Assembly: GCA_947470025.1 (NCBI GenBank)
Contig: CANIRU010000008.1
Location: 1 to 41,732, forward strand
DNA: 41,732 nucleotides
Origin: Chloroflexota bacterium
Lineage (GTDB): Bacteria > Chloroflexota > Dehalococcoidia > UBA2979
Direction: 5' to 3'
The translations under genes and the position numbers were made by a program. The stretch's first letter is position 1. Every line of letters begins with the position of its first letter. This document shows, piece by piece, positions 1 to 41,732 of the stretch. The notes beneath the pieces were generated by a model that saw only the letters and a list, made by a program, of their open reading frames with translations, made no database searches and was not told the origin of the DNA.

Positions 1-20
1 ATCACAGCACAGCGAATCAA

Positions 21-461
21 CTACTTGATGAAGTCCTCGACGTTGCTGTGGTCGCGCTTGTCCCGCCCGTTGTACATGGCGAGCGCGATCTTGCCTTCGC
101 GGTCGATGACGAACGTGGCGCGGTCGGCGGAGGCGGCGGCCTCGTTCCAGCAGCCGTACTGCGTCGCGACCTCTCCCTTGAGATCCGCGAGGAGGCCGTG
201 TGTGAAGTGCTCGCGCTCCTTCCACACCGCGTGCGAGAAGCGCGAGTCGCGCGACACGCCGTAGACCTTCGCGCCCTTCGCCTGCCACCCGCCGAAGTTG
301 TCGCGGATCTCGCAGTTCTCCGCAGTGCAGGTGCCGGAGAAGTCGAACGGGTAGAACATCAGGACGACGGGCGTCCCCTTCAACTCCGACAGCGTGACCT
401 TGTTGTTCTCGTCGTCGACGAGCGTGAAGTCCGGAGCCTGCTGACCAGCTTCGAGAGCCAT
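21..461 (-). CDS. Peroxiredoxin, BCP/PrxQ-like (AhpC/TSA family)
   Basis: Thiol peroxidase of about 146 residues that reduces hydrogen peroxide and organic peroxides in the cytoplasm. The peroxidatic motif is visible as P38-x3-S42-x2-C45 in FYPFDFSGTCTAENC. A second cysteine, C50, lies five residues later, the spacing of the resolving cysteine in BCP/PrxQ enzymes, although the GTC context also resembles AhpE. The ATG at 461 is preferred over a longer frame because GGAAGG precedes it at a normal distance and the family's N-terminus (APDFTL) starts there. It is last in the minus-strand direction after the GltD-like gene, about 140 bases away. The fold assignment is firm; the exact subfamily and electron donor are not. 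Confidence 0.93.
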   Translation of the reverse strand: MALEAGQQAPDFTLVDDENNKVTLSELKGTPVVLMFYPFDFSGTCTAENCEIRDNFGGWQAKGAKVYGVSRDSRFSHAVWKEREHFTHGLLADLKGEVATQYGCWNEAAASADRATFVIDREGKIALAMYNGRDKRDHSNVEDFIK

Positions 462-603
462 GGGTCGTCCTTCCAAGCGGAGCCCGGCGCGCAGGCGCGC
501 GGACTGCCAGCATCGTGGTCGCGGTGTTCGAGGAGGCACGGCGGACGCCGCGCATCGCGCTGGAGTTTAGCAGCCCAGTTGAACGAGGCGGCCCGGAGCG
601 GCG

Positions 604-2052
604 CTAGCTGGCGACGAGGTAGTCGTGAATCGCGGTGGCGGCCCGGTGGCCATCGGCCAACGCGGTGACCACAAGGTCAGCACCGTTTACGTCGTCACCA
701 CCGGCGAAGACGCCCGGCAGGTTCGTCGCGAGCGAATCGGGGTCGGCAACGATGCGCGCCCAGCGGTCGCGGACCATCTCCGGCACGACCTCGCCCCAGT
801 CCTCGTCCACGCCGTAGCCGATGGCGACCACGATCATGTCCGCCGGGAGGTCGAACTCCGAGTCCGGCACGGGCTCCGGGCGCCGTCGCCCGGTGTCATC
901 GGGGGGGCCGAGCTCCATGCGCTGGCAGCGCAACCCGCGCACCTCGCCGGCATCGCCCTGCAGCACCGCGAGCGGGGCGGCGAGGTACTCGAACTGCACG
1001 CCCTCTTCCTGCGCGTGCTTGCGCTCCTCGATGCGGCCCTGCATCTCCGCTTCGGTGCGGCGGTAGACCAGCGTCACGTCCGAGGCGCCCAGGCGGCGCG
1101 CGGAGCGCACGCAGTCCATCGAGGTGTCACCACCGCCGACCACGACCACCCGCGCGGGCGAGCCGAGCGGCGTGTGCATCGTGTCCGGGAGGTCGTCGAG
1201 CTCAAGGTTGGCGCGCACGAGGAAGTTCGTCGCGGTGAGCACCTGTGGGGCGTCCTCGCCCGGGATGCCGAGCCGCGTGCCCGTCTGCGCCCCGATGCCG
1301 ACGAACACCGCGTCGTATTCCGCGGTCAGCGCGTCCCAGTCGATGTCCTCGCCCACGCGGGTGCTCGTCCTCACCTCGACGCCCAGCGCCTCGAGTTCCG
1401 CGAACTTGCGATCGATGGAGGGCTTGTTCAGCTTGAACGTCGGGATGCCGTAGCGCAGCACACCACCGGCGCTCGGCCACGCCTCGAAGATCACGATCCC
1501 GTGACCGAGCCGCGCGAGGCGCTCCGCGACGGCGATACCCGCCGGGCCGCTGCCGATCACCGCGACGCGCTTGCCGGTCGGGGCCACGGAGGCGACCACC
1601 GGCTGGCCGCCGTGCGCTTCCTGCCATTCGGTGGTGAACGTCTCGAGCTTGCCGATCGCGACCGGGAGCGCATTCTTTCCGACGACGCAGTGGCCCTCGC
1701 AGAGACGTTCCTGCGGGCAGAGACGACCGCACATCTCCGGCAGCTCGCTGGTCTCGCGGAACACGTTCGCCGCGCCGCTGAAGTCGCCGTTCTCAAGGAG
1801 CCAGAACGCGCGGGGAATGTCGTTGTGGACGGGGCATGCCTTCTGGCACGGAGCGGCCGGGCACTGGATGCAGCGCGCTGCCTCCTGCATCGCGATGCCG
1901 GGGTCGAAGAGGTTCGTCACCTCGTCCCAGTTGGCGATGCGCGTCGCCGGGTCCTGCTTCGAGGGACGGTGTGAAGGCGCCGCGAGGCGCGCCTTGCGGT
2001 CGACCGCGGGGCGCTCGGGCTTCGCTTGCTTCTCGGGCGTCGTCTCGGGCAT
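604..2052 (-). CDS. gltD: Glutamate synthase small subunit-like FAD/NAD(P)H oxidoreductase
   Basis: Flavoprotein of 482 residues that takes electrons from NADPH through FAD and Fe-S clusters, classically for glutamate formation with the large GltB subunit. The N-terminal third has the dihydroprymidine-dehydrogenase-type cluster domain (CIQCPAAPCQKACPVHNDIP, then CGRLCPQERLCEGHC). It is followed by the FAD-binding GSGPAG site, the GIPTFKLNK segment and the NAD(P)H site VVGGGDTSMDCVRSARRLG. The C-terminal GDDVNGADLVVTALADG motif completes the FAD site. The ATG at 2052 has GGAGG six bases upstream, so the upstream Arg-rich extension is not translated. No gltB is in the window, so a partner role in another complex (for example an NfnB-like transhydrogenase subunit) remains possible. 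Confidence 0.9.
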   Translation of the reverse strand: MPETTPEKQAKPERPAVDRKARLAAPSHRPSKQDPATRIANWDEVTNLFDPGIAMQEAARCIQCPAAPCQKACPVHNDIPRAFWLLENGDFSGAANVFRETSELPEMCGRLCPQERLCEGHCVVGKNALPVAIGKLETFTTEWQEAHGGQPVVASVAPTGKRVAVIGSGPAGIAVAERLARLGHGIVIFEAWPSAGGVLRYGIPTFKLNKPSIDRKFAELEALGVEVRTSTRVGEDIDWDALTAEYDAVFVGIGAQTGTRLGIPGEDAPQVLTATNFLVRANLELDDLPDTMHTPLGSPARVVVVGGGDTSMDCVRSARRLGASDVTLVYRRTEAEMQGRIEERKHAQEEGVQFEYLAAPLAVLQGDAGEVRGLRCQRMELGPPDDTGRRRPEPVPDSEFDLPADMIVVAIGYGVDEDWGEVVPEMVRDRWARIVADPDSLATNLPGVFAGGDDVNGADLVVTALADGHRAATAIHDYLVAS

Positions 2053-2113
2053 CCATGCCTCCGGGCGGCTCTGTCGATTAGCACGCGGGCGCGAAGGCGC
2101 GCGTTGCATCCTC

Positions 2114-2142
2114 ACCATAGGGGCCGTTCTACTCGTGCTCAA
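2114..2142 (-). promoter_or_regulatory. Probable promoter of the gltD-like gene
   Basis: On the minus strand TTGAGC (2137-2142) is followed after exactly 17 bases by TATGGT (2114-2119). Each hexamer matches four of six consensus bases. Transcription would start near 2107, leaving a leader of about 55 bases with GGAGG before the ATG at 2052. Confidence 0.45.
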
Positions 2143-2264
2143 TCAGTATCCCGGTCGGCGAAAGACGCCAGATTCGGGAAGTCCCCTACGATAGCCATCG
2201 TCCACCCCGCGAGTTACGGCCACGTTGCCAGGGCACAGACAGCGCGGACGAGCAGGAGCGCACG

Positions 2265-2984
2265 ATGTCAGCCCACCGCCCGGCCGGGACTGTGCTACTC
2301 GGCGCGCTGTTGGCGCTGGTGGCAGCAGTCGGGCCCGCCCCGGCCTTCGCGCAGACGCCCACCCCATCGCCCACAACGCCAGGCCCCACGCGTGCCCAGC
2401 TCGAGGCCGCGACGTACCCGGTGCCTGCCATCCCCGGCGGGACCGCCACGCTCGTCGGTGGCAAGTTCGAGGTTGCCGCGGCGCCTGGCTCAGCGAGCAA
2501 GGCCACTGCGACGCTCGTGAGCAGCGCCAACGGCATCATCGGCGAGCAGCCCGGCGCGGCGGTCGTGCTCGCGACGAGCGGCGGCGGCAGCGGCACGTTC
2601 TTCGAGCTGTACGCGGTCGACGTGACCGCGAAGACGATCGCGCATGTCGCGCTGGGTGACCGGATCCGCCTGGACGGGTTGAGCATCTCCACGGCAGGGC
2701 AGGTCGCGGTCGCCATGACCGCGCAGGCGCCGGGCGATCCCCTCTGCTGCCCGACCGCGCAGCAGACGCGCTTCTACGAGTTGCAGAAGACACCCGCCGG
2801 CACCGTCGACCTCGTGCTGGTGCGGACGGCAACGGCGCAGATCCAGCCGCCCCGCCCCGCAGCCACGGGCACTGGTGGCGTCGCGGATGGATGGCAGGTC
2901 GAAGCGTCGTTCGCGGCGATTGTGCTCAGCGCGGTGCTGGTGTCGTGCGCGGCGCTGCGAGGCGCCTCGAAGCGCACGAGCTAG
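2265..2984 (+). CDS. Secreted, C-terminally anchored protein of unknown function
   Basis: I do not recognise this 239-residue protein. It opens with a clear signal peptide (GTVLLGALLALVAAVGPAPAFA, cleavage likely after AFA near residue 30), followed by a Pro/Thr-rich linker. The middle part is a beta-rich domain of about 150 residues (TATLVSSANG..., FFELYAVDV...). Near the end is a second hydrophobic segment (FAAIVLSAVLVSCAALRG) followed by a basic tail, as in type I anchored proteins. AGGAG lies six bases before the ATG. Its stop overlaps the stop of the opposing thioesterase gene at the shared tetramer CTAG. Function unknown; it is likely extracytoplasmic. Confidence 0.7.
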   Translation: MSAHRPAGTVLLGALLALVAAVGPAPAFAQTPTPSPTTPGPTRAQLEAATYPVPAIPGGTATLVGGKFEVAAAPGSASKATATLVSSANGIIGEQPGAAVVLATSGGGSGTFFELYAVDVTAKTIAHVALGDRIRLDGLSISTAGQVAVAMTAQAPGDPLCCPTAQQTRFYELQKTPAGTVDLVLVRTATAQIQPPRPAATGTGGVADGWQVEASFAAIVLSAVLVSCAALRGASKRTS

Positions 2985-3424
2985 TCGACGGGGCGCTCCT
3001 CGGGCGAGAGGACGGCGAACATCGCGTTGGCGATGCCGACGGTGCGGCCCTGGACGTCGAACAGCTCCGCCGTGGTGTGCCACGCGCGTCGGCCCCGACG
3101 GAGCACGCGGCCGACGACGCGCAGGCGCTCGCCGGGCGCAGCACGCAGCCAGCGCATGTCGAGCTGCATCGTGGCCGACGACTCGCCCGGCTCAAGCATC
3201 GAGTGGATCGCCGCGGCCATGGCGCTGTCGGCGATCATCGTCCACATGCCGCCGTGCAGGACGCCATTCGGGTTGTAGAGGCGCGGATTCACCTGCAGCG
3301 TGATCTCCGCCCAGCCCTCGCCCGCCGCCGTCAGCGCGAAGTCGAGGTTCTCGTAGAGCGGCACGGTCATCTTCGACCGGAGGTGCTCGAGGATGGCAGG
3401 GTCGCTCGGCGCTTCCGAGGTCAC
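2981..3424 (-). CDS. PaaI-type hotdog-fold thioesterase
   Basis: Acyl-CoA thioesterase-like protein of 147 residues. The hotdog signature is visible: NPNGVLHGGMWTMIADSAM, with the catalytic-type Asp in the long helix, then TMQLDMRWLRAAPGERLRV and the closing strand VGIANAMFAVLSPEE. The GTG start at 3424 overlaps the stop of the upstream Fur-family gene (GTGA), so the two are translationally coupled. The substrate cannot be told from sequence; PaaI-type enzymes hydrolyse aromatic or small acyl-CoA thioesters. Confidence 0.85.
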   Translation of the reverse strand: MTSEAPSDPAILEHLRSKMTVPLYENLDFALTAAGEGWAEITLQVNPRLYNPNGVLHGGMWTMIADSAMAAAIHSMLEPGESSATMQLDMRWLRAAPGERLRVVGRVLRRGRRAWHTTAELFDVQGRTVGIANAMFAVLSPEERPVD

Positions 3425-3849
3425 GACGCGACCGTCTCGCGCGCGCGACAGGCCGGGCACATCCCGTAAACCTCGAGTCGGTGCGCGTCGACGCGGTAGC
3501 CAGTGCGCCGGGCGATGTCGTCCAGCAGGCCCTCGATGTCGCCGGAGGCGAAGTCGCTGACGGCGCCGCACTCGGAGCAGACGAGGTGGTGGTGGTGCCC
3601 GCCGGAGGCGAGCCGGTACGCAGCGGTGCCATCGTCGAGGACGACCTGGCAGACGATGCCCACGTCCTGGAGCAGCCGGAGCGTGCGGAAGACGGTCGCG
3701 CGACCCACCATCGGGGCGCCCTCGACCACCTCGTCGGCGACGAAGTGGTCGCCGAGGCCCTGCATCACCTCGACCAGCGTGCGGCGCGGCCCGGTGAGCC
3801 GGAAGCCCCCGCTCGCCAACGTCCGCTCGATGTCATCAGTCGTGTCCAT
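3421..3849 (-). CDS. Fur-family metalloregulator
   Basis: DNA-binding repressor of 142 residues. The N-terminal winged helix contains LTGPRRTLVEVMQGLGDHFVADEV and RATVFRTLRLLQDVGIV. The dimerisation half has the metal-binding histidine run GGHHHHLVCSECG and a second CPAC pair, so both CxxC pairs for a structural zinc are present. Whether it senses iron (Fur), peroxide (PerR) or zinc (Zur) is not decidable here. The nearby peroxiredoxin hints at redox stress, but only weakly. Two upstream in-frame ATGs exist at 3858 and 3864. I chose 3849 because a TTGACA / GACGAT promoter ends seven bases before it and no ribosome binding site is visible. Confidence 0.9.
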   Translation of the reverse strand: MDTTDDIERTLASGGFRLTGPRRTLVEVMQGLGDHFVADEVVEGAPMVGRATVFRTLRLLQDVGIVCQVVLDDGTAAYRLASGGHHHHLVCSECGAVSDFASGDIEGLLDDIARRTGYRVDAHRLEVYGMCPACRARETVAS

Positions 3850-3856
3850 AGAAATC

Positions 3857-3885
3857 ATCGTCATTCGAGGTGGTAGGCCTGTCAA
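3857..3885 (-). promoter_or_regulatory. Promoter of the Fur-family gene, probably giving a leaderless mRNA
   Basis: On the minus strand a perfect TTGACA (3880-3885) is followed after 17 bases by GACGAT (3857-3862, three of six). The ATG at 3849 begins seven bases after that hexamer, so transcription would start on or next to the start codon. No Shine-Dalgarno sequence is seen. Confidence 0.45.
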
Positions 3886-3906
3886 CGACGGCCCGGAACC
3901 CGCAGA

Positions 3907-5076
3907 ATGATCCGCATGACCGCACAACGCGCGCGACTGGCACTCTGGATCGGCTCGATGGCGTTCGTCTGCGTCATCGTCTTCATTGCGATGGGCTCGC
4001 TGATGCCATTCGCCGTCGGCGCGATCATCGCGTACGCGCTCTCCCCGGTGGTCGACCGGCTCATGATCCTCGTCCCGTTCACGAAGCCAAGCCACGAGTC
4101 GTGGCGTCGCGGGATCGCGGTGCTCATCGTCTTCCTGATCTTCTTTGGCGGGCTGACGGCGCTGATGCTCTCGCTGATCCCGCTCGCCGTCGAGCAGATC
4201 TCGCACTTCATCGAGCAGTTGCCCACGATCATCCAGAGCGCGCGCGATCAGTCCAGCGGGCTCATGGAGCAATACCGATCGCGCACCCCGGAGGACCTCC
4301 AGGTGCGCATCGATGCGATGGCCGGCGAAGCGGCGAGGGCCATCGCGGCGTACGGGGCCTACGCCGTGCAGCAGACATTGCTCACCGTCACGAGCACCGT
4401 CGGCTTCATCTTCGGCCTGGCGATCCTGCCGTTCTGGATGTTCTACGCGATGCGCGACCGCAACGCCGTGGCGCCGAACCTCGTGCGAGCCGCACCCGCC
4501 GAGGTGCGTGCGGACGTCCGCATGATGCTGTCGCTGGCGGACCGGCTGCTCGGCCGCTACATCCGCGCGCAGATCATCCTCGGCGTCGTCGTGGGCCTGG
4601 CGGTTGGCGTGCTGCTCGCGCTGCTCGGCGTGGACCTGTCGCTCGGCCTCGGCGTGTGGGCCGGGGTGACGGAGTTGATCCCGATCATCGGGCCGTGGAT
4701 CGGCGCGATCCCGGGAATCATCCTGATCGCGGCCGTTGATCCCTCGAAGCTGCCATTGGTTGCGCTGGTGTACTTCATGGTGCAGCAGCTGGAGAACAAC
4801 TTCCTGGTGCCGCGGATCCAGGGCGACGCGCTGGACATGCACCCGGCGATCGTGATCCTGCTGCTCGCCGTCGGCGGCGCGGCCTGGGGGCTGCTTGGTC
4901 TGATCATCGTGATCCCGGCCTCAGCGATCCTGCGCGAGTTGTTCTGGTACCTCGACCGCCGTCTGCGCGGACAGACTCCCGAGGTCGCGTTCGCGAGCAG
5001 CCACGTGAACGGCGGGAAGCGCGAGGAGATGCCGTCGTCGTCGCCGCTCCCCGATGCGACCGAGGTGAGCCCCTAG
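3907..5076 (+). CDS. AI-2E family transporter (PerM-like permease)
   Basis: Polytopic inner-membrane protein of 389 residues. Two N-terminal hydrophobic segments (LWIGSMAFVCVIVFIAMGS; PFAVGAIIAYALSPVVDRL) and a third (GIAVLIVFLIFFGGLTALML) precede an amphipathic helical region. A C-terminal half of further segments includes the family's conserved ELIPIIGPWIGAIPG and QQLENNFLVPRIQG motifs. The family includes TqsA (autoinducer-2 export) and ion antiporters, so the substrate is open. ATGs at 3907 and 3916 are both possible and neither has a good ribosome binding site. It diverges from the Fur-family gene across a spacer of under 60 bases. Confidence 0.88.
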   Translation: MIRMTAQRARLALWIGSMAFVCVIVFIAMGSLMPFAVGAIIAYALSPVVDRLMILVPFTKPSHESWRRGIAVLIVFLIFFGGLTALMLSLIPLAVEQISHFIEQLPTIIQSARDQSSGLMEQYRSRTPEDLQVRIDAMAGEAARAIAAYGAYAVQQTLLTVTSTVGFIFGLAILPFWMFYAMRDRNAVAPNLVRAAPAEVRADVRMMLSLADRLLGRYIRAQIILGVVVGLAVGVLLALLGVDLSLGLGVWAGVTELIPIIGPWIGAIPGIILIAAVDPSKLPLVALVYFMVQQLENNFLVPRIQGDALDMHPAIVILLLAVGGAAWGLLGLIIVIPASAILRELFWYLDRRLRGQTPEVAFASSHVNGGKREEMPSSSPLPDATEVSP

Positions 5077-5096
5077 CGAATCGTCCGGGCCTCGGG

Positions 5097-5945
5097 CTAC
5101 GGGTTTGAGGCGCGCTTCGGCAGCGTCGCCATCAGCACGACCGGGCCGGTCGCAGCCGGGTCGTCCGCTCGGCTGGTCGCCACCACGTACACCTTCACGG
5201 ACTCGAGCCGCGTGTCTCGCTGCAGCGCGACACGGGCACCCATGCTGCTGTCCGGGACGAACGAGGCCGCGAGCGTGAGTTGCGACAGGGGATCCTCGAG
5301 CCACACGCGGTACGCGCCGCCCAGGGGCAGCGACGGGAGGTCGTGCAGCACGAGCACGCTCGCGCCGACCGCCTCGCTGGTCAGGTACTGCCCGCCCGCC
5401 CCGTGGCTCGCCGAGGTCTGGTCGAGGTTCGTCGCGATCGCCTTGGGGTCGGCCTGCACGCGTTGCACCGACTGCTCGTCCTTGAGGGCGGAGTTGAGCT
5501 GCAGGCTGAGCGTGCGCGCCTCCTGCACCCCGCTCGCCGCGCCGGACAGCCGGTCCAGGCGCTTCGCATCGGACTCGACGACGGCGCTGAGCGTGGACGT
5601 CTGGTGCCGCAGTTGCGCGAGGGAACTCTGGAGTGTCGCGGCCCAGATCGTGACGATCGCAAGCGCGGCGGCGAGGACGTATACCGGCGCGTGCCGGCTC
5701 GAGGCGCGCGGCTGCCAGCGGCGACCTCGGCGGGCCGCCGCGAGCACACGCTCGCGCAATGCGGGGTCGGCCTGCCGTAGCGGGACGGAGAGCGCGATGA
5801 GGTCGGCGATCTCTCGGTACGCGCGGAACTGCGCGTTCGCGGTGGGGTCGGTGCGGATCAGCGCATCGGCGTCGGCGGCATCGGGCGCGCTGAGCGTGCC
5901 GAGCGCGTGCGCCGCGAGCAGCTCTTCGCGCTCCTCGGGCGTCAC
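5097..5945 (-). CDS. RskA-type anti-sigma factor
   Basis: Membrane-spanning regulator of 282 residues. The N-terminal cytoplasmic anti-sigma domain carries the typical LLAAHALGTLSAPDAADADALI helix. One transmembrane segment follows at about residues 86-106 (APVYVLAAALAIVTIWAATL), then a heptad-like extracytoplasmic helix (about 107-160). The C-terminal RskA domain includes GGAYRVWLEDP and a Leu-Pro-Leu-Gly strand. The GTG start overlaps the stop of the ECF sigma gene by four bases (GTGA), the usual arrangement for a sigma factor and its dedicated inhibitor. RskA proteins are normally released by regulated proteolysis; the inducing signal is unknown. Confidence 0.9.
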   Translation of the reverse strand: MTPEEREELLAAHALGTLSAPDAADADALIRTDPTANAQFRAYREIADLIALSVPLRQADPALRERVLAAARRGRRWQPRASSRHAPVYVLAAALAIVTIWAATLQSSLAQLRHQTSTLSAVVESDAKRLDRLSGAASGVQEARTLSLQLNSALKDEQSVQRVQADPKAIATNLDQTSASHGAGGQYLTSEAVGASVLVLHDLPSLPLGGAYRVWLEDPLSQLTLAASFVPDSSMGARVALQRDTRLESVKVYVVATSRADDPAATGPVVLMATLPKRASNP

Positions 5946-6652
5946 CGGACGCCTCTATCCGTCTCCCACGTCGAGTATTCGGCGAGGGACTCGCGGAGCT
6001 TGCGCATGCCGAGGCGGACGCGCGTCTTCACCGTGCCCAGCGGGTCACCGGTGTGTTCCGCGATCTCCACGTGCGTGAGGCCACCGAAGTATGCCAACTC
6101 GATCACCCGTCGCTGCGCGGGAGGCAGCCGCGTCATCGCCGCTCGCACGGCCGCACGCGCCTCCGCCACCATCAGTTCCGCCTGCGGATCATCGAGGTGC
6201 CCGACCGCCGCGATCTCGTGACCGGGCTCGTCGTCCTCGACGTCCTCCGAGCGCATGCGCCTCGTCACTCGACGCAGTTCGTCGAGCGAGCGGTTGCGCG
6301 TGACGGACATGAGCCAGCTGATGAACCGCCCTCTTGTCGGGTCGTAGGAGATCGGCTGCCGCCAGAGGCGGAGGAAGACTTCCTGGACCACGTCCTCCGC
6401 GAGCTGTGGATCGCGGAGGACACGCAGGCTCACGGAGAACACCAGCTTGGAGTAGCGGTCGTACAGCAACTCCAGCGCGACGATGTCCCCAAGGGCCAGC
6501 GCGGCCATCAGCTCGGCGTCAGTCGCGTCCGAACGCACTTTCGATCGCCTGCCACTCAGGGATACGTCCGCGCTGACGGATCGGATTCGCGCGCGCAGCC
6601 CGGCTCTTCGATCGGGTCGAGGCTGCGGCGAGGGAAGGGGCGCATCGACCAC
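5942..6652 (-). CDS. ECF sigma factor (SigK-like group)
   Basis: Alternative sigma factor of 236 residues. Region 2 is visible as ALELLYDRYSKLVFSVSLRV followed by LAEDVVQEVFLRLWRQ. An acidic linker (SEDVEDDEPGHE) follows. Region 4 is LPPAQRRVIELAYFGGLTHV with the helix-turn-helix through GTVKTRVRLGMRKLRESL. The GTG at 6652 is preferred because AGGAGG lies five bases before it. This leaves about 40 poorly conserved residues before region 2, longer than usual. The next gene encodes its likely anti-sigma factor, with overlapping start and stop. Upstream are a TATGAT box and an imperfect palindrome in an unusually AT-rich patch. Confidence 0.93.
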   Translation of the reverse strand: MVDAPLPSPQPRPDRRAGLRARIRSVSADVSLSGRRSKVRSDATDAELMAALALGDIVALELLYDRYSKLVFSVSLRVLRDPQLAEDVVQEVFLRLWRQPISYDPTRGRFISWLMSVTRNRSLDELRRVTRRMRSEDVEDDEPGHEIAAVGHLDDPQAELMVAEARAAVRAAMTRLPPAQRRVIELAYFGGLTHVEIAEHTGDPLGTVKTRVRLGMRKLRESLAEYSTWETDRGVR

Positions 6653-6696
6653 GACGACCTCCTCGGCGCGCAGGTGGGGGAACCAGCGGTGGCGCC

Positions 6697-6740
6697 ATCA
6701 TAGGGGGTTCTCGGATGAGATATGTGCACACAAGTACACA
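6697..6740 (-). promoter_or_regulatory. Promoter and possible operator of the ECF sigma gene
   Basis: On the minus strand TATGAT (6697-6702) sits about 45 bases before the GTG start. Twenty bases further upstream is the imperfect palindrome TGTGCACACAAGTACACA (6723-6740), with arms TGTGcAC and GTaCACA around four bases. It lies where the -35 element should be, and no good -35 hexamer is seen. The patch is clearly richer in A and T than its surroundings. An operator for a dimeric regulator is an inference. Confidence 0.4.
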
Positions 6741-6794
6741 GAAGGGCGGTCGGGGCGGGGCACCGCGGAGGCTGACCGCTCGGGATACTCGAGG

Positions 6795-7628
6795 CTAGAC
6801 GGCCGAGCCGGTAGTGAAGAGGAGGCCGCGAGCGAGCACCTCGCCCGCCAGCAGCAGGCCCAGCGCGATGTAGAGCAGGCCGGTGGCCGACATCATGCCG
6901 CGAATCGTGGCCGCCTTCCACGCCAGCACGGTGACGATGAGCGGGAACACGAGGCCCACCGCCGCGCGCAGCCAGAACGCCGGGTTGGCGCTCAGCGCGC
7001 CATTGAACACGCCGTCGCCCAGGGGGATCGAGCGCGGGATGAAGAGAGCGCCCAGGACGACGGTGATGATCTGGAAGACGATCAGCCCCAGCAGCACGAT
7101 CGACATCTGCTCCATCGGCTCCTTTGGAAGGCGGCCGGAGGTCAGGTACCAGTGCCCCCAGAGCATTGCCATCAGCGACCCGCCAAGGACACCCGCGGAG
7201 GCGAGCAGGCTGAGGAACATCCCCCACGTCGACCACGTCGGCGTCCCGAGCCACAGCGCGAGGCAGACCAGCGCTCCGAGCCCGACCACACTCCCCGCGG
7301 TCCCGGCGATCACCTCGAGCCGATGCGCCTCGCGCATCGCGGCGATCGTGTGGACGCAGTCGATCACGAGGAACGCGCCGAAGGCGATGCCGAACGGTCG
7401 CAGCCACGTCGAGGCGAGCGCGTACCCCTGCACCTCGTCCGCACGGCCGATCACGAGGTAGGTCCAGGCGGCGAGCATCGCCAGCGGCAGGACGGTGAGC
7501 GCGCCCGCCTTCACGTACCCGGCGGTCACCTGCTTCCGGGCGTCGAACACCGTCATCATGGCGAGCCCGCCGATGGCAAGCTCGACCAGCAGGACGAGGA
7601 CGGTGTACGGAAGGGATGCGGCGCTCAC
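6795..7628 (-). CDS. Integral membrane protein with about eight transmembrane segments, function unknown
   Basis: Protein of 277 residues made almost entirely of hydrophobic helices: LPYTVLVLLVELAIGG, AGALTVLPLAMLAAWTYL, FGIAFGAFLVIDCVHTI, AGSVVGLGALVCLALWL, a long fifth segment ending MLWGHWYLTSGRLP, then SIVLLGLIVFQIITVVLG, AVGLVFPLIVTVLAWKA and GLLYIALGLLLAGEVLA. Membrane-embedded histidines (CVHTI, WGHWYL) and the overall plan recall quinone-reactive membrane anchors, but I cannot place it in a family. The GTG start at 7628 is the first codon consistent with the hydrophobic N-terminus and is not backed by a clear ribosome binding site. It precedes the sigma gene in the same direction by about 140 bases. 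Confidence 0.7.
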   Translation of the reverse strand: MSAASLPYTVLVLLVELAIGGLAMMTVFDARKQVTAGYVKAGALTVLPLAMLAAWTYLVIGRADEVQGYALASTWLRPFGIAFGAFLVIDCVHTIAAMREAHRLEVIAGTAGSVVGLGALVCLALWLGTPTWSTWGMFLSLLASAGVLGGSLMAMLWGHWYLTSGRLPKEPMEQMSIVLLGLIVFQIITVVLGALFIPRSIPLGDGVFNGALSANPAFWLRAAVGLVFPLIVTVLAWKAATIRGMMSATGLLYIALGLLLAGEVLARGLLFTTGSAV

Positions 7629-7739
7629 CGGGCCATCGTCGGCGGAGCCGATCGCTCGGTCAACGCGCGAATCTCCGGGAGGCGCCTCGGCGTGCCGCCA
7701 GCAGTGGGCATTCGGCGGGGGCTGTGTCACCATGACGCC

Positions 7740-8270
7740 ATGCCGCAGCAGTACGTCGCCGCGCACTACGGGGATCATCGCCGCTACCTGGTGAAGGCGC
7801 TGCGCGAGATCGGCCACCGCATCACACGGCTCGCCTCCCGCATGGACGACCGCGAACTGGGCCGCCTCGCGCCCGGGGAGGACTGGACGATCACCGAGAT
7901 CGTCGCCTTCCTGCGCGACAGCGAGCGCGAGGACCTCGCCGCCCTCGAGGCGATGCTGCGCGTAGACGGGTCGAGGGTCGCGGACCGCCACGCGATGGAC
8001 CTCGTGGACGACGGCGCGTATCGCGACGCGGACGCGGCCGACCTGCTGTGGGACTTCGCCACGCTGCGCGACGAGACGACCTGGCTGCTGGAGAGCGCCG
8101 GCACCGCGTGGAACCACGTCGGCATCCACCCATTCCGCGGCGAGCTGCCCGTGCTCCAGTTCGTGCAGGAGATCAACGAGCGCGACCTCGACGCGATGTG
8201 GCGCATCCAGCGCATCCACGACGCCCTCCGCGCCGGCCGCGAGCAGGTCACCGGCCTCGCCGAGCCCTAG
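7740..8270 (+). CDS. DinB-superfamily-like four-helix protein
   Basis: Helical protein of 176 residues resembling the DinB / mycothiol-maleylpyruvate-isomerase fold. The first helix carries YRYLVKALREIGHRI-like residues (HRRYLVKALREIGHRITRLA), then WTITEIVAFLRDSEREDLAAL, where DinB proteins place a metal-binding His. The C-terminal helices contain VLQFVQEINERDLDAMWRIQ. The usual three-His metal site is not clearly complete, so activity is uncertain. The ATG at 7740 is chosen because an earlier ATG at 7732 is out of frame. It diverges from the 8-TM gene. Confidence 0.65.
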   Translation: MPQQYVAAHYGDHRRYLVKALREIGHRITRLASRMDDRELGRLAPGEDWTITEIVAFLRDSEREDLAALEAMLRVDGSRVADRHAMDLVDDGAYRDADAADLLWDFATLRDETTWLLESAGTAWNHVGIHPFRGELPVLQFVQEINERDLDAMWRIQRIHDALRAGREQVTGLAEP

Positions 8271-8287
8271 AGGCGGCGCTCCCGCGG

Positions 8288-8293
8288 TAAAGT
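8288..8293 (+). promoter_or_regulatory. -10-like box directly before the lipoprotein gene
   Basis: TAAAGT (four of six matches to TATAAT) ends six bases before the GTG at 8300. This is the distance expected if transcription starts at the start codon. No ribosome binding site is seen and no clear -35 hexamer is present. Confidence 0.3.
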
Positions 8294-8299
8294 CGGCGC

Positions 8300-9034
8300 G
8301 TGATTCACACCCGCCACTGCCTCGCGCTGATCCTCGTGCTCTCAGTACTGGCGTCAGCCTGCGGGGCCACCGACACGAACCCGCGATCAACTTCGAGCAG
8401 TACAGCAACCGTCACCGCCAGTACGCCAACCATCGTGTCGCCGACGCCGACCGTATTCGTGGAAACCGCGACGCCCATGCCGACGCCGTCCCTCGCGCCT
8501 GTCCTGGCATGGGACGTCCCACCCAAGAGCGGGGTCGCCCACGTCGATGCGATCGTGAGGGCACTGACCACCGGAGACGCAAACGCGCTCGCGTCCTACG
8601 TCACGGGTCAGACGATGAACTGCTACGAGAACTACTCGCCGTACTGTCCCCCCGGGACGCCGCCCGGCGGTCCCGTTCTGGCTCTCATTCACGGCGCCTG
8701 CCCTGGTGATACGACCCCGGTGACCTTGCTGGACACGCCTCAAGGCGCCTCAAGCCCACGCCGCTACGAAACGCCATCCGAGTGGTCAGGCCAAATCGTT
8801 GGGCTGGGGCGGATGTACCTCATCGGCATCTATGGCCCGCAGCGCAATTCCAATCCGCCGCGGTCATACGACCCAGAACCCCTGTACACGATCACGCTCG
8901 GCGTCGGCGATCGACTCGCACGCGGAGGCTGGGTGATCGGCGTCGACGAGCGTGGAATCATCCGCAATATCTCCGCGCGAGTGGACTGCTTTCGTCCCTT
9001 TGGCGCGGGGCCGGTGCTGGTAGCGCCGCCGTAG
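8300..9034 (+). CDS. Putative lipoprotein of unknown function
   Basis: Protein of 244 residues starting with GTG. The N-terminus is a lipoprotein signal (LALILVLSVLASAC, lipid-modified Cys at 21). It is followed by a Ser/Thr/Pro-rich low-complexity tether up to about residue 70. The globular part has several cysteines (NCYENYSPYC, GACPGD, VDCF) that may form disulfides outside the membrane, plus a repeated Pro/Gly-rich loop. I do not recognise the domain. Base composition looks less GC-rich than its neighbours. Its stop is only three bases from the stop of the opposing DUF255 gene. Confidence 0.72.
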   Translation: MIHTRHCLALILVLSVLASACGATDTNPRSTSSSTATVTASTPTIVSPTPTVFVETATPMPTPSLAPVLAWDVPPKSGVAHVDAIVRALTTGDANALASYVTGQTMNCYENYSPYCPPGTPPGGPVLALIHGACPGDTTPVTLLDTPQGASSPRRYETPSEWSGQIVGLGRMYLIGIYGPQRNSNPPRSYDPEPLYTITLGVGDRLARGGWVIGVDERGIIRNISARVDCFRPFGAGPVLVAPP

Positions 9035-9037
9035 CAG

Positions 9038-10915
9038 CTACCAGGTGGGCGCGGCGCTCGCGAGCTCAACCGCTGGGAGCAGGGCTTCGGGCTGCGAGAC
9101 CGGGGCCGAGCAGACGGAGCCGACGCAGACGTAGGCGACGCGAGTGCGGTCCAATGGGAGGTCGAGCTGGCGCATTAGCAGGTCGTCCTGCGGGAGCGAC
9201 AGGCGCTGCACGGTGCGCGCGGCGAGCGGCAAACGCAGCGCCTCGCGGAAGAGCGGGTCGGCGACACGGTCCGGTTCGCCCGAGGGCCACTCCGCGACGA
9301 TCTTGAACTCCGGCTCCGCGCTCAACAGTCGATCGACGACGCGCGCGAAGTCCGCGATCGCGAGACCGCGCGCCTCGAGGCCGCTCGCGAAGCCGCTCAA
9401 CGTCTCGAGCGCGACCTGCAGGTGGCGCTCGTCGTGCGTGAGGCGGCCGAGCCAGAGGAACGCCTCCGCGACGGCGACATTCTCCGCGACCGGCATCAGC
9501 GGCTCGGCGAGCAGCGCAGTGTCGTCGTGGCCCGTGGCGGTGTCCCAGAAGCCGCGCCCCGGCTCGCGCCAGTCGCGCTGGAGCGCACGCGCCAGCGCGC
9601 GGGCGGCGTCGAGGTAGGCCTCGCTGCCGGTGACCTCGTACGCGTGGAGGAACGCGAGCATCGAGTGCGCCTGGTCGCCGAGCAGGCCGAGGAACTGCGC
9701 GCCGCCGTCCCAGGCGTGGTACATGCCTGCCTCGCCCGCGCGCATGTGCGCGGCGAGGAAGTCAACGGCGCGCAGGCCGAGCTCCGTCCAGTCGCGCCGG
9801 TCGAAGGCGATGCCCGCGGCGATCAGGCCACGCGCGGCGATCGCGCACGAGGCAGCAAAGACGCGCTGGTCGACGACGGGCGTCGGCACCAGCGACCGCG
9901 CGAGGGCGTCCGGCAGCGCGGCGTAGTCCTCGTCAGCGTCCTGCGCGTTGGTGATCCCACCCAGCGAGTTGCTGAAGGTGGCGCGGATGTACGCGACGGT
10001 CTGCTCCACCGGCTCGCGCAGCCGATCCATCGCGTCTTCCTCAGACAGCGCGACCTCGGCGATCGCAAGGAGGATCGCGCCCTGGTCAGCGGCGAGCTTC
10101 TCGACGTGCGGGCGCGACCAGTCCGGCTGCGTCGCGTAGCGATAGAAGCCGCCACCGATGGCGTCGTACAGCCCGCCGGTGACCATCGCGTCGAGCGTGG
10201 CTACGGCGCGTTCGAGGACCTCGGGCGTCTCGCGGCGATGGTGGGCGTAGCGCCAGAGACGCAGGGCGTCGGCGTGCGGGAAGCGCAGCAGCGCGCGCGT
10301 CTCGTCCGGCGTGCCGTCTCCCCTGCTAGCCGTCGCGTCCTCGCGATCTGGCTCGCGGAAGCCGTGCCGCTCGGTGTCGTACGCCTCTTCGAGGATGTCG
10401 AGCGCGACGTCGAGGATCGACGGCGTGAGGGCGCCCGCCGTGCGCCGGCCAGCCTCGGCGAATCGCTCCGCTTCGCGCATGGCGCGCGCGGTGTCGATCT
10501 GGTTCGTGATGCCATCGCGGTTCACGAGCCACGATTCCTGCACGCCGGTCAGCGCCTCGAGCATCTGCGCCGGTTCGAGGTAGGTCGTCTTGGCGATCAC
10601 GTCGCCGTCGGAGGTGAGGAACGCAGTCGTCGGCCAGCCGCCGGCGTTGTAGCGCGCGTTGATGTCGGGGCGCTCATCGGTGTCCACGCGGACCGCGATG
10701 AACCGGCGCGTGATCAACTCGATGACGCGCTCGTCGGAGTAGGTGGTCTCGTCCATGACGTGGCACCAGTGGCACCACGTGCCGGAGATCGAGAGCAGCA
10801 CGGGAAGGTCGTCGCGGCGCGCGCGCTCGAAGACCTCGTCGTCCCATTCCTGCCACGGGATCGTGTCAGCGCGATTGGGTCGCGGGGAGAAGTGGAAGGG
10901 CCCGCCGTCGGTCAC
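9038..10915 (-). CDS. Thioredoxin-domain protein of the DUF255/YyaL (SSP411) family
   Basis: Large protein of 625 residues. The N-terminal thioredoxin-like domain carries the family hallmark WCHWCHVM (C48 and C51), followed by RFIAVRVDTDERPDI and the cis-Pro loop GGWPTTAFLT. The remaining 450 residues form the alpha/alpha barrel related to glycosidases and epimerases (GGLYDAIGGGFYRYATQPDW, YHAWDGGAQFLGLLGDQAH). The GTG at 10915 has AGGA five bases upstream and starts just before the family's PNR motif; an ATG at 10993 is less likely. The biochemical role of this widespread family is not settled. It is the last gene of a five-gene minus-strand run. Confidence 0.92.
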   Translation of the reverse strand: MTDGGPFHFSPRPNRADTIPWQEWDDEVFERARRDDLPVLLSISGTWCHWCHVMDETTYSDERVIELITRRFIAVRVDTDERPDINARYNAGGWPTTAFLTSDGDVIAKTTYLEPAQMLEALTGVQESWLVNRDGITNQIDTARAMREAERFAEAGRRTAGALTPSILDVALDILEEAYDTERHGFREPDREDATASRGDGTPDETRALLRFPHADALRLWRYAHHRRETPEVLERAVATLDAMVTGGLYDAIGGGFYRYATQPDWSRPHVEKLAADQGAILLAIAEVALSEEDAMDRLREPVEQTVAYIRATFSNSLGGITNAQDADEDYAALPDALARSLVPTPVVDQRVFAASCAIAARGLIAAGIAFDRRDWTELGLRAVDFLAAHMRAGEAGMYHAWDGGAQFLGLLGDQAHSMLAFLHAYEVTGSEAYLDAARALARALQRDWREPGRGFWDTATGHDDTALLAEPLMPVAENVAVAEAFLWLGRLTHDERHLQVALETLSGFASGLEARGLAIADFARVVDRLLSAEPEFKIVAEWPSGEPDRVADPLFREALRLPLAARTVQRLSLPQDDLLMRQLDLPLDRTRVAYVCVGSVCSAPVSQPEALLPAVELASAAPTW

Positions 10916-11034
10916 GCGAATCCTCGTCAGTCCAGCGATATGGTCTCGCCCCACGAGCGTCCACGTCGCAGATCGAGCGTAGCACTCGGCCATCGTTCAG
11001 CCGCTGCGGGATTGCCCTGACCATCCCCTACGCG

Positions 11035-11526
11035 CTACAGGTCGCGGTACAGCTCCATCGCCTCGCCCACCTGCGCCGGGGCGAGGTTGCCGGTCGGCTG
11101 GAAGCCGTGCCGCTGGTAGAACCGCCATGCGCGCTCGTTGCCCGGCGCGAGCCACAGCGTGACGCCGGGCGCGCCCCACCTCGAGGCCCAGCCGCACGCG
11201 GCGTCCATCAGCTCGTCCGCCCAACCCGCCGACCTCAGATCGGGATCCACCCACATCGCGCCGAGGCTGCCGACGTGCGGAGCCGTCTGACTGACGGCGC
11301 CGTACAGCGTCCCGCCCAGCGTCCCATCGCCACGATCGAGGACGAACAGCGCCCGCGGGTTGCCCTCGTCGGCGACCGAAGCAGCAAGGTCGTGCCAGAG
11401 CTGCTCCGGATCGGCGAGCGCTTCGGCCAGCGTCTGGCCGTAGGCCTCGGGCTCCAGCTCCAGCGCGCGCAGCCGCACGGCGCGGTACGCGAGCCCCTCG
11501 TTGGCGCGCAGGCGGCGGATCTTCAT
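11035..11526 (-). CDS. GNAT family N-acetyltransferase
   Basis: Acetyl-CoA-dependent acetyltransferase of 163 residues. Motifs are IRRLRANEGLAYRAVRLRAL at the N-terminus, the beta4 strand GSLGAMWVDPDLRSAGWADE (acetyl-CoA pyrophosphate loop, slightly atypical in lacking the usual RGxGxG) and the C-terminal NERAWRFYQRHGFQPTG. The substrate is unknown. The ATG at 11526 begins exactly at the first beta strand. It lies 25 bases downstream of the DinB-like gene in the same direction. Confidence 0.85.
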   Translation of the reverse strand: MKIRRLRANEGLAYRAVRLRALELEPEAYGQTLAEALADPEQLWHDLAASVADEGNPRALFVLDRGDGTLGGTLYGAVSQTAPHVGSLGAMWVDPDLRSAGWADELMDAACGWASRWGAPGVTLWLAPGNERAWRFYQRHGFQPTGNLAPAQVGEAMELYRDL

Positions 11527-11551
11527 CTTCGGGGTCGAGGCTCGAAGCCGC

Positions 11552-12091
11552 TTAGAAGCCCAGGTCGCCGTGGCCAAGCAGCGCGCGCGCCATCGAGACC
11601 ATGCCGAGGTGCTGGTTGCCGTGCGCGATCAGCACCTGACCGAGGTGGTCCAGCCGCGACCGCTCACCCCACGGCTTGAGCAGCACGACACCCGCGAGGT
11701 ACTCGTCCGTCGCCGCCTCGAGGCGCGCGCGGCAGGCGACGCGGAGCGCGTCCAGGTACTCCTTGAACAGCGCGGGCTCTGGGAAATGCAGCGCCTGCGC
11801 CTCCTCGGTGGTCATGCCCGTGCCCTGTGCGACCTTGGGGAGATCGAAGCGGTCGTTGAATCCCTGTTGGAGCCACAGCGGCGTCTCGCGGTCGAAGACA
11901 AAGAACAGCACGTTATCGATGGTGCGCGCGATGTGCCAGACGTTGAACCCGATCGAGTTCCCCTGCGCGTAAGGGATGTGGTGCATCTCCTCATCGCTCA
12001 GGCCCTCGATGCTGCGGATGCAGTGCGCGAGCGTCCGGTCGACGAGCTCGGCACAGACGCCGGCGACGTTCAGGGGGGTGGCATCGGTCAT
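11552..12091 (-). CDS. DinB family protein
   Basis: Four-helix protein of 179 residues. The histidines expected for the DinB metal site are visible: GFNVWHIARTIDNVLFFV in the second helix and LIAHGNQHLGMVSMARALLG near the C-terminus. Members are thiol-dependent S-transferases or of unknown role. GAGG precedes the ATG by six to eight bases. It is the third gene of the run that begins with the EVE gene. It is distinct in sequence from the DinB-like protein at 7740-8270. Confidence 0.85.
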   Translation of the reverse strand: MTDATPLNVAGVCAELVDRTLAHCIRSIEGLSDEEMHHIPYAQGNSIGFNVWHIARTIDNVLFFVFDRETPLWLQQGFNDRFDLPKVAQGTGMTTEEAQALHFPEPALFKEYLDALRVACRARLEAATDEYLAGVVLLKPWGERSRLDHLGQVLIAHGNQHLGMVSMARALLGHGDLGF

Positions 12092-12115
12092 GGGGAGCCT
12101 CGCGATCTTGCGGCG

Positions 12116-12523
12116 CTACTGGTTGCCTCGACGGGAAGCGATGACGATGAGGACGCCCGCGGCGATGAGGGCCACCGGCCAGCCCACGCGCATGATGCCA
12201 GAGGTCATCCACCACAGCAGCTCGAGGCCTTTGACCGCCGCCGCCACGCCGATGACCACGAGGACGATCCCCAGGAGCAGCGCGCCGTTGGCCAGCGGCG
12301 CGCTCGGGGCGGGCGCGCTGGGGTCCGGCTCGGGCATGATCGCCCACAGCAGCCCGTAGGCGAGCAGCCCACCCGGCCCGATCGTCACGATCGTCAGCAC
12401 GATGAACGCGATGCGCACGATCGTCGGGTCGACCCCGAAGTACTCGGCGATCCCGCCGCACACCCCGCCGATCTTGCGGTCGGCGCCCCGGGTGAGCCGT
12501 CGAGGTGGAGCGTGCTCTTGCAT
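12116..12523 (-). CDS. PspC domain membrane protein
   Basis: Protein of 135 residues. The PspC domain covers about residues 8-66 (LTRGADRKIGGVCGGIAEYF, then VDPTIVRIAFIVLTI and YGLLWAIMPE). It is followed by a short Pro/Ala/Ser linker and two more hydrophobic segments (GALLLGIVLVVIGVAAAV; GWPVALIAAGVLIVIASRR). PspC proteins act in envelope-stress signalling with PspA-type partners, but no pspA or pspB is nearby. AGGA lies about eight bases before the ATG. Confidence 0.92.
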   Translation of the reverse strand: MQEHAPPRRLTRGADRKIGGVCGGIAEYFGVDPTIVRIAFIVLTIVTIGPGGLLAYGLLWAIMPEPDPSAPAPSAPLANGALLLGIVLVVIGVAAAVKGLELLWWMTSGIMRVGWPVALIAAGVLIVIASRRGNQ

Positions 12524-12549
12524 CGGTGAATCCTCGTCTGGGAAGCGAG

Positions 12550-12993
12550 CTAGGCGCGCTTCTTCAGCAACCCCTCGATGGTCTTGAGGTCACCTTCGGA
12601 GATCCTGTGCAGGTTGCCGCGGAAGCACATCCCGAGCTTCTTCGGCCCGAAGCTGCGCGTCTTGTCGAGCAGGTCGGTGATCTCGCGCACGTCGATCGCG
12701 TTGCCGGGCTTCGCGATCACGACCGGCTTCGTGGCGATGCGGTACGGGTAGTCCTCGCCCGGCTTGCCGTCCGAGCGGAGGCCGATGTCGCTCGTGTCCT
12801 CGAACATCTCGCCGGTGACCTCGACGACGCCGCCGAAGAGCACGTCCTTCGTCAGGTAGTACACGATGCGATCGCCGGGACGCATCTCGGACGACTGTTT
12901 CTCGCGCGACGCCTTGAACGGCGAGAGGTCGAAGCCGCGCCCGCGCAGCACCTCGAAGTTGTCGACCGAGCCGACGTTGATCCATGCCTGCAT
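12550..12993 (-). CDS. EVE domain protein (PUA-like fold)
   Basis: Protein of 147 residues matching the EVE pattern. It opens with the characteristic AWINVGSVDNFEVLRGRGFD, then MRPGDRIVYYLTKDVLFGGVVEVTGE and YPYRIATKPVVIAKPG. EVE domains have an aromatic pocket and are linked to binding of modified nucleobases in DNA or RNA. Here it stands alone without a nuclease partner. The ATG at 12993 is favoured over 13023 because AGGAG lies four to five bases upstream. It is the first gene of the five-gene run ending with DUF255. Confidence 0.88.
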   Translation of the reverse strand: MQAWINVGSVDNFEVLRGRGFDLSPFKASREKQSSEMRPGDRIVYYLTKDVLFGGVVEVTGEMFEDTSDIGLRSDGKPGEDYPYRIATKPVVIAKPGNAIDVREITDLLDKTRSFGPKKLGMCFRGNLHRISEGDLKTIEGLLKKRA

Positions 12994-13022
12994 GCTGCTC
13001 CTCGAGATCTGGTCCCCAAGCA

Positions 13023-13048
13023 AACGGCCCCGCTCGCGCGGGGCCGTT
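13023..13048 (-). terminator. Intrinsic terminator after the A-type Fe-S carrier gene
   Basis: AACGGCCCCG (13023-13032) pairs perfectly with CGGGGCCGTT (13039-13048); one further C-G pair leaves a four-base loop. Read on the minus strand the hairpin ends in a short T stretch (TTT then GCTT). It lies 22 bases past the stop of the gene at 13071. Confidence 0.75.
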
Positions 13049-13070
13049 CGAGTCGTGCGTTAACCGCCCG

Positions 13071-13499
13071 CTAGTTGCAGGCTCGCGGCGCGCCGCTGCC
13101 GTCGGCCGTCTGGAACGACGAGCCGCACGCGCAGGACGAGGTCGCGTTCGGGTTGTAGATCGTGAAGCCGGACTTCATCAGATCCTCGACGTAGTCGATC
13201 TCCGCGCCGCTGATCATCGGAATGGAGTCTCGGTCGACGACGACGCGGACGCCGCCCTCGGCCTCGATGACCTGGTCTTCAGCCTCGGCGTTAGCGGCGA
13301 TAGCCATGCCGTACTGGTAGCCGGAGCAGCCGCCGCCGACGACGAAGACGCGGAGCATCCCGTCCGGGTGCCCCTTCGCCGCGAGCAGCGACTGCGCCTT
13401 TACGGCGGCGCGCTCGGTGACCGTCACGGTCGCCTGCAGGCTCGGAATCTTGAACGCGGGCGTGCTCGAAATCGGTGCGCCCATGCCGGCAAGTGTCAT
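13071..13499 (-). CDS. erpA: A-type iron-sulfur carrier protein (ErpA/IscA/HesB family)
   Basis: Cluster carrier of 142 residues that passes Fe-S clusters to target proteins. The three ligand cysteines are in place: GGGCSGYQYG and the C-terminal SSCACGSSF (CxC). VTVTERAAVKAQSLL starts the domain, with an extra 25 residues before it and an extra tail (ADGSGAPRACN) that adds a fourth Cys. The family is firm; ErpA versus IscA or SufA cannot be fixed. A TATCAT box at 13557-13562 (minus) and GAGGA just before the ATG suggest its own promoter. It neighbours a SufR-like regulator and a cysteine desulfurase, which supports a dedicated cluster-assembly locus. Confidence 0.92.
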   Translation of the reverse strand: MTLAGMGAPISSTPAFKIPSLQATVTVTERAAVKAQSLLAAKGHPDGMLRVFVVGGGCSGYQYGMAIAANAEAEDQVIEAEGGVRVVVDRDSIPMISGAEIDYVEDLMKSGFTIYNPNATSSCACGSSFQTADGSGAPRACN

Positions 13500-13621
13500 C
13501 TCGTCCTCGATCCGCTCGAGGTGGCGCGGGCCACCGTGGTATCTGAGTCGTCCTTGATGATACGCGTGTCAGGCCAGCGCTGCTATCTAGAACCTTGAAG
13601 CCGCAGGTCTGGATCGGGCGA

Positions 13622-13638
13622 GCGCGGGTATCCCGCGC
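13622..13638 (-). terminator. Hairpin directly after the small membrane protein gene
   Basis: GCGCGGG (13622-13628) and CCCGCGC (13632-13638) form a perfect 7-bp stem with a three-base loop. It begins one base past the stop codon at 13640. No T run follows on the minus strand, so it may slow decay or support termination rather than terminate alone. Confidence 0.4.
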
Positions 13639-13639
13639 A

Positions 13640-13858
13640 TTAGCCCGAGGAAACAAGCCACCAGCGCCGGAACGCCACCGCCGACCAGATCGCCTCGACG
13701 ACCCCGAAGGGCCACGCGCCCTGCAGGAACCCGTACGCCGAGGACGCCAGGCACGCCCCGGCGAACGCCAGTACGAACCACGGCGAGCGGGCCTCGAGGG
13801 CGTAGCAGAGCAGCATGATCGAGACAGCGGCCGCTCCGAAGAGCGTGAGGCTGTCCAT
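13640..13858 (-). CDS. Small membrane protein, unknown function
   Basis: Protein of 72 residues with two or three hydrophobic stretches (LFGAAAVSIMLLCYAL; WFVLAFAGACLASSAYGFLQ; PFGVVEAIWSAVAFRRWW). The pattern ALEARSPWFVLAFAGACLAS followed by YGFLQGAWPFG recalls a widespread family of small uncharacterised membrane proteins. Its ATG overlaps the stop of the SufR-like gene by one base (TGATG), so it is translationally coupled to that regulator. Confidence 0.72.
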   Translation of the reverse strand: MDSLTLFGAAAVSIMLLCYALEARSPWFVLAFAGACLASSAYGFLQGAWPFGVVEAIWSAVAFRRWWLVSSG

Positions 13859-14508
13859 CAGGCGGGAGTGATGAGGTAGCCGCAGTGGAAGTCGTGCGGC
13901 ACCTCGGCGGCGGCGAGCGACTCCACGTGTACGCCGAGCAGGCGCATCAGCATCTGGCGGTCGTGGTCGCAGGAGCCGGCCTTGCCCGCCGTGAGGCGGG
14001 TACACGGGCAGCCTCGACCGAGCAGGCGCACCGCGCCGTCGCGAGTCACGACCTCGAAGTCGATGCCCTCCTCGCCGATCAGGCGCACGGCGGAGCGCAC
14101 GCGCGCCTCGAGCGTGTCGCCGGTGATCCTTGGCGCATACTCCGTGGCGAGGCGGTCTGCCATCTTTTCGAACACGAGCGCAGCGATGTCCTCGCCCGAG
14201 CGCCCCGCCGTCTCGGAGGCGTCGAGGCCCACGATCTCGCCCAACAGACGCTGCGTGAGGCGGACGTAGTGGTGTGGGAACAGGTCGGCGCCTGCCTCGG
14301 TCAGGGCAAAGAGGTGTCGAGGCCGCCCGGTGTGCCCGCGCACCTGCGTGACAGAGACGTAGTTGTCGCGCTGGAGGACATCGAGGTGTCGGCGCACCGT
14401 TGCCCCGGCGAGGCCGAGCTCACTCGCCAGATCCTCGACCCCGACGCGTTCGCGCCGGCGCAGGATGGCGAGGATCTCCTCGCGGGTGCCGTCAACGTGG
14501 GCGGGCAT
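13858..14508 (-). CDS. SufR-like winged-helix repressor with probable Fe-S site
   Basis: Transcription regulator of 216 residues. The N-terminal winged helix is EEILAILRRRERVGVEDLAS and LGLAGATVRRHLDVLQRDNY, with the wing RGHTGRPRHLF. The C-terminal half ends in a ligand pattern C167-x12-C180-x13-H194-x14-C209. This reproduces the spacing of the SufR cluster site (CX12CX13CX14C) with His in the third position; an extra Cys lies at 169. SufR represses Fe-S assembly genes when its cluster is loaded. It faces a cysteine desulfurase gene and is followed by an A-type carrier gene, which fits that role. A palindrome covers its own promoter. Confidence 0.87.
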   Translation of the reverse strand: MPAHVDGTREEILAILRRRERVGVEDLASELGLAGATVRRHLDVLQRDNYVSVTQVRGHTGRPRHLFALTEAGADLFPHHYVRLTQRLLGEIVGLDASETAGRSGEDIAALVFEKMADRLATEYAPRITGDTLEARVRSAVRLIGEEGIDFEVVTRDGAVRLLGRGCPCTRLTAGKAGSCDHDRQMLMRLLGVHVESLAAAEVPHDFHCGYLITPA

Positions 14509-14512
14509 GTAG

Positions 14513-14526
14513 CGATGCTAGCATCG
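14513..14526 (-). promoter_or_regulatory. Palindromic operator over the -10 of the SufR-like gene
   Basis: CGATGCTAGCATCG is a perfect 14-bp palindrome. It contains TAGCAT, which on the minus strand (14515-14520) ends six bases before the ATG at 14508 and so could be the -10 of a leaderless transcript. A repressor bound here would block that promoter. It lies 80 bases before the divergent cysteine desulfurase gene. Confidence 0.55.
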
Positions 14527-14593
14527 TTTATGTCCTTTAGCAGCGAAATACGTGCAAAACTCGCCATTCCCCTCCGGGGTATGAGCCCCGACC

Positions 14594-14599
14594 TATGAT
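14594..14599 (+). promoter_or_regulatory. -10 box directly before the cysteine desulfurase gene
   Basis: TATGAT (five of six matches) ends six bases before the ATG at 14606, which places the transcription start on the start codon. No clear -35 hexamer is found, and no ribosome binding site is visible before the ATG. Confidence 0.45.
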
Positions 14600-14605
14600 C
14601 GACGC

Positions 14606-15850
14606 ATGACGAGCAGCACCACCCCCATGAGCACGGGCCACACGCGTGTCTACCTCGACCACGCCGCCACGACGCCTCCTGACCCCGCGGTCGTCGAAGT
14701 GATGCTTCCGTACCTGCGTGAGATGTGGCACAACCCGTCCTCCATCTACGTGGAGGCGCAGCGCGCCCGAACGGCGATCGACGAGGCGCGCGCGACGATC
14801 GCCGGGCTGATCGGCGCACAACCGGACGAGGTGCTGTTCACCTCGGGCGGGTCGGAGAGCGACAACCTGGCGCTGCGCGGCGTGCTCGCGGCGTCGAGGC
14901 GGCGCGGGAAGCACCTGATCATCTCGTCCGTGGAGCACCACGCGATCCTTGACACCGCGGAGCAGCTGGAGCGCGACGGCGTCGCCGAGGTGACGATCGT
15001 CGGCGTCGACCGCGAGGGCCGCGTCGACCCCGCGACCGTCGAGGCGGCGGTGCGCGACGACACCGTGCTCGTCTCGATCATGCACGCGAACAACGAGGTC
15101 GGGGCGATCAACGACATCGCGGAGATCGCGCGCCGTGTCCGCGCGAGGAACCCGCACACGATGGTCCACACGGACGCCGTGCAATCCGCCGCGCACCTCG
15201 GCGTGAACGTCGACCGCCTCGGCGTCGACCTCATGACGTTCACCGCGCACAAGATGTACGGGCCGCGCGGCGCGGGTGCGCTGTACGTGCGTTCCGGCAC
15301 GCCCCTGCAGGGCCAGGTCATCGGCGGCGGGCAGGAGCGCGGCATCCGCGCGGGCACCGAGGACACCGCCGCGATCGCGGGCTTCGCGCTCGCGATGTCG
15401 CTGACCGCCGAGCGCCGCGAGGCCGACCTCAGCCACGAGCGCACGCTGCAGGAGCGGCTGCTGTCCGAGCTGCCTCGCGCGATCCCGATGCTGGCGATCA
15501 CCGGCCCGCGCGACCCCGCGCAGCGCCTGCCCGGCAACGTCTCCTGCACCGTCGGGTTCGTCGAGGGCGAATCGATCCTGCTGGCGCTCGACCTCGCCGG
15601 GATCGCGGCGTCCTCGGGCAGCGCGTGCACGACCGGTTCCGTCGAGCCGAGTCACGTCCTCGTCGCGACGGGCATGCCGGACGACCTCGCGCGCGGCTCG
15701 CTGCGCTTCACGCTCGGCCGAGGCAATACCGACGCCGACGTCGACCGCCTGCTGGAGGTGCTCCCGCCGATCGTCGAGCGCCTGCGCGCGCTCTCCCCGA
15801 TCCCGATCGACGAGCCGCCCGCCTCGTGGATGCCGTGGCTGGCGTCCTGA
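14606..15850 (+). CDS. iscS: Cysteine desulfurase (NifS/IscS type)
   Basis: PLP enzyme of 414 residues that takes sulfur from cysteine as a protein persulfide for Fe-S clusters and other sulfur transfer. Visible motifs: YLDHAATTPP near the N-terminus, SGGSESDNLALRG, the MHANNEVGAI loop, VHTDAVQSA, the PLP lysine in FTAHKMYGPRGAGALYVR and the active-site cysteine in ASSGSACTTGSVEPSHVL (group I arrangement). A second in-frame ATG lies at codon 8. No iscU or sufU follows; the next gene is a small membrane protein four bases away. The divergent SufR-like regulator and the nearby A-type carrier suggest control by Fe-S status. Confidence 0.95.
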   Translation: MTSSTTPMSTGHTRVYLDHAATTPPDPAVVEVMLPYLREMWHNPSSIYVEAQRARTAIDEARATIAGLIGAQPDEVLFTSGGSESDNLALRGVLAASRRRGKHLIISSVEHHAILDTAEQLERDGVAEVTIVGVDREGRVDPATVEAAVRDDTVLVSIMHANNEVGAINDIAEIARRVRARNPHTMVHTDAVQSAAHLGVNVDRLGVDLMTFTAHKMYGPRGAGALYVRSGTPLQGQVIGGGQERGIRAGTEDTAAIAGFALAMSLTAERREADLSHERTLQERLLSELPRAIPMLAITGPRDPAQRLPGNVSCTVGFVEGESILLALDLAGIAASSGSACTTGSVEPSHVLVATGMPDDLARGSLRFTLGRGNTDADVDRLLEVLPPIVERLRALSPIPIDEPPASWMPWLAS

Positions 15851-15854
15851 CGCC

Positions 15855-16136
15855 GTGAGCCGTTTCCGACCTCGACGATCCACACCCATCGAGGCCGGCG
15901 ATCCGTCCGCCGACCGGCGGGTGGCGCGGCAGGTCTGCCTCGCCTTCGGGCTGATCTTCCTCGCGGCAACCCTCACCTTCGCCGACGTGCAGGAGTGGCT
16001 GTACCTCGCATCCGGCGCGATGCTCCTGACCTCGTTCCTCCTCTGGACGCGTCTGCCCACGCGCTACGGTGCGCTGGTCGCGCCTCTCGCCAGCATTGCC
16101 CTGATCATCTGGCTGTACGTCGAGCAGTTCCAATAA
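15855..16136 (+). CDS. Small membrane protein, unknown function
   Basis: Protein of 93 residues with a basic N-terminus and three hydrophobic stretches (VCLAFGLIFLAATLTFA; LYLASGAMLLTSFLLW; ALVAPLASIALIIWLYV). The GTG start is four bases after the stop of the cysteine desulfurase gene, so the two are probably cotranscribed. I do not recognise a family and there are no motifs beyond the membrane segments. Confidence 0.6.
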   Translation: MSRFRPRRSTPIEAGDPSADRRVARQVCLAFGLIFLAATLTFADVQEWLYLASGAMLLTSFLLWTRLPTRYGALVAPLASIALIIWLYVEQFQ

Positions 16137-16190
16137 CGCGACTGATGTGGCGAGGGCGCGCCCAGACATTGGTCGGAAGAGGAGTCAGTG

Positions 16191-16616
16191 ATGTTCGGAG
16201 GACTGGAAAGCGTCGTCATTGCGGTGAAGGACATCGACCACGCCGTCGAGCAGTACCGCGCGTTGCTCCACCAGGAGCCCGCGAGCACCTCGACACGGGG
16301 CACGTTACGAACCGCGTTCTTCGACTTCGAGGACTCCAGCCTCGGCTTCCTGCAGGACGACGATCCCGACTCTCCGGTCGGCCGGTTCATCGCTCGACGT
16401 GGCGAGGGCCTCTACTACGTCGGACTGCACTCGGACGACCCGACGGCTGTCGTCGGCGAGTTGCGCGACGAGGAGGTCCGGCTGGTGGGCGATCCCGGTC
16501 CGGGAGCCGAGGTCACGCACACCAGCGGGATGGTGTTCATTCACCCGTCCGTTGCGAGTGGCGCGCTGATCCGAATTCTCCCGCGGCACCACCGGCATGC
16601 CGGCGAAACGGACTAG
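16191..16616 (+). CDS. VOC superfamily protein (glyoxalase / methylmalonyl-CoA epimerase-like)
   Basis: Protein of 141 residues with the paired beta-alpha-beta-beta-beta layout of the VOC fold: LESVVIAVKDIDHAVEQYRA for the first module and GEGLYYVGLHSDDPTAVVGE with GMVFIHPSVASGALIRILPR for the second. Opening with a VAVKD-like strand resembles methylmalonyl-CoA epimerase, but the metal ligands are not all certain. A GTG directly precedes the ATG; I chose the ATG at 16191 because AGAGGAG lies six bases before it. It stands between the Fe-S locus and the lone nuoB. Confidence 0.72.
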   Translation: MFGGLESVVIAVKDIDHAVEQYRALLHQEPASTSTRGTLRTAFFDFEDSSLGFLQDDDPDSPVGRFIARRGEGLYYVGLHSDDPTAVVGELRDEEVRLVGDPGPGAEVTHTSGMVFIHPSVASGALIRILPRHHRHAGETD

Positions 16617-16625
16617 CTGGCGCGT

Positions 16626-16665
16626 GGCAAACGCGTTTGCCGCGTCCAGAACGAGGGTCTAGGAT
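16626..16665 (+). promoter_or_regulatory. Palindromic operator overlapping a probable nuoB promoter
   Basis: GGCAAACGCGTTTGCC (16626-16641) is a perfect 16-bp palindrome with the central CG typical of LacI-family operators. Its right arm overlaps TTGCCG (16637-16642), which is followed after 17 bases by TAGGAT (16660-16665); each hexamer matches four of six consensus bases. A bound repressor would cover the -35. A role as a terminator for the preceding gene is less likely because there is no loop and no T run. Confidence 0.5.
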
Positions 16666-16707
16666 CGGGGCGTCAGCCCTCGACGGCCCAAACGGCAGGG
16701 ATCTCGC

Positions 16708-17469
16708 GTGACCAACCACCCCATGTCCCACCAGATGGCGACCAACTTCGCGATGAACGGCGCCGGCACGCTGGCCGTGCCGCAGGGACAGCACCTGCCC
16801 CACCCCCTCCTCGGTGACGACGAGCTCAGTGGCGTGGACCTCGAAGAAGAAGTGCGCAAGAACGTCATCGCGACGTCCGTGGACGGACTGCTGAACTGGG
16901 CGCGCGCCTCGTCGCTGTGGCCCGCGACGTTCGGCCTCGCCTGCTGCGCGATCGAGATGATCGCCTCGGCCGCCTCCCGCTACGACATCGCCCGCTTCGG
17001 GTCGGAGGTGTTCCGCGCGTCGCCGCGGCAGGCCGACCTGATGATCGTCGCCGGCACGGTGACCTGGAAGATGGCCCCGGTCGTGCGCCGCATCTACATG
17101 CAGATGCCCGACCCGAAGTGGGTCATCTCCATGGGCGGCTGCGCGATCATGGGTGGCCCGTTCGCCTACGCGTACTCCGTGCTGCCGGGCGTGAACCTCG
17201 TCGCCCCGGTCGATGTGTACGTGCCGGGCTGCCCGCCTCGACCGGAGTCGCTGCTGCAGGGCCTGATGATGCTGCAGGAGAAGATCAAGCACTTCGAGGT
17301 CACCGGGCAGCGCGCCCGCCCCGAGCCGGATGGCGACTTCTCCGCCTATCTGCCCGAGGGTGACCCGATCCGTCGCGAGCTCGAGTCGCTCTTCCCGCCG
17401 TACCCCGGCCTCGACGACCCGAACCGCCTTGTGGGCGGCGTCTCGCTCACCCACGGCCAGCACCTCTAG
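16708..17469 (+). CDS. nuoB: NADH-quinone oxidoreductase subunit B (NuoB), outside any nuo cluster
   Basis: Subunit of the peripheral arm of respiratory complex I that holds cluster N2, the last cluster before quinone. All four ligand cysteines are visible: [16 protein letters not shown] and VPGCPPRPE. The body AARYD-like segment ([20 protein letters not shown]) and the [20 protein letters not shown] stretch are typical. At 253 residues it is longer than most NuoB proteins, with about 50 extra residues at the N-terminus and a tail after the core. Start GTG 16708 has AGGG seven bases upstream; internal ATGs at 16723 and 16738 are possible. No other nuo gene is nearby, which is unusual. Confidence 0.93.
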
Positions 17470-17725
17470 CCACCTCGGTCCGTCCAGGCGACACCGGGCG
17501 CCTCGCGCGTCCGCGCGGCTCCGTGTGTCCTCGATAGACGTGCGCCGTCTGCACCCTCACCCCCCTTCCCCGCTTCGCAGGAGAGGGGGCCGGAGCGCCT
17601 ATCCTTCTTGCTGCGCCGATTGGGATGGGCCGCCCCACGCTGCCACTCGATCGCGACTGTCCACATCGAAGTCGCCATCACCCTCGCAAACTCCTCGACC
17701 TTCACGTGAGCATCACGCGCGACGG
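17470..17725 (+). repeat. Non-coding spacer with a C-rich/G-rich hairpin
   Basis: No gene is seen between nuoB and sodN. Around 17561-17589 a run of five C (17561-17565) plus TT faces a run of five G (17585-17589), forming a stem of about seven pairs around an imperfect loop. It resembles the hairpins at 38043-38067 and 38212-38232, so it may be a member of a dispersed intergenic repeat. It could also end the nuoB transcript, although the following bases are only weakly T-rich. Confidence 0.45.
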
Positions 17726-17754
17726 TTGACATGCCTCGAAGGCGGCGACACCAT
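17726..17754 (+). promoter_or_regulatory. Probable promoter of sodN
   Basis: A perfect TTGACA (17726-17731) is followed after 17 bases by CACCAT (17749-17754, three of six). The transcript would have a leader of about 45 bases. No TTGCAA-type Nur site is seen nearby. Confidence 0.4.
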
Positions 17755-17805
17755 CGGCTGGTTCACTCCGAACAGCCCAAACACACGCAACGTGAGGAGA
17801 CCCCG

Positions 17806-18237
17806 GTGAGCATCCGGTCCAGCATCGAAGCCCTGATCCGCCCGAGCACGGTCGCGTCCGCGCACTGCGACCTGCCTTGCGGCATCTACGACCCCGCCCA
17901 GGCCCGCATCGAGGCGGAGTCCGTGAAGGCGATCCAGGCGCGCTACCAGGACGCCGAGAACATGAAGGGCGCCCAGACCGTTGAGGAGTACCGAACGCGT
18001 GCCCTCGCGATCAAGGAGCAGCGCGCGACCATGGTGAAGGAGCACCTCTGGGTGCTCTGGACCGACTACTTCACCCCGGCCCACCTGGAGAAGTACCCGA
18101 CGCTGCACGACACCTTCTGGAAGGCGACCAAGCTAGCCGGCGCCGCGAAGAAGTCGCAGGACCCGGCGCAAGGCCAGCAGCTTCTGGACGCCATCAAGGA
18201 GATCGACACGATCTTCTGGGAGACCAAGAAGGCCTAA
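17806..18237 (+). CDS. sodN: Nickel superoxide dismutase precursor
   Basis: Enzyme that converts superoxide to oxygen and hydrogen peroxide. The 143-residue precursor carries the unmistakable nickel hook HCDLPCGIYDPAQARIEAES. His20 becomes residue 1 of the mature enzyme after removal of a 19-residue propeptide (ending STVASA), and Cys21 and Cys25 are the nickel thiolates. The mature chain of 124 residues is four-helix and a little longer than the Streptomyces enzyme. The GTG start is supported by GAGGAG six bases upstream. The next gene encodes a S26-type protease that would remove the propeptide, the usual pairing for this enzyme. Confidence 0.97.
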   Translation: MSIRSSIEALIRPSTVASAHCDLPCGIYDPAQARIEAESVKAIQARYQDAENMKGAQTVEEYRTRALAIKEQRATMVKEHLWVLWTDYFTPAHLEKYPTLHDTFWKATKLAGAAKKSQDPAQGQQLLDAIKEIDTIFWETKKA

Positions 18238-18245
18238 CGGCCTTC

Positions 18246-18269
18246 GGGCTTCTGGGAAACCAGAGGCCC
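18246..18269 (+). ncRNA. Stem-loop with GAAA tetraloop between sodN and sodX
   Basis: GGGCTTCTGG (18246-18255) and CCAGAGGCCC (18260-18269) pair over ten positions with one wobble, around a GAAA loop of the stable GNRA type. It begins eight bases after the sodN stop. No T run follows, so it more likely sets unequal expression or mRNA stability of sodN over sodX than full termination. Listed as an RNA element, not a separate gene. Confidence 0.55.
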
Positions 18270-18303
18270 ACAGAGTCCTCGCACTCCGCGAGGCGAGGAC
18301 GCG

Positions 18304-18918
18304 ATGATCGAACTACGGCGGCCCCGCTCCGTGATGGCACTGGCGGTGGCCGCCGTGGCGTGTCTGGCGTTCCCGGCGTGGCGCCTCGGCCGTGCGCTCC
18401 TGCGCGTCGAGGTCGCGGGCGACAGCATGACTCCCGCCCTGCTGCCGGGTGACTTCCTCCTGCTTCGCCGGGGCCCCCCGGCCCGTGATGACGCCTACGG
18501 CCGTATCGTGATCACCAACGACCCGCGTCCCGAGGGAGAGGGGCGGCTGCTGCTGAAGCGTGTCGTCGGACTCCCGGGCGAGGCGCTCCGCGTCGGCGGC
18601 GGCGTGCAGGTCAACGGCCGGTATCTCCTCGAACCCTACGCGCACGGCAACGACCCCGCCGAGCAGCACCGCGGCGTGCATCGACTGGCGGAGGACACCT
18701 ACTTCCTGCTGGGCGACCATCGCGCCGCCAGCACCGACAGCCGCGACTTCGGCCCGGTCGCGCGCGAGCGCTTGTCGGCGACCGCCGTCCTCCGCTACTG
18801 GCCCCCCGACCGCTTCGGTCGGCTCGAGGCACCGCCTCGACGGTTCCTCGGCGCCGCGCCGACGCCAGCCACACATACGCACGAGCCGCACGAGGGGGCG
18901 GATCAGGGTTCGTCCTGA
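18304..18918 (+). CDS. sodX: S26-family signal peptidase, probable NiSOD maturation protease SodX
   Basis: Membrane-anchored serine protease of 204 residues. A single N-terminal transmembrane segment (VMALAVAAVACLAFPAW) is followed by the catalytic Ser41 in AGDSMTPALLPGD and catalytic Lys85 in LLLKRVVGLPGE. The conserved box GDHRAASTDSRDFGPV follows. The last 35 residues are a His/Pro-rich tail (ATHTHEPHEG) that could bind metal. Position immediately after sodN fits cleavage of the NiSOD propeptide. A general signal peptidase I role is the alternative. GAGGA precedes the ATG by four bases. Confidence 0.88.
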   Translation: MIELRRPRSVMALAVAAVACLAFPAWRLGRALLRVEVAGDSMTPALLPGDFLLLRRGPPARDDAYGRIVITNDPRPEGEGRLLLKRVVGLPGEALRVGGGVQVNGRYLLEPYAHGNDPAEQHRGVHRLAEDTYFLLGDHRAASTDSRDFGPVARERLSATAVLRYWPPDRFGRLEAPPRRFLGAAPTPATHTHEPHEGADQGSS

Positions 18919-18966
18919 TGCCCGCCCGCCTGCTCCGCGACCAACATGGACGCGGAGAGGTGCGAC

Positions 18967-19920
18967 ATGCCCCAGCCGCCGTTGTCATGGAATCAGCAGG
19001 GTAACGACCCCTTCGCCTCAGCACGCGCCGAGCTTGCGCGCCGCATCGCCGCCGAGCGCGCCCAGCCGCCGCCCGAGATCGGCGGCAGCGCCCTCGACGA
19101 GGCGCTCGCCGAGGTGGCCGACCTGCGTCCGCTCCCCCAGGTCGCGCAGCGCATCCTCGCACTGGACGAGGGAACGTTCTCCGCACACGAGCTGGCTGCG
19201 ATCATCTCGACCGACCAGGCGCTGACCGCGAAGCTGCTGCGCCTCGCGAACTCCGCGTACTACGGCTTCGCACGCCGCATCACCACCGCCCGCGACGCCG
19301 TCGTGCTGCTGGGCTACCGCTCCGTCCGAGGGGCCGCGCTCACCTCGTGCCTGATGCAGACGGCCCAGAGCCCCGGAAACCTGGACTACGACGGCTTCTG
19401 GCAGTTCTCGATCGCGACGGGCATCCTCTCGGAGGTCCTCGCCCGCACCGAGGGCGCGCACCAGGATGAGGCCTTCACCGCGGGCGTCCTGCACCAGATC
19501 GGCCTGCTCGCCCTCGACCAGGGGCGCCCCGAGCAGCTCGGCCGCGCCCTCGCACTGCGAGAGCAGAGCGGCATCGCGATGCACGAGGCGGAGCGCCAGG
19601 TCCTCGGCTTCACGAGCGCGGAGCTCGGCGGCGCGCTCGCGCTGCACTGGAACTTCCCGGAGTCGCTGGCGGGCGCCGTGCGCGACCACGCACAGAGCCT
19701 CGACACCCTGCCCGACACCAAGAGCCTGACGGCGTCCGTGCTGCGCGCCCGGATGTTCGTGCGCGCCTACGGCCTCCCCGACGGCGTCACACGCGCCTCG
19801 GACCCCGTCGACCCGCCGGAGGAGTGGGACCGCCCACCGCTGTCGGTGGCGCTGAAGCAGAGCGGCGGCATGACCAAGGTCATGGAGCAGGTCGAGGCGC
19901 TCGTCGGCTCGCTGGGGTAG
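18967..19920 (+). CDS. HDOD domain signalling protein
   Basis: Protein of 317 residues. The HDOD domain spans about residues 45-270: LRPLPQVAQRILALDEG, ELAAIISTDQALTAKLLRLA, NSAYYGFARRITTARDAVVL and FTAGVLHQIGLLALDQG. HDOD domains resemble HD phosphohydrolases but lack the metal motif, and typically act in signalling and motility or cell-cycle control. There is no attached receiver or GGDEF domain. The ATG at 18967 is preferred over 18946 because GGAGAGG lies six bases upstream. It follows sodX by 48 bases in the same direction. Confidence 0.9.
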   Translation: MPQPPLSWNQQGNDPFASARAELARRIAAERAQPPPEIGGSALDEALAEVADLRPLPQVAQRILALDEGTFSAHELAAIISTDQALTAKLLRLANSAYYGFARRITTARDAVVLLGYRSVRGAALTSCLMQTAQSPGNLDYDGFWQFSIATGILSEVLARTEGAHQDEAFTAGVLHQIGLLALDQGRPEQLGRALALREQSGIAMHEAERQVLGFTSAELGGALALHWNFPESLAGAVRDHAQSLDTLPDTKSLTASVLRARMFVRAYGLPDGVTRASDPVDPPEEWDRPPLSVALKQSGGMTKVMEQVEALVGSLG

Positions 19921-20013
19921 GACCTTGCCGGAACGGAGGGCCCTCACCCTTCGTCCTTATGTCTGAAACCGCCCTCTGCGCAAAATCGAGGCGGGATGGC
20001 CGTCGATTCCCTC

Positions 20014-20042
20014 TTGCGTCACTGCGCGCGATTCGGTAAAAA
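20014..20042 (+). promoter_or_regulatory. Probable groEL promoter
   Basis: TTGCGT (20014-20019) is followed after 17 bases by TAAAAA (20037-20042). The CIRCE operator starts two bases later, covering the expected transcription start, the usual layout of HrcA-controlled genes. Confidence 0.6.
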
Positions 20043-20043
20043 G

Positions 20044-20070
20044 TTAGCACTCCGGTTACGAGAGTGCTAA
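20044..20070 (+). promoter_or_regulatory. CIRCE element (HrcA operator)
   Basis: TTAGCACTC (20044-20052) and GAGTGCTAA (20062-20070) form a perfect 9-bp inverted repeat with a 9-base spacer, identical to the CIRCE consensus. HrcA binds it and represses chaperonin genes until heat shock. No hrcA gene is in the window. Confidence 0.97.
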
Positions 20071-20130
20071 ACGTGCGCGTTGCCCGACTCGGCGGTCGTG
20101 GGGCGCGGGATTCAAAAGGACACTTCACAA

Positions 20131-21744
20131 ATGGCTAAGCAGCTGCTGTTCGACGAGCAGGCGCGCCAGGCGATGCGCGACGGTATCGACGCCCTGGCAG
20201 ACGCGGTGAAGATGACGCTCGGCCCCCGCGGCCGCAACGTCGTCCTCGACAAGAAGTTCGGTGCCCCGACGATCACGAACGACGGCGTGACGATCGCCAA
20301 GGACATCGAGCTCCAGAACCCGTTCGAGAACATCGGCGCCCAGCTCGCCAAGGAGATTGCGTCCAAGACGAACGACATCGCCGGTGACGGCACGACGACC
20401 GCCACGGTCCTCGGCCAGGCGATCGTCCACGAGGGCATGAAGAACGTCGCCGCGGGCGCGGACCCGATGGCCCTCAAGCGCGGCATCGAGGCCGGCGCGA
20501 AGGCGATCAAGGAAGCCGTCACGAAGAACGCGGTGAAGGTCACGACGCGCGAGCAGATGTCGCAGGTCGCCTCCATCTCCGCCGCCTCCAAGGAGATCGG
20601 CGACCTCATCGGCGAGGTGATGGAGCAGGCCGGCAAGGACGGCGTCATCACCGTCGAGGAGTCGAAGGGCATCCAGACCGAGATCGAGTACGTCGAGGGC
20701 ATGGCCTTCGACCGTGGCTACATCTCGGCCTACTTCGTCACCAACCCGGAGCGCATGGAAGCCGTCATCGAAGACCCGTACATCTTCGTCACGGACCGCA
20801 AGCTCTCCTCCGTGAACGACATCCTCCCGTGGCTTGAGAAGCAGCTGGGTGTGTCGAAGAACCTCGTCATCATCGCTGAGGACGTGGACGGCGAGGCCCT
20901 GGCCACGCTCGCGGTGAACAAGCTCCGCGGCACCGTCAACGTGGTCGCCGTGAAGGCCCCCGGCTTCGGCGATCGCCGCAAGGAGAACCTCGGTGACATC
21001 GCCGCGCTCACCGGCGCGACGCTGATCAGCGCCGAGCTCAGCCGCGGCCTCGACTCGGTCGAGGTCGGCGACTACGGTCGCGCCCGTCGCGTCGTCGTCG
21101 GCAAGGAAGAGACGACGATCATCGAGGGCAAGGGCAACAAGAAGGGCACCGAGGAGCGCGTGAAGATGATTCGCGCGCAGCTCAGCAACTCCACGTCCGA
21201 CTGGGACAAGGAGAAGCTGCAGGAGCGCCTCGGCAAGCTCGCCGGCTCGGTCGCCATCGTCAAGGTCGGCGCGGCCACCGAGGTCGAGCTCACCGAGAAG
21301 AAGCACCGTGTCGAGGACGCACTGTCCGCCACGCGTGCCGCGGTTGAAGAGGGCATGGTCCCCGGTGGTGGCGTCGCGTTCCTGAACGCGCTCCCCGCCC
21401 TGGACAAGATCGAGCTCGACAACGCCGACGAGATGACGGGCATCCGCATCCTCCGCCGCGCGCTGGAGGAGCCGCTGCGCCGCATCGCGACGAACGCCGG
21501 CCAGGACGGCTCCGTCATCGTGCAGAAGGTGCGCAGCCTCAAGCGCGGCCAGGGCTACGACGCCGCGGCCGACACGTACGGTGACATGGTGCAGCTCGGC
21601 ATCATCGACCCGGCGAAGGTCACCAAGGCTGCGCTGGAGAACGCGGTGTCGATCGCGGGCATGGTCCTCACGACCAACGTCCTCGTGACCGACATCCCGG
21701 AGAACCAGCAGGCGCAGGGCGCGCCGAACATGGACATGTACTAA
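20131..21744 (+). CDS. groL: Chaperonin GroEL (Hsp60)
   Basis: ATP-driven folding chaperone subunit of 537 residues. The sequence is canonical: [31 protein letters not shown], the ATPase motif [37 protein letters not shown] and [12 protein letters not shown]. The C-terminus ends NMDMY instead of the usual Gly-Gly-Met repeats. AGGA lies ten bases before the ATG. The gene has its own CIRCE-controlled promoter and terminator, so it is a single-gene unit. groES is not next to it, which suggests either a second groESL operon elsewhere or a split arrangement. Confidence 0.98.
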
Positions 21745-21768
21745 CCGGTACGGTTCACGTCAGACTCT

Positions 21769-21804
21769 GAGAGGCGGGGTCGCAAGACCCCGCCTCTTTC
21801 TTTC
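21769..21804 (+). terminator. Intrinsic terminator of groEL
   Basis: GAGGCGGGGTC (21771-21781) and GACCCCGCCTC (21786-21796) form a perfect 11-bp stem around GCAA, extended by one A-T pair. TTTCTTTC follows directly. It lies 25 bases after the groEL stop and is the clearest terminator in the window. Confidence 0.95.
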
Positions 21805-21834
21805 ACTGAATGCGGCAACTCAACGGAGCAACGC

Positions 21835-22302
21835 GTGGCTGATGTGGGCATGTTCGGCGACAACGGCCCCGACCTCGATCCCGAGATGATCGAGGAGGCC
21901 GTGCGCGGCGCGGACGTGATCGTCCTCGGCTTCGACTTCACCCCCGACCGCCTGCTCATCGACCTGCGCGACGATCCTCGAGGTCACACGCCGCCGATCG
22001 TCGAGATCGTGGAGCCACTCGCGGGCGTCGACGAGCGCGAGATCTGGTTGAGCGCGCGCCGTCCGGGGCTGCGCACGCCAGAGGAGTTCCTGTTCTTCGT
22101 GTGGCCGCACTCCGTCACGTACCTCGCCGCCTCGCCGCTGCTCTCCGGCGCGGCAGCACGCATCGAGGCCGAGCAGCACGTCAACGTGCGCGAGCAGATC
22201 GCGGACATCGTGACCGACCTGCGAGGACGCGAGCGCGTCGACCTGCTGGCTGCGGTGCGCGGCGGCGAGGGCTTCGAGACGCTCTGGAGCCGCCGCAACT
22301 AG
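21835..22302 (+). CDS. Protein of unknown function paired with a redoxin-like gene
   Basis: Acidic soluble protein of 155 residues that I do not recognise. It has an alternating strand/helix pattern: EEAVRGADVIVLGFDFTP, then a proline-rich stretch (HTPPIVEIVEPLAGVDE), FLFFVWPHSVTYLAASPLLS and a C-terminal helix (REQIADIVTDLRGRERVDLL). It has no cysteine, signal peptide or membrane helix. The GTG start is supported by GGAG six bases upstream. The redoxin-like gene follows after 32 bases in the same direction, so the two are likely cotranscribed. Confidence 0.7.
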   Translation: MADVGMFGDNGPDLDPEMIEEAVRGADVIVLGFDFTPDRLLIDLRDDPRGHTPPIVEIVEPLAGVDEREIWLSARRPGLRTPEEFLFFVWPHSVTYLAASPLLSGAAARIEAEQHVNVREQIADIVTDLRGRERVDLLAAVRGGEGFETLWSRRN

Positions 22303-22334
22303 CGCACTCGCGCAACCTCGGAGCGAGGACCTCG

Positions 22335-22730
22335 ATGGCGCGTCTGGTGGTCTACGGCCGGTCCGGGTTCTGCCCCGACATGATGCGCTGGGACCGCTGG
22401 GTGCGTGAGCACCCGCTCACCTACGTGCTCTTCGACATCGACGCCGACGAGGATGCGCGCGCGTTCGTGCTGCGCCACACCGGGCACCTCTCCGTGCCGA
22501 CGTTGGTGATCGCGCCGGACGACGGCTTCGACCCGATCGAGGCGCCCGCACCGCTTGCCGGGCGCGTGCGTGGCGCCGACCGCGGCTCGATGCTCACCGA
22601 GCCGGCGATCGGACAGGCCGCCGGGTTCCTCGAACGGCACGGCATCGCGTTCGGCGGGCCGGGCGGCGATCCCTCGATCGTCGCGTCGAGCATCGAACGG
22701 GCCGGGCTGCACCGCGCGCCGATCGGCTAG
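22335..22730 (+). CDS. Glutaredoxin/mycoredoxin-like protein with a CPDM site
   Basis: Protein of 131 residues. The first half looks like a thioredoxin-fold redoxin: ARLVVYGRSGFCPDMMRW starts with the beta strand and active-site loop, LTYVLFDIDADEDARAFVL is the second strand and helix, and the cis-Pro motif HLSVPTLVIA follows. The active site is C-P-D-M rather than CPxC, so only one catalytic-type cysteine is present (monothiol). The second half (about residues 75-131) is a Gly/Pro-rich extension with no homologue I can name. GAGGA lies five bases before the ATG. Confidence 0.75.
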   Translation: MARLVVYGRSGFCPDMMRWDRWVREHPLTYVLFDIDADEDARAFVLRHTGHLSVPTLVIAPDDGFDPIEAPAPLAGRVRGADRGSMLTEPAIGQAAGFLERHGIAFGGPGGDPSIVASSIERAGLHRAPIG

Positions 22731-22745
22731 CGCGAACCTCGAGGC

Positions 22746-23807
22746 CTAGCGCACCACGACCATGGGCTCGCCGGCCTCGGCGTGACCGATCGCCCAGCAG
22801 CCGCCCATCTCGCGCTCGATCGCGGAGCGGAGCGCCTCGGCGCGGTCGGCCGGGACGGCGATGAACAGCGGGCCCGAGGTCTGCGGGTCGAACAGCATCT
22901 CCACGAGCGCGGGGTCGAGGTCCCCGGTGATCTGCACGCGATCCGCGAGTTGCGCCTTGTTGCGCCCGCCGCCGCCCGTCGTCGCGCCCTCGGCGGCGAA
23001 GCGTTGCGCGTCGGGCAGCAGCGGCACGGATGCCGCGTCGATCACGAGGCGGACGCCGCTGCGGATCGCGACCTCGGAGGAGTGGCCCATGAGCGCGTAG
23101 CCGGTGATGTCGGTCATCGCGTGCGCACCATGCTCGCGCGCGAGCTCGGAACCTCGACGGTTCAGTTGGAGCATGCTCTGGATCGCGGCGTTGTAGCCGG
23201 TCTCGCAACCCTCGCGCGATTCCTTCTGCGCGGTCAGCAGCACGCCGGTACCGATACGCTTCGTCAGCAGCAGCACGTCGCCGGGCAGCGCGCCGCTCTT
23301 CTGCATGATGTGCGCCGGGTCGATGATCCCCGTGACGGACAGCCCGTACTTCGGCTCGACGTCGAAGATCGTGTGGCCGCCCGCGATCACGCCGCCTGCC
23401 TCTGCGACCTTCGCCGCGCCACCGCGCAGCACCTCGCCGAGGATCGCGGGATCGAGGTCCTCGGGCCACGCGGTGATGTTCAGCGCGAGCTTCACCTCGC
23501 CGCCCATCGCGTACACATCGGACATCGCGTTCGCCGCCGCGATCGCGCCGTAGGTGTATGCGTCGTCGACGACCGGCGGGAAGAAGTCGAGCGTCTGGAT
23601 GACGGCGACGCCCGGCGCGACGAGGTAGACCGCCGCGTCGTCGGCGCCATCCAGCCCGACGAGCAAGTTCTCGTTCGCGTTCTCGTCGAAGATGCCCTTG
23701 AGCGGCGCGAGGACATCGTGCAGCGTGCCGATGCCCATCTTCGCGGCGCACCCGGCGCACGAGGCAAGACCAGTCAGGCGGAGTCCAGGGATGGGAGAGA
23801 GGGTCAT
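22746..23807 (-). CDS. selD: Selenide, water dikinase (selenophosphate synthetase)
   Basis: Makes selenophosphate from selenide and ATP, the selenium donor for selenocysteine and selenouridine. Length 353 residues. The N-terminal catalytic loop SCAGCAAKMG has Cys20 three residues before Lys23, matching the catalytic Cys/Lys pair, so this is the Cys form and not a selenoprotein. The ATP-binding motifs LLVGLDGADDAAVY, NAMSDVYAMGG and GGHTIFDVEPKYGLSVTG are intact, as is MTDITGYALMGH. AAGGGA precedes the ATG at 23807. No selA, selB or selU is in the window, so the final use of selenium is open. Confidence 0.95.
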   Translation of the reverse strand: MTLSPIPGLRLTGLASCAGCAAKMGIGTLHDVLAPLKGIFDENANENLLVGLDGADDAAVYLVAPGVAVIQTLDFFPPVVDDAYTYGAIAAANAMSDVYAMGGEVKLALNITAWPEDLDPAILGEVLRGGAAKVAEAGGVIAGGHTIFDVEPKYGLSVTGIIDPAHIMQKSGALPGDVLLLTKRIGTGVLLTAQKESREGCETGYNAAIQSMLQLNRRGSELAREHGAHAMTDITGYALMGHSSEVAIRSGVRLVIDAASVPLLPDAQRFAAEGATTGGGGRNKAQLADRVQITGDLDPALVEMLFDPQTSGPLFIAVPADRAEALRSAIEREMGGCWAIGHAEAGEPMVVVR

Positions 23808-23877
23808 GACGGTTCCCTTCACGTGATCAGGCGACCATCGTCGCACCGCTGGCAAGCGAGTCCGTCCGCGCGCCCGG

Positions 23878-23883
23878 TACCAT
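23878..23883 (+). promoter_or_regulatory. -10-like box directly before nth
   Basis: TACCAT (four of six matches) ends six bases before the ATG at 23890, again consistent with a leaderless transcript. No -35 hexamer is evident. GAGG lies too close to the ATG to act as a normal ribosome binding site. Confidence 0.3.
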
Positions 23884-23889
23884 CGAGGC

Positions 23890-24588
23890 ATGGCGACACG
23901 CGCGAAGACCCCGACGGCACCCGCGAAGCGCGACACTCCCATGTGGACGCCCGCCGAGCTGATCGCGATCCTCGACGAGGCGTACGGGCGCGCGCCGCAG
24001 CAGGCGTCGAATGCCCCGATCTTCGAGCTGGTGCTGACGCTGCTGTCACAGCACACCTCCGACCGCAACTCCGGGCAGGCGATGCACCGCCTGATTGAGC
24101 GCTTCCCCACCTGGGATGCAGTTGTCGAAGCTCCGGTGAGCGAGGTCGAAGATGCGATCCGTCCGGGGGGCCTCGCCCCGACGAAGTCCAAGCGACTCCA
24201 AGCCCTGCTCGCCGAAGTGAAGAGCCGCGTGCCGGACTGGGATCTGCAGTTCCTGCGCGGGATGCCGCTGGAGGACGCGAAGGCGTGGCTCACCTCGATC
24301 CCCGGCGTCGGGCCGAAGACGGCCGCGTGCGTGCTCCTGTTCGCCCTCGAACGGCCCGCGCTGCCGGTGGACACACACGTCGAGCGCGTCTCGAAGCGCC
24401 TCGGCCTGGTGCCGCTGAAGATGCCCGCGGACAAAGCGCATGCCGTCCTCGAGGCCACGCTCGAAGCTGACGAGGTGTACGCGTTCCACGTTGACCTGAT
24501 CCAGCACGGTCGCCGCACGTGCCACGCACGCGGCCCGAAATGCGAGGTGTGCCCGCTCGAATCGCGGTGCCCGAAGGTCGGCGTCTAG
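23890..24588 (+). CDS. nth: Endonuclease III (DNA glycosylase/AP lyase)
   Basis: Base-excision repair enzyme of 232 residues that removes oxidised pyrimidines and cuts abasic sites. The helix-hairpin-helix LTSIPGVGPKTAACVLL contains the catalytic lysine, and PALPVDTHVERVSKRLGL the catalytic aspartate. The [4Fe-4S] loop is complete as C-x6-C-x2-C-x5-C (CHARGPKCEVCPLESRC). The N-terminus has an extra basic stretch of about 20 residues. Its stop overlaps the stop of the opposing VOC gene at CTAG. It diverges from selD across about 80 bases. Confidence 0.95.
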   Translation: MATRAKTPTAPAKRDTPMWTPAELIAILDEAYGRAPQQASNAPIFELVLTLLSQHTSDRNSGQAMHRLIERFPTWDAVVEAPVSEVEDAIRPGGLAPTKSKRLQALLAEVKSRVPDWDLQFLRGMPLEDAKAWLTSIPGVGPKTAACVLLFALERPALPVDTHVERVSKRLGLVPLKMPADKAHAVLEATLEADEVYAFHVDLIQHGRRTCHARGPKCEVCPLESRCPKVGV

Positions 24589-25016
24589 TTCGTCGTCTCG
24601 ATGGGACGCTCGCCGAGGTCCTGGAAGAAGCGCAGCAGGTAGCCGTCCGGATCCTGCACCACGAACTGCCGGTTCCCCAGCAACGTTGCATCCCCGCGGT
24701 ACCAGCGGTCCTCGAGCACGAGATACGGCTCGCCGAGCGCGCATACCCGCTCGTATAGCGGCGCGATGTCCGCCACCTCGATCTGGAAGTTCACGCCTCG
24801 GCCATACGGGTGGCTGAGCTGGCCCGCGACGAGCGAGCGCGAGCGGCCCCGCGGCTGCTCAATCATCAGCTGCGCGCCCTCGCGATCGAGGTAGGCGAAG
24901 CCGTCCTCCGGGCGCGAGTACATCACCGCGAAGCCGAGGACATCACCGTAGAACGTCATGCTCCGTTCGATGTCGGAGACCACCAACTCCGGGATGAGCC
25001 GCGGCAATTCACTCAT
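24585..25016 (-). CDS. VOC superfamily protein (bleomycin-resistance/glyoxalase-like)
   Basis: Protein of 143 residues with the VOC repeat: IPELVVSDIERSMTFYGDVL and GFAVMYSRPEDGFAYLDREG, then VNFQIEVADIAPLYERVCAL and the C-terminal FVVQDPDGYLLRFFQDLGE with a likely metal-binding Glu/Arg region. It is typical of bleomycin-resistance-like proteins that bind or modify small molecules; the ligand is unknown. Its ATG overlaps the end of the upstream GNAT gene by eight bases, so the two form an operon. Confidence 0.88.
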   Translation of the reverse strand: MSELPRLIPELVVSDIERSMTFYGDVLGFAVMYSRPEDGFAYLDREGAQLMIEQPRGRSRSLVAGQLSHPYGRGVNFQIEVADIAPLYERVCALGEPYLVLEDRWYRGDATLLGNRQFVVQDPDGYLLRFFQDLGERPIETTN

Positions 25017-25527
25017 CGCGCGGCAGGAGGATCTGCATCACCGTCAGCGAGCGCCACGCACCGAACTTGTGACCCGCCTCGCGCTCCTCTCCCGCGATCT
25101 CGAAGCCCAGCGCGCGGTGCAGCGCGATGCTCGCCTCGTTCGTCGCCTCGATGCGCGCGAGCACGGTGTGAACGTCGAGGCGGCGCGCCTCCTCGAGGAG
25201 TGCGGCGAGCAGAGCGCGGCCCACGCCGCGACGGTGGAACTCCGGGCGGACATACAGCACATCCTCGCGGGTGAAGCGGTAGCCGAGGCGGGTCTTGTAG
25301 TAGGACAGGTACGCGAATGCCGCCACGGGCGCCTCGGGCAGGTCAGCGACGATCGCCAGCGCGCCGGGGCGGCGATGCTCCTCGAGCCAGTCGAGGCGCT
25401 GCGCGTCGCTCCACGGCTCGGTGTCCCACGTCGCGACGCCTGCAAGGATCTCGCGGTTGTAGATCGCGTTGATCGCGGGCAGGTCGGCCTCGGTAGCCGG
25501 TCGGATAGTGATGTCGCTCCCGGTCAT
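25009..25527 (-). CDS. GNAT acetyltransferase of the phosphinothricin acetyltransferase type
   Basis: Acetyltransferase of 172 residues. It opens with ITIRPATEADLPAINAIYNR, and the next segment NREILAGVATWDTEPWS is characteristic of Pat/YncA-like enzymes. The acetyl-CoA loop VRPEFHRRGVGRALLAALLE and the closing ATNEASIALHRALGFEIAGE are intact. Members acetylate amino-acid analogues such as phosphinothricin or methionine sulfone/sulfoximine. The actual substrate here is unknown. It is translationally coupled with the downstream VOC gene, and it diverges from the arginine leader region. Confidence 0.9.
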   Translation of the reverse strand: MTGSDITIRPATEADLPAINAIYNREILAGVATWDTEPWSDAQRLDWLEEHRRPGALAIVADLPEAPVAAFAYLSYYKTRLGYRFTREDVLYVRPEFHRRGVGRALLAALLEEARRLDVHTVLARIEATNEASIALHRALGFEIAGEEREAGHKFGAWRSLTVMQILLPRDE

Positions 25528-25599
25528 GACTGGAGTGTCCCACAGCCGTCTTCGCCCAGCGGTCGCGCAGCTGTGGATGCCGACACGCAGCCGTGCGGC

Positions 25600-25605
25600 T
25601 ATACT
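25600..25605 (+). promoter_or_regulatory. -10 box of the arginine operon leader
   Basis: TATACT matches five of six consensus bases. Transcription would begin near 25612, about 20 bases before the leader-peptide ATG. No convincing -35 hexamer is found 16-18 bases upstream. Confidence 0.5.
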
Positions 25606-25631
25606 CGGGCTTCTTCGAGGAGGGCCCCGGT

Positions 25632-25745
25632 ATGACGCTCGTTCGCGCCACCCGCACCCGTACGACCGACGCCGACGCACTCCGTCGACGAGCGCGTCGA
25701 CGCCGCCCGTCGGCGGCACCCCACCCTCGTCTCTCCGACGCCTAG
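25632..25745 (+). CDS. Arginine-rich leader peptide upstream of argJ (candidate attenuator)
   Basis: Short reading frame of 37 codons plus stop. AGGAGG (25618-25623) lies eight bases before the ATG, one of the best ribosome binding sites in the window. Eleven codons are arginine (positions 5, 8, 10, 18-20, 22-25 and 33), including the run RRRARRRR at 18-25, which uses CGT, CGA and CGC. The stop TAG is 12 bases before the argJ ATG. Leader peptides rich in the end-product amino acid are the hallmark of ribosome-mediated attenuation (known for trp, his, leu), and this one precedes an arginine biosynthesis operon. The peptide itself probably has no function. That it is translated and regulatory is an inference. 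Confidence 0.6.
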   Translation: MTLVRATRTRTTDADALRRRARRRRPSAAPHPRLSDA

Positions 25746-25750
25746 CGGAG
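25683..25750 (+). promoter_or_regulatory. Possible alternative RNA structures in the argJ leader
   Basis: Three local hairpins are visible. CGTCGACG at 25683-25690 pairs perfectly with the same sequence at 25695-25702 and covers the arginine-codon run. GCCGCC (25702-25707) pairs with GGCGGC (25712-25717). CTCCG (25733-25737) pairs with CGGAG (25746-25750), which is the argJ ribosome binding site. A competing pairing joins CGTCGG (25708-25713) to CCGACG (25735-25740) and would break the last two. Such a switch could link stalling at Arg codons to argJ translation, but GC-rich DNA gives chance pairings. Confidence 0.4.
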
Positions 25751-25757
25751 TCATCCC

Positions 25758-26999
25758 ATGACCGTTTCCGACACCCAGCCCGCCGCCATCGAATGGATCG
25801 AGGGGGGCGGGGTCACTACGCCGGGGGGCTTTGTCGCCGGTGGCACCTACGCGAACATCAAGACCTACGGCGCCGACCCGCGCATGGACGTCGGCATCCT
25901 CGCAGCGACCGAGTCGTGCACGGTCGCCGGCGTGTTCACACGCAACGTCGTCGTCGGCGAGCCGGTCGCGTGGGACCGCCGCGTGCTCGCCGCCGGGCGG
26001 CCGATGCGCGGCCTCGTGGTGAACTCCGGCAACGCCAACACCGTGACCGGCGACCAGGGCACGCGCGACTGCGCTCGCATGGCTGAACTGGCTGCCGAGG
26101 TCCTCGGCGTGACGGCGGACGAGATCCTCGTCGCCTCGACCGGGGTCATCGGGCGGCAGATGCCGATGGACAAGATGGAGCGCGGCATCAAGGCCGTGTC
26201 GCTGTCCTCGGAGGGTGGTTACCTCTTCACGCGCGCCATCATGACCACAGACACCCGCGAGAAGTCCGTCGCCGTGCGCGTCGAGGCCGGTGGGCGCACG
26301 TACACCGTGGGCGGCTGTGCCAAGGGCTCCGGGATGATCCACCCGGACATGGGCACGATGTTCGCCTTCATCACCACGGACGCCCCCGCCGACCGCGACT
26401 GGCTCCAGTCGACGCTGCGGGAGGTCACCGACCGCACGTTCAACATGGTCGATGTGGACATGGACACCTCGACGAGCGATACGGCGCTGCTGCTCGCCAG
26501 CGGCGCTGCCGGCGGCGACGTCGTGAACGCCGCACACCCCGCGGCCGCCGCGCTCGCCGCGGCGATCGAGGCGGTCTCGACACGCCTCGCACGGGCGATC
26601 GCCGGCGACGGCGAAGGCGCGACCGCACTCCTCGAGGTCGTCGCGGACGGCGCGGCGTCGCACGCGGACGCGGTGCTCGCGGCCAAGACGATCGCCTCGT
26701 CGCCGCTGATCAAGACGATGGTCACGGGCCGCGATCCGAACTGGGGCCGCGTGATGATGGCAGCGGGCCGCTCCGGCGCGACCTTCGACCAGCGTGCGGC
26801 CAGCGTCTGGATCGGCGAGCACTGCGTGCTCGACCACGGCCAGCCGACCGCGGTGGACCTCAAGCTCGTCTCGGCGGCGATGGCGGGCGGGGAGGTGCTG
26901 CTGCGCGTGCACCTCGGCGCCGGCGAGGCCAGCGCGACGGCGTGGGGCTGCAACCTGACGCACGAGTACGTGAACATCAACGCGGACTACACGACGTAG
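25758..26999 (+). CDS. argJ: Bifunctional ornithine acetyltransferase / N-acetylglutamate synthase
   Basis: First enzyme of the acetyl-recycling arginine pathway: it moves the acetyl group from N-acetylornithine to glutamate and may also use acetyl-CoA. Length 413 residues. The proenzyme cuts itself before a threonine; the motif is visible as CAKGSGMIHPDMGTM with Thr200 as nucleophile. The residue before it is Gly instead of the usual Ala. Other motifs are VVNSGNANTVTG, STGVIGRQMPMDK and the C-terminal GRDPNWGRVMMAAGRSG. CGGAG lies seven bases before the ATG and may be masked by an RNA hairpin. It is preceded by an Arg-rich leader peptide. argC is not adjacent. Confidence 0.96.
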   Translation: MTVSDTQPAAIEWIEGGGVTTPGGFVAGGTYANIKTYGADPRMDVGILAATESCTVAGVFTRNVVVGEPVAWDRRVLAAGRPMRGLVVNSGNANTVTGDQGTRDCARMAELAAEVLGVTADEILVASTGVIGRQMPMDKMERGIKAVSLSSEGGYLFTRAIMTTDTREKSVAVRVEAGGRTYTVGGCAKGSGMIHPDMGTMFAFITTDAPADRDWLQSTLREVTDRTFNMVDVDMDTSTSDTALLLASGAAGGDVVNAAHPAAAALAAAIEAVSTRLARAIAGDGEGATALLEVVADGAASHADAVLAAKTIASSPLIKTMVTGRDPNWGRVMMAAGRSGATFDQRAASVWIGEHCVLDHGQPTAVDLKLVSAAMAGGEVLLRVHLGAGEASATAWGCNLTHEYVNINADYTT

Positions 27000-27016
27000 C
27001 AAGCGGAACGTAAGGC

Positions 27017-27835
27017 ATGACGATGAACGAAGCGATGGGCGTCCCCGCCACCGTGATCAAGATCGGCGGCTCCACCCTCGGCGCGCAGGACACGTCCTTG
27101 CAGGACATTGTCGAACTGCACCGCGAGGGCCTGCGCCCGGTCGTTGTGCACGGCGGCGGCGCGATGATCAGCGACTGGCTGAAGCGCCTCGATATTGAGT
27201 CGCACTTCGTCGATGGCCTGCGCTCCACCAGCGCGCCCGCGATGGAAGTCGTCCTCGGCGTGCTGCGCGGCGTGGTGAACACGCAGTTGGTCAGCGAGAT
27301 CATCGCGCTCGGCGGACGTGCGGTCGGCCTCAGCGGCGTCGACGGCGCGATCGTGCGCGGTGAGCAGTACGACGAGCGCCTCGGTCTCGTGGGCCGCATC
27401 ACGGAGGCGAACGCCGACATCCTCACGTCCCTCCTCGACGCCGGGGTCATCCCCGTCATCGCCCCGATCGCCCTCGAGGCTCCTCACTCCGAGCAACAGG
27501 CCGGGACACCCGGCCGGGCGCAGGCGCTCAACATCAACGCGGACACGATGGCCGGCGAGATCGCCCGCGCCCTCAACGCCGCGCAGTTGATCTTCCTCAC
27601 GGACGTGGACGGCCTGATGGACGGGGCGGGCGCCGTCGTCGAATCGCTGGGCGCGGAGCAGGCCGAGCGGCTCCGCGCGGAGGGCGTCCTCTCGGGAGGT
27701 ATGATCCCGAAGATCGACGCCTGCTTCCGGGCTGCGGAAGTGGGCGTGGCGGCGTTCATCGCGAACGGCACTCAGCCTCACACGGTCCACCGGCTCGTCT
27801 CCGGTGAACGAATCGGGACGAGAATCGAGGCCTGA
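27017..27835 (+). CDS. argB: Acetylglutamate kinase
   Basis: Phosphorylates N-acetylglutamate with ATP, the second step of the pathway. Length 272 residues. Amino-acid kinase motifs: TVIKIGGSTLG (Lys of the ATP site), VVVHGGGAMISDWLKRL, ALNINADTMAGEIARAL, LIFLTDVDGLMDG and LSGGMIPKIDACFRA. Only about a dozen residues precede the first strand, so the mobile N-terminal helix of arginine-inhibited kinases appears to be missing. If so, feedback on the pathway must act elsewhere, for example through the leader. It lies 17 bases after argJ. Confidence 0.95.
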   Translation: MTMNEAMGVPATVIKIGGSTLGAQDTSLQDIVELHREGLRPVVVHGGGAMISDWLKRLDIESHFVDGLRSTSAPAMEVVLGVLRGVVNTQLVSEIIALGGRAVGLSGVDGAIVRGEQYDERLGLVGRITEANADILTSLLDAGVIPVIAPIALEAPHSEQQAGTPGRAQALNINADTMAGEIARALNAAQLIFLTDVDGLMDGAGAVVESLGAEQAERLRAEGVLSGGMIPKIDACFRAAEVGVAAFIANGTQPHTVHRLVSGERIGTRIEA

Positions 27836-27838
27836 TTC

Positions 27839-30706
27839 GTGGGGTTCTTCGACAATCGCGGTGACCTGGGGCCGCCCCCGGAGGCGTTCCGATTCGGCTC
27901 GTCCGGCAAGAGCACGCCGATGCCGTTCCGCTGGCTGGGACTCGCGGCGCTCGTGCTGGTCGGCTACCTCACCAGCAGCGTCCTCAAGACGATCTATGTC
28001 GATGTCCTCTGGTTTGACTCCGTCGGCTTCGGCGGCGTGTACCAGACGGAGCTGACGGCCCGCGTCGCGCTGTTCTTCGCGGGCGCGCTGATCGCGATCG
28101 CCGTGCTCGGCGGCAACATCATCCTCGCGCGGCGCTTCGCGCCCGTGGGCCTCGAGGAGTCGTTCATCGAGGAAGTCGACCCCGAGGCGATCCGGCGGAT
28201 CGTCGCCGTACTGCTGGTGGCGGGGACGCTGTTCCTCGGCGTGATCTTCGGCTCGGTGGCCGCGGGCAACTGGGAAACGATCCTCTCGTGGCTGAACGGC
28301 CAGCCGTTCGGCCGCGAAGACGCCCAGTTCCAGCGCGACATCGGGTTCTATGTGTTCAGCCTGCCGGCGCTGCACCTGATCCAGCAGTGGATGCTCAGCC
28401 TGCTCTTCGTGTCCGCGCTCGCGTCAGCCGGTGTCTACGCCCTCTCGATCTCGCTTCAGCGGTTCGAGCTGAACCTGAACCAGCAGATGCGCATCCACCT
28501 GTCCTTCCTAGTCGGCGCGATCTTTCTCGCCATCGCGTCGAGCACCATGCTCAACGTCTACGACATCGTCAGCTCCAGCGGCGGCATCGTGTATGGCGCC
28601 AAATACACGGACGTGAACGCGCGCCTGCCCGTGCGCTACCTCCTGGTTGCGCTCTCGCTGTTCGCGGCGACGGCGACGATCGCCAACCCGTTCCTCTCCG
28701 CGCAGGGCTTCCGTGCACCGCTCTTCGCAATCGGCCTGTGGGGCTTCGCGGGGATCGTGGGCGGAGTGCTCTACCCGGCGATCGTCCAGTCCGTGACCGT
28801 GGAGCCGAACGAGCGGCTCCGCGAGGCGCCGTACATCGAGCGGAACATCGCGGCGACGAGGTTCGCGTACGGCCTCGACCCCGTCGTGGAGACGCGCTTT
28901 CCCGCCGAGCAGGCGGTCAAGCAGGCGGACCTGGACGCGAACCCGGAGACGCTCGCGAACATCCGCCTGCTCGACCCGATCCCGCTGCGCGATACGTTCA
29001 ACCAGATCCAGGCGATCCGGCAGTTCTACACATTCAACGACGTGGACGTGGCGCGCTATACGATCGACGGCAAGACGCAGCAGGTCATGGCCGCTGCGCG
29101 CGAGCTCGACATCACGCGGGCGCAGGGCACGAACTGGACGCGCGAGCGCCTGCAGCTGACCCACGGCTACGGCGCGGTCATCGCGCCGGTCAACGAGGTG
29201 GTGAACGAGGGCCTGCCGAAGCTCATCACCTCAGAGATCCCGCCGAAGAGTGACGTGATCAAGATCACGGAGGCCGGTGCGCGCATCTACTTCGGTGAGA
29301 AGACGGACCAGTACGTCGTGGGGCGCTCCAGCGAGCCGGAGTTCGACTACCCGCTCGGCAACGGCAACGCGGCCACCTCATACCCTGAGGATCGCGGCAT
29401 CCAGCTCAACTCGACGCTGCGCCGCGCGATGCTCGCGTGGGAGCTGGGCGATGCCAACCTGCTGATCTCGGGCCAGATCACCTCGGAGTCACGGCTGCTG
29501 ATGGACCGGCAGATCCAGCAGCGCGTGCGGAAGGTCGCACCGTTTCTGCTGCTGGACTCCGACCCGTACATGGTCGTGATCGATGGCCGCATCATGTGGC
29601 TCCAGTCGGCCTACACGACCTCGACGCGGTTCCCATACGCGCAGCCCAGCGGCCTGCTGGGCGAGGTGAACTACGTGCGGAGCAGCGTGCAGATCACGAT
29701 CGACGCGCAGACCGGCGACATGCACTTCTACCTCCTCGACAGCCAGGATCCGATCGCGAAAACGTGGTCGAGGATCTTCCCCGGCCTGTTCGAGCCGAAC
29801 GACGCGATCCCCGCCGCGGTGCGGGCGCACATGCGCTACCCGCTGGACCTGTTCAAACTCCAATCGCAGCTCTACCTCCGGTATCACATCACCGATCCGA
29901 GCGTGTTCTTCATCGGCGAGGACGTGTGGAACATCCCGGCGGAGACGAAGAACAACAAGCTGCAGGCGATCGAGCCGTACTACGTGACCATGGTGCTGCC
30001 GGACGAGCAGCGCGCGGCTGGCGTCGACCGCGCGGAGTTCGTGCTGATCATGCCGTTCACGCCCCGCAACCGGCAGAACACCGTCGCCTGGCTGGCGGGC
30101 CGATCGGACGGCGGGAACCTCGGCAAGTTGCGCGCGTACCGGTTCCCGACGGAGGATCTCGTCTTCGGGCCCGCGCAGATCGAGGCGCGCATCGACCAGA
30201 ACCCGGGCATCTCGCAGCAGATCACACTGTGGAATCAGTCGGGCTCGTCCGTCGTGCGCGGCAACCTGCTGATGATCCCCGTCGGCACCTCGTTCCTCTT
30301 CGTCGAGCCGATCTACCTGCAGTCGGAGAACTCGAAGCTGCCCGAGCTCGTGCGTGTCGTTGTGGCGAACGGGACGCAGATCGCGATGGAGCGGACGTTC
30401 CCCGAGGCGCTCGATGTCGTCATGGGCAAGCGGCCGTCCTCGCTGGCGAACGGGCCGCAGGCAGCGCCAACCGCACCCGCCACGCAGCCCGGCGCGACGG
30501 CAACGCCGGCTCGCGGCACCGCGACCCCGACCGCCACGCCGAGGCCCGGCGCGACGCCGACGATCGCGCCCGCAACGATCGAGGAATTGCTGCGGCAGGC
30601 GCAGCAGTCGTCGAACACGACGCAACAAGAGCTCGACCGCCTGCGGGCGATCCTGGAAGCGATTCAGAAGCAGCTGCAGACGCAGCCGCAGACGCCCGCC
30701 CGATAA
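27839..30706 (+). CDS. UPF0182 family large membrane protein
   Basis: Protein of 955 residues of the widespread but uncharacterised UPF0182 family (COG1615). About seven transmembrane segments occupy the first 310 residues (FRWLGLAALVLVGYLTSSVL, YVDVLWFDSVGFGGVYQTEL and others). A large extracytoplasmic domain follows, with family motifs such as YIERNIAATRFAYGLD, YTFNDVDVARYTIDG and AYTTSTRFPYAQPSG. A Pro/Thr/Ala-rich linker and a C-terminal coiled coil (QQELDRLRAILEAIQKQLQT) end the protein. GTG start, four bases after argB. Why it sits inside an arginine operon is unknown; cotranscription is clear from spacing. Confidence 0.93.
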   Translation: MGFFDNRGDLGPPPEAFRFGSSGKSTPMPFRWLGLAALVLVGYLTSSVLKTIYVDVLWFDSVGFGGVYQTELTARVALFFAGALIAIAVLGGNIILARRFAPVGLEESFIEEVDPEAIRRIVAVLLVAGTLFLGVIFGSVAAGNWETILSWLNGQPFGREDAQFQRDIGFYVFSLPALHLIQQWMLSLLFVSALASAGVYALSISLQRFELNLNQQMRIHLSFLVGAIFLAIASSTMLNVYDIVSSSGGIVYGAKYTDVNARLPVRYLLVALSLFAATATIANPFLSAQGFRAPLFAIGLWGFAGIVGGVLYPAIVQSVTVEPNERLREAPYIERNIAATRFAYGLDPVVETRFPAEQAVKQADLDANPETLANIRLLDPIPLRDTFNQIQAIRQFYTFNDVDVARYTIDGKTQQVMAAARELDITRAQGTNWTRERLQLTHGYGAVIAPVNEVVNEGLPKLITSEIPPKSDVIKITEAGARIYFGEKTDQYVVGRSSEPEFDYPLGNGNAATSYPEDRGIQLNSTLRRAMLAWELGDANLLISGQITSESRLLMDRQIQQRVRKVAPFLLLDSDPYMVVIDGRIMWLQSAYTTSTRFPYAQPSGLLGEVNYVRSSVQITIDAQTGDMHFYLLDSQDPIAKTWSRIFPGLFEPNDAIPAAVRAHMRYPLDLFKLQSQLYLRYHITDPSVFFIGEDVWNIPAETKNNKLQAIEPYYVTMVLPDEQRAAGVDRAEFVLIMPFTPRNRQNTVAWLAGRSDGGNLGKLRAYRFPTEDLVFGPAQIEARIDQNPGISQQITLWNQSGSSVVRGNLLMIPVGTSFLFVEPIYLQSENSKLPELVRVVVANGTQIAMERTFPEALDVVMGKRPSSLANGPQAAPTAPATQPGATATPARGTATPTATPRPGATPTIAPATIEELLRQAQQSSNTTQQELDRLRAILEAIQKQLQTQPQTPAR

Positions 30707-30729
30707 GCGCGGGCACGAGGAGGACCACT

Positions 30730-31920
30730 GTGGGCAACATCCCAGCGCGTGAAGCCGTCGTGCACATGACCACGTACCGCCGCCAGCCGCTGACGCTCGT
30801 GCGCGGCCAGGGCACGCGCGTTTTCGACGACGAGGGCCGCAGCTACCTCGACTTCATCGCCGGCATCGCCGTCGACGCGCTGGGCCACGCCCACCCCGGG
30901 CTCACCGAGGTGATCGCGAAGCAGGCGGGCACGCTGATCCAGGTGTCGAACCTCTTCTACACCGAGCCGCAGATTGAGCTGGCGGAGCTCCTCGTCGGTA
31001 ACTCCGCGCTCGACCGCGTCTTCTTCTGCAACTCGGGCGCCGAGGCGAATGAGGCGGCGATCAAGATGGCCCGCAAGTGGGGCATCCTGAACCGCAACGG
31101 CGCGTACGAAATCATCGCGACGCACAACGGCTTCCACGGCCGCACGCTCGGCAGCGTCGCCGCCACCGGCACGCCCCGCTACCGCGACCCGTTCGGCCCG
31201 ATGATCCCCGGCTTCATCTTCGTCGACTACGACGACGTCGACGCGATCAAGGCGGCGACCACCGAGCACACCGCGGCGATCCTCCTGGAGCCGATCCAGG
31301 GCGAAGGCGGCGTGAACGTGCCCGCGCCCGACTACCTGAAGCGCGTGCGCGAATGGTGCGACCAGCAGGGCATTCTGCTCATCCTCGACGAGGTGCAGAC
31401 GGGCACGGGCCGCACCGGCACGATGTGGGCGTACGAGCAGGCGGGCATCGAGCCGGACATCATGACGCTGGCGAAGGGCCTGGGCGGCGGTGTGCCGATC
31501 GGCGCGATGCTCGCGAAGGAGGCCTGCGCCATCTTCGAGCCCGGTGACCACGGCTCCACCTTTGGCGGCAACGCCCTGTCGTCGGCGGCCGGCGCGTACG
31601 TCGTGCGCCAGCTCGTCGAGGGCGGCGTGCTCCAGAACGTGCAGGCGCGCGGCGAGCAGCTCGAGAAGCGCCTCGCCGGCCTCGAGGATCGCTCTCCGCT
31701 GGTGGCGGGTCAGCGAGGCGTGGGGCTGCTGCGGGGCCTCGTGTTCGCGTCCGACATCGCGCCGGACGTGGCGACGAAGGCGATGGCGCACGGGCTCCTC
31801 GTGAACCCGGTGCGCCCGAACGTCGTGCGGTTCCTGCCGCCGTTGAACGTCTCCGCCGAGGAGATTGATGAGGCCATCGACATCATCGACGCGGTGCTGA
31901 CGGAGATCGCGGCGGGATAG
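30730..31920 (+). CDS. argD: Acetylornithine aminotransferase
   Basis: PLP enzyme of 396 residues that converts N-acetylglutamate semialdehyde to N-acetylornithine using glutamate. Motifs: GRSYLDFIAGIAVDALGHAH near the N-terminus, FFCNSGAEANEAAIKMARKW, HNGFHGRTLGSVAATG, EPIQGEGGVNVP, LILDEVQTGTGRTGTMWAYE and the PLP lysine in TLAKGLGGGVPIGAML. A GTG start is supported by GAGGAGG six bases upstream. It resumes the arginine pathway after the UPF0182 gene. Related class-III aminotransferases can act on other omega-amines, but context settles the role. Confidence 0.95.
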   Translation: MGNIPAREAVVHMTTYRRQPLTLVRGQGTRVFDDEGRSYLDFIAGIAVDALGHAHPGLTEVIAKQAGTLIQVSNLFYTEPQIELAELLVGNSALDRVFFCNSGAEANEAAIKMARKWGILNRNGAYEIIATHNGFHGRTLGSVAATGTPRYRDPFGPMIPGFIFVDYDDVDAIKAATTEHTAAILLEPIQGEGGVNVPAPDYLKRVREWCDQQGILLILDEVQTGTGRTGTMWAYEQAGIEPDIMTLAKGLGGGVPIGAMLAKEACAIFEPGDHGSTFGGNALSSAAGAYVVRQLVEGGVLQNVQARGEQLEKRLAGLEDRSPLVAGQRGVGLLRGLVFASDIAPDVATKAMAHGLLVNPVRPNVVRFLPPLNVSAEEIDEAIDIIDAVLTEIAAG

Positions 31921-31939
31921 CGCGCGGGAAGGCAACGCT

Positions 31940-34591
31940 TTGTCGGGGCCCCTCGGACGGCTCTCAGTTCAGATCGCGCTGGGGCCAGTGCTTGTGATCG
32001 CACTGGTGGGCGCTGCCATGCTCTGGCGCGTGAACGGCGACCTGCACCAGCAGGCGGAGATCCGCTTCGCCGACCAGGTGAAGCTGTCCGTGATGCAGGT
32101 CGACGACCGCGTGGATAGCGACGTGCGGCAGCGCGTCGTGAGCGCGACGGTCCTCGCCAGCCAGCAGCAGTTCCTGAGCGCGATCCAGGCGAGCAACATC
32201 AACGCCGCAGTGCAGCTCGCAACCGCGTACATGTCGCGTACCAGCCTCGCGCTCTCGGGGGCGAGCGGGATCCGCGTGTACGGGCCGAACGGCAACCTGA
32301 TGATGCGCGCGGAGGCCACACAGAACGTCGCGCAACGCGTCGTGCCGGTCGAGGTGCTGAGCGTCCTGCAGTCGGGACGCGCCGATGGCTTTGTCCGCCT
32401 CGACGAGACGATGGGCCTCGCGATGTCGGGGATCTCGCCGATCCTCGGTTCGGACGGCCGCCCGATCGGGGTCGTCGAGGCGATCACCTCGCTCGACCGG
32501 ACATTCGCCGTCGCCGCGGCCGGCGTCGTCAACACGGACGTCGCCGTGATCAGCGGCGGGCGCGTGACCGCGAAGTCGGATCCGGGCGTTGAGCTCGACC
32601 CCACCGCCGTGACCGAAGACCTGCGGCGGCGCACGAAGGAATCACCTGTCCACGTGGCGTTCGCCGGCCACGAGTATCTGGTCGGGATCGCCACCTACCG
32701 CGACGCGGCGGGGACAGCGATCGGCGATATCTACCTCGCGATCGACCGCGAACGGATCAACGACACGGTGGTCGAGACGCGCGGTTCTATCCTGCGCACG
32801 ATGGTGGTCGCGATGCTGTTCGCGACGGGCGCGGCATGGCTCTTTGGCTGGCTGGCGCTGCGTCCGATGCAGCCGCTGCTGGCTGCCGCCGGCCGCCTCC
32901 AGCAGAACGACCTCGAAAGTCCCGTGCCGGCGAGCGGGCCCACCGAGCTCCGACAGCTGAGCGAGGCGATGGAGGACATGCGCCTCGCCATCCGCCAGAG
33001 CCGTGAGGCGCTCCAGAGTGCCAACCGCGACCTCGCGAGCCGCGTGTCCACCTCGGACGCCAGCCTGTCCGAGGTCACTCAGGACCTGGACGTCATGCAG
33101 TCGGTCGTCGCCCAGCTCGCGGGCGAGTCCGCCGGCGGACTCCCGAGCGTCACCGAGGAACTGATCCGGCTCGAGTGGGTCGATGGCGCGTTCATCGCCC
33201 TGGCGACGGAGGACGGCGCGCTGTCCAGCGCGGCGAGCGCCGGTCTGCCTCCTGGCGCCGCGAGCGCGGCGCTCGAGGTGATCGAGAAGTACATGGCGCA
33301 ATCCCCGTTGGCCGAGATCAGCATCGAGGACACGGCCGCGCACCTCGAATCGCAGCGCCTCCCCGCGTGGCTCATCGGCGGCCTCGCCGTGGCGCCGATG
33401 CAGACGCCGGACGGCACGGCGGGCGTCGTCGTCGTCACCTCGGTAGGTGCGATGCGGCCGACAGCGCAACGCCGCGAGCTCCTGCGCTCGATTGCGCACG
33501 AGGTCACGGCGACCCTCGAACGCTCCGAGCTCGCCGACGAGGTCGAGGAGAACCGGCGCGTCGCGGAGGCCGTGCTGCGCGAGATGGCGGACGGCGTCGT
33601 CGTCGTCGACCACCTTAGCATCGGCCAGATCTGCAACCCGGCCGCCGCGCGGCTCCTCGGCGTGACACGCGCGGACATCATTGGGCACCGGGCGGACGAA
33701 TGGCTGCCCGTCGCCGCAGCCGCGCTCGACACACTCCGCCTGCGGGCGGGCGAGACGCGCAGCAGCGCGTCGCCCGTGCTCCTCGAGTCGGTCGGGCGTC
33801 AACTAGCGATCACGACGGGGCCGTTCCCCGACCCGGACCCCGCGCGGGCCGGCGTGATCCTGCTGATCCGTGACCTCTCCGCGGAGGCAGAGGCCGAGCG
33901 CGTGAAGCGCGATTTCGTATCCATGGTTGGGCACGAGCTGCGGACGCCGCTCACCCTGATCCGCACAACGATCGACCTGCTGCACGGCCACGACGCCGGC
34001 GACCTGAACGCCACGCAGGAGCGCATCGTCGAGGTGCTCCGCCAGAACTCCGAGCGGCTGATGACGCTGATCAGCGACCTGCTGGACATGTCGGCGCTGG
34101 ACTCCGGGCGGATGCAGATCGTCCCCACCTCCGTCGACCTCATCGAGATCGTCCGCCGTGCGGTCCGCGGCGCCGCAGACCAGGCGAGAGATCGGAAGCA
34201 CCAGCTCCGCGTGGTCCTGCCTGAGGACGCGGTCACGGTGACGGTCTGGGCGGACGGCCCGCGCGTGGAGCAGGTCCTGTCCAACCTGCTCTCAAACGCG
34301 ATCAAGTACACCCCGCCCGGGGGCGACATCGAAGTACGCATCGAGGGCAACCGCGCGTTCGCCTCGGTCGCCGTGGCGGACAGCGGCATCGGCATCCCGC
34401 CCGAGGAGCAGGCCGGGCTGTTCGAGAAGTTCTACCGGACGAGCGCCGGACGGCGTACGACGGGCGGCACCGGCCTCGGCCTGGCGATCGCGCGCTCGAT
34501 CGTGGAGTTGCACGGTGGCGAGATCGTCTGCGACTCCGACGGACAGACCGGGACCACGTTCACCTTCACCCTACCGCGCCGCCCGCTATGA
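31940..34591 (+). CDS. Membrane sensor histidine kinase with HAMP, GAF-like and PAS domains
   Basis: Hybrid-free sensor kinase of 883 residues starting at TTG, supported by GGGAAGG seven bases upstream. Order: transmembrane segment (about 10-30, LGPVLVIALVGAAML), extracytoplasmic sensor domain (to about 270), second segment (TMVVAMLFATGAAWLFGWLA), HAMP and coiled coil (about 300-375), GAF-like domain (390-520), PAS (530-640), HisKA with His665 in SMVGHELRTPLTLIRTTIDL, and the ATPase domain (NLLSNAIKYTPPGG, ADSGIGIP, GTGLGLAIARSIVELHGG). No response regulator is adjacent, so it is an orphan. It lies 20 bases after argD and before argG, so it is probably cotranscribed with arginine genes. Confidence 0.95.
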   Translation: MSGPLGRLSVQIALGPVLVIALVGAAMLWRVNGDLHQQAEIRFADQVKLSVMQVDDRVDSDVRQRVVSATVLASQQQFLSAIQASNINAAVQLATAYMSRTSLALSGASGIRVYGPNGNLMMRAEATQNVAQRVVPVEVLSVLQSGRADGFVRLDETMGLAMSGISPILGSDGRPIGVVEAITSLDRTFAVAAAGVVNTDVAVISGGRVTAKSDPGVELDPTAVTEDLRRRTKESPVHVAFAGHEYLVGIATYRDAAGTAIGDIYLAIDRERINDTVVETRGSILRTMVVAMLFATGAAWLFGWLALRPMQPLLAAAGRLQQNDLESPVPASGPTELRQLSEAMEDMRLAIRQSREALQSANRDLASRVSTSDASLSEVTQDLDVMQSVVAQLAGESAGGLPSVTEELIRLEWVDGAFIALATEDGALSSAASAGLPPGAASAALEVIEKYMAQSPLAEISIEDTAAHLESQRLPAWLIGGLAVAPMQTPDGTAGVVVVTSVGAMRPTAQRRELLRSIAHEVTATLERSELADEVEENRRVAEAVLREMADGVVVVDHLSIGQICNPAAARLLGVTRADIIGHRADEWLPVAAAALDTLRLRAGETRSSASPVLLESVGRQLAITTGPFPDPDPARAGVILLIRDLSAEAEAERVKRDFVSMVGHELRTPLTLIRTTIDLLHGHDAGDLNATQERIVEVLRQNSERLMTLISDLLDMSALDSGRMQIVPTSVDLIEIVRRAVRGAADQARDRKHQLRVVLPEDAVTVTVWADGPRVEQVLSNLLSNAIKYTPPGGDIEVRIEGNRAFASVAVADSGIGIPPEEQAGLFEKFYRTSAGRRTTGGTGLGLAIARSIVELHGGEIVCDSDGQTGTTFTFTLPRRPL

Positions 34592-34592
34592 T
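34565..34592 (+). promoter_or_regulatory. Possible internal promoter before argG
   Basis: TTCACC (34565-34570) and TATGAT (34587-34592) are separated by 16 bases, matching four and five of six consensus positions. They overlap the end of the kinase gene, with the -10 including its stop codon. The argG transcript would have a leader of about 42 bases with CGGAG before the ATG. Confidence 0.4.
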
Positions 34593-34641
34593 CCGGTGAC
34601 TGCGTAACTCAGCGCCCAGCCGTCCAGCCTCGGAGACCCAC

Positions 34642-35880
34642 ATGGCAGAGAAGATCGTGCTCGCGTACTCCGGGGGCCTCGACACGTCCGTCGCCGCGCA
34701 CTGGCTGCGCGTGGAGCGCGGCTACGAGGTCCACTGCCTGACGGTCGACCTCGGCAACCTTGGCGACGTCGAGGGCGCGCGACGCCGCGGCGTGGAGGCC
34801 GGCGCGGTCGAGGTGGACGTGGTCGACGCGAAGAACGACTTCCTCAAGTACTTCGTCTTCCCCGCCCTCGGCGCAAACGTGGTGTACGAGGGCCGCTACC
34901 CGCTCGCGACCGCCCTCGGCCGTCCGCTGATCGCCAAGCTGCTCGTCGACAAGGCACGCGCCGTCGGTGCGACCGCCGTCGCGCACGGCTGCACCGGCAA
35001 GGGCAACGACCAGGTGCGCCTCGACGTCGCGGTGCAGACGCTGGCGCCCGACCTCACGATCGTCGGCACGACGCGCGAGCACTCGATCTCGCGCGACGAA
35101 GCGATGGAGTACGCAGCGAAGCACAACATCTCGGTGCGCCAGACCGTCGCATCCCCCTACTCGACCGACGAGAACCTCTGGGGCCGCAGCGTCGAGGCCG
35201 GCGTGCTCGAGAACCCGTGGAACCAGCCGCCCGAGGATGTCTACGAGTGGACGAAGCCGCTCGACCAGACCCCCGCGCAGCCGACGGTCGTGGAGATCCG
35301 CTTCGAGAAGGGGTACCCGGTCGCCCTCGACGGCGTCGAGATGATCCCGGTGGAGCTGGTGACGCGCCTGTCCGACCTCGGTGGCGAGCACGGCATCGGC
35401 CGCATCGACATGGTCGAGAACCGCCTGGTCGGCATCAAGTCGCGCGAGATCTACGAGTCCCCCGCCGCCGTGATCCTCCTCGAGGCGCACCGCGTCCTCG
35501 AGGAGCTCACGCTGTCGAAGCAGCAGAACCGCTTCAAGAGCATCGTGTCGCAGGAGTACGGCGACCTCATCTACAACGGCCAGTGGTTCACCGCGCACCA
35601 CCGAGACCTCGCGCAGTACGTGGCCTCCACGCAGCGCCACGTCACCGGCGACGTGAAGATGCGCCTGTGGCACGGCACCGTCATGACCGTTGGCCGCCGC
35701 GCCGACCGCAGCCTCTACAGCGAGGCCCTCGCGACGTACAACAAGGCCGGCGACCTCTTCGACCAGTCGCACGCGCAGGGCTTCATCAAGCTGCACGGCC
35801 TGCAGGCCTCGGTGCAGGCACAGCGCCAGATGCTCACCGAGCCGGGGGACCTCCTGCGCCTCGCTGCGCCGACGGAGTAA
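34642..35880 (+). CDS. argG: Argininosuccinate synthase
   Basis: Joins citrulline and aspartate with ATP to form argininosuccinate. Length 412 residues, usual for the family. The ATP pyrophosphatase P-loop AEKIVLAYSGGLDTSVAAHW is at the N-terminus. VAHGCTGKGNDQVRLDVAV, REHSISRDEAMEYAAKH and SPYSTDENLWGRSVEAG are all intact, and the C-terminal helix LYNKAGDLF-like segment (ATYNKAGDLFDQSHAQGFI) is present. GGAG precedes the ATG. Together with argH four bases downstream it completes the last two steps of the pathway. argF (carbamoyl transfer to ornithine) and argC are missing here and must be elsewhere. Confidence 0.97.
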   Translation: MAEKIVLAYSGGLDTSVAAHWLRVERGYEVHCLTVDLGNLGDVEGARRRGVEAGAVEVDVVDAKNDFLKYFVFPALGANVVYEGRYPLATALGRPLIAKLLVDKARAVGATAVAHGCTGKGNDQVRLDVAVQTLAPDLTIVGTTREHSISRDEAMEYAAKHNISVRQTVASPYSTDENLWGRSVEAGVLENPWNQPPEDVYEWTKPLDQTPAQPTVVEIRFEKGYPVALDGVEMIPVELVTRLSDLGGEHGIGRIDMVENRLVGIKSREIYESPAAVILLEAHRVLEELTLSKQQNRFKSIVSQEYGDLIYNGQWFTAHHRDLAQYVASTQRHVTGDVKMRLWHGTVMTVGRRADRSLYSEALATYNKAGDLFDQSHAQGFIKLHGLQASVQAQRQMLTEPGDLLRLAAPTE

Positions 35881-35884
35881 TCAC

Positions 35885-37288
35885 ATGACGACCCCCGATG
35901 GCGGCTCGAGCAAGCTCTGGGGCGGGCGCTTCAGCGGCGAGATGTCGGAGATCGTCGAGCGGTTCAACGCGTCGATCGACTTCGACAGGCGCCTCTACCG
36001 CGAGGACATCGCGGGGTCGATCGCGCACGCGCACATGCTCGCCGCGCAGGGGATCATCCCCGCCGAGGACTCCGAGGCGATCGAGCGCGGCCTGCTGGAG
36101 ATCCGCGCGGAGATCGACGCCGGGACGTTCGAGTTCCGCCTCGACCGTGAGGACATCCACCTCAACATCGAGGCCGCGCTGACGGAGCGTATCGGCGACG
36201 CGGGCCGACGCCTGCACACCGGCCGGTCGAGGAACGACCAGGTCGCGACCGACACACGTCTGTTCACGCGCGCCGCCTGCGACGAGGTGATCGAGGCGCT
36301 CCGTGACCTCCGCAGCGCGCTCGTGGACCTCGCGCAGCGCGAAGCGAAGACCGTCATTCCGGGGTACACGCACCTCCAGCGCGCGCAGCCGATCCTGCTC
36401 GCGCACCATCTCCTCGCGTACGAGGCGATGTTCACGCGCGACACACAGCGCTTCGTGCAGACGCGCGCGCGGGTCAACGTGCTGCCGCTCGGATCGGGCG
36501 CGCTCGCGGGCGTCACATACCCCATCGACCGCAGCGCCGTCGCGCGCGAGCTGGGGTTCGACGCGATCAGCGAGAACTCGCTCGACGCGGTGTCCGACCG
36601 CGACTTTGTCGTCGACTTCCACTCCGCCTCGGCGCTCGCGATGGTGCACCTCTCCCGGCTCGCCGAGGAGGTCATCCTCTGGTCGAGCGCGGAGTTCGGC
36701 TTCGCGCGCCTCCACGACGCGTTCTCGACCGGGTCGAGCATCATGCCGCAGAAGAAGAACCCCGACGTCGCCGAACTGAGTCGAGGCAAGAGCGCGCGCG
36801 TGATCGGCAACCTGATGCAGGCGCTGACGCTGCTCAAGGGCCAGCCGCTCGCCTACAACAAGGACAACCAGGAGGACAAGGAGTCGCTGTTCGACAGCGT
36901 CGACACCGTCCTCATCACCCTGCGCGTCGTCGCCGCCATGCTGCCCACGATGACCTTCGACGGCGCACGCGGCGCCGAGGCGGCCGTCGCGAACTTCGCT
37001 CTCGCCACGGACATCGCGGACTACCTCGCGAAGAAGGGCGTGCCCTTCCGCGACGCGCACGAGGCCGTCGGCGCGCTGGTCGGGCGCTGCGAGCGCGAGG
37101 GCCGCACGTTCACCGACCTGACGCTCGAGGAGTACCGCGCCGCGCACCCCGCGTTCGACGAGGACGTGCTGGCGATCGACCTCGACGCCTCGCTCGCAGC
37201 GCGCAACGTGCCGGGCGGTACCGCACCCGCCGCCGTCGAGGCGGCGCGCACCGCCGCGCGCACGCGCCTCGATGCGGAACGCGCGTGA
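35885..37288 (+). CDS. argH: Argininosuccinate lyase
   Basis: Cleaves argininosuccinate to arginine and fumarate. Length 467 residues. Motifs: KLWGGRFSGEMSEIVERFNA at the start, LHTGRSRNDQVATDTRL, PGYTHLQRAQPILLAHHLLA with the catalytic-region His, ISENSLDAVSDRDFVVDFHS and the fumarase-superfamily signature GSSIMPQKKNPDVAELSRGK. The ATG lies four bases after argG. The last codons overlap the GTG start of rpe (GTGA), so argH and rpe are translationally coupled. Confidence 0.97.
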   Translation: MTTPDGGSSKLWGGRFSGEMSEIVERFNASIDFDRRLYREDIAGSIAHAHMLAAQGIIPAEDSEAIERGLLEIRAEIDAGTFEFRLDREDIHLNIEAALTERIGDAGRRLHTGRSRNDQVATDTRLFTRAACDEVIEALRDLRSALVDLAQREAKTVIPGYTHLQRAQPILLAHHLLAYEAMFTRDTQRFVQTRARVNVLPLGSGALAGVTYPIDRSAVARELGFDAISENSLDAVSDRDFVVDFHSASALAMVHLSRLAEEVILWSSAEFGFARLHDAFSTGSSIMPQKKNPDVAELSRGKSARVIGNLMQALTLLKGQPLAYNKDNQEDKESLFDSVDTVLITLRVVAAMLPTMTFDGARGAEAAVANFALATDIADYLAKKGVPFRDAHEAVGALVGRCEREGRTFTDLTLEEYRAAHPAFDEDVLAIDLDASLAARNVPGGTAPAAVEAARTAARTRLDAERA

Positions 37289-37971
37289 GCCAGCAGGACC
37301 CGCTCGCTCAGATCGCGCCGTCGATCCTGACGGCGGACTTCGGCAACCTCGCGCAGCAGGTGCGCGATGCCGACGCCGGCGGCGCAGGGCTGTGGCACCT
37401 CGACGTCATGGATGGCCACTTCGTCCCGCCGCTGTCGTTCGGCAAGGAGGTGATCGCCGCCGTCCGCGCCGCGACGCCGAGGTTCATCGAGGCGCACCTG
37501 ATGGTGGAGCGCCCCGGCGAGCAGTTCGCCGACATGGCGCAGGCCGGCGCTCAGCGCCTCGTCTTTCACTACGAAGCCGCGGGCAGCGCCGAAGCAGCGC
37601 GCGCACTGGCGCAGCAGGCGCACGACCTCGGCTGCGAGGCCGGCATCGCGATCAACCCCGAGACGCCCGTCGAGGCGCTCTATCCCCTGCTCGACACCCT
37701 CGACGAGGTGCTCGTGATGCTGATCCGCCCCGGCTGGGGCGGTCAGCAGGCGAACCTCGACCTGCTCGACAAGGTGCGCGCGCTCCGCGCCCACCTCACC
37801 GCCGAGGGCCGCGCAATGGCGATCAACCTCGACGGCGGCGTGAAGCCCACCAACGCCCGCGCCTGCGCCGAGGCCGGCGCCAGCATCCTCGTCGCCGGCT
37901 CCGCCGTCTTCAACGCCACGCAGACGCCGCGGCAGGCGATCGCCGACCTCCACGCGGCACTCGTGTGGTAG
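37285..37971 (+). CDS. rpe: Ribulose-phosphate 3-epimerase
   Basis: Interconverts ribulose-5-phosphate and xylulose-5-phosphate in the pentose phosphate pathway. Length 228 residues, a TIM barrel. Motifs: IAPSILTADFGNLAQQVRDA, LWHLDVMDGHFVPPLSFGKE with metal-binding His and Asp, FIEAHLMVERPGEQF, VLVMLIRPGWGGQQANLDLL and INLDGGVKPTNARACAEAGA with the phosphate loop LVAGSAVFNA. In the usual family sequence VMTVxPGFGGQ, this protein has VLVMLIRPGWGGQ, a mild variation. The GTG start overlaps the argH stop. Its position after argH looks like operon convenience rather than pathway logic. Confidence 0.95.
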   Translation: MSQQDPLAQIAPSILTADFGNLAQQVRDADAGGAGLWHLDVMDGHFVPPLSFGKEVIAAVRAATPRFIEAHLMVERPGEQFADMAQAGAQRLVFHYEAAGSAEAARALAQQAHDLGCEAGIAINPETPVEALYPLLDTLDEVLVMLIRPGWGGQQANLDLLDKVRALRAHLTAEGRAMAINLDGGVKPTNARACAEAGASILVAGSAVFNATQTPRQAIADLHAALVW

Positions 37972-38322
37972 CCGGAGCGGGCGGAGCCTCGACGCACCGA
38001 GCGAACCTCGAGGTCCAACCGCAGGGGGGATGGGCCCCCCTGCCCCCTTCCCTGCGCGGGAAGGGGGACGAGATCCGAGGGGGGCTTCGCCCTTCGGGCT
38101 CCCCGCTCCAGATCGTGCGGCTTCGCGCACGCTCGGATCCGCCTAGAAACGCACGGTTCCGCCGGGAGTGTGAGGGGCGCAGTTCCTCACACTTGGTTCT
38201 CTTCTTCAGAACCCCTCCCGCGCCGGGAGGGGCAGAGTTAGGCCGCCCGCACTGCCAACTCGTTCGATCCGAACGAGGAACGCGGCCCGCTCGATCTCGT
38301 ACCTCAACATCGCCAGACACGG
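37972..38322 (+). repeat. Non-coding spacer dense with perfect hairpins
   Basis: No gene is seen. At least seven perfect inverted repeats follow each other: 38021-38043 (9 bp, six G facing six C), 38043-38067 (10 bp), an outer stem 38072-38079 with 38132-38139 enclosing a hairpin at 38114-38131 and G/C pairings at 38081-38104, 38167-38193 (9 bp, AGTGTGAGG / CCTCACACT), 38195-38213 (6 bp), 38212-38232 (9 bp with a three-base loop) and 38259-38277 (8 bp). It may combine the rpe terminator with a nest of REP-like repeats or a structured RNA. Confidence 0.6.
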
Positions 38323-38323
38323 A

Positions 38324-38346
38324 AACGCCCCGGCATGCGGGGCGTT
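38324..38346 (-). terminator. Intrinsic terminator of rpmB
   Basis: AACGCCCCG (38324-38332) and CGGGGCGTT (38338-38346) form a perfect 9-bp stem with a five-base loop. On the minus strand TTT follows. It lies about 36 bases past the rpmB stop and has the same design as the hairpin at 13023-13048. Confidence 0.7.
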
Positions 38347-38382
38347 CGACGTTGCTGCGCAGCCTCAAGGAGGCCGGGCGGG

Positions 38383-38637
38383 CTAGACCTTCGCGGCGAC
38401 CTTGGGGAAGGGGGAGCCCTTCGCCTGCGCGTGCTTCGACTCCGTGCGGATGCAGCGGGTGCACACGTTCAGCCGCTGCCACTTGCCCTCGAGGAACATG
38501 CGCTTGGACTGCACGTTCGGCTGGAACGGGCGGTTCGTCTTGGGCGCGCGGCGCTCCCACTGACCACCGTGCTGGAACTGGATGCTCCGGCCGAAGACGG
38601 TTCGCTTGTCGCAGATGTCGCACTTGCCTGAGGCCAT
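38383..38637 (-). CDS. rpmB: 50S ribosomal protein L28
   Basis: Small ribosomal protein of 84 residues. It begins ASGKCDICDKRTVFGRSI, with the conserved central segment APKTNRPFQPNVQSKRMF and the C-terminal LNVCTRCIRT. Both CxxC pairs are present, so this is the zinc-binding form of L28. The ATG at 38637 is chosen because the family starts there; GGGA lies about seven bases upstream. A codon five positions earlier is a less likely start. It is a single-gene unit with its own terminator, divergent from the fakA-like gene. Confidence 0.97.
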   Translation of the reverse strand: MASGKCDICDKRTVFGRSIQFQHGGQWERRAPKTNRPFQPNVQSKRMFLEGKWQRLNVCTRCIRTESKHAQAKGSPFPKVAAKV

Positions 38638-38842
38638 CACGGTTCCCAACACTGCATATCTGTCGTGGTGAAGCCCACGTCGGGGCGGGCGCTCGCGAGG
38701 GAGCGCGTCCGAACAGACTAGCAGCGCCCGCCGGGTAGCGTCTACGCTGCACGCGATACGCGACCGAAGTCCAGCCGAAGCACCGCCCGAGGATACCGAT
38801 CACCTCGATGATCACTTACCTGACACACCTCGCGAGCGCCGC

Positions 38843-40447
38843 ATGACCGCGCCTCCGCCCGTCCTCGCGGCCGTCACCCTGCGCGCGGCGTTCGAGGTGG
38901 CCGAGCGCTGGCTGGCCGCGAACCGCGACGCCATCAACGCGATCAACGTGTACCCCGTGCCGGACGGCGACACGGGGACGAACATGCTGCTGACGTGGCG
39001 CGCCGCCCTCCGAGCGGGCGAGGGCGTGCCTGACCAGGCCGCGGGGTCGTACCTCGGCGCGCTCGCGCGTGGTGCCCTGCTGGGGGCTCGAGGCAACAGC
39101 GGCGTCATCCTGTCGCAGATGCTCGCGGGGATCGCGGCCGCGTGCCAGGGCGCGGGCACCCTCGACGGGCCGCACTTCGCCCGCGCGCTCGTCAGCGCCG
39201 CCGACCACGCCTACGCCGCGATCTCGACGCCGGTCGAGGGCACGATGCTCACCGTGATGCGCGACGCCGCCCGCGCGGGCGCGGCCCTCGACGCCGGTGA
39301 CCCCGCCGCCGTCCTCCGCGCCGCCGTCGCCGAGGCGTACGCGAGCGTGGAGCGCACACCCGACCTGCTGCCGCGTCTCCGCGAAGCGGGCGTCGTCGAC
39401 TCCGGTGGCCAGGGGATCGCGGTGATCCTCGAAGGCGTGTGGCACGGGGTGACCGGTGAGCCGCTGCCCGAGGTCGCCGCGCCTGCACCGTCCGCAGTCG
39501 ACCTCCGCAGCGTCGCGCACGACGGGCACGGGTACTGCATCGAGTTCGTGCTGACCGGCGCGGCGATCGACCGCGCGGGCATCGAGGCGGCGCTCGGCGC
39601 CGTCGGTGGCGACTCGATCCTCGTCGTCGGCGACCGCGAGACGGTGCATGTCCACGTCCACCTCGAGGACCCGGGGCCCGGCATCTCGATCGGGGCGGCG
39701 CGCGGTGCGCTCGCGTCGGTGAAGGTCGAGAATATGCAGGCGCAGCACGAGCAGTGGCGCGCCGGCGTCGCGGCGTCCGAGGCAAGCGCGCCCTCGATCG
39801 GCCTCGTCGTGGTCGCGCGCGGCGAGGGCATCGCGGCGGCGTTCCGCGACCTCGGCGCGACGCGCATTCTCGACGGCGGCGAGACGGGCAAGGCGAGCAC
39901 GGGCGAGTTGATCGAGGCCGCGCGCGCGGCCGGGCGCGACCACGCGTTCCTGCTGCCGAACGACAAGGACGTGCTGATGGCCGCACAACGCGCCGTCGCC
40001 GCGGAGCCGCGCTTCATCACGCTGATCCCCACGCGATCGATCGCCGCGGGCCTCGGCGCCGCGTTCGCCTACCTCCCCGAGGGCGACGTCGCCGAGATCG
40101 CGACCGAGATGCTCGAGGCCGCCGCGCGCGTCCGCAGCGTCGAGGTGTCGCGCTCGGTGCGCACGGCCACCGTCGATGGCGTGAGTGTCCGCGAGGGCGA
40201 TGCGATCGCGCTGCTGGACAACCACATCGTCGCCGCGACCGGGACGCTGGAGGACGCCCTGCTCGCGGGCCTCGACGCGGCGGGCGCCGCCGATGCGGAG
40301 CTGGTGACGCTGTACCTCGGCGCGGACGCGGAGCCCGGCGCGGGCGACGCCGCGAGCGCGCTCATCGCCTCGCGCTTCCGCGGAGTCGAGGTACAGGTCG
40401 TCGAGGGCGGACAGCCGCACTATCCCTACCTGGCGGGTGTGGAATAG
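38843..40447 (+). CDS. fakA: DAK2 domain protein, fatty-acid kinase FakA-like (YloV family)
   Basis: Protein of 534 residues. The N-terminal DAK2 (dihydroxyacetone-kinase L-type) domain carries the nucleotide-metal loop NVYPVPDGDTGTNMLLTWRA, ARGNSGVILSQMLAG and VVDSGGQGIAVILEG. The middle and C-terminal domains (GYCIEFVLTG, VHVHLEDPGPGISIGAARGA, FLLPNDKDVLMAAQRAV) match the FakA/YloV layout. FakA phosphorylates fatty acids held by a DegV-type FakB protein, and a DegV gene follows 37 bases later. The ATG at 38843 has no clear ribosome binding site. The 205-base spacer before it holds no other gene that I can see. Confidence 0.9.
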   Translation: MTAPPPVLAAVTLRAAFEVAERWLAANRDAINAINVYPVPDGDTGTNMLLTWRAALRAGEGVPDQAAGSYLGALARGALLGARGNSGVILSQMLAGIAAACQGAGTLDGPHFARALVSAADHAYAAISTPVEGTMLTVMRDAARAGAALDAGDPAAVLRAAVAEAYASVERTPDLLPRLREAGVVDSGGQGIAVILEGVWHGVTGEPLPEVAAPAPSAVDLRSVAHDGHGYCIEFVLTGAAIDRAGIEAALGAVGGDSILVVGDRETVHVHVHLEDPGPGISIGAARGALASVKVENMQAQHEQWRAGVAASEASAPSIGLVVVARGEGIAAAFRDLGATRILDGGETGKASTGELIEAARAAGRDHAFLLPNDKDVLMAAQRAVAAEPRFITLIPTRSIAAGLGAAFAYLPEGDVAEIATEMLEAAARVRSVEVSRSVRTATVDGVSVREGDAIALLDNHIVAATGTLEDALLAGLDAAGAADAELVTLYLGADAEPGAGDAASALIASRFRGVEVQVVEGGQPHYPYLAGVE

Positions 40448-40472
40448 TCGGGCGCGCACCCGTGCGACGGCG

Positions 40473-40478
40473 TATGAT
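40473..40478 (+). promoter_or_regulatory. -10 box directly before degV
   Basis: TATGAT (five of six matches) ends six bases before the ATG at 40485, in the short gap after the fakA-like gene. This would give degV a leaderless transcript of its own in addition to readthrough. No -35 hexamer is seen. Confidence 0.35.
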
Positions 40479-40484
40479 CCGGCC

Positions 40485-41354
40485 ATGACGCTCCGCATCG
40501 TGACCGACTCCACCTGCGACCTCCCGCGCGAGGCGATCCAGGCCCTCGGCATCACCGTCGTCCCGCTGTCGATCCTCTTCGGCGACGAGGAGTTGATGGA
40601 CGGCGTCGACATCCAGACGGAACAGTTCTTCCGCCGCCTCGAGCGCGACCCGCACATGCCCACCACAGCGCAGCCCGCGCCCGCGCTCTTCGCGCGCGCC
40701 TATCAGCGGCTCGTCGATGAGGGCGCGACGAAGATCCTCTCCATCCACCTGTCAGCGAAGCTCAGCGGCACCCTGGAGTCGGCACGGCTCGGCGCGGAGG
40801 GCATCGAGGGCGCACGCATCGAGCGGCTCGACTCGGGGAGCGTGTCGCTCGGCCTCGGCATGGGCGTGATGGAGGCGGCGAAGGCGGCACGTGCGGGCAA
40901 GGGCCTCGACGAAGTGCGCGCGTTCGCGGCGGATGTCTTCCGGCGCACCCACATCTACGTGACGCTCGACACCCTCGAGTACCTCCGCCGTGGTGGGCGC
41001 CTGTCGCGCGGGCAGGAGCTCCTCGGCACGCTGCTAAAAATGAAGCCGGTGCTCTCCATCGAGGACGGCGAGGTGATCCCGGTCGGTCGCGTGCGCACGC
41101 GCAAGCGCGCGATCGAGGACATCCTCAGCCGCTGCAGCGACCTGCGGCCGCTGGAGCACCTCTGCGTCATCCACAGCACCACGACCGAGGAAGCGAACTA
41201 CATGCGTGACCGCGTCGCGGCGCTGGATGCCAACGCCGCGATCACAGTGGCGCGCATCACGCCGGTCGTCGGCGTGCACGGCGGGCCGGGCGTCGTCGGC
41301 GTCGGCGTCGTCACCGCGCCCGACGAGCAGACCCGGATGCTCGAGGCGACGTAG
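40485..41354 (+). CDS. DegV family fatty-acid-binding protein (FakB-like)
   Basis: Protein of 289 residues that binds a fatty acid in a deep pocket and presents it to the FakA kinase. Family motifs: LRIVTDSTCDLPREAIQALG at the start, VVPLSILFGDEELMDGVDI, MPTTAQPAPALFARAYQRLV, ILSIHLSAKLSGTLESARLG, TLEYLRRGGRLSRGQELLGT and the C-terminal VVGVHGGPGVVGVGVVT (in place of the common HxGPGxxG loop). The ATG at 40485 fits the family N-terminus. Its neighbour fakA supports this role. Confidence 0.95.
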   Translation: MTLRIVTDSTCDLPREAIQALGITVVPLSILFGDEELMDGVDIQTEQFFRRLERDPHMPTTAQPAPALFARAYQRLVDEGATKILSIHLSAKLSGTLESARLGAEGIEGARIERLDSGSVSLGLGMGVMEAAKAARAGKGLDEVRAFAADVFRRTHIYVTLDTLEYLRRGGRLSRGQELLGTLLKMKPVLSIEDGEVIPVGRVRTRKRAIEDILSRCSDLRPLEHLCVIHSTTTEEANYMRDRVAALDANAAITVARITPVVGVHGGPGVVGVGVVTAPDEQTRMLEAT

Positions 41355-41431
41355 CCGCTGCCAGCGCCCCCCGCGCTTCGCCCCGTAAGACGCGCTCGCG
41401 TATCCTGAACACCTCCCCTCCGAGGATCGCG

Positions 41432-41732
41432 ATGCCCGCCGATCTCTGGCGACTCCGCACCGTGCTGCAACGCGAGCTCGAGGGCGGCGCGGCGGATGCG
41501 CTCGTGCAGGGCGGCCTCGACGCGATGCTCGCGCGTGAGTCCGACGGTGAGCCCGAGGGCGCCCCGCTCCGCCGCATGGTGGCCGCGCTCCCGCTCGCTG
41601 GTTATGTCGCCATGGACGCCGAGGAGCGCCGCACCTGGCTCCGCCGCGCGCTCCTGACGATCGACCGCGAGACCGCCCTCGCCGACGCGCTGCGGCCCCC
41701 GCCCGCCATTGCCCCCGTGCCCGAGATCCCCG
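41432..41732 (+). CDS. recG: Start of recG (ATP-dependent DNA helicase), N-terminal extension only
   Basis: Open reading frame of 100 codons that runs off the end of the window. GAGGA lies five bases before the ATG. The visible part is helical: LWRLRTVLQRELEGGAADAL, then LVQGGLDAMLARESDGE and EERRTWLRRALLTIDRETAL, ending in a Pro-rich linker. This matches the small extra domain I associate with Chloroflexi-type RecG proteins before the wedge domain, and recG commonly follows degV in these genomes. No helicase motif is visible yet, so the call rests on context and on weak similarity. Confidence 0.55.
   Translation, partial: MPADLWRLRTVLQRELEGGAADALVQGGLDAMLARESDGEPEGAPLRRMVAALPLAGYVAMDAEERRTWLRRALLTIDRETALADALRPPPAIAPVPEIP

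Follow-up and report, generated by a model that had tools for sequence, protein, structure and literature searches.

A short leader with clustered arginine codons ahead of argJ in Dehalococcoidia: a probable arginine sensor of terminator-less design

In a freshwater bacterium of the class Dehalococcoidia, a short reading frame with many arginine codons stands directly before argJ. Such an arrangement raises the question of whether this frame senses arginine for the operon behind it and, if so, in which way. The window that we analysed is the whole stretch of DNA, 41,732 nucleotides long, from contig 8 of the 2.17-Mb assembly of this organism. The elements around the frame are as follows:

25009-25524, minus strand: divergent gene for a GNAT acetyltransferase, the upstream neighbour of the leader (profile search)
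25600-25605, plus strand: TATACT, the -10-like box of the operon promoter (read from the sequence)
25618-25623, plus strand: AGGAGG, the leader ribosome-binding site (read from the sequence)
25632-25745, plus strand: leader open reading frame, 37 codons and TAG, MTLVRATRTRTTDADALRRRARRRRPSAAPHPRLSDA (sequence; frames of this kind in 14 genomes from five genera)
25683-25706, plus strand: candidate regulatory-codon run RRRARRRR, codons 18-25 (in-frame clustering above shuffles; CGT preference)
25698-25775, plus strand: C-rich, G-poor segment reaching from the last arginine codons of the run into argJ, a possible Rho-loading or unstructured segment (C-G skew 0.35)
25746-25750, plus strand: CGGAG, the argJ ribosome-binding site, immediately 3' of the leader stop (sequence)

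Direct reading places the leader ATG at 25632, its TAG at 25743-25745 and the argJ ATG at 25758, 12 bases past the leader stop. These coordinates bear out what an earlier, sequence-only reading had claimed about the 37-codon frame, its AGGAGG site and its distance from argJ, and the eleven arginine codons that it had counted, those of RRRARRRR included, are indeed there. The same reading had rightly seen a TATACT box before the leader but had set the spacing at about 20 bases, while the ATG actually stands 26 bases after the box. A sigma-70 scan near argJ returned no full promoter, so that the -35 element is unrecognised. As for the leader's own ribosome-binding site (positions 25618-25640), strong pairing is predicted there, unlike at the argJ site; according to folding prediction, opening it would cost 13-20 kcal/mol in 9 of 13 genomes.

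Pfam matches agree with the earlier claim that the leader precedes an arginine operon. Downstream gene order is argJ, argB, a UPF0182 gene, a class-III aminotransferase gene (argD), a sensor histidine kinase gene and argG:

25758-26999, plus strand: argJ (Pfam ArgJ, 444 bits)
27017-27835, plus strand: argB, N-acetylglutamate kinase with a short N-terminus (Pfam AA_kinase; PDB alignments begin at query residue 12)
27839-30706, plus strand: UPF0182 membrane protein gene, 955 residues, between argB and argD (Pfam UPF0182, 880 bits)
30736-31920, plus strand: argD-like class-III aminotransferase gene (Pfam Aminotran_3, 382 bits; start codon provisional)
31940-34591 of the window: sensor histidine kinase gene (dCache, HAMP, PAS), between argD and argG

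Control of this operon by ArgR was considered and rejected: a profile search detected no ArgR (PF01316) in any of the 44 family genomes, the controls having matched in 9 genomes. The product of argB had been suspected to lack the N-terminal helix linked to feedback inhibition, and PDB alignments support this suspicion. Only 11 residues precede the first strand of ArgB, against at least 23 in acetylglutamate kinase chains that we take to be of the arginine-sensitive type. The point where the alignments begin, residue 12 of this ArgB, corresponds to residues 24-59 of those chains (tags included) and to residue 5 of the E. coli enzyme. Such a short N-terminus fits a loss of the helix and, with it, of arginine feedback. 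We would also like to mention three MAGs titled Sandaracinaceae or Proteobacteria (L046, L048 and L049), whose argJ is 57-58% identical to this Dehalococcoidia argJ; mislabelled titles or a transfer of the gene could account for this.

Is the leader a peculiarity of one genome? Within the family, argJ is present in 39 of 44 genomes, and for genera g1, g7, g12, g13 and g15 our survey covered the 14 genomes whose argJ upstream region was readable. In every one of them an ATG frame of 26-42 codons lies between a TATACT box and argJ, and its arginine codons are clustered, mostly 10-16 codons before the stop. A purine-rich, Shine-Dalgarno-like site before the leader is kept in all leader-bearing relatives, as are the ATG and the stop. 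Most of the remaining residues drift and differ widely between genera, as can be seen from MTIVPTGTRSTRSALRRPGSRACRPLAVPHPRPSDD, MTTWSALLSPSAAGAAWMGTCVRRRRVAITGSHRTSS, MTTQTRQDAPRLEPLRLRRRRATVAHSTPAQ, MTTLTTGLIAQTAASASVRRSRTEHAHSSASRS and MTTTRALRHTAVLRVRRARTGFRRLG. Conservation of the arginine-run frame amid drift of its other residues, which the earlier reading had offered as a check on related genomes, is thus what these 14 genomes and five genera present. Two genomes are exceptional: in G003 the run stands 20-23 codons before the stop, and in G001 the arginine codons are scattered, with one pair only. The distance from the leader stop to the argJ ATG is 10-16 bases in g1, g7, g13 and g15; in g12 it is 45-55 bases.

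Across most of the family, a TATACT-like box is located approximately 30-60 bases before the first frame, be it the leader or argJ. In most of the other genera it is argJ itself that starts approximately 30-60 bases after the box, with no leader between them, and a few genera have no recognisable box. The ArgJ tree gives a single gain of the leader (support 77/94), compared with 9.9 changes needed under shuffled labels.

Arginine codons may well arise by accident, and we compared the leaders of nine lineages with 2000 dinucleotide-preserving shuffles, keeping in mind that these lineages are related and that their independence is overstated. The total number of arginine codons, 66 against 56.5 expected (sd 6.0; p 0.07), is near expectation because GC-rich DNA yields arginine codons in any frame; an excess of total arginine was accordingly dropped as an argument for the leader. 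Clustering behaves differently, so that of the enrichment anticipated for orthologous leaders it is the clustering that stands and the total content that does not. The best five-codon windows sum to 31 arginine codons against 22.8 (sd 2.2), a value reached in none of the 2000 shuffles, and arginine-arginine pairs number 22 against 11.0 (p 0.002). Both excesses are confined to the reading frame, the other two frames being at expectation.

Codon choice points in the same direction. CGT makes up 37% of the CGN codons in leaders and 8% of those in argJ (p 1e-7). A third-base T is likewise found in 37% of leader CGN codons compared with 10% of the four-fold codons for other amino acids within these leaders (p 6e-6). 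Such a bias implies that the arginine codons themselves were chosen. Slower decoding or RNA structure are candidate reasons for this preference for CGT, a codon that argJ seldom uses in these genomes. In pairwise comparisons, arginine sites were replaced in 4 of 43 cases and other sites in 21 of 103, a difference in the right direction that is not significant (p 0.15).

Leaders of related appearance precede other biosynthetic genes in the same genomes. Upstream of trpE we found a T-box (RF00230, 47.7 bits, E 2.3e-9) with the specifier UGG; its score lies below the gathering score, so that the gathering-score Rfam scan missed it and it surfaced below the cut-off in a sensitive scan. On the 3' side of the T-box, before trpE, there is a leader with tryptophan runs (QWSWWW, RGRWWW, GVWRWRR, RAWWWR), the stop of which, in most genomes, runs into the trpE start or lies right against it. 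Such a layout suggests that trpE may be under tandem control, by tRNA and by the leader. In L219 the T-box occupies positions 429-709 and the next open reading frame reaches the trpE start, a region shared by L213, L214, L215, L217, L218, L220, L221, L222, L226 and L227; G007 has a Trp leader without a detected T-box motif.

A Leu/Val leader stands before ilvB in each of the 14 genomes examined (L181-L194), and in many of them it ends in LVLVLT. A GC hairpin and a T-rich tail follow, and the terminator scan, made on L189 only, placed a terminator at 3253-3235 on the minus strand. By its layout, this appears to be an ordinary branched-chain attenuator in Dehalococcoidia. With arginine before argJ, tryptophan before trpE and leucine and valine before ilvB, run residue and pathway thus agree three times over. 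The tryptophan and arginine leaders also appear to have a terminator-less design in common. No leader was seen before argC in the family or in 30 other members of the class, nor before hisD and hom in the scans made, where hisD looks operon-internal and the hom scan was coarse.

Overall, we regard it as very likely that the frame before argJ is an arginine-sensing leader. As to the whole explanation, on balance we favour a translated leader that would sense charged tRNA-Arg and use the position of its ribosome to control the argJ-argB-argD operon. When arginine is plentiful, ribosomes would pass the arginine codons and terminate at the TAG; a terminating ribosome, placed on or beside the argJ ribosome-binding site (TAGCGGAG, seen again in g1 and g15), would limit initiation at argJ. 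When arginine is short, the ribosome would stall at the arginine run, approximately 30-45 nucleotides upstream, and leave the argJ site free, so that argJ would be translated and the operon switched on. Translation of the leader, stalling at the run, a rise of argJ expression under arginine limitation and a block at initiation are all steps that we infer from the sequence.

A stop touching or near the argJ site and a run mostly 30-45 bases upstream, outside g12, suit control by ribosome position. In g12 the stop is too far away for a ribosome there to cover the argJ site, which speaks against control by ribosome position and leaves this genus unexplained by it. With the leader stop so close, re-initiation could just as well favour argJ. 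This particular coupling, by the position of the leader ribosome at argJ initiation, is thus put forward tentatively.

Rho-dependent attenuation, the main rival though rather unlikely in our view, would have the leader ribosome decide whether Rho loads onto the C-rich segment and hence whether transcription stops. It is the composition of this segment that brings Rho to mind. From -60 to +18 relative to argJ, C exceeds G in all 12 leaders tested (C-G skew 0.15-0.44, median 0.34). The value for leaderless genomes is -0.02; coding windows give 0.01 (sd 0.11), and 0.2% of these windows reach the leader median. The spacer between leader and argJ in g12 is C-rich too, though untranslated, and therefore the peptide does not explain the C-richness; a similar change of skew precedes trpE in most Trp leaders. 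Of 16 genomes, 14 have a gene for Rho that scores above the cut-off, and the two that lack one are incomplete; G000 itself, whose assembly is incomplete, gave no full-length rho match. A precedent exists in Salmonella orf34-speF, where Rho, a CU-rich segment and two arginine codons come together (PMC6386406). However, a ribosome stalled upstream would bare the C-rich RNA and by itself favour termination when arginine is short, the opposite of what a biosynthetic operon calls for; stalling at the arginine codons would have to hide the segment or keep the polymerase coupled. The C-richness may also merely keep the argJ site unstructured.

An RNA switch, in which leader RNA would pair with the argJ ribosome-binding site until a ribosome stalled at the run broke the pairing (translational attenuation), seems to us improbable. 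In G000 and G001, a CUCCG at the start of the arginine codons can pair with the CGGAG of the argJ site, and in G067 removing the 5' end of the leader lowers the predicted opening cost from 10.1 to approximately 5 kcal/mol. Nevertheless, when a ribosome was placed at each leader codon and the RNA refolded, the argJ site did not open consistently at the arginine codons of 13 leaders, and folding did not show the site to be more buried than in leaderless genomes, so that the RNA switch gets no support. The argJ leader does form strong hairpins; a common alternative fold across genera was not seen, and an Rfam search at argJ gave no match up to E 1.

It is also hardly probable that the frame is not regulatory at all, being either a chance product of GC-rich DNA that has had little time to diverge or the gene of a small functional protein. 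Total arginine near expectation, arginine sites that are not significantly more conserved than others and the near absence of a run in G001 would all be in line with such an origin. Against it stand the same frame, place and arginine clustering in five genera, ArgJ of the other four being about 66-72% identical to the query, together with the CGT bias of the leader arginine codons and the pathway-matched leaders of trpE (Trp) and ilvB (Leu/Val); a conserved small protein is hard to reconcile with the drift at most other residues.

Classical trp-type transcription attenuation by terminator and antiterminator hairpins, which this lineage uses at ilvB and which the strong hairpins of the argJ leader might recall, is highly improbable because the argJ leader has no terminator: the scan that picks up the ilvB terminator of this genome finds none on either strand at 25450-25900, the gap between leader and argJ included, and this gap has no U-tract and leaves no room. 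The arginine attenuator that the sequence-only reading had proposed is thus partly borne out: the conserved leader with clustered arginine codons, the undetected ArgR and the short N-terminus of ArgB support it, while transcription attenuation of the classical kind finds no support.

Control by leader peptides is textbook knowledge for Trp, His, Leu, Ile/Val, Thr and Phe, arginine synthesis being the textbook domain of ArgR. A short search of the open-access literature returned no earlier leader of this kind at an arginine biosynthetic operon, which is not proof of absence. We are inclined to suggest, as a possibility and with due reserve, that one branch of the Dehalococcoidia employs a terminator-less design, composed of a codon run, a stretch rich in C and a stop right at the gene, with arginine at argJ and, together with a T-box, tryptophan at trpE. 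It may rely on where the ribosome stands, and on Rho or initiation, in place of a terminator hairpin; among attenuators of arginine biosynthetic operons, the one at argJ would then be the first to use arginine codons.

Among known systems, Bacillus subtilis rtpLP, a leader before the anti-TRAP gene (rtpA/yczA) that acts by ribosome position together with a T-box, resembles the argJ leader in being short, with runs of regulatory codons, a stop beside the ribosome-binding site of the next gene, at argJ outside g12, and no terminator between them; the trpE leader of our lineage even has a T-box in front. It differs in that the argJ leader would read arginine, lacks a T-box and targets a biosynthetic operon, and we claim no homology. 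The fungal arginine attenuator peptide (arg-2/CPA1) is likewise encoded upstream of an arginine-pathway gene; it requires a conserved peptide and arginine itself, whereas the argJ leader has no conserved peptide beyond its arginines and its other residues drift.

Closer in codon content is Salmonella orf34-speF, in which two consecutive arginine codons of a short leader sense arginine, with a CU-rich segment and Rho; however, it controls ornithine decarboxylase, and thus polyamines rather than arginine synthesis, and has another leader and a long downstream structure (PMC6386406). Candidate cys leaders of Actinobacteria also combine a codon run with the lack of a terminator, and Rho was suggested as an option for them; unlike the argJ leader, nothing in that survey lies upstream of arginine operons (PMC1262725). 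The polycysteine short ORFs of mycobacteria are reported to be cysteine-responsive attenuators that share with the argJ leader a run of end-product codons, the lack of a terminator and, as proposed for argJ, control of the next gene's translation by ribosome speed, but they read cysteine and are leaderless, and the pairing over the ribosome-binding site described for them is unsupported at argJ (Canestrari 2020, as described in PMC9031893 and PMC13236596).

Judged against these systems, a leader with arginine codons (speF) and terminator-less codon-run leaders (cysteine, mycobacteria) were already known, and what would be new is the place of the leader, before an operon for arginine biosynthesis. 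If our interpretation is true, a lineage without detected ArgR reads its arginine supply through arginine codons, and arginine joins the list of amino acids under leader-peptide control. The terminator-less Trp and Arg leaders would then represent two natural examples of one design, open to comparison with each other.
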